A stretch of 36,604 bases of DNA from Candidatus Ventrenecus avicola (lineage in GTDB: Bacteria; Bacillota_I; Bacilli_A; RF39; UBA660), in the NCBI GenBank assembly GCA_018711945.1, contig DVHP01000017.1:1-36604 (forward strand), in the 5' to 3' direction. A program made the position numbers and the translations under genes. The notes under the pieces were generated by a model. The model saw only the letters and a program-made list of their open reading frames with translations, searched no databases and was not told the origin of the DNA. How positions within the stretch are numbered: position 1 is the first letter of the stretch; the number at the start of each line of letters is the position of its first letter. Shown piece by piece: positions 1 through 36,604 of this stretch.

Positions 1-3008
<3,008 letters not shown>

Positions 3009-3042
3009 AATAATGCCCCTTAATTTTGATTTACAGAAAAAA

Positions 3043-3066
3043 TATAGGTACGGAAGTACACCTATA
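3043..3066 (-). terminator. Hairpin plus T6 between comK and recF (comK terminator or recF leader attenuator)
   Basis: Minus strand TATAGGTGTACTTCCGTACCTATA (2-nt bulge) followed by TTTTTT. Lies downstream of a TATAAT at 3076-3081 (minus) and upstream of the recF ATG. Confidence 0.55.
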
Positions 3067-3094
3067 CCTACAATCATTATATCACAAAAAAAGC

Positions 3095-3556
3095 TTATTT
3101 AAAACGTTTTTTTGAAGTTTTTCGCCCTCTTAAAGTACTTTCCAATCTTGTAGCTCTAAGAATTTGATTATCGATAATTCCATAAGAATATTTAAGGTAC
3201 ACTTTTTGCTGATTTTCAAATTCGATAACCAAAAAATTATTTTCCATATAGTAATTGTGGATATGTTTTAGACTTATCCACACACTGTCATGATAACGAC
3301 TAGAAGAAGTAGGAAAAAAAATCATTTCTTTCGATTCTTCCACTATAATAGGTGCTTTATAATTTACTCCTATCATATCTTGAGTTCCTTTTCTTCTCCC
3401 ATCCAAAGTACTTCCGAAATAAAGACAACTATCTTCCATAATAGCAGTAGTGCCCTTATTCACATAAAATACACTATCTGTTTCATAAATTTTTGAACAA
3501 TGTTCGTTAATAGGTAATACAGCCATTGTTTCTTCATTAATTTCGTAATTTTCCAA
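3095..3556 (-). CDS. comK: ComK-family competence transcription factor homologue (short, 153 aa)
   Basis: Aligns by eye with recalled B. subtilis ComK: NEETMAVLPINEHCSKIYETDSVFYVNKGTTAIMEDSCLYFGSTLDGRRKGTQDMIGVNYKAPIIVEESKEMIFFPTSSSRYHDSVWISLKHI versus NGATIAVLPEEIDGKICSKIIEKDCVFYVNMKPLQIVDRSCRFFGSSYAGRKAGTYEVTKISHKPPIMVDPSNQIFLFPTLSSTRPQCGWISHVHV. TTG start with AGGGGGG Shine-Dalgarno. Confidence 0.88.
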   Translation of the reverse strand: MENYEINEETMAVLPINEHCSKIYETDSVFYVNKGTTAIMEDSCLYFGSTLDGRRKGTQDMIGVNYKAPIIVEESKEMIFFPTSSSRYHDSVWISLKHIHNYYMENNFLVIEFENQQKVYLKYSYGIIDNQILRATRLESTLRGRKTSKKRFK

Positions 3557-3620
3557 ACAAATCCCCCCTAAATAATGAAAATTGACTATAGAATAACATA
3601 GAAAACTAGAAAAAAATGTC

Positions 3621-3645
3621 GAAAAAAAATAGCTTTTCAGCTATT
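3621..3645 (-). terminator. Rho-independent terminator of dnaN
   Basis: Minus strand AATAGCT-GAAA-AGCTATT followed by a long T run, overlapping the dnaN stop. Confidence 0.8.
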
Positions 3646-4762
3646 AATAAGTTTTAATTGGTAAAATAAGTTGAATTAAAGACTCATCCGTCAAAGACTT
3701 AAGCACAATAGGCTTTACATCATTATTAAGAAGAATCAAAATATCTTCATCTTTAATTGTTTTTAAAGCATCCATCATATATTTTGCACTGAAAGAAATA
3801 TCAATATTAGACTTTTCATCAGTATCAATAGAAACTCTTTCTTCAGTTTTACCAATTTCAGAAGCATAAGAATTAATAATCATTTCTTTGTTTTCAACTT
3901 TCATCTTAATAATATTCTTATCTTTTCCTTGCGTAAGAAGGGCTGCTCTATCAACGGCTCCCATAAATTCACTTTTCTTAGTTTGTACTATAATTTCAAA
4001 TTCTGTTGGAATTAAATTTGAAGTATTTGGATAACTTCCTGACAAAATATTTGTTTGAAACTTCAAGTTCTTATATTCAAATAAGACACGATTATTAAAT
4101 ACATTGATAGAAACAATATCATCATCTACTAAAATATGTTCTAATTCAATAATATTCTTTCCTGGAATAACAATATTAACATCCTCTTGAACAGGTTGAT
4201 CTAACTTAATATTTTTCTTAGCCAAACGATAAGAGTCAGTCGCGATAACTTCTAAATAATCTCCATTAATTTTAATATTTAAGCCAGTTAAAATAGGTCT
4301 CAATTCTTGATTAGAAATCGCAAAACTAGTTTGATTAATAAGTTCTTTTAAAACATCTCCTTTAATAGTAATAGGGTCTTTATGACTTAAAAGCTTAATA
4401 CTAGGATATTCACTAGGATCTAAACAATTTAAATTATATTGATTAAAATCAGAATAAATCTTAATCTTTAAACTATCTTGCATTTCAAATTGAATAACAT
4501 CACTAGGCATCTTTCTAATAATATCTAAAATATACTTACTACTAATAATAATAGTCCCAGTACTTTCAATATTCTTAATAAGTTTACTATCTATAAAAGA
4601 CTCAATAGTAAGCTCACTATCACTAGCCATTAATGTTAAACCCTCTTCTTTTAATTCAAATTTAATACCATTTAATACTGGTATAACATTTTTTGTACTA
4701 ATTCCTCTAACAACATTATTTAAATTTTCTAATAATATACTTTTATCAATTGCAAATTTCAT
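3644..4762 (-). CDS. dnaN: DNA polymerase III subunit beta (sliding clamp)
   Basis: MKFAIDKSILLENLNNVVRGISTKNVIPVLNGIKFEL...; C-terminus ESLIQLILPIKTY typical of DnaN. Confidence 0.97.
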   Translation of the reverse strand: MKFAIDKSILLENLNNVVRGISTKNVIPVLNGIKFELKEEGLTLMASDSELTIESFIDSKLIKNIESTGTIIISSKYILDIIRKMPSDVIQFEMQDSLKIKIYSDFNQYNLNCLDPSEYPSIKLLSHKDPITIKGDVLKELINQTSFAISNQELRPILTGLNIKINGDYLEVIATDSYRLAKKNIKLDQPVQEDVNIVIPGKNIIELEHILVDDDIVSINVFNNRVLFEYKNLKFQTNILSGSYPNTSNLIPTEFEIIVQTKKSEFMGAVDRAALLTQGKDKNIIKMKVENKEMIINSYASEIGKTEERVSIDTDEKSNIDISFSAKYMMDALKTIKDEDILILLNNDVKPIVLKSLTDESLIQLILPIKTY

Positions 4763-4777
4763 AATTCTACCCTCTTT

Positions 4778-4886
4778 CTTTATTATTTATATATATTATT
4801 AATATTATTAATACGGTGGATAATGTGGATAACTTTGAATATTCCTTATAAATACTACATCCATTGTCGAATTTTGTCGTGGATAA
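4778..4886 (-). other. oriC unwinding segment between dnaA and dnaN (DnaA-box pair, DnaA-trio-like run, AT-rich DUE)
   Basis: Minus strand TTATCCACA (4832-4824), TTATCCACC (4823-4815), then TAT TAA TAA TAT TAA TAA TAT ATA TAA ATA ATA (4813-4781). A one-mismatch box CGTGGATAA at 4878-4886. Confidence 0.75.
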
Positions 4887-4914
4887 CTATTCACATTTCA
4901 AAAAGTTACGCACA

Positions 4915-6306
4915 TTACATCTTATTTTGTATCTCTTTAATCTGATTTGCTACCATAGGATTCTCCTTAATATCCATAGCTATTTTATCACAAGCGTGGA
5001 TAACTGTCGAATGGTCTCGTCCACCAAACTCAAGCCCTATTCGATTTAAGTTTTCCTCCGTAAGTTGTCGTGATAAATACATCGCAATTTGTCTTGGATA
5101 AGCAATATTAGCACTTCTTCTCTTTCCTTTTAAGTCATCTACCGTAATTTTAAAGTAATCCGCTACTGCTTTTTGAATTCCCTCAATACTATTAGTTTTA
5201 TAGATATTGTGATTAACGTAATCCCCAAGTGCTTCAATTGCAAAATTTAAGTCGACTTTCTCTGGAACAATCATTGCTGTATAGGCCATTAGCCGGTTCA
5301 GTGCTCCTTCTAAAAATCGAACATCATTTTGACAATTATTCGCGATATATTCAATAACATTTTCATCAATTCTCGTCGAAATTGTCATATTTTTAAGCTT
5401 AGCTCTGATAATTTTACATCGCAAATCAAAGTCCGGTGGATAAATATCTACAGGAAGTCCCCACATAAATCGACTTCTAAGCCTTTCTTCTAACAATTTC
5501 AAGTCATCAGGACTCCGATCAGAACTAATAATAATCTGTTTATTTGCTTGATGTAAGGCATTGAAAGTGTGGAAAAATTCTTGCTGAGTCTTTTCAGCAC
5601 CGACAAGATACTGAATATCATCAATAATTAATACGTCTACTTCCCTATATTTCTTTTTAAAATTAGCCGCACTTTGAATATTATTCTTATTATCACTATT
5701 TATAATGTTGATGTATTCATCTTTGAACATTTCACTTGTTGTGTATAACACCTTTTTTTTCGAGTGTTCTACTATATAATTGCCTATTGCATGCATTAAA
5801 TGAGTTTTTCCTAGTCCACTCTTTCCGTAGATAAATAAAGGGTTATGCACTTTTCCCGGTTGCTCCGCAACAATCATTCCAGCCGTTTTAGCGAGTCGAT
5901 TAGAATCCCCTACTACATAGTTATTAAAGTTTAATTCAGGAATTAAATTCGTTTCCCATTCTTCATAAGTAGTCTCTACATTATCTACATAAGTAGGAAT
6001 TGGAGAAAAGTTATCCACATTATCCACATTTTTCTGAACTTCTAATAAATCATCATCAATTTCCTCTTTTAATAAAAATTCAAATTCATAATTATGATTA
6101 GATACTTTATAAAAAGCATCATCAATTAAATTATAATAATTAGTTGTAAGAATACGTTTATGTATTTCCATTGGAACTTGAATATATACTTTATTATCTT
6201 TAATCTTAATAAGCTTTAAATCATTAAACCAAGCATGAAAAGAAGCGGAATTTACTTCTGGATAAATTTCATTTAATACCGATTGCCAAAGATCTTTTTC
6301 ATCCAT
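4915..6306 (-). CDS. dnaA: Chromosomal replication initiator protein DnaA
   Basis: Walker A FIYGKSGLGKTHLMHAIGNY, Walker B VLIIDDIQYL, domain IV GGRDHSTVIHACDKI. Start MDEKDLWQSVLNEIYPEV with GGGGTGG Shine-Dalgarno; the longer ORF start at 6372 is less likely. Confidence 0.97.
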   Translation of the reverse strand: MDEKDLWQSVLNEIYPEVNSASFHAWFNDLKLIKIKDNKVYIQVPMEIHKRILTTNYYNLIDDAFYKVSNHNYEFEFLLKEEIDDDLLEVQKNVDNVDNFSPIPTYVDNVETTYEEWETNLIPELNFNNYVVGDSNRLAKTAGMIVAEQPGKVHNPLFIYGKSGLGKTHLMHAIGNYIVEHSKKKVLYTTSEMFKDEYINIINSDNKNNIQSAANFKKKYREVDVLIIDDIQYLVGAEKTQQEFFHTFNALHQANKQIIISSDRSPDDLKLLEERLRSRFMWGLPVDIYPPDFDLRCKIIRAKLKNMTISTRIDENVIEYIANNCQNDVRFLEGALNRLMAYTAMIVPEKVDLNFAIEALGDYVNHNIYKTNSIEGIQKAVADYFKITVDDLKGKRRSANIAYPRQIAMYLSRQLTEENLNRIGLEFGGRDHSTVIHACDKIAMDIKENPMVANQIKEIQNKM

Positions 6307-6442
6307 TAAACCACCCCGCTTCACATTTATCAACATTATTCTACACTTTTTTCTCTCTCTTTCCAAGCACAAATTACCAAAACTTCACTTTTCCACAACT
6401 TATCAACATTACAACCCAGCATAAAACCTACAAAAAAAGCAG

Positions 6443-6536
6443 TTATCCACATTATCCACAAATTTTTATTCACATCGAAGTGTATAAGTGAAAACTGTGT
6501 ATAAAAATTATCCACATGATGTGAATATGTGTATAA
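6443..6536. other. oriC DnaA-box cluster upstream of dnaA
   Basis: Exact TTATCCACA at 6443-6451, 6452-6460 and 6508-6516; near-consensus TGTGTATAA at 6496-6504 and 6528-6536. Gene orientation diverges here. Confidence 0.85.
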
Positions 6537-6634
6537 ATCTCAAAATATGTCGATAAAATAAGGAAAAATAAAAGAAACAAAATGTGAATAGTTATAAACA
6601 ATAAGAATTTAACTGTCCAGATTTCAAGAAAAGA

Positions 6635-6664
6635 TTGACTTTTATAAATATTTAATATTATAAT
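6635..6664 (+). promoter_or_regulatory. Sigma-A-type promoter for the rpmH operon
   Basis: TTGACT (6635-6640), 18-bp spacer, TATAAT (6659-6664). Confidence 0.75.
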
Positions 6665-6693
6665 AAGGGAGCTTTAAACGAAGGAGGGATACT

Positions 6694-6819
6694 ATGAAAG
6701 TCGGAACTTATCAACCTAATAAGAGAAAAAGAGCAAAGAAACATGGCTTTTTTGCTCGTAAAGAGTCCAATATTTTAAAAAGTAGAAGAAAAAAAGGTCG
6801 TAAAAGACTTTGCAGTTAA
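6694..6819 (+). CDS. rpmH: 50S ribosomal protein L34
   Basis: Manually translated: MKVGTYQPNKRKRAKKHGFFARKESNILKSRRKKGRKRLCS, preceded by AAGGAGGG. Not in the supplied ORF track because of its size. Confidence 0.95.
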   Translation: MKVGTYQPNKRKRAKKHGFFARKESNILKSRRKKGRKRLCS

Positions 6820-6820
6820 A

Positions 6821-6851
6821 AAACCACATCTTTTATGTGGCTTTTTTTCAT
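6821..6851 (+). terminator. Hairpin terminator/attenuator after rpmH
   Basis: CCACAT-cttt-ATGTGG followed by CTTTTTTTC. Confidence 0.7.
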
Positions 6852-6870
6852 TTATGAAAGGAGTTAATCC

Positions 6871-7215
6871 ATGAAAAGAACAGAAATGATTAAACCTCAT
6901 CAAGAATTTTCCGAAATTATCCGAAATGAAAGATATTTAAAAAATAAAAACTTTTCTGTATATATAAGGAAAGGAAAATATAGTTATCCACATTTTGGAA
7001 TAGCAGTTTCAAAAAAATTAGGAAATGCGGTCAATCGAAACAAATTAAAAAGAAGAATGCGGGTTATTTTAGATGAATACAAAAAAGAATTGCCGTTTAA
7101 CGAGGATTATATTATAATAATGAAAGAAAACACAAAAAATCTTTCTTATCAAGAGTTGCAAGAGAGTTTTCGTGATTTAATGAAGAAAAGGAGAAAAAAT
7201 GAAACATCAAAATAA
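6871..7215 (+). CDS. rnpA: Ribonuclease P protein component
   Basis: HFGIAVSKKLGNAVNRNKLKRRMRVILDEYK: the RNR-type motif of RnpA. Confidence 0.96.
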   Translation: MKRTEMIKPHQEFSEIIRNERYLKNKNFSVYIRKGKYSYPHFGIAVSKKLGNAVNRNKLKRRMRVILDEYKKELPFNEDYIIIMKENTKNLSYQELQESFRDLMKKRRKNETSK

Positions 7216-8269
7216 AATATTAGCAATGATAGTAATCTGCATCATCTTTTTAACAAGTGGCTGCGGAACAAATGATTACTTAAAAGATGAAAATGGCAAT
7301 ATCATTGTCAATGAAGCGACTGGACAAAGTGTACAAAAAGATATATTATGTCAACCAGCAGCAGATTCAGAACTATATAAAATTTACCAAGACCATGCAG
7401 ATCAATTATCTGTCAAAGTAGAAGACTTACCACTTTGTAGTGAATTTAGTCTAACATCAAATGAATACAATGGTTTATGGGAGGCAATATTAGTAAGACC
7501 TCTAGCATTAGTAATTTTAAAGTTTGGTTATTTATTTAATAACTTTGGTATTTCCGTTATGTTTGTTGGTTTATTAATTCGTTTAATCTTATTACCATTC
7601 TCACTAAAAAGTATGAGACAAACAAACAACATGCAAAAAGCCCAACCAGAGATTGCAAGAATTGAAAAGAAATACGAAAATAAAACCGACAGTGATTCGA
7701 TGATGGCAAAGAGCCAAGAAATGATGATGGTTTATCAAAAATATAAAATAAATCCAGTATCAGGTTGCCTAGTTGCATTAATTCAAATTCCTTTATTCTT
7801 TGCCTTTTTATCAGCAATCAATAAAGTGCCTGCCATTTTTGAAGGCAAGCTTTTTGGAATGAATTTAGGAATGACTCCATGGAAGGGACTTGGTCAAGGA
7901 GAATATATCTACATTGTTTTAATCTTCTTAATTGTCGCAACGACGTATCTATCTTTCAAAAACACAATGAAGAATGGTCAAAACAATGAAATGATGAAAC
8001 AAATGAATTTCATGTTTATGTTTGTAATTATCAGTATATCAATCGCATCATTTAGCTTACCAACTGCAATTGCTTTTTACTGGATTGTTGTAAATGGATT
8101 TACTGTCGTGCAAAACTATATAATAAAAAAGATTTTGAGTAAAGAAGAACTCGGAACCAAACCAAAGTCTAAAGAAAAGAAATCAAATAAAAAAGTAATA
8201 GAAGTAAAACACCAAGAAAAGAAAGTTTCAAAAAAGGACTCAAAAGAAAAAAAAGTTAGAAAGAAGTGA
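7199..8269 (+). CDS. yidC: Membrane protein insertase YidC (lipoprotein form)
   Basis: Lipobox LTSGC; 60KD_IMP/YidC core PLALVILKFGYLFNNFGISVMFVGLLIRLILLPFSLKSMRQ; lysine-rich tail. Follows rnpA. Confidence 0.95.
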   Translation: MKHQNKILAMIVICIIFLTSGCGTNDYLKDENGNIIVNEATGQSVQKDILCQPAADSELYKIYQDHADQLSVKVEDLPLCSEFSLTSNEYNGLWEAILVRPLALVILKFGYLFNNFGISVMFVGLLIRLILLPFSLKSMRQTNNMQKAQPEIARIEKKYENKTDSDSMMAKSQEMMMVYQKYKINPVSGCLVALIQIPLFFAFLSAINKVPAIFEGKLFGMNLGMTPWKGLGQGEYIYIVLIFLIVATTYLSFKNTMKNGQNNEMMKQMNFMFMFVIISISIASFSLPTAIAFYWIVVNGFTVVQNYIIKKILSKEELGTKPKSKEKKSNKKVIEVKHQEKKVSKKDSKEKKVRKK

Positions 8270-8273
8270 TAAT

Positions 8274-8873
8274 ATGCCAGTAGTTACCGAAGCAAAGACT
8301 TTAATTGAAGCCATTGAAAATGCCAAAAATGAATTAAAAACAGAAAAAATCATCTATACAAAAAAAGAAAAAACAAGTGGTAAATTATTTAAATCTACCA
8401 TGTATGAAGTCACAGCAATTTCAGAGATTGAACTTATGGATGAAATGAAAAAATACTTAAAAGAAATCATTGAAAATATGGGCCTTACTGTTCAATTTGA
8501 AAGTTCAAAAAGAGAAGATACCTATGAAATTACTATGTATTCTGATAATAATTCTATCTTAATTGGTAAAAATGGCCAAACATTAAAGGCTTTAGAGACA
8601 ATGGTTCGCGCAAAAATGAATATAGAATGGAATATATCACCGAAAATAGTTTTAGATGTAGAAAACTATAAAGACAAAAGAATCGAACACTTAGAAAGAT
8701 TAGCTATAAGACTTGCCAAAGAAGTTCGAGCAACCAAAGTGGATGCAGTTCTAGATAATATGAATTCCTATGAAAGAAGAATTATTCATAATAAATTATC
8801 TAACTTTAAAGGCGTATCCACGGTAAGTGAAGGCGAAGAACCAAACCGTCATGTAATTATAAAAGCAGAGTAA
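8274..8873 (+). CDS. khpB: Jag/KhpB-like RNA-binding protein (Jag-N, KH, R3H)
   Basis: KH signature LIGKNGQTLKALETMVRAKMN; R3H region MNSYERRIIHNKLSNFKGVSTVSEGEEPNRHVIIKAE; position after yidC. Confidence 0.93.
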   Translation: MPVVTEAKTLIEAIENAKNELKTEKIIYTKKEKTSGKLFKSTMYEVTAISEIELMDEMKKYLKEIIENMGLTVQFESSKREDTYEITMYSDNNSILIGKNGQTLKALETMVRAKMNIEWNISPKIVLDVENYKDKRIEHLERLAIRLAKEVRATKVDAVLDNMNSYERRIIHNKLSNFKGVSTVSEGEEPNRHVIIKAE

Positions 8874-8933
8874 TCTGTTTTTTATTTTCATATAATACAA
8901 ATTGTGATAATATAGACAAACAAAGGAAGTTGA

Positions 8934-9824
8934 GTGACAATGGAAGAACAACTTGCGAAATTAATTTATGATTATACCAAAAAAGAAAAAATAATAGATA
9001 AAGAATTCATAGAATCTTTCGCTGAAATAGTGGTAGATAACTATAACTCAAAGAAATATTTAAACAGTATTGTTTATGATGAAAGTTCGCCGGATAATAC
9101 AATAATGAGTTATACTAATATTAGTAGAAGTATAACAATATACCAACAGAATTTAAATAACGAAATATCCTTTATAATTACCTATTTTTTACACAGTAAT
9201 AATTCATTCCTAATAAAAAATTTATTAATTCTTAAAACATTAATGCATGAATTAATCCACGTTAAACAATATAAAATTTACGACGAGAAGAAAAAAGAAG
9301 AAACAAATACAATTGAAGATGCTGTAACTTTCATATCTTGGAGTATCGTATCAATTACTGATTTAGAAGAATTTCTTATGAATATATTGGGAAAGAAAAA
9401 TACAGTAAATAAAAAACTAACAGAATTAACTCAAAAGAGAATAGATAAATCATATTTATATGCTCCGTTAGAAACAATGGCAGAAATAGATGCCTGCAAA
9501 ATTATGAAAAAAATCTTACATATTCTAAGACTCAATCACCAAGAAGTAGAGTTATTTACATACTTTAATTATGAGATATTAAATAAAGTACTAGAAGTAT
9601 ATGCCAAAACGAACTTTCCATTTCAAAAATTTGTAAATCTTGGTCATTTACAAAAAGCATGGAAACAATCCATTATTTATGATTCAATTAAAAAAGGCTT
9701 AACAAAGGAATGTTTAAATTTGCCACTAGAAGAAAGATGTCGTTATGGTTTTCCAATTACAGAGGAAGAAAAAGAAGAATTACAAAGAAAGATAATTCTA
9801 AGTAGAAAATTGCTGAATTTATAA
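8934..9824 (+). CDS. Uncharacterised protein with HExxH zinc-metallopeptidase-like motif
   Basis: LKTLMHELIHVKQYKIYD contains HELIH; downstream PLETMAEIDACKIM could supply a third ligand. GTG 8934 or ATG 8940 start with AAGGAAG Shine-Dalgarno. Confidence 0.7.
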   Translation: MTMEEQLAKLIYDYTKKEKIIDKEFIESFAEIVVDNYNSKKYLNSIVYDESSPDNTIMSYTNISRSITIYQQNLNNEISFIITYFLHSNNSFLIKNLLILKTLMHELIHVKQYKIYDEKKKEETNTIEDAVTFISWSIVSITDLEEFLMNILGKKNTVNKKLTELTQKRIDKSYLYAPLETMAEIDACKIMKKILHILRLNHQEVELFTYFNYEILNKVLEVYAKTNFPFQKFVNLGHLQKAWKQSIIYDSIKKGLTKECLNLPLEERCRYGFPITEEEKEELQRKIILSRKLLNL

Positions 9825-9838
9825 AATAATGGTATAAT
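9810..9838 (+). promoter_or_regulatory. Sigma-A-type promoter upstream of mnmE
   Basis: TTGCTG (9810-9815), 17-bp spacer, TATAAT (9833-9838). Confidence 0.65.
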
Positions 9839-9860
9839 ACCCGCGAATGGAAGTGGTAAT

Positions 9861-11216
9861 ATGGATACAACAATCGCTGCAATTTCAACAAATTCACTAG
9901 GTGTTGGAGCAATTAATATTGTGAGATTAAGTGGTCCGGAATCGATTGCAATCGTTAGTAAAATCTTTACAAACAAAAAATTTTCGACTGCCAAATCCCA
10001 TACAATTCATTATGGTTATATAAAAGACAATGACACAATTATTGATGAAGTTTTAGTAACACTTATGCGTGCTCCAAAAACTTATACGATGGAAGATGTA
10101 GTAGAAATAAACTGCCATGGTGGTTCGATAACAGCAAATAAAATTTTAGAACTGCTTTATACAAACGGAGCAGTCCCAGCAGAACCAGGAGAATTTACCA
10201 AAAGAGCATTTTTAAATGGCAGAATTAACTTACTAGAAGCCGAAAGTGTAGAGGATTTACTAGAAGCAAAAAATGAAAATGCCAGAAAATTAGCTTTAAA
10301 TGGTATCAGTGGTAAAACTACAAAATTAATCCAAGATTTACGTGAAAAAATGGTAAGCCTTCTTGCCAATATCGAAGTAAATATTGACTATCCAGAGTAT
10401 ATCGATGAACTAGAGATTACTAAAGAAAACATCACTCCTGTATTAACAGAAATAAAAAATTCTTTACAAAAAATAGTCGAAGAATCTGAAAATGGTAAAA
10501 AAATCAAAGAAGGAATTAATATAGCTATTATTGGTCGACCAAATGTCGGAAAATCTTCACTTTTAAATGCTTTATTAGAAGAAGATAAAGCTATTGTAAC
10601 TGATATTTCAGGAACAACAAGAGACATTGTCGAAGGGACAATCCAATACAAAGGAATTAATTTAAATTTTATTGATACTGCTGGTATCCGTGAAACTGAA
10701 GACATTGTCGAAAAAATAGGCGTAGAAAAAAGCAAAAAAATTCAAGAAAGTTCAGATATAACAATTCTAGTATTAAACAACAATGAACTATTAACTGAAG
10801 AAGACAAAGAATTATTAAAGAAAGTAGAACAAGAAAAGGGAGTAATCTTTATCAATAAAATAGATTTAACTTCTAAATTACCAGAATTAAAAACAACAAA
10901 AAAAATAATCAAAGGTAGTACTATAAAAAATGTAGGATTAGAAGAATTAAAAGAAGAAATACTAAGTGAATTTTCCCTAGAAGATATGAGCTATAAAGAT
11001 TTAACTTATCTATTTAATACAAGACAAATTTCTTTAGCAAAACAAGCTCTTCAAAACATAAACCATGTAATAGAAGAAAACAAAAAAGACATTCCTGTTG
11101 ACATGCTAGCAATAGAAATTCGCGAGTCTTGGGAGTATTTAGGTCAAATTATCGGTGAAGCCTATGAAGACGAACTAGTAGATAACATATTTAAAAGATT
11201 TTGTTTAGGAAAGTAG
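9861..11216 (+). CDS. mnmE: tRNA uridine-5-carboxymethylaminomethyl(34) synthesis GTPase MnmE
   Basis: MDTTIAAISTNSLGVGAINIVRLSG; GRPNVGKSSLLNALL; DISGTTRD; C-terminal FCLGK. Confidence 0.97.
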   Translation: MDTTIAAISTNSLGVGAINIVRLSGPESIAIVSKIFTNKKFSTAKSHTIHYGYIKDNDTIIDEVLVTLMRAPKTYTMEDVVEINCHGGSITANKILELLYTNGAVPAEPGEFTKRAFLNGRINLLEAESVEDLLEAKNENARKLALNGISGKTTKLIQDLREKMVSLLANIEVNIDYPEYIDELEITKENITPVLTEIKNSLQKIVEESENGKKIKEGINIAIIGRPNVGKSSLLNALLEEDKAIVTDISGTTRDIVEGTIQYKGINLNFIDTAGIRETEDIVEKIGVEKSKKIQESSDITILVLNNNELLTEEDKELLKKVEQEKGVIFINKIDLTSKLPELKTTKKIIKGSTIKNVGLEELKEEILSEFSLEDMSYKDLTYLFNTRQISLAKQALQNINHVIEENKKDIPVDMLAIEIRESWEYLGQIIGEAYEDELVDNIFKRFCLGK

Positions 11217-11222
11217 GAGACT

Positions 11223-11735
11223 ATGATACGTTTAGCAAAAAAAGAAGATTTAGATATTATTATGAAAGAAATACAAAAAGTAAAAGAAGAGATGCATGAA
11301 AGTGGCAATCCACAATGGGGCAATACTCCAGAAGAATATCCTTCAAAAGAAGATTTTTTAGAAGATATTGAAAACAATTCATTATATGTATTTGAAGAAA
11401 ATGCCCAAATAAAAGGATTAGTGTGCATTAAAGAAGATACGGAATATGAGTATGACCCTTATATCCAAAATTCTCATGAAAGAGCACTCGTTCTCCATCG
11501 CATGGCCATATTTTTAGATTATCGTGGAGAACATATCAGCCAAAAATTTTTTGAGTATGCAGATGTTCTTGCAAAAGAAAATCATATTTCATTACTAAAA
11601 GCAGATACAGAAGTACAAAATCAAAAAATGAATGCCATATTAAAGAGATTACAATATGAATTCAAAGGGGAGTTTACTCCGAATTATCCTGGAAAATATA
11701 ATTATTATGAAAAAAGAATTGAGGTGAACAAATGA
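11223..11735 (+). CDS. GNAT-family N-acetyltransferase
   Basis: MIRLAKKEDLDIIMKEIQ...; RMAIFLDYRGEHISQKFFEYADVLAKENHISLLKADTEVQNQKMNAILKRLQYEFKG, typical of GNAT domains. Overlaps the mnmG start. Confidence 0.85.
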   Translation: MIRLAKKEDLDIIMKEIQKVKEEMHESGNPQWGNTPEEYPSKEDFLEDIENNSLYVFEENAQIKGLVCIKEDTEYEYDPYIQNSHERALVLHRMAIFLDYRGEHISQKFFEYADVLAKENHISLLKADTEVQNQKMNAILKRLQYEFKGEFTPNYPGKYNYYEKRIEVNK

Positions 11736-13597
11736 AATACGAAGTAATTGTTGTTGGTGGTGGACACGCAGGAATTGAAGCGAGTCACATCGCAGCCTTT
11801 AAAGGACATAAAACACTACTTATCACAATGAATAAAAAAAATATTGGAGATATGCCATGTAATCCATCCATTGGCGGGACTGCGAAAGGGATAATCGTAA
11901 GAGAAATCGATGCTTTAGGTGGAATTATGGGGCGTATTGCAGACATATCTCACTTTCAAATTAAAATGCTAAATAACTCAAAAGGTCCAGCAGTTCGTTC
12001 CTTACGTGCTCAAGCAGACAAAACAACTTATCCAAAAAATATGCAAAACGAACTAGAAAACACCCCAAATTTAAGTATACTAGAATCAACAGTGGAAGAT
12101 TTAATTATCGATGGAGAAACAGTAAAAGGTGTCATCTTAGCAAATGGTGAGAAAATATATGCCGATGCAGTGATACTAACAACCGGAACATACTTAAAAG
12201 CAAACATTTTAATTGGTGCAGAAAATACACCGTCCGGACCGCATGGCGAAGCACGTAGTAATCATTTAAGCGATAACTTAAAAAAATATGGATTTACGAT
12301 TCAAAGACTAAAAACAGGAACACCACAGAGAATAAAAGCATCATCTATTGACTTTTCTAAAATGACTCCAGAATATGGCGATGATACATACTGGACATTC
12401 TCCTTTGATAATCCTCCTGCTTACAAAATCAATGAACAACAAAAATGTTATCTAATTTATACAAATGAAAACACTCATAAAATCATTTTAGATAACTTAG
12501 ACAAATCTGCTATGTATGGTGGATACGTTACCGGTGTAGGACCAAGATATTGTCCAAGTATTGAAGACAAACTAGTAAGATTTAAAGATAAAGAAAGACA
12601 CCAATTATTTTTAGAACCAGAAAGCCTTTATTATGACGAATGGTATTTACAAGGATTTTCTACGTCTATGCCTCGCGACATTCAAGAACGTATGGTTCAT
12701 AGTTTAAGTGGCTTAGAAAACGCAGTGATTTCAAAATATGCTTATGCCATTGAATACGATGCGATAGACCCTTTACAAATAATGCCATCACTAGAAACAA
12801 AAGTAATAAAAAATTTATTTACAGCTGGCCAAATTAATGGGACAAGTGGCTATGAAGAAGCAGCTGGACAAGGCTTAATCGCAGGTATTAACGCGAGTCT
12901 AAAACTAGAACAAAAAGAACCACTCATTCTAAAAAGAAATGATGCCTACATTGGCGTTTTAATCGATGACTTAGTAACAAAAGGAACCGCAGAACCTTAT
13001 CGAATGCTTACATCACGTGCAGAATTTCGTTTAATTCTTCGCCATGACAATGCGGATTTAAGACTTAGAGAATACGCTCATAAAGTTGGAAGTATTACGG
13101 ATAAGCAATACCAAAACTATTTAGATAGAGTTACCAAATTAAAAGAAGGAGAAGCATATTTACAAGAAACAAAATGCAAAATAACTCCAGAAGTCAAAGA
13201 AATATTTATAGAGAACGACAAAGAAGTTCCAACTGTAACCGAGTCTTTATATAATCTATTAAAAAGACCAGAAATTACTATGAATTTTCTAGAAAAAATA
13301 GTAGAAATTCCACTAGATAACCAAACCAAAGAGGAATTAGAAATTCAAATAAAATATGAAGGATATATCAAAAAGACTTATAAAGAAGTTGAAAAAATGA
13401 AAAAGCTCGAAGAAAAAATAATTCCTCAAGATATTGACTATAAAAAGGTAAAAAATTTAGCATCAGAAGCTCGGCAAAAACTAGAAAAAATTAGACCAAT
13501 TTCTGTTGGACAGGCTGCCAGAATTAGTGGGGTAAATCCTTCTGATATCGCAATATTAAGTGTTTATTTAAAGAAAGAGTATGGGAAAGATGAATAA
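11732..13597 (+). CDS. mnmG: tRNA uridine-5-carboxymethylaminomethyl(34) synthesis enzyme MnmG
   Basis: FAD motif VIVVGGGHAGIEASHIAA; CNPSIGGTAKG; ATGQ-like AGQINGTSGYEEAAGQGLIAGINA. Confidence 0.97.
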   Translation: MKYEVIVVGGGHAGIEASHIAAFKGHKTLLITMNKKNIGDMPCNPSIGGTAKGIIVREIDALGGIMGRIADISHFQIKMLNNSKGPAVRSLRAQADKTTYPKNMQNELENTPNLSILESTVEDLIIDGETVKGVILANGEKIYADAVILTTGTYLKANILIGAENTPSGPHGEARSNHLSDNLKKYGFTIQRLKTGTPQRIKASSIDFSKMTPEYGDDTYWTFSFDNPPAYKINEQQKCYLIYTNENTHKIILDNLDKSAMYGGYVTGVGPRYCPSIEDKLVRFKDKERHQLFLEPESLYYDEWYLQGFSTSMPRDIQERMVHSLSGLENAVISKYAYAIEYDAIDPLQIMPSLETKVIKNLFTAGQINGTSGYEEAAGQGLIAGINASLKLEQKEPLILKRNDAYIGVLIDDLVTKGTAEPYRMLTSRAEFRLILRHDNADLRLREYAHKVGSITDKQYQNYLDRVTKLKEGEAYLQETKCKITPEVKEIFIENDKEVPTVTESLYNLLKRPEITMNFLEKIVEIPLDNQTKEELEIQIKYEGYIKKTYKEVEKMKKLEEKIIPQDIDYKKVKNLASEARQKLEKIRPISVGQAARISGVNPSDIAILSVYLKKEYGKDE

Positions 13598-14294
13598 AGA
13601 AGAATTAAAAAGTTATGTAAAAGAATTAGGACTAGAACTAACAGAAGAAATGTTACAAAAACTAAACGATTATGCAGACTTTCTACTTGAATACAATACA
13701 CACACAAACTTAACAGCAATAAAAACCAAAGAAGAAGTTTATCTAAAACATTTCTATGATTCTTTAACTCTAGTAAAAATCGCTAATTTAAAAGAAGGAA
13801 CTCTACTAGATGTTGGAACCGGAGCAGGCTTTCCTGGGCTTGTTTTAGCTATAGTATTTCCTAATCTAGAAGTGACATTACTAGATAGCAATAACAAAAA
13901 AATTACATTTCTAAACGAATGCATGACCAAATTACAAATAAAAAATGCTCATACAGTTTATAGTAGAGCAGAGGATTATACCAAAGTTCATCGTGAGTCT
14001 TTTGATTTTGTAACCTCAAGAGCAGTGGCAAACTTACGAATTCTATTAGAACTAAATATTCCAGCTTTAAAAGTAAATGGACATTTCTTAGTTATGAAAG
14101 GTAATCTAGAAGAAGAACTAGAAAAATCTATAAACACGATGCAAGTATTATCTTGTAAAATAATCCAACAAGAAGAATTTAACCTCCCAAAGAACGGAGG
14201 CACAAGAACTCTATTAAATATTAAAAAAACAAAAGAAACAGACCGAAAATACCCAAGAACTTACGATAAAATAAAAAAGAAAGAATTAAAATAA
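13581..14294 (+). CDS. rsmG: 16S rRNA (guanine(527)-N(7))-methyltransferase RsmG
   Basis: HFYDSLTLVKIANLKEGTLLDVGTGAGFPGLVLAIVFPNLEVTLLDSNNKKITFLNE; follows mnmG. Confidence 0.96.
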   Translation: MGKMNKEELKSYVKELGLELTEEMLQKLNDYADFLLEYNTHTNLTAIKTKEEVYLKHFYDSLTLVKIANLKEGTLLDVGTGAGFPGLVLAIVFPNLEVTLLDSNNKKITFLNECMTKLQIKNAHTVYSRAEDYTKVHRESFDFVTSRAVANLRILLELNIPALKVNGHFLVMKGNLEEELEKSINTMQVLSCKIIQQEEFNLPKNGGTRTLLNIKKTKETDRKYPRTYDKIKKKELK

Positions 14295-14300
14295 TGAAGA

Positions 14301-14330
14301 AAGTATCAAATGAGATACTTTTTCTTTTTC
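14301..14330 (+). terminator. Rho-independent terminator after rsmG
   Basis: AAGTATC-AAATGA-GATACTT followed by TTTCTTTTTC. Confidence 0.75.
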
Positions 14331-14400
14331 AAATAACAAAACAAAAGTAAACTAAAAAGAAAAAAATCACGATATATTTCAAAATAGAGCAAAAATATTA

Positions 14401-14429
14401 TTGCTTAAACTTGAAAATACTGTTAAAAT
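14401..14429 (+). promoter_or_regulatory. Putative promoter of noc/parB
   Basis: TTGCTT (14401-14406), 17-bp spacer, TAAAAT (14424-14429). Confidence 0.5.
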
Positions 14430-14466
14430 GAAATATAGATAGAATAAGCGGTAAGGGGCTGATTTT

Positions 14467-15678
14467 GTGAATACAGAAGAAAAAATTATACAAGTACCGA
14501 TTGAAGATATAATTCCCAATCGTTTTCAACCACGTCTAGCTTTTGACGAAGAAGGACTAAAAGAATTATCAGAATCAATCAAACAACATGGCATTATTCA
14601 ACCTTTGGTATTAAGGCGTCTTGGTGATAAATACGAGATTATTGCTGGAGAAAGACGTTATAAAGCATCTATTATGGCTGGTCTTAGAACTGTTCCTGCA
14701 GTCATTTCAAACATTGATGACAACCAAAGTGCAGAAATAGCCTTAGTAGAAAATATCCAAAGACGCAATTTAACACCAATCGAAGAAGCAAAATCATACA
14801 AAAATCTTTTGGATCGTGGCTATATGACACAAGAACAACTTGCGGAAAAAATGGGAGTGAGCCAAAGTTCTATTGCTAATAAACTTCGGTTGCTAAACTT
14901 GGCGCCAGAGGTACAAGATGCGTTACTTCAAGAAAAAATCAGTGAAAGACATGCCCGTAGTTTATTGTCATTACCGAAAGAAGAACAAGCAGAATGGCTT
15001 AAAAAAATTATTAATAAAAGGCTTACCGTACGTCAATTAGATTTAGAAATCAAAAAACAAAAAGGAGAGGTGGTAGAGGATGTGCCATTGGTAAATCCAA
15101 AACCAGATTTAGAAAATATGATAAATAACGCAACTGATATTAATAAAAAAGAAAATATAAACAATAATATTGAAATGAATAATCAAGCAGAACCCACACC
15201 AGAACCACCTTCTGAAACCAAGCCAAATATTCCTAATAAATTTTTTAATTTTTTAGAAGATGAAGCAGCCAATATGAATATGGAAGTAAGTTCTACAACA
15301 AATTCAAAACAAACTCCAGAAGATACTCTGGAAGTGTTAGATGATTTTGAAGTAGAAACCAAAGAACCAGAAAAAAAAGAAGAAGTAACCATGCCATTCT
15401 TATTCGAAAATAATACAAACAGTTCAACAAATAATACCATTGAAGAAATAAAACCACAAAAAGATGAAAAAGTGATAGACCCAATGGATTCTGTAATCAA
15501 ATTAGATCCAAATTATAAAGAAATGCTAGAAGAAGCAAAAGGGATAGATTTAAAAACCGCGATTAATGAAATAAGAAACCTAGTACAAACAATGCAAGAA
15601 CAAGGATTTACTTTAAGTTTAGATGAAATAGATTTAAATGATAATTATCAAATGACAATCAATATTCATAAAAACTAA
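14467..15678 (+). CDS. noc: ParB/Noc-family DNA-binding protein with long low-complexity insert
   Basis: ParB N-terminal domain QVPIEDIIPNRFQPR...IIAGERRYKASIMAG; HTH MGVSQSSIANKLRLLNLAPEVQDALLQEKISERHARSLL. The QSSIANKLRLL sequence and position after rsmG fit Noc. Confidence 0.88.
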   Translation: MNTEEKIIQVPIEDIIPNRFQPRLAFDEEGLKELSESIKQHGIIQPLVLRRLGDKYEIIAGERRYKASIMAGLRTVPAVISNIDDNQSAEIALVENIQRRNLTPIEEAKSYKNLLDRGYMTQEQLAEKMGVSQSSIANKLRLLNLAPEVQDALLQEKISERHARSLLSLPKEEQAEWLKKIINKRLTVRQLDLEIKKQKGEVVEDVPLVNPKPDLENMINNATDINKKENINNNIEMNNQAEPTPEPPSETKPNIPNKFFNFLEDEAANMNMEVSSTTNSKQTPEDTLEVLDDFEVETKEPEKKEEVTMPFLFENNTNSSTNNTIEEIKPQKDEKVIDPMDSVIKLDPNYKEMLEEAKGIDLKTAINEIRNLVQTMQEQGFTLSLDEIDLNDNYQMTINIHKN

Positions 15679-15705
15679 GCGTGGTCAGAAATAGAGGCGA
15701 TAGTT

Positions 15706-18114
15706 ATGAAAAAAGGCTTTACATTAGTAGAACTATTAGCAGTAATTGCAATTTTATCAATCTTAGCAATTATAGCAGTACCTACATACAATGTAGTAAG
15801 CAACCGTATTAAACAAAGTACCTATGAAACAAAAGTTCAAAATATTATATCTAGAGCGGAAGAATATGCAGAAAATTCAAATCGCTATGTATTTGATGTA
15901 GGTACATTGATAGAACAAGGGTTGCTAGAATCGGATAATGAAGCTTCACAGTATTTAGATCCTAGAACAGGTCGTGATATGCGTTGTGATATCATTAATG
16001 TTGTGTTTGAAAACAATCAATATGTAGCAAGTATTACAGAGAGCGAAACTTGTTATACCGATGAAGAATTAGAAAACCTTTTTGGAATGTTTGAAATTAA
16101 AATCTATCGGCCAGATGGTACAGAAGTGGAACCAATCGAAGGAACGGATTGGATACGGGAACAGGATGTAATATTAAAATACGAAATAAAAGACACGTAT
16201 CAAGACTATATGGACGACATTACACAGATTATTTGGTCCGGTGAGGCAGAAAAAGTATGTGAACAAAACGATTTAAGTGCATGTGATGAATATGAAATAC
16301 ATACAGATGTCATAAAAAATGTAACCGTAAATCTTCAAATTAATCTAAATATTAATGGCAGCACAATCATTAGCCGAACAAATAAAAAAGTATTAGTAGA
16401 TTTAGAAAATCCAAGCATTGATAACATTGTTACAGGAACCGACTTAAATGAACAAGAAAAAAATAAAACAGAATTTGATTTAAGTGATGGCAATGGATCA
16501 GGAGTAAAATATTATGCAATTCTCTCAGGAGAAAGTAGTTGTAGTGGCGAAGCCTATGAATCTGCAAGAAAAACAATAAATAGCAACCATATAGTAGAAT
16601 ATCTTGACAGTGGAGAATATACCATCTGTGTAGAAGATAATGTAGGAAATACTGGACAAGGAAGTGTATCTCTAAGAGAAATTAACTTCGATGCCAATGG
16701 AGGAACAGTAGATATAGATAAAAAAGTAATAGGCACGAACACGAGTTATGGAGTTATGCCAACACCAACGAGAGAATATTATCATTTCTTGGGATGGTTT
16801 ACATCACCATCAGGAGGAACTGAAGTCACAACAGATACCATTTTAACAGAAAATACTACAGTATATGCACATTGGCAAATATATACTTATACAATCTCGT
16901 ATAATGCCAATGGTGGATCAGGTGCACCAGCATCCCAAACCAAAACCCATGGAGTAAATCTAACATTATCCACGACAAAACCAACAAGAACTGGATATAC
17001 ATTCTTAGGATGGAGTACATCTTCCACAGCAACTAGTGCCACATATACAGCTGGTGGAACATTTACTCAAAATGCAAATACTACGCTATATGCAGTTTGG
17101 AAAATTAATACATACACGATTACTTATAATGCGAATGGTGGTTCCGTCTCACCTACAACACAGACTAAAAACCACGGAAGTACTTATGGTTCTATGCCAA
17201 CGCCAACCAGAGCAAATCACAAATTCTTAGGATGGTTTACTGCTATAAATGGTGGAACACAAATAACCTCATCTTCTACCGTAACAGGTAATATTACATT
17301 ATATGCACACTGGCAAATCAATGCTTATACAGTGACATATAATTACAGTTATAATGGTGGTACAAGTGCTTCTGCAACCAGCGCAAGTGTTGCTATCGGA
17401 AGTGCAGTAAACTTAAACGTAACTGCAAATAAAAGTGGTTATAACTTCTTAGGATGGAACACGAATGCCAATGCAACTTCCGGATTATCCAGTCTAACAA
17501 TGGGAAATAGTAATATTACACTATATGCTATTTTTAGAAAAACAATTACCGTAACTATGGTCGACTATAATGGAACATCCAAAAGAACTAGAACAGCAAC
17601 TGGTTATGCTTATAACAGAAACACTTCCGCATCAATTACATTAAATACGATCGGAAAATGGAAACATCCATATTGTGGAAATGACCAATTAGATATCGTT
17701 GGTTGGACAACGTCGACTAGTGCAACTGCTGGAGCAAATTATGCATCAGGCGCTACTGCAACATTCTCAAACAATACAACATTGTATGCTAGATACAATC
17801 AATTTCAAAAAATATATATCTATAAAGACACTCTAACGTATCCAGATCCATCTGGAACGCGATATGTAAACTCATATAATATAGAGACTAACGTATATGT
17901 TACAAGTTCTAACTGTACTTATAGTGGAGGCTTATATGGATATTGGACATTTACTTTCCCACAAAATTGTACAGGAAGAAAAAATGGATTTCCATTTAAA
18001 GGATATGCCAATACCTCAGTGAATTATGGTAGTGCAGATTCAGGTTGGTATAAAGCTCCGTTTACTGTCAATTTCTATTGTTCAGAAAACTGGGATTGTC
18101 AATGGGGAAGATAA
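15706..18114 (+). CDS. Pseudopilin-type N-terminus fused to InlB/Listeria-Bacteroides (Flg_new-type) repeats
   Basis: MKKGFTLVELLAVIAILSILAIIAVPTYN (type III signal/prepilin). Repeats such as TYTISYNANGGSGAPASQTKTHGVNLTLSTTKPTRTGYTFLGWSTSSTATSATYTAGGTFTQNANTTLYAVWK. Confidence 0.85.
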   Translation: MKKGFTLVELLAVIAILSILAIIAVPTYNVVSNRIKQSTYETKVQNIISRAEEYAENSNRYVFDVGTLIEQGLLESDNEASQYLDPRTGRDMRCDIINVVFENNQYVASITESETCYTDEELENLFGMFEIKIYRPDGTEVEPIEGTDWIREQDVILKYEIKDTYQDYMDDITQIIWSGEAEKVCEQNDLSACDEYEIHTDVIKNVTVNLQINLNINGSTIISRTNKKVLVDLENPSIDNIVTGTDLNEQEKNKTEFDLSDGNGSGVKYYAILSGESSCSGEAYESARKTINSNHIVEYLDSGEYTICVEDNVGNTGQGSVSLREINFDANGGTVDIDKKVIGTNTSYGVMPTPTREYYHFLGWFTSPSGGTEVTTDTILTENTTVYAHWQIYTYTISYNANGGSGAPASQTKTHGVNLTLSTTKPTRTGYTFLGWSTSSTATSATYTAGGTFTQNANTTLYAVWKINTYTITYNANGGSVSPTTQTKNHGSTYGSMPTPTRANHKFLGWFTAINGGTQITSSSTVTGNITLYAHWQINAYTVTYNYSYNGGTSASATSASVAIGSAVNLNVTANKSGYNFLGWNTNANATSGLSSLTMGNSNITLYAIFRKTITVTMVDYNGTSKRTRTATGYAYNRNTSASITLNTIGKWKHPYCGNDQLDIVGWTTSTSATAGANYASGATATFSNNTTLYARYNQFQKIYIYKDTLTYPDPSGTRYVNSYNIETNVYVTSSNCTYSGGLYGYWTFTFPQNCTGRKNGFPFKGYANTSVNYGSADSGWYKAPFTVNFYCSENWDCQWGR
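16681..17800 (+). repeat. About five tandem InlB-type repeats at protein level
   Basis: Recurring (I/T)xYxANGG...GYxFLGWxT...NxTLYAxW units within the 802-aa ORF; the last unit is divergent. Confidence 0.8.
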
Positions 18115-18129
18115 AAAGGAGACTAACAT

Positions 18130-18660
18130 ATGAATAAGAAAAAAGAATTAAAAATCGCTTTCATCATTATAGGAATTGTATTAGCAATCGGAATTGCAAT
18201 AGGAGTAATATTTTTCTTAATAAACAATAATGAAACAAAGCAATATACCGTTACATTTGTTGGGGAAAACAATGAGGTATTAAAATTAGAAGAAGTCGAA
18301 AAAAATGCTTTAGTAGAGCAATGGGATCCTGAAAGAATAGATGGCTTTCTAGGATGGTTTACAAAAGACGATGAACCATTTGATTTTAGTAGCAAGATCA
18401 CTTCAGATACCACATTGTATGCAAAATGGTATGATGGCGAAAGTACCATTGTATCTTACCTAGTCACATTTTTAGTAGATGACGAAGTTTATCAAACTCT
18501 TGAAGTTCCAGAAAACGATACTTTGGAAGAAGAACAAGACAATCCAACAAAAGAAGGATATACTTTTGTCGGTTGGTATGAAAATGACGTTCCTTTTGAT
18601 TTTTCTACACCGATCACAGAAGAACACACCTTAGTTGCCGTTTTTGAACCAAATAATTAA
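18130..18660 (+). CDS. Membrane-anchored protein with two InlB/Flg_new-type repeats
   Basis: N-terminal TM IAFIIIGIVLAIGIAIGVIFFLI; VTFVGENNEVLKLEE...GFLGWFTKDDEPFDFSSKITSDTTLYAKW and VTFLVDDEVYQTLEVPENDTLEEEQDNPTKEGYTFVGWYENDVPFDFSTPITEEHTLVAVF. Confidence 0.82.
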   Translation: MNKKKELKIAFIIIGIVLAIGIAIGVIFFLINNNETKQYTVTFVGENNEVLKLEEVEKNALVEQWDPERIDGFLGWFTKDDEPFDFSSKITSDTTLYAKWYDGESTIVSYLVTFLVDDEVYQTLEVPENDTLEEEQDNPTKEGYTFVGWYENDVPFDFSTPITEEHTLVAVFEPNN

Positions 18661-18686
18661 CCACGCGAATAAAGCGTGGCTTTTTC
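18661..18686 (+). terminator. Rho-independent terminator
   Basis: CCACGC-gaataaa-GCGTGG followed by CTTTTTC. Confidence 0.85.
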
Positions 18687-18692
18687 ATACAT

Positions 18693-20621
18693 TTAATCTT
18701 CTTCTTTTGTGACTGGAACCATTTCTGTTTCAGTTCCCTTTACATAATAAAATACCGTACTATTCTTACTATCTGTAGTTTGCTCTCCAGTAATTCCATC
18801 ACGAATAAGTCCAATGACATTTTGAGGAGTTTCATACCAGCGCGGTTCTACATCTATAAGATAACTTTCCAAAGTGTCCAGCCAAATATTTTTAGAATAA
18901 TAACTAGCGGTACTATCAATTTCTTCTGCATCATCATTTCCAACCCAAACCATCATTAAAACATCAGGATTATAACCAGCTACCCAAGAATCCGTATTTG
19001 TTGTTCCAGTTTTCAAAGCATACTTTCGGCTCATTTTAGATGCCAAAGACAACGCTGTTGGCGTAGTATAATCGGAATATGCTGAATTTGTAGTGCTCGT
19101 TAAAAGTTCATTTAAAATATAAACGTCATTACTATTAAAAACATAATCATGTTTCTGTTTAAATTCATATAACACATTACCATCCAAATCTTCAACACGC
19201 GTAATAAAATGTAGCTCTTGTTTATCGCCACCGTTTGCCAAAGTTGTATATCCGGTTGCAAAGTCCATCATATTAAGTTCACTTGTCCCTAAAGCAAGTG
19301 AAGGGTTACCAGCAATTTCCTCTTTGATACCTGCACGACGAGCTGTATCAACCAACACATCCGTCCCCAAAAACAAATGTGTTTTTACAGCATAAATATT
19401 ATCAGAAAAAGCAATTGCTGCTGCCATTGTAATATCTTTATTTGCATAAATATTATTATAATTACTAGGAGAATAGAGTTGATCATTAGAAAAATTAAAG
19501 GTAGTTTTTTCACTTTTAAAAGTAGAAGAAGCTACTAATCCATTTTCTAGGGCAGCATAATATAAAAATGGTTTCATAGTACTACCAACTTGCCGTTTAC
19601 TCATCGTTGCACGATTATATTGACTTTTTGCATAATTAAGGCCTCCAGTTAAAGCAAGTACTCCTCCATCAGAAGGATTTACCATCACACTAGCAACTTG
19701 TAATTCCTCTTGATTTCCCATATACTTTAAAATATTTTCTTCCATTTTTGTTTGAGCGTCCATATCAAATGCAGTATAAATTTTAAGACCTCCAGATTCA
19801 ATTAAAGAATTAGGAACCGAATCAATTTCCTCTAATTCATCCAATACAGCATCTTGATAATACATAATCATCTGGGAATTATTTTGAGTTCGCTGACCAT
19901 ATATTTCTACCTTATCTTGAAAGAGTTCATTGTATTCTTCTTCTGTAATATAACCATTTTTTAACATAGAGTCTGCCACAATCCAAGCTCTCTCAATACA
20001 AGCATCATAGTCACTCACAGGATTATAATTACTAGGATTTTTAGGGATACCAGCAAGCATAATAGCCTCTTCAAGAGTTAAATCCTTGCTACTCTTATTA
20101 AAATAATACTTACTAGCATCTTCGATACCATAATTTCCTTCTCCATAATTAATCGTATTTAAATATCCTTCCAAAATTGCATCTTTGTCATAATGAACTT
20201 CAAGTTGCACGGTTAAAAATGCTTCTTCAATTTTACGGCTCCATGTCTGATCAAAGGTTAAAAACATATTCTTAATATATTGCTGACTGATAGTAGAAGC
20301 CCCAACACGCGTATTATTCGCAATGTTAGAAAAGAAAGCTTTCACAATTCTTGGAATGTCAAACCCTTGATGAGAATAAAAATTTTTGTCTTCGACACTG
20401 ACTACAGCATCTTTAAGATCGGGAGAAATATCACTTAAACTGATCCATTCGCTCGATCCACTTCCTTGATAGATTAAATTTTCTTCGTGATCATAGATAA
20501 AAACTTTACCCATATTTTCAAGTTCTAACCTCGGCGAAAAAAATGCATAAACATAGACTCCTAAAATTAATACAACACAAGACAACCCAAAAAATATTCC
20601 AGTTTTAATAGCCTTCTTCAT
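18693..20621 (-). CDS. Class A penicillin-binding protein (glycosyltransferase plus transpeptidase)
   Basis: VSVEDKNFYSHQGFDIPRIVKAFFSNIANNTRVGASTISQQYIKN (GT51); transpeptidase SxxK KRQVGSTMKPF, KTGTTNTDSWVAGYNP. ATG 20621 with AGGTGA Shine-Dalgarno favoured. Confidence 0.94.
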   Translation of the reverse strand: MKKAIKTGIFFGLSCVVLILGVYVYAFFSPRLELENMGKVFIYDHEENLIYQGSGSSEWISLSDISPDLKDAVVSVEDKNFYSHQGFDIPRIVKAFFSNIANNTRVGASTISQQYIKNMFLTFDQTWSRKIEEAFLTVQLEVHYDKDAILEGYLNTINYGEGNYGIEDASKYYFNKSSKDLTLEEAIMLAGIPKNPSNYNPVSDYDACIERAWIVADSMLKNGYITEEEYNELFQDKVEIYGQRTQNNSQMIMYYQDAVLDELEEIDSVPNSLIESGGLKIYTAFDMDAQTKMEENILKYMGNQEELQVASVMVNPSDGGVLALTGGLNYAKSQYNRATMSKRQVGSTMKPFLYYAALENGLVASSTFKSEKTTFNFSNDQLYSPSNYNNIYANKDITMAAAIAFSDNIYAVKTHLFLGTDVLVDTARRAGIKEEIAGNPSLALGTSELNMMDFATGYTTLANGGDKQELHFITRVEDLDGNVLYEFKQKHDYVFNSNDVYILNELLTSTTNSAYSDYTTPTALSLASKMSRKYALKTGTTNTDSWVAGYNPDVLMMVWVGNDDAEEIDSTASYYSKNIWLDTLESYLIDVEPRWYETPQNVIGLIRDGITGEQTTDSKNSTVFYYVKGTETEMVPVTKEED

Positions 20622-20729
20622 GGCATTCACCTATCATGTAGTATGGAAAAAAAAGAAAGAAATATAAGAAAAAGTTGTAAAAGTGAGAAAAAATATGGTT
20701 TAATAGAAGATGCGTAGGAGCTGACTGAC

Positions 20730-21983
20730 ATGAAAAACACAGCAGAATTAGAATTAGAGAATTTACAAGAAGAATTAAAAAGCTATAATAAAGAAGCCGA
20801 AGCATTCCTTTCATTTGTGAAATTCCAAAGTTATGTTGAAAGTGTTAAAAATAAAAGAATGCTAGACTGCGTTTTTGGAAGTCAATTATATTTGAATTTT
20901 CTTCATGCTTTTGCAAATGTAACCATATCTTACAAAAACTTTAATATAGAAGAAAGATATCAAAAAAATCAAGATAATAGGAAGAGGATTTTAAAAAAAT
21001 TACAAATCATCCAAACCAAAAAAATGAGACTTTCTAAAGAAACAACACAATTAATAAAACAAAGTGCTGAAAATGAAAAGAAAATTTTCTCGATTTTTTC
21101 TAATTTGAATCAAAAAGATACTCTTAAAACCACTCCTAATTTATTTATAGATGCAATATCAAACTGTAGTTATTGTTTGATGACGTTTCAAGAATCTTTT
21201 GGAGAAGAAAAAACAGAAATACCTCTACAAATAGAATTTTTAAAAGATATTATAATGTATTTTGAAGAAAGGGAAAAACAAAATGATTTATATACAATCA
21301 TCCAAGCCATATTTTCTTATGATAGGCGAATACCTGATAATATATGGGAAAAAAGACAGGCTATACAGATTACATTTAGAGAAACGGAAAAAGAATTTCA
21401 ACAATTACTAATGTATGCAAAAAACAACTATAGTCTATTAGAAATACTACTTCGATTTCATTTAATAGATTCTAAAAATTTAATACTAGAAAGCGAAAAA
21501 GGAAAACACTCTATTTTATCATTAGAATTAGAGGAAAACTTTTCTATAGATTCTCATAATGAATTTTTATCTTCCTGTTATTTGTTATATGAAAATTTAG
21601 AATTACCAAAAGAGGTAAGAGATAACGACGATATAGAAATATTACGTAAAATAAATGTAGAAGATTTAAGTTTTCTATTATACAGTAAAAAATTTATAAT
21701 GACCGAATCAAAATTAGAAGAAATTATAAAAAGGATAAGAATGTATACACTTAGTAAAAATTTTCAGTTTCAGGTGATAGAAGATATTTGGAAATCTTTA
21801 TCTTTAAAAACATCTCATGACAATCAGGCATATTTAGAAAAGTTGGAAAACGAAACAGATAGAAATAAAATAGCAGAAAGACGTAGATTAATTGCAAAAT
21901 TTCAATCAATATTGATATATTTTAAAGAAAATATAGACCAACAGAATGCAATAAAAATATTAAAAAGAAAGAATAGAAAATAA
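20730..21983 (+). CDS. Hypothetical helical protein, paralogue of 22172..23368 over the C-terminal half
   Basis: No recognised domain. Shares KEVRDNDDIEILRKINVEDLSFLLYSKKFIMTESKLEEIIKRI and a C-terminal ERRRLIAKFQSIL with the next long ORF. Confidence 0.7.
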   Translation: MKNTAELELENLQEELKSYNKEAEAFLSFVKFQSYVESVKNKRMLDCVFGSQLYLNFLHAFANVTISYKNFNIEERYQKNQDNRKRILKKLQIIQTKKMRLSKETTQLIKQSAENEKKIFSIFSNLNQKDTLKTTPNLFIDAISNCSYCLMTFQESFGEEKTEIPLQIEFLKDIIMYFEEREKQNDLYTIIQAIFSYDRRIPDNIWEKRQAIQITFRETEKEFQQLLMYAKNNYSLLEILLRFHLIDSKNLILESEKGKHSILSLELEENFSIDSHNEFLSSCYLLYENLELPKEVRDNDDIEILRKINVEDLSFLLYSKKFIMTESKLEEIIKRIRMYTLSKNFQFQVIEDIWKSLSLKTSHDNQAYLEKLENETDRNKIAERRRLIAKFQSILIYFKENIDQQNAIKILKRKNRK

Positions 21984-22057
21984 AAGTTTTAACAGGTATA
22001 GAAAAAGCTTGCAAATAAAACAAAAAGATGCTTTAATAATCGAAAAGGAGAGAAATT

Positions 22058-22162
22058 ATGGAAAGAAAAAAAGTACAAAGTGAAAAAGAAACAAAGTTAG
22101 AAATGATTCAAAAGTTAAAAAGAAAATATTCCAAAAAAGTAAGCAGATATTTCAATAATTAA
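22058..22162 (+). CDS. Small basic peptide ORF (34 aa)
   Basis: Manually translated: MERKKVQSEKETKLEMIQKLKRKYSKKVSRYFNN; ATG preceded by AAAGGAGAG. Confidence 0.45.
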   Translation: MERKKVQSEKETKLEMIQKLKRKYSKKVSRYFNN

Positions 22163-22171
22163 AATGCTCTA

Positions 22172-23368
22172 TTGTCCTTGATAAGCATGGAAGAAATGGG
22201 AAAAATGAACAAGTATAGTGTGCCACTTTTAATGGCCTATCAAACTACAGAAAACTTTATCAAAGCTTATTCTGCTCCTGGAGTGACAGTTCCCTATAAA
22301 AATGTAAAAGTGTCAAAAATAATTGACGATTTAGAACAAGAAAAAAGACAAATTCGTTCAGATTATTATTTAGACTACCATAATGAAATTTTAGAAAACT
22401 CTCTAGATCAAGACATGGACTTAAGTGAAATGAATTATATAATAGATAAATTATTTGATTCAGAATTTTCTTTGGATGAATTAGCTGAAATAATAGAAGA
22501 TGAAAATATAGAATATATTCAAAATGCCTTTCTATCAACAATGGATATTCGCTCAATATATGGTCTTTGTCTAGAACAAATATTATTTTCAGATATCCCA
22601 ATCGCTTTACGTTGTGAAATGTTAGAAGATATGATTGGAAATTGTAAAAATATAAAAGAATTGAAAGGAAAGCTATCTTATTTTGGAGAATTTGAATATT
22701 TAGCAGATGAAGAGCCCGTGAGAATTTGGAAAAATTATGGATACAAGCAAGACGAGTTACAAAGTTATTTTAAAGAAAATAGCATAAAATTCCAACAAGC
22801 TTTGATGTTTACTCCAAATAGTATTCTAATAATTAAGGCTCTACATGATCGAGCATTTATAAATTATAATCAGTTGATAATGGAAACCAAAGAAAACCAG
22901 AAGCAGTCTGTATTGTCCATATGTTTTGATGAAGCAGCTAAATATTCTAAGGATTATGAAACGATATGTAGAAATATCTGTATTTCCAAGGACGTGAGAG
23001 ACAATGACGATATAGCTATAATTAAAAAAATAGATATAAAAGAACTATATCGTGTAATTAATCATTCTCAATTTATATTAACTGAACAAAAATTAGACGT
23101 CATATTAAGAAGAATACAAAAACACGTCTTAGAAAGCGATGACTTCGCACCAATTGAAAAGATATACGATGCCCTAAACAATAAATCATCTGTTACCGAG
23201 ACAGATTTAGGAAGGGTATCTACACAAATATCTTCAAAAACAATTAATGAACGTCGTAAGTTGATACAAAAACTAATATCTATACTAAGGTTTGTGAGTA
23301 AACAAAGTGAAGACATACAAGTGGGTGAAGTACTGACAAGAGTAAGAGCAAGAAAGGATGAAAATTAG
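22172..23368 (+). CDS. Hypothetical helical protein, paralogue of 20730..21983
   Basis: KDVRDNDDIAIIKKIDIKELYRVINHSQFILTEQKLDVILRRI and NERRKLIQKLISIL match the upstream paralogue. Start uncertain: TTG 22172 or an internal ATG. Confidence 0.68.
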   Translation: MSLISMEEMGKMNKYSVPLLMAYQTTENFIKAYSAPGVTVPYKNVKVSKIIDDLEQEKRQIRSDYYLDYHNEILENSLDQDMDLSEMNYIIDKLFDSEFSLDELAEIIEDENIEYIQNAFLSTMDIRSIYGLCLEQILFSDIPIALRCEMLEDMIGNCKNIKELKGKLSYFGEFEYLADEEPVRIWKNYGYKQDELQSYFKENSIKFQQALMFTPNSILIIKALHDRAFINYNQLIMETKENQKQSVLSICFDEAAKYSKDYETICRNICISKDVRDNDDIAIIKKIDIKELYRVINHSQFILTEQKLDVILRRIQKHVLESDDFAPIEKIYDALNNKSSVTETDLGRVSTQISSKTINERRKLIQKLISILRFVSKQSEDIQVGEVLTRVRARKDEN

Positions 23369-23425
23369 TCCTTTTTTTTCTTGCCCATCCATGATATAAT
23401 GTTCCGGAAAAAAAGAGGTGACTCG

Positions 23426-23779
23426 ATGAATTATAAATGTAAAATTACCTTAACAAACGGCGAAAATATCGTACTAGAAGAAGAAAATGTTAAGGGAGTC
23501 TTAGAAGATGACGTATTATACTTTACTTTAGACGATATGTCACATATTCTTGATTTTAACAAAAAAACATTCTTAAGAGAAAACGATGAGTATTCATTTT
23601 TATTAGATATAGAAAACGAGAAAAGTGAAATAAATTTGAAAAAAGAACAATATAACTTGCAAGTCTTAGTAGAATATGCTAATCTATTGAAGAATAAAAA
23701 TGACATTCAATTATCTTATTTTATTGAAACAGACAACAATGAAAATGTCTTAAAAATAGAATTGATAGGTGAAAAATAA
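23426..23779 (+). CDS. DUF1934/YwiB-like beta-barrel protein
   Basis: Small beta-rich ORF immediately upstream of argS, as ywiB is in Bacillus. ATG 23426 with AGAGGTG Shine-Dalgarno. Confidence 0.55.
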   Translation: MNYKCKITLTNGENIVLEEENVKGVLEDDVLYFTLDDMSHILDFNKKTFLRENDEYSFLLDIENEKSEINLKKEQYNLQVLVEYANLLKNKNDIQLSYFIETDNNENVLKIELIGEK

Positions 23780-25478
23780 AGTGATAATAGAAAAAATAGA
23801 AGAAAAATTACAAAACGTGTTAGAAAGTTGTGGTTATGAATTACCAGCCAAAATTATCCCATCTAATCGAAAAGACTTATGTGATTACCAATTCGATGGC
23901 TCATTTTCTTATGCAAAAGTTCTCCATAAAAGCCCGATCGAAATTAGCGAAAGCATAGTTGAAATGTGGGGAAGTATTTATAAAGACGATCCAGATTTTA
24001 AAAAAATAGAAGCAGTAAAACCGGGATTCATTAATTTTACATTAAGCGATAAATTTATAAACGAAACATTAAACAAAATGAATGAAGAACCTAAGTTTGG
24101 CATAAAGATGCCTAAAAAAGAAACGATCGTAATTGATTATGGTGGTCCAAATATTGCGAAACCTCTTCATGTGGGACACTTGAGAAGCGCAATAGTAGGA
24201 GAGTCTATCAAAAGGATATTAGAGTATTTTGATTATAACGTCATCAGTGATGTACACCTAGGAGATTACGGCTTACAAATTGGGCAAGTAATCTATGGAT
24301 TAAAGCAAGAAAATATTGTGCTAGAAGATATTACTATCGAAATACTAGACAGAATTTATCCCGAGATGAGCGCACTTTGTAAAAGTGATGAAAAAATAAA
24401 AGAAGAATGTGCTCAAATTACCAAAGAATTACAAGATGGAAATCAAGAATATCAAGAATATTTTGAAAAGATCAAAGAAGTTTCTCTAAAAGATATTAAA
24501 AGAATTTATGATTACTTAGATGTTCATTTTGATTATTGGTTCGGAGAAGCAGATTCTTATAAATACATTCCAAAATTAACGGAAGAACTAGAAAATAAAA
24601 AATTACTAAAACTAAGCGAAGGAGCAAAGATCATTGATGTAAAAAAAGATACGGATGAACTAGAAATTCCCCCACTTATCTATCAAAAACAAAATGGTGC
24701 TTACCTTTATGGAACAACAGACTTAGCAACTATTTACCAAAGAATGAATGACTATCATCCAAATAAAATACTATATGTAACAGATTTAAGACAAGCGCTA
24801 CATTTTAAACAAGTATTCCGTGTTTGTGAAAAATTAGGATATACTAAAGAGACTTCTTTTGAACATCTTGGCTTTGGTACTGTGAACGGAAGTGACGGAA
24901 AACCATATAAAACAAGAGCAGGCTCTGCTCCAAAACTAGATACCTTATTCAAAGAAACCAAAGAAGCCTTTCTTGCATCAAATCCTAAAAATGATGCGAT
25001 GGATGAAAGCGATTTAGATATTTTAGTAAATGCAATTATTAAATTTGCCGATTTACAAAACAATCGAGAAAAAGATTATATCTTTGATATCAACAAATTT
25101 TCAACCGTCATTGGAAAAACAGGACCTTATATCCTATATACCTATTTAAGAATCAATAGCATTTTAGAAAAAGAACAATATATTATCACATGCTTAGATA
25201 ATCAAATTTATAATGAAACAGATCGTGAATTAAGAATAAAATTACTGGAATTAGAAAATACTTTAAAATATAGCCTTGATACAAGACTTCCATCTGTTCT
25301 AGCTAACTATTTATATGAAATTTGCGTAAATATGAATGCTTTTTATGAAAAGAATCATATTAATAATCTAGAAGATAGAAATAAAAAAGAAAATTGGTTA
25401 CTATTACTTACACTAGCAAACAAAATATTAAAAGAAATGCTAGAACTATTAAGTATAAAAATACCAAAGAAAATGTAA
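23769..25478 (+). CDS. argS: Arginine--tRNA ligase
   Basis: DYGGPNIAKPLHVGHLRSAIVGESIKRILEYFDYNVISDVHLGDYGLQIG; GTVNGSDGKPYKTRAG. The GTG at 23781 is an alternative start. Confidence 0.96.
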   Translation: MKNKVIIEKIEEKLQNVLESCGYELPAKIIPSNRKDLCDYQFDGSFSYAKVLHKSPIEISESIVEMWGSIYKDDPDFKKIEAVKPGFINFTLSDKFINETLNKMNEEPKFGIKMPKKETIVIDYGGPNIAKPLHVGHLRSAIVGESIKRILEYFDYNVISDVHLGDYGLQIGQVIYGLKQENIVLEDITIEILDRIYPEMSALCKSDEKIKEECAQITKELQDGNQEYQEYFEKIKEVSLKDIKRIYDYLDVHFDYWFGEADSYKYIPKLTEELENKKLLKLSEGAKIIDVKKDTDELEIPPLIYQKQNGAYLYGTTDLATIYQRMNDYHPNKILYVTDLRQALHFKQVFRVCEKLGYTKETSFEHLGFGTVNGSDGKPYKTRAGSAPKLDTLFKETKEAFLASNPKNDAMDESDLDILVNAIIKFADLQNNREKDYIFDINKFSTVIGKTGPYILYTYLRINSILEKEQYIITCLDNQIYNETDRELRIKLLELENTLKYSLDTRLPSVLANYLYEICVNMNAFYEKNHINNLEDRNKKENWLLLLTLANKILKEMLELLSIKIPKKM

Positions 25479-25490
25479 GGAGAGAGTAGA

Positions 25491-25913
25491 ATGAAATTAA
25501 AAGACATAACAAAAGAAGAATTAGAAGTCATGGGATATGACGATATTGCCTACTTAATATTAGAAGAATCAAAGAAAAAAATGAAAATAACAGACTTATT
25601 TAAAAAAGTTTGTAGCCTTCGTGGTTTAAGTGATGCAGAATATGAAGCTCATATTGCCGATTTCTTTGAAATACTTACTACGGATAAAAAATTTATTATG
25701 TTAGAAGACGGATACTGGGATCTTCGCACACGCCATAGTGAGAAACTAGTTATTGAAGAAGATGATGACGAATACGAAGACATTCCTGAGGAAGAAGATG
25801 ATACTGAGGAAGAACCAGAGGAAGAAAATTTCTATGACGAAGACAGTGATGACGACACACCAGATGATGATTTGAAAGATTTTGTAGTAATTGATGAAGA
25901 CGAAGAAAATTAA
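25491..25913 (+). CDS. rpoE: DNA-directed RNA polymerase subunit delta
   Basis: HARE-like N-terminal domain (MTEL-type AYLILEESKKKMKITDLFKKVCSLRGLSDAEYEAHIADFFEILTTDKKFIMLEDGYWDLR) and a highly acidic C-terminus. Confidence 0.9.
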   Translation: MKLKDITKEELEVMGYDDIAYLILEESKKKMKITDLFKKVCSLRGLSDAEYEAHIADFFEILTTDKKFIMLEDGYWDLRTRHSEKLVIEEDDDEYEDIPEEEDDTEEEPEEENFYDEDSDDDTPDDDLKDFVVIDEDEEN

Positions 25914-25944
25914 AAGTTGAAGTCCTAGAAAAGAAAGTGATAAG

Positions 25945-27003
25945 ATGAAAGAACGTTTAGAAAAAATAAAAGAAAGATATGAAGAACTATCCAAAGAATT
26001 AATGGATGAAACGACTATGAAAGACTTCAAAAAAGTATCCAAACTTTCTAAGGAACAAAGTGATTTAAAAGAAATTGTGAGCAAATACGAAGAATATGAA
26101 AAATGCTTATCGGATATCGCTGAAGCAAAAGCTTTAGTAAATGATCCAGATTTCAGAGAAATGGCCGAATTAGAAATCGAAGACAAACAAAAGAAAAGTG
26201 AACAATTAAAAGAAGAACTAGAAATTATGTTGGTTCCAAAAGATGAAAACGATGGAAAGAATGTCATTATGGAAATCCGTGGTGCAGTGGGTGGCGACGA
26301 AGCAAACATCTTTGCGGGAGACTTACTTAGAATGTATACTTATTATGCAGAAAAAAATGGTTGGAAAATAGAAATCGACCATCAAATAGAAGGAACTTCA
26401 GGAGGATTTTCCCAAGTAGAATGCACTATTAAAGGAGATAACGTTTATAGTAAATTAAAATATGAAAGTGGTGCTCATCGTGTTCAAAGAGTTCCAGTGA
26501 CAGAAACACAAGGAAGAGTGCATACTTCAACCGCGACAGTTCTTGTTATGCCAGAAGTAGATGATGTCGACATAGAAATCAAAGAAAGTGATTTAAAAAT
26601 AGACGTATACCATTCTAGTGGAGCAGGAGGACAATCCGTAAATACATCAAACTCAGCGGTTCGAATTACTCACTTACCAACAAACACCGTAGTAACATGC
26701 CAAAATGAACGAAGCCAATTAAAAAATAAAGACAAAGCAATGAAATTATTAAAAGCAAAACTCTATGACTTAATGGAACAAGAAAAAGAAAGTGAAGTAG
26801 GAAGTATTAGAAAAAGCAAAATAGGAACTGGAGATCGAAGCGAAAAGATAAGAACTTATAATTATCCTCAAAATCGTGTAACGGATCACCGTATTGGCTT
26901 TTCTATCATGGCTTTAGACCGTGTCATGGATGGAGAATTAGACCCTATTATTGATGCATTAATAACAGAAGACTTAAAAAGAAAATTAGCAGGAGAGGAA
27001 TAA
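25945..27003 (+). CDS. prfA: Peptide chain release factor 1
   Basis: GGQ motif [47 protein letters not shown]. Confidence 0.97.
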
Positions 27004-27078
27004 TCTTGCTTTTTTTGATAAAAAAACTTTTCTAATTTAGATTATTTAGATATAATGAGTAATAAGAGAGTGAGTACT

Positions 27079-27810
27079 ATGAAACCAAAGTATATTACAG
27101 AAATAGATTGGCAACTATTACAAAAAAAATATCCCAATAATCTAAAAGAAATCATTGCAAAATTAGAAAATCGTTATCCCGTCCAGTATTTAATCGGAAA
27201 TGTAGAATTTTTAAATACAACGATTAATGTGGATGAACGCGTTTTAATACCTAGATTTGAAACCGAATTATTAGTAGAAAAAACAATAGAAAAAATAAAA
27301 GAACAAAAAATAAATAATCCAAAAATTCTTGAATTAGGAACCGGAAGTGGCTGTATTGCGATATCCCTAAAAAAGAATATTTCTTGTGAAGTATGTGCGA
27401 TAGATATCTCTAAAGATTCGATTGAACTAGCCAAGTATAATGCGCAACAAAATAAAGTTTTTATTGACTTTCGAGTAGAAGATATGTTAAATGTAAATTA
27501 TGAAGGCTATGATATTATTATCAGTAATCCACCTTATGTAAGTGAAACAGAACCAGTTGGAGACGAAACAAAATATGAACCACAAAACGCATTATTTGCC
27601 ACAGAAAATGGCTTATTCTTTTACAAAGAAATTATCAAAAAAATAAGCGAGTTATCCACAAAGCCTAAGCTAATAGCATTTGAAATTGGCATGACCCAAG
27701 GAAAAGAACTACTAGAAATCTCAAAAAAGTACTTATCCACAATGACACCTTCCATTGAAAAAGACCTGACTGGTAGAGATCGATATTTATTCATAGAAGA
27801 GATAGTATGA
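27079..27810 (+). CDS. prmC: Release factor glutamine methyltransferase PrmC
   Basis: ELGTGSGCIAISL and catalytic NPPY (IIISNPPYVSE); follows prfA. ATG at 27079 preceded by AAGAGAG, downstream of a TATAAT at 27051-27056. Confidence 0.95.
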   Translation: MKPKYITEIDWQLLQKKYPNNLKEIIAKLENRYPVQYLIGNVEFLNTTINVDERVLIPRFETELLVEKTIEKIKEQKINNPKILELGTGSGCIAISLKKNISCEVCAIDISKDSIELAKYNAQQNKVFIDFRVEDMLNVNYEGYDIIISNPPYVSETEPVGDETKYEPQNALFATENGLFFYKEIIKKISELSTKPKLIAFEIGMTQGKELLEISKKYLSTMTPSIEKDLTGRDRYLFIEEIV

Positions 27811-27813
27811 AAG

Positions 27814-28260
27814 ATGAAAAGAAGCCATGGAATAGTCTTCATTATTTCATTATTATTGATGACAGGAAGTGCGAATGCTGCTACAAATTCTGAAACTGCT
27901 GTTAGATACTATGCCTGGGACAGTGAAATCATAGACGATAACGTACCACAAGCTCATTTACTATTAACATTAAAAGAGGATAATACCTACTATTTAAACG
28001 AGTCAGTAAATCAAAATGTTACTTATTATGGCACGTATGAAGAAACAAAGGATGAAATTATTTTCCATCAAAAAGAAATGGCCGGCAGTGACGTCTGTGC
28101 GTATATAACATCTGATGAAGTAACGATGGAAAAAGAATCTGGAAATATAATAACAACATTTCGTGGAGAAACAGCTATTTTAAGAGAAACAAATGGCCAA
28201 GTAAATTGCAACAAAATGATTTTAATTTTCATGAGAGAATCTATTGCCGAGAGTTATTAA
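27814..28260 (+). pseudogene. 5' part of a probably frameshifted secreted/membrane protein gene
   Basis: Signal peptide MKRSHGIVFIISLLLMTGSANAA, then domain HLLLTLKEDNTYYLNESVNQNVTYYGTYEETKDEIIFHQ. No TM; overlaps the next ORF in another frame. Confidence 0.55.
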
Positions 28261-28703
28261 ACCCGCATACAAAGGAAAGTTACTTTGAAAATGATAATGT
28301 ACTATTAAAATTTACTCAAGAAAATATTTATCTACTAAATAAAGACTCAGAAGAGTTAAAAATAGGCACTTATGAACAAGAAGAAAATACATTAAATGTT
28401 ACAATTACAAACCTTTGTCAAAATAATACCTGTAAAAAAAGCGAAGAAAATATAGTTATCAACATTGCTTTTTACAATGAAGAAAATCCAATTTTTGGTT
28501 CATCAGATTATATACTAACATTGGAAGAAAATAACTTAGATGCAATACTAACAAGTGACGAAATAAATAACCGTATTAATAATATTAAAAATAATAATGT
28601 AAACATCGTAACAATCATAATTTTGATTACGGCGATGTTAGTTGTGATGATAATATTTATAATAAGCAAAAGAAACTTTAAGAAAAAAACAAATAAAAAA
28701 TAG
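28206..28703 (+). pseudogene. 3' part of the same probable gene: second similar domain plus C-terminal TM
   Basis: VLLKFTQENIYLLNKDSEELKIGTYEQEENTLNVTI resembles the domain in the preceding ORF; C-terminal TM NIVTIIILITAMLVVMIIFII. No plausible independent start or Shine-Dalgarno. Confidence 0.55.
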
Positions 28704-28730
28704 AAATCAGACTTTTTGATTTCTATTTTT
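28696..28730. terminator. Bidirectional terminator between convergent genes
   Basis: Perfect 14-bp arms AAAAATAGAAATCA / TGATTTCTATTTTT with loop GACTTTT. Overlaps the stop codons of both flanking ORFs. Confidence 0.88.
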
Positions 28731-28947
28731 CATGAAGATGTTGATTAACTAAAGGAATTACCTTTTCAAGTTCCTCAGCATCATGAATAATAACGACTTC
28801 ATCATTTTCTAGTTTACCATAGAAAATATTAGAATGATCATTAATATCAACCAAGTATATATAAGTAATGCCATTCTCTTGAAACAAATCTACAATACTA
28901 TACTCGTGATTATCTGATAATGTTAAAATATTTCCCTTTTCAAGCAT
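28723..28947 (-). CDS. Small DUF1292-like hypothetical protein
   Basis: 74 aa, MLEKGNILTLSDNHEYSIVDLFQENGITYIYLVDINDHSNIFYGKLENDEVVIIHDAEELEKV; weak family resemblance, good Shine-Dalgarno (AGGAGG). Confidence 0.6.
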   Translation of the reverse strand: MLEKGNILTLSDNHEYSIVDLFQENGITYIYLVDINDHSNIFYGKLENDEVVIIHDAEELEKVIPLVNQHLHEK

Positions 28948-28957
28948 ACTTGTCCTC

Positions 28958-29443
28958 CTATCTCGTTTTGGCTTGTTTTTCTACTTCATCTTGAAATGCT
29001 TCAGGTGGATTATTTAAAATATCACTTAATTCATGACGTGCCTTTTCATAATTCCTTTTATGTTTGATATAATTTGATAAACCCATTGCGCTAGCTGCGA
29101 TAGTTCCATACGTTGCTGGAGAAATCATTAATAAATAATCTTTTAATGCACTAAAAGAATTTAATGCATTAATTTCTGTTTGAACAGCTTGTTGTATATC
29201 CATACCTGAAAAATGTACAGCAGCCGCAATTCCAGCAAAGCAAATTCCAGAAATAACAGCAAGACGATTCTTCTTTTTATATTCTTCATCTAAAGTACGC
29301 TTAACACTTAGTATTTTTAAACGTCTTTCTGATTCATTTTGGGCTGCAATGAGTCTTGCATAATCTTTTTCTGTAGTTTCGCTACGTTCCTTTCCAATTT
29401 GAAATTCAGCAATTTTGCCGTTAGGGTTCTCTTGATTTTTCAT
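28958..29443 (-). CDS. Hypothetical membrane protein with two hydrophobic segments and charged flanks
   Basis: 161 aa; RLAVISGICFAGIAAAVHFSG and YLLMISPATYGTIAASAMGL; Shine-Dalgarno GGAGGAAA. Confidence 0.7.
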   Translation of the reverse strand: MKNQENPNGKIAEFQIGKERSETTEKDYARLIAAQNESERRLKILSVKRTLDEEYKKKNRLAVISGICFAGIAAAVHFSGMDIQQAVQTEINALNSFSALKDYLLMISPATYGTIAASAMGLSNYIKHKRNYEKARHELSDILNNPPEAFQDEVEKQAKTR

Positions 29444-29522
29444 ATTGTTTCCTCCTTGCGCTTATCATAGCAAAGTTGAATAAAAATAAAAAGATTTTTC
29501 CATAAATAAAATAGGTGAGAAA

Positions 29523-30029
29523 ATGAAAAAAGCAATTCCTATTTTATTTATTTTTTTTGTAATTTATGCATTAACAAATAAAGAAGAAATATTAATACCA
29601 GACTATGCCATTCGTTTCCGGATTATAGCAAATAGTAATTCTGTAGAAGATCAGGAATTAAAAATGACAATCAAGGAGGAATTAGATAACGTATTAACTC
29701 CATTAATGTCTGATGCCAAAACAAGCAAAGAAGCCATAGAAATATTAGAAAATAACATGGATATGATTGATAATATTGTGGATAAGTACGGAGTTGTCCA
29801 CACAATATCTTTAGGACAAAACTACTTTCCAGAAAAAGAATATGAGGGTGTTACCATTCCGAGTGGTAATTACGAGTCTTTAGTGATCACTCTCGGCAGT
29901 GGCTTAGGAGATAACTGGTGGTGTGTGATGTTTCCACCCCTATGTCTATTAGAAGCAAAAGATAACAATACAGAAAATATCGAATATAAATTCTTTGTTC
30001 AAGAGATATTAGAAAAATATACCTCATAA
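29523..30029 (+). CDS. spoIIR: Stage II sporulation protein R
   Basis: AIRFRIIANSNSVEDQELKMTIKEEL and GLGDNWWCVMFPPLCLL are SpoIIR hallmarks. Sits between prmC and mntP. Confidence 0.92.
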   Translation: MKKAIPILFIFFVIYALTNKEEILIPDYAIRFRIIANSNSVEDQELKMTIKEELDNVLTPLMSDAKTSKEAIEILENNMDMIDNIVDKYGVVHTISLGQNYFPEKEYEGVTIPSGNYESLVITLGSGLGDNWWCVMFPPLCLLEAKDNNTENIEYKFFVQEILEKYTS

Positions 30030-30040
30030 AACAACAAAAT

Positions 30041-30068
30041 CCTCATAGAATTTAGTGAGGACTTTTTT
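30041..30068 (+). terminator. Short hairpin plus T6 before mntP
   Basis: CCTCA-tagaatttag-TGAGG followed by ACTTTTTT directly before the mntP ATG. Confidence 0.5.
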
Positions 30069-30611
30069 ATGAAAGAAATTCTAAATATTTTATTAATTGG
30101 TATAGCATTAAGTATGGATACCTTTTCCTTATCATTAGGAGTAGGTACCTACAATCTAGAAAAAAAGAAATGTTTAACACTCAGCCTACTAGTAGGACTC
30201 ATGCACTTTATCATGCCTTTATTAGGTAACATAGTAGGGGAACAAATCATGCATTTTTTTGAATTAAATAGTAACCTCTTTCTAGGGTGTATCCTACTAT
30301 TTATTGCAGGAAATCTATTAGTAGGCATGATAAAAAAAGAAGAAGATACCAATGTAGATTTATCATTGGTGGGAATGCTTTTATTTGCTTTTGGTGTATC
30401 GATTGATGCTTTTTCAACTGGTCTTGCTTTGACTGCAATTACCCAAAATAAAATATTAGCAATGACTCTCTTTTCCCTAACAAGTTTTACCTTTACATAT
30501 ATTGGATTAAACATTGGGAAATATGTTTCAAAAAAACTTGGTAATAAGGCAAGTATCCTTGGTTTTATCTTACTCTTGACTTTAGGAATATTCCATATAT
30601 GTAAACATTAG
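30069..30611 (+). CDS. mntP: Manganese efflux pump MntP
   Basis: LNILLIGIALSMDTFSLSLGVGTY and FAFGVSIDAFSTGLAL: the duplicated D-rich motifs of MntP (DUF204). Confidence 0.93.
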   Translation: MKEILNILLIGIALSMDTFSLSLGVGTYNLEKKKCLTLSLLVGLMHFIMPLLGNIVGEQIMHFFELNSNLFLGCILLFIAGNLLVGMIKKEEDTNVDLSLVGMLLFAFGVSIDAFSTGLALTAITQNKILAMTLFSLTSFTFTYIGLNIGKYVSKKLGNKASILGFILLLTLGIFHICKH

Positions 30612-30672
30612 AAAAGAACCTTTAAAAAAAAGAAATTTTTTGATATAGTATTAAAGAAAAAGGACGGATTTT

Positions 30673-31926
30673 ATGAAAAAAATTGTAATAGAGGGTGGCA
30701 ACACATTAACAGGAGACATCATGGTATCCGGTGCAAAAAATAGTGCGGTAGCTTTAATACCAGCATCTATTTTATGTGATGAAGAAACTACAATTTACAG
30801 TGTGCCAGAAATATCTGACCGAGATGATTTAATTCGTATTATTGAATTACTACACGGGAAAGTAACCATTTCGCATGATACACTGCATATTGATTCTAAA
30901 AACGTAGAATCGATTTTTATTCCAGAAAACCTTTCTACCAAGCTTCGGGCATCTTATTATTTTATGGGAGCTTTACTCGGAAAAAAGAAATACGTCGAGA
31001 TTGCTCTTCCAGGTGGTTGTAAAATCGGCGATAGAAAAATAGACATTCACTTAAAGGCCTTTCAAGCTCTTGGCGCGACAATCAAAGAATGTCAAGATAA
31101 ATATATTATTAAAGCAGAAAAACTAATTGGTACAAAAATTTACTTTGATTTTGCTAGTGTTGGGGCCACAATAAACACGATGCTTGCCGCCGTAAAAGCA
31201 GAAGGAACAACCATTATTAATAATGCCGCCAAAGAACCGGAAATTGTAAATGTAGCAACGTTTCTAAACAACATGGGAGCCAAAATTACCGGAGCTGGAA
31301 CAAGCAAGATCACCATTGAAGGAGTAGAATTTCTTCATAAGGCGATGATAGAGGTTATTCCCGATCGGATTGAAGCCGGTACCTATATCATTATTGGAGC
31401 ATTATTAGGAAAAGATTTGCATATTAAAAACATCATCAAGGAACATATTATGTCTCTTCTTAATAAATTGCAAGAAATTGGGATAGATTTAAAAGAGACA
31501 GAAGATGGTTTAATTGTAAATCATCCAAAGAAAATGCGAGGAGTCAATATTACAACCTTAATTTATCCAGGATTCCCAACAGATTTAGCTCAGCCGATCA
31601 GCACATTATTAACGCAATGTAATGGAACCAGTATATTAGAAGAAACAATTTATAATAATAGAATGGGCCAAGTACCATACTTAAATTCTATGGGAGCAGA
31701 TATTACAGTTAATAATCAAATTGCTTATATCAAAGGACCAACACCTTTATATGGCAATGATGTAACAGCCAGTGATTTAAGAGCAGGAGCTTCCCTTGTG
31801 ATAGCCGGATTAATAGCCCATGGAACAACGACCATAAGTGAAGTAGAACACATTTTAAGAGGTTACGAACATATTGTAGAAAAACTAACCAATGTCGGTG
31901 CCAATATAAAAATTATCGAAAGCTAG
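30673..31926 (+). CDS. murA: UDP-N-acetylglucosamine 1-carboxyvinyltransferase
   Basis: MKKIVIEGGNTLTGDIMVSGAKNSAVALIPASIL; LPGGCKIGDRKIDIHLKAFQALGA; DLRAGASLVIAGLIA. Confidence 0.97.
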   Translation: MKKIVIEGGNTLTGDIMVSGAKNSAVALIPASILCDEETTIYSVPEISDRDDLIRIIELLHGKVTISHDTLHIDSKNVESIFIPENLSTKLRASYYFMGALLGKKKYVEIALPGGCKIGDRKIDIHLKAFQALGATIKECQDKYIIKAEKLIGTKIYFDFASVGATINTMLAAVKAEGTTIINNAAKEPEIVNVATFLNNMGAKITGAGTSKITIEGVEFLHKAMIEVIPDRIEAGTYIIIGALLGKDLHIKNIIKEHIMSLLNKLQEIGIDLKETEDGLIVNHPKKMRGVNITTLIYPGFPTDLAQPISTLLTQCNGTSILEETIYNNRMGQVPYLNSMGADITVNNQIAYIKGPTPLYGNDVTASDLRAGASLVIAGLIAHGTTTISEVEHILRGYEHIVEKLTNVGANIKIIES

Positions 31927-31969
31927 TCTTTCTTCTTTTTTTTTACATAAAATTTACTAGGTGTAATAT

Positions 31970-32644
31970 ATGAAAAAGAAAATCATGTTAACGATTATTA
32001 TTGGATCAATATTAACTTTTTTCATTTATAAAGTGTTCTATCACGAAGACATCAACATTGTAGCGCTTGGAGATGGTGTAGCAACTGGGTTAACAGCATA
32101 CAACGTAAAAGGCTATAGCTATAACGATTACTTAAGAGACTATTTTGAAGAAACAAGCATAGTAAAAGAATATATTACAGAATTTAACAATGTAGACGAA
32201 ACAACCGAAACTCTAATACTAAAACTTCAAAACAATTATACGTTAGAAAGTACAGGTGTTTCCATAACCCAAGCTATATCTAAAGCCAAGATATTAACCA
32301 TATCCCTCGGTATGAATGAATTAAGTCATAAAATGGAGATAGAAACCGAAGAAGTAGAATCATATTTAACAAATATGGAGAAAATCTTAAAATTATTAAG
32401 AATCTATAATAAAAAAGATATATTTTTAATCAGTTTATATGAAACAACATTCTTAAATAGTACAAAAGTAACAGAAATCAATGATGGTTTAAGAAAATTA
32501 TGTGATACCTATCAAGTTCATTATATTGATATTACAGACATTTTAAGTAATAAAGAATACCTTTTTAATAACAAAAGTTTCTATTTTAATTACCGAGCCC
32601 ATCGCTATATCAGTGAAGAAATGCTGAAATTCTTAAGTAATTAA
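31970..32644 (+). CDS. SGNH/GDSL-like protein, apparently degenerate
   Basis: TM anchor then NIVALGDGVATGL (GDG in place of GDS), SLGMNEL (block III-like), NYRAHRYISEEM (block V-like). Confidence 0.72.
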   Translation: MKKKIMLTIIIGSILTFFIYKVFYHEDINIVALGDGVATGLTAYNVKGYSYNDYLRDYFEETSIVKEYITEFNNVDETTETLILKLQNNYTLESTGVSITQAISKAKILTISLGMNELSHKMEIETEEVESYLTNMEKILKLLRIYNKKDIFLISLYETTFLNSTKVTEINDGLRKLCDTYQVHYIDITDILSNKEYLFNNKSFYFNYRAHRYISEEMLKFLSN

Positions 32645-32657
32645 AAAACAAAAATGG

Positions 32658-32685
32658 TTGCACAAACGAAAAAGTATGATATAAT
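32658..32685 (+). promoter_or_regulatory. Promoter upstream of rpmE
   Basis: TTGCAC (32658-32663), 16-bp spacer, TATAAT (32680-32685). Confidence 0.65.
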
Positions 32686-32742
32686 ACTGAAGACGAAAGA
32701 AAATCTATGCCAAGAAATTTGGTATGGCGGAAGGAGGATTTT

Positions 32743-32955
32743 ATGAAAGCAAATCTACATCCAGAAATGAAAGAAGTAACAGTTACTTGTGCTTGTGGTG
32801 CTTCATTTAAGACTATGTCAACAAAGGATCATATCGAAGTGGAAGTTTGTAGCGAGTGCCATCCTTTTTACACAGGACAACAAGGTAAAGTAAAAAAAGC
32901 TGGAAAAATAGAAAAATTTAATAAGAAATACAACTTAAATAAAGAAGAAAATTAA
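32743..32955 (+). CDS. rpmE: 50S ribosomal protein L31 (zinc-binding type)
   Basis: [66 protein letters not shown] 32743 after GGAGGA. Confidence 0.96.
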
Positions 32956-32974
32956 GAACTTCTTTATTTTTTTG
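32941..32974 (+). terminator. Terminator overlapping the 3' end of rpmE
   Basis: AAAGAAG ... CTTCTTT followed by ATTTTTTT. Confidence 0.65.
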
Positions 32975-33035
32975 TGGAAATTACACAATTTTTTCACTTT
33001 TTTGAAATAATCTAAAAAAAGAGGAGTGAAATATT

Positions 33036-34049
33036 TTGAAGAAATTAGTTTATTTAGGAAAAAGAATAATACATTTAGATTATAAATCATTTTTTAAAAC
33101 GATAAAACAAGTTCATTATAAAACAGGAAAAAGTAGAATTTACATCTTTTTTGATATGGCTTACTGTGGCCTCAAATATCAGGCTGGATATGTAGATTAT
33201 AATTTATTTGAAATGTATGATATGACCAAAGAAGAAAGAGAAACAGTAATTACTCGTGGAATTAACAATCAGATACTAAAAAAGTGTAATAATCCTGCTT
33301 ATTTTCATATATTTCATAATAAAAATGAATTTAATGAAAAATTTGAACAATATTTAAATCGCGATTGGCTTTATTTAAATAATAATGAAAAAGAATTTAA
33401 AGATCTTATCAAAAAACACCCAAGTTTTATTGCCAAACCAACAGATTTAGAATGTGGCAAAAAAGTAGAGTTAATTGATGCAAAAAAGAAAAATGCTCAT
33501 GAGTTATACGAAACATTAATAGAGAATCACCAATTTTTATTAGAAGAAGTGGCAAAACAATGCAAAGAAATCGCGAGTCTTCATCCCTATAGTATTAATA
33601 CTATTCGAATCGTGACATTAAAATCTCATATCGTTGCAGCTTTCATTCGTATAGGAGATAAAAAGAATGTCGTCGACAATTTTAATCATGATGGCCTTTT
33701 AGCTCCGATTGATATCGAAACGGGTAAGGTGAACTTTCCAGCTATAAAGAAAAATGGGACAACTTATACACATCATCCTTTAACAAAAAAACCAATTCTT
33801 GGAATTACGATTCCTAAGTGGGAAAAAGCAAAATCTTTATGCGTTGAAGCTAGTAAAATAGTGCCAGAAATCGGTTATATTGGTTTTGATGTTTGCATTG
33901 GACCTGAAAAGTGTTCTTTAATAGAAGCAAATGAATTTCCAGGACATGACTTATATGCCTTGCCAGCTCATCGCAATAAAAAAGAAGGATTACTCCCTCG
34001 TTTTAATAAAATACTAAATGCTAATGATGATGGTGAGTCTCACTCATAG
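33036..34049 (+). CDS. Sugar-transfer-associated ATP-grasp-type protein
   Basis: FIAKPTDLECGKKVELID, LHPYSINTIRIVTL, GYIGFDVCIGPEKCSLIEANEFPGHDLYALPAH fit an ATP-grasp (PF14397-like) fold. Confidence 0.8.
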   Translation: MKKLVYLGKRIIHLDYKSFFKTIKQVHYKTGKSRIYIFFDMAYCGLKYQAGYVDYNLFEMYDMTKEERETVITRGINNQILKKCNNPAYFHIFHNKNEFNEKFEQYLNRDWLYLNNNEKEFKDLIKKHPSFIAKPTDLECGKKVELIDAKKKNAHELYETLIENHQFLLEEVAKQCKEIASLHPYSINTIRIVTLKSHIVAAFIRIGDKKNVVDNFNHDGLLAPIDIETGKVNFPAIKKNGTTYTHHPLTKKPILGITIPKWEKAKSLCVEASKIVPEIGYIGFDVCIGPEKCSLIEANEFPGHDLYALPAHRNKKEGLLPRFNKILNANDDGESHS

Positions 34050-34917
34050 GATGAATAACACATTCTTCTTGATTACAATGTTCACTTGCTAGTTCCATTT
34101 CAAGAGTAGTGTGCATAATACCAAGTTGCTTTAATTTTTCTTTAATAATCGATTTCACTTCGAAATCGTTTTTTCTTGGAACAACAATATGCATCGTCGC
34201 ATAATGGTTCACTCCATCCATACTCCATACATGAATATGATGGACATCTTTTACTTTAGGAATTTTTAAAATTTCTTTTTTGATTTCTTCTACACGAATG
34301 TCACTCGGTACCTTTGCCAAAAAAAGATTTAAAATATTCTTTAAATTATCAAAGGCATGTTTAAGTAAATAAAAGGCAATACCAATACTCATAATAGAAT
34401 CAATATAAGTAATATCAGTAAATTTCATTAAGATAGAACCTACAAAAACAACAACCCAACCTAAAACATCCTCTAACATATGCAAATTTACTGCTTTTTG
34501 ATTTAAAGAATCTCCTTCCCTTGTAGAATAAGCCGCAATAAAGTTAATGATAATTCCTAAAACAGATAATAAAATCATTCCTTCATAATGAAGTGGTTCA
34601 GGGTGTACAATCCTAGAAATAGCTCCCACCAATACGACAACAGAACCAACAATTAAAATAGTAGTGGTAATAAATGCTCCCAACACAGAATATCTTAAAT
34701 ATCCATATGTATAGTTCTCATCGGGCTTTTTCTTGCTTTTTTTCTCCAAGAAATAAGAAACCCCAATACTAAAAGCATCTCCAAAATCATGAACTGCATC
34801 GGATAAAATAGCCATACTATTTGTAAGTAATCCCCCAACAATTTCAATGGCAGAAAATAAAAGATTAAGCAGAAAAGCAACTAAAATATTCTTTTCTGTA
34901 CTATGGTTATGTTTCAT
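34021..34917 (-). CDS. Cation diffusion facilitator (CzcD-like) transporter
   Basis: NILVAFLLNLLFSAIEIVGGLLTNSMAILSDAVHDFGDAFSIGVSYFLE; VKDVHHIHVWSMDGVNHYATMHIVV; His-rich tail THHHH. Confidence 0.93.
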   Translation of the reverse strand: MKHNHSTEKNILVAFLLNLLFSAIEIVGGLLTNSMAILSDAVHDFGDAFSIGVSYFLEKKSKKKPDENYTYGYLRYSVLGAFITTTILIVGSVVVLVGAISRIVHPEPLHYEGMILLSVLGIIINFIAAYSTREGDSLNQKAVNLHMLEDVLGWVVVFVGSILMKFTDITYIDSIMSIGIAFYLLKHAFDNLKNILNLFLAKVPSDIRVEEIKKEILKIPKVKDVHHIHVWSMDGVNHYATMHIVVPRKNDFEVKSIIKEKLKQLGIMHTTLEMELASEHCNQEECVIHPMSETHHHH

Positions 34918-35512
34918 CAGTCGTTTCTCCTTTCAATAAATTTAATAATATCTTTTGTGTCTCTTCATACATAACCTTATAATCATACTCAGGGTGTTTG
35001 TGATAGATAACCTCATGACTATAATCATCTACGATTTGTACAAATAAATGAATTTTTTCTTTACTATGATGTCCACTAAGAAGGAACAAAATTCTTTCAG
35101 TGACTTCCAATTCATTTTGATTAAATATCTCTGCAACTTCTTTATCTAAACAACACATACTCATTAGTTCTTGATGAGCGTGATAAGATAATTTCTGACT
35201 TTGCACCGATTTATCAAGCACTTTTTGTATCAATTCTTTCATTGACATGGCAGTACGACAATATTCTTCAAAAACATCTAATAACGGAAAACAAATTTGT
35301 TTTAAATAAATCTTTGTTCCTTCTATAAAAATTGCCTTTTTATCTGGAAAATACTGATAGATACAACCGGTGGAAACACCCGTGTATTTTGCAATATCGA
35401 CAGAACTTACATTGTGGTATCCTTTTTCACACATCAGTTCAAAACCTTTTTCTATGATTTTTTCTTTCTTTAAAATACTACTTTTTTTAATAGGCTCTCT
35501 AACTTCGCTCAT
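34907..35512 (-). CDS. TetR/AcrR-family transcriptional regulator
   Basis: HTH: KEKIIEKGFELMCEKGYHNVSSVDIAKYTGVSTGCIYQYFPDKKAIF. Overlaps the CDF gene start. ATG 35512 after GAGGTG. Confidence 0.92.
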   Translation of the reverse strand: MSEVREPIKKSSILKKEKIIEKGFELMCEKGYHNVSSVDIAKYTGVSTGCIYQYFPDKKAIFIEGTKIYLKQICFPLLDVFEEYCRTAMSMKELIQKVLDKSVQSQKLSYHAHQELMSMCCLDKEVAEIFNQNELEVTERILFLLSGHHSKEKIHLFVQIVDDYSHEVIYHKHPEYDYKVMYEETQKILLNLLKGETTDET

Positions 35513-35565
35513 AAAAGTCACCTCTCTATATAAATTTGTAATCTTTCATTTATGTAAGTGAATGA

Positions 35566-36483
35566 TTATTTTAAAAATCCTTTAATAATCACATCTTCTG
35601 CTTCTTTTTCGTTTAGCCCTAAACTCATTAATTTCATAAGTTGTTCCCCTTGAATTTTTCCAATCGCGGCTTCATGAATTAAATTGGCATTAGGATTTTT
35701 AGCGTAAATTTCAGGAATGGCTTTGACATGACCATTTTCTTTTAAAATCGCATCACATTCTACATGTGCATAACAACTACTATTCCCTGTAATATCAGAA
35801 ACAAATTCTTGATAGGAATTTTCTGTTGCTACACTTCTACTAGTAACATGCGTACTCGCATGATCCCCATTTAAAGAAACATGAAAAACCGTTTTTGCTT
35901 GTTGACTCCCGTTTGTTAAAATCTTTTCATTAATCACTAAAGTAGTATTTTCATCAAGGATAGCTTTTGTCTCGCGAAGCGTGTCGTCAACACCTTTTAT
36001 TTGAGTGGTATCCATTGTCATATTAGATCCAGGTTTCATAAATATTTCAGTAACAGGATTTAAAATATTCTTGCCACTTCCATCTCCTTCTCCGTAATGC
36101 TTTTCCATATATTTTACCTTAGCATTCTCTTCTAAGAAAAATCGATGAATTCCATCATGCTCAGTATCTTTATGCTTATCATTGTGAACACCACAACCCG
36201 CTAAAATAATAACATTAGAATTTTTACCGATATGAAAGTCATTATAAACAACATCTTTAAGACCACTTTCTGTGAGTAATACAGGTACATGAATAATACT
36301 TAATAAAGTATTTTCTTTCACATAAACATCGATTCCTTGATTATCTTCTTTCGGCACAATATTAATATAAGGATTCGTTTTTCGTGACACACCTTTTCCA
36401 TTTTTTCGAATATTATAAGCATCTGCTTGTTCAATATCAGAATCACTGATTTCTTTTAATAAATTTTTATCAGTATCATTCAT
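35566..36483 (-). CDS. SufB/SufD-family Fe-S assembly scaffold-like protein
   Basis: NVIILAGCGVHNDKHKDTEHDGIHRFFLEENAKVKYMEKHYGEGDG...; SSCYAHVECDAILKENGHVKAIPEIYAKNPNANLIHEAAIGKIQGEQLMKLMSLGLNEKEAEDVIIKGFL. Confidence 0.9.
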   Translation of the reverse strand: MNDTDKNLLKEISDSDIEQADAYNIRKNGKGVSRKTNPYINIVPKEDNQGIDVYVKENTLLSIIHVPVLLTESGLKDVVYNDFHIGKNSNVIILAGCGVHNDKHKDTEHDGIHRFFLEENAKVKYMEKHYGEGDGSGKNILNPVTEIFMKPGSNMTMDTTQIKGVDDTLRETKAILDENTTLVINEKILTNGSQQAKTVFHVSLNGDHASTHVTSRSVATENSYQEFVSDITGNSSCYAHVECDAILKENGHVKAIPEIYAKNPNANLIHEAAIGKIQGEQLMKLMSLGLNEKEAEDVIIKGFLK

Positions 36484-36604
36484 GATGTTCACTTCCTTTC
36501 TGACAGCATTTTGGAATTTGTAAAATGAAAGGCAACATTTCATTTCTAGTCCCCATCTGTTTCACTTTTCCCTGTTCTAATAAAATAATTTGATCTGCAA
36601 TATT
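36476..36604 (-). CDS. ABC-type ATPase C-terminal fragment (5' part beyond window edge)
   Basis: Manually translated tail NIADQIILLEQGKVKQMGTRNEMLPFILQIPKCCQKGSEHHE*; resembles an ABC ATPase C-terminus and overlaps the SufB/D start by 8 bp. Confidence 0.7.
   Translation of the reverse strand, partial: NIADQIILLEQGKVKQMGTRNEMLPFILQIPKCCQKGSEHHE

Follow-up and report, generated by a model that had tools for sequence, protein, structure and literature searches.

The closest described counterparts of the proteins treated here are the novel gene families exclusive to uncultivated prokaryotes (FESNov), of which 404,085 have been catalogued (Rodriguez del Rio et al., PMC10849945), and, concerning parts of the structure, the ankyrin-repeat proteins (Pfam PF12796 and relatives) and the ARM/HEAT/Pumilio alpha-solenoids (designed ARM 5mfl, Pumilio 3bsb, beta-catenin). 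The window, i.e., the whole analysed stretch of 36,604 nucleotides, contains two related genes, P1 and P2, which define a genuine, so far undescribed family of orphan proteins from a large, uncultured group of gut bacteria. Equally to FESNov families (PMC10849945), this family occurs in several species, is under purifying selection, is confined (here) to uncultivated taxa, and matches no curated family, whereas it is more scattered in occurrence and less tightly constrained than would be expected of a lineage marker. None of the curated libraries searched contains it, but its kind, the orphan families of uncultivated taxa, is well known (PMC10849945). Orphan families of this kind being very numerous (PMC10849945), the present one matters not for a new mechanism but for a definition of the family that can be put to use, backed by an alignment, a reasonably good structural model, and an evolutionary pattern that is clear (an optional gene, duplicated and recombining). 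Concerning the pair itself, which had been described as a common C-terminal region with different front parts, it is now to be read as one domain throughout, with one of the two copies truncated.

Comparison with described protein families

In line with the earlier note, which recognised no family, neither P1 nor P2 has a significant match in Pfam or NCBIfam, and no score for these curated families exceeds the curated cut-off. A strong match to any characterised family was searched for widely with a negative result: sequence searches of Pfam, NCBIfam, PHROGs, PADLOC, and the PDB yielded isolated chance-level matches only, and none was significant among the phage protein families (PHROGs) or among the known families of anti-phage defence (PADLOC), where the best one reached E 0.005 in a single member. 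Citrate synthase, DUF1411, HEC-01A, and Cmr5 (Pfam/PADLOC, E 0.003-0.02) were each matched by one member and were dismissed as chance. A match to ZorA in the PDB (E 0.12), which covers the long N-terminal helix only, was rejected as well. A phage, plasmid, or viral origin was likewise rejected, as no relative of the family was found in the phage, plasmid, and viral collections.

The proteins had been supposed to be cytosolic and mostly helical, and both expectations held. No transmembrane segment is seen in P1 or P2, which thus appear to be cytosolic, and the AlphaFold model of P1, predicted from six sequences (pLDDT 83.3, pTM 0.73), consists mostly of helices. It begins with a helix of 37 residues, continues with helices and short strands, and contains a hairpin at residues 252-261. 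The first helix and the hairpin are again present in the low-confidence model of another member, L048 (pLDDT 66). Foldseek searches with the P1 model against the PDB and a viral library returned nothing at E < 0.001; the weak top matches (E 0.02-0.2, TM-score about 0.15-0.30) are mostly ARM, Pumilio, HEAT, and ankyrin proteins. With ARM/HEAT/Pumilio solenoids the model has stacked helices in common, but significance is not reached (best E 0.023, TM 0.17), neither the beta-hairpin nor the long N-terminal helix is typical of solenoids, and the self-comparison of the family profile revealed no internal repeat. The predicted resemblance is therefore one of fold class at best. Ankyrin repeats came into consideration because of a 'GIDVN...G..S' stretch: ankyrin-repeat proteins have a similar succession of helix, 'GIDVN'-like turn, hairpin, and helix, and viral ankyrin proteins are among the weak fold matches of P1. 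They were discarded, as the hits of 15 members included no ankyrin family of Pfam, the profile comparison of the family with six ankyrin proteins gave a probability below 1%, and the family profile compared with itself showed no internal repeat, tandem repeats of 33 residues included.

Organization of the gene pair

P1 (20730-21983, + strand) encodes a full-length family member of 417 aa, predicted to be all-helical except for the hairpin. P2 (22205-23368, + strand) is an N-terminally truncated member of 387 aa if read from ATG 22205, or of 398 aa if read from TTG 22172. Both open reading frames of the earlier note, 20730-21983 and 22172-23368, were found again, and the C-terminal motifs quoted there are present in both proteins (BLASTP, 31% identity over 217 aa, E 4e-17). 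The N-terminal halves, however, do not differ in kind as had been claimed. P1 and P2 are homologous over nearly their entire length: with P1 as query against its own genome, residues 8-406 align to 22094-23320, across an in-frame TAA. A profile of the N-terminal half, built without P1 and P2 from relatives only such that circularity was avoided, matches the N-terminal part of P1 with 43 bits (E 1.4e-12) and that of P2 from ATG 22205 with E 5e-13, the latter rising to 54 bits (E 3.5e-16) when the codons preceding the stop are added; the best of 400 shuffled controls reached 10.3 bits. Since this profile matches both, they represent one type of protein and not a common domain with different front ends, and the N- as well as the C-terminal halves of both fit the family profile. 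A divergent N-terminal function, as proposed before, is thus not indicated; the N-termini are the same family domain, which in P2 lacks the first helix owing to the stop codon.

Upstream of P1, a probable promoter is formed by TTGTAA (20675-20680) and TTTAAT (20699-20704), separated by 18 nt (20675-20704, + strand), and followed by the ribosome-binding sequence TAGGAG (20715-20720, + strand) 9 nt 5' of ATG 20730. The A-rich block, the TTG..., and the TTTAATA of this promoter are conserved upstream of P2 and of the gene copies in three congeners (G166, G129, and G159), of which G166 is Candidatus Ventrenecus stercoripullorum (DVGF01000044). The probable promoter of P2 (22009-22037, + strand), with TTGCAA (22009-22014), a spacer of 17 nt, and TTTAAT (22032-22037), hardly differs from the promoter of the single gene of Cand. 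V. stercoripullorum, and the same is true of the whole 5' flank of P2; the sequence AAAGGAG (22044-22050, + strand), the ribosome-binding site of the original start, is identical in both. P1 and P2 thus probably each have a separate promoter, and the two are of one type. No RNA element was found in the P1/P2 region.

Between this site and the P2 frame lies an open reading frame of 34 codons (MERKK...YFNN*; 22058-22162, + strand), which is in frame with P2 and ends at TAA 22160-22162. The match to the family profile continues through this stop, and the codons 5' of it raise the family score by about 10 bits. The frame starting at TTG 22172 is real, but its natural start lies elsewhere: judging from the sequence, P2 probably began at ATG 22058, and a likely restart is ATG 22205, with GGAAGA about 9 nt upstream, whereas TTG 22172 has no ribosome site. 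P2 would accordingly have been full length formerly and would now produce, at most, a protein without the first long helix. An error of sequencing or assembly at the stop, which would leave P2 a full-length functional paralogue and which would fit any reading of the function, appears unlikely. The window stems from a draft assembly (144 contigs, 77% complete) and no further stop interrupts P2, but the base concerned is called unambiguously and an ATG for a restart, preceded by a ribosome site, is at hand; a second genome of Candidatus Ventrenecus avicola for comparison of the stop was not found.

Distribution of the family

The earlier note had spoken of a family of two members. The relatedness of the pair stands, but the family is larger: profile searches revealed about 25 proteins, 390-470 aa in length and all from one bacterial family. 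As the first look of these searches was loose, this and the following genome counts are lower bounds. Within the genus of the window, the gene is present in 4/37 species genomes, namely in two copies in the present one and in one full-length copy each, at the same place as P1 and P2, in G166, G129, and G159. Members from this genus and from other genera are clearly related (hhalign probability 99.3, E 1e-20, 328 columns). Ten of 386 genomes drawn from the bacterial family gave a match, one of which (G047) proved false, and in a draw from the order 13 of 385 genomes did so, covering 8/117 genera; among 296 genomes drawn from the whole class, matches were confined to the bacterial family of the window. 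In one other genus, 8/17 genomes gave a match. The order in question is RF39 of the GTDB. Other genera of RF39 are listed in PMC8035907. A putative fifth hit in the genus of the window (G138) was weak, overlapped another open reading frame, and was discarded; the weak hits in G138, G001, G198, G378, and G047 lie inside other genes (for a Tex-like protein, a sporulation ATPase, and HisS) or overlap the reading frame of a surface protein. The family is best seen as a dispensable, fast-evolving accessory gene with a patchy occurrence in related uncultured gut bacteria.

Duplication, recombination, and selection

P1 and P2 arose by duplication, as had been suggested. The supposition that this duplication was lineage-specific holds only insofar as the family itself is restricted to a lineage: in the maximum-likelihood tree, P1 and the gene of Cand. 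V. stercoripullorum form a group (support 99/94) with P2 outside, such that the duplication predates the split of these two species. Protein identity is 30% between P1 and P2 and 36% between P1 and the Cand. V. stercoripullorum protein, its closest relative, whereas the flanking proteins of the two species are 85-94% identical. A second, independent tandem pair exists in another genome (G024, L098:71-2763), where one copy is without the conserved C-terminal tail.

A recombination boundary is seen at the 3' end of P2 (23238-23368, + strand). Beginning with 23238, the DNA shares 88.7% identity with that of Cand. V. stercoripullorum, and 26 of 36 aligned C-terminal residues are common to both, whereas the body of P2 has only about 25% protein identity to the gene of that species. 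The contrast between body and tail is significant when P1 and P2 are compared (Fisher p 0.0004), although the boundary was chosen post hoc and the test is hence descriptive. As the 5' flank and the last 36 codons of P2 match the Cand. V. stercoripullorum gene, the copies have recombined; the ends of the gene would seem to have stayed with the site, and its core to have been replaced by exchange. Over 23351-23800, DNA identity to the same species peaks at 88-94%, compared with 80-91% further along, which suggests a recent exchange of this flank.

Concerning selection, dN/dS (calculated from the printed dN and dS) is 0.36 for the G129/G159 pair and 0.17-0.26 for pairs in other genera, compared with 0.07, 0.08, and 0.21 for three neighbours of the G129/G159 gene. 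Selection on the family is purifying but weak, with less constraint than on core genes, and the ratios imply that the proteins are probably made and used. It is accordingly very improbable that both copies are non-functional remnants, i.e., decaying orphan genes or chance open frames: the early in-frame stop of P2 and a relative (G559) with a stop inside the matched stretch, maybe its terminator, could be read in this way, but about 25 members retain uninterrupted frames of 390-470 codons despite the A+T-rich DNA, and the promoter sites are conserved along with the purifying ratios. The working copy is probably P1; P2, in turn, would be a shortened variant or else a gene that has begun to decay.

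Conserved core and possible function

The conserved core comprises VRDNDDIxIL..I...DL...L....F..T..K...I..RI in P1 (21615-21749, + strand; residues 296-340) and VRDNDDIAIIKKIDIKELYRVI....FILTEQKLDVILRRI in P2 (22994-23122, + strand). In an alignment of 23 rows, the most conserved columns are R297, D301, and I304 (P1 numbering), with Y284 and I353 also among the most conserved residues of P1; these five look structural and not catalytic. Conservation above 90% is confined to S137, R284, and I291 (L048 numbering), and neither a conserved catalytic set nor a conserved HEPN-like motif was found in the alignment.

Our preferred reading, though a tentative one, is that the family consists of cytosolic, non-enzymatic helical proteins with a binding or scaffold role, encoded by an optional gene. 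P1 and P2 would be anciently duplicated members of a single-domain, all-helical cytosolic protein family restricted to a single family of uncultured gut Bacilli, and a housekeeping-type promoter of its own would drive constitutive expression of each copy. The common fold would comprise the C-terminal core (beta-hairpin, R-x-N-D-D helix cap, and the F..T..K...I..RI helices) together with the conserved long first helix, and the protein would act without catalysis through its helices, the fast-changing middle part fitting a varying partner. As an accessory gene, it would be kept by weak purifying selection in few strains, lost frequently, duplicated in places, and reshuffled through recombination between copies and between species. 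Since the weak best fold matches (E 0.02-0.1) are mostly ARM/HEAT/Pumilio solenoids, which are binding folds, they were counted in favour of a binding role; together with the lack of conserved polar sites, this slender evidence hints at such a role, to which an unusual enzyme or a nucleic-acid binder would be the alternative.

Genomic neighbourhood

The class A penicillin-binding protein gene (18693-20630, - strand) adjoins P1 in divergent orientation. P2 is followed by a small gene (23381-23779) that is conserved in the genus and has no Pfam match, and then by argS and an rpoE-like gene, with housekeeping genes at a greater distance. The small gene occupies the position of ywiB of B. subtilis, and a DUF1934 label would be given by position only.

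Members of the family are solitary and adjoin core genes, and no recurrent partner gene was found beside them. Directly in front of individual members are rplT (G024, G213, G105), rpsR (L048), greA (G205), efp (G497), or serS (G559), the names of the neighbours being read from the sequences only, without a profile test, and in one genus 5/8 members, from five species, are situated directly upstream of a spoIIAA-like/sigma pair. These mostly conserved neighbours could be explained if the protein were a lineage-specific helper of a core process, e.g., of translation or of a sporulation-like sigma-factor switch. We consider this unlikely, as the neighbours vary between genera, most relatives keep them without the gene, and a neutral accessory gene would also survive best if inserted behind conserved operons. 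In a related genus (L125:3697-4706 and L113-L123), a spoIIAA-like gene is followed directly by a sigma-factor gene, often behind dacF, with no spoIIAB-like gene in between.

In the genus of the window, the region from the penicillin-binding protein gene to the small gene before argS (20631-23428) is a cargo site. Among 23 congeners whose argS locus was read, nine have nothing there (gap of 122-232 bp); elsewhere the site is occupied by a transposase-like gene, by genes for membrane proteins, or by genes resembling those of surface proteins. A site which takes such other cargo, the rare and patchy presence of the family, its fast evolution relative to the neighbours, and its allelic mosaicism would also be expected of a single-gene anti-phage defence factor of the abortive-infection type, i.e., a helical sensor or effector diversified in an arms race. 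This explanation is nevertheless doubtful: no PADLOC model was matched above noise, no defence genes were recognised next to members, a catalytic or HEPN-like motif is not conserved, and selection is purifying, not diversifying. Still less probable is the wider proposal of a stand-alone protein of defence or inter-bacterial conflict in gut Bacilli, with a new helical fold, mosaic allele-swapping evolution, and a cargo site beside argS.

Elsewhere in the window, 15706-18114 encodes a protein of 802 aa with an unusual pairing of a prepilin-type N-methylation motif and four List_Bact_rpt (Flg_new) repeats.
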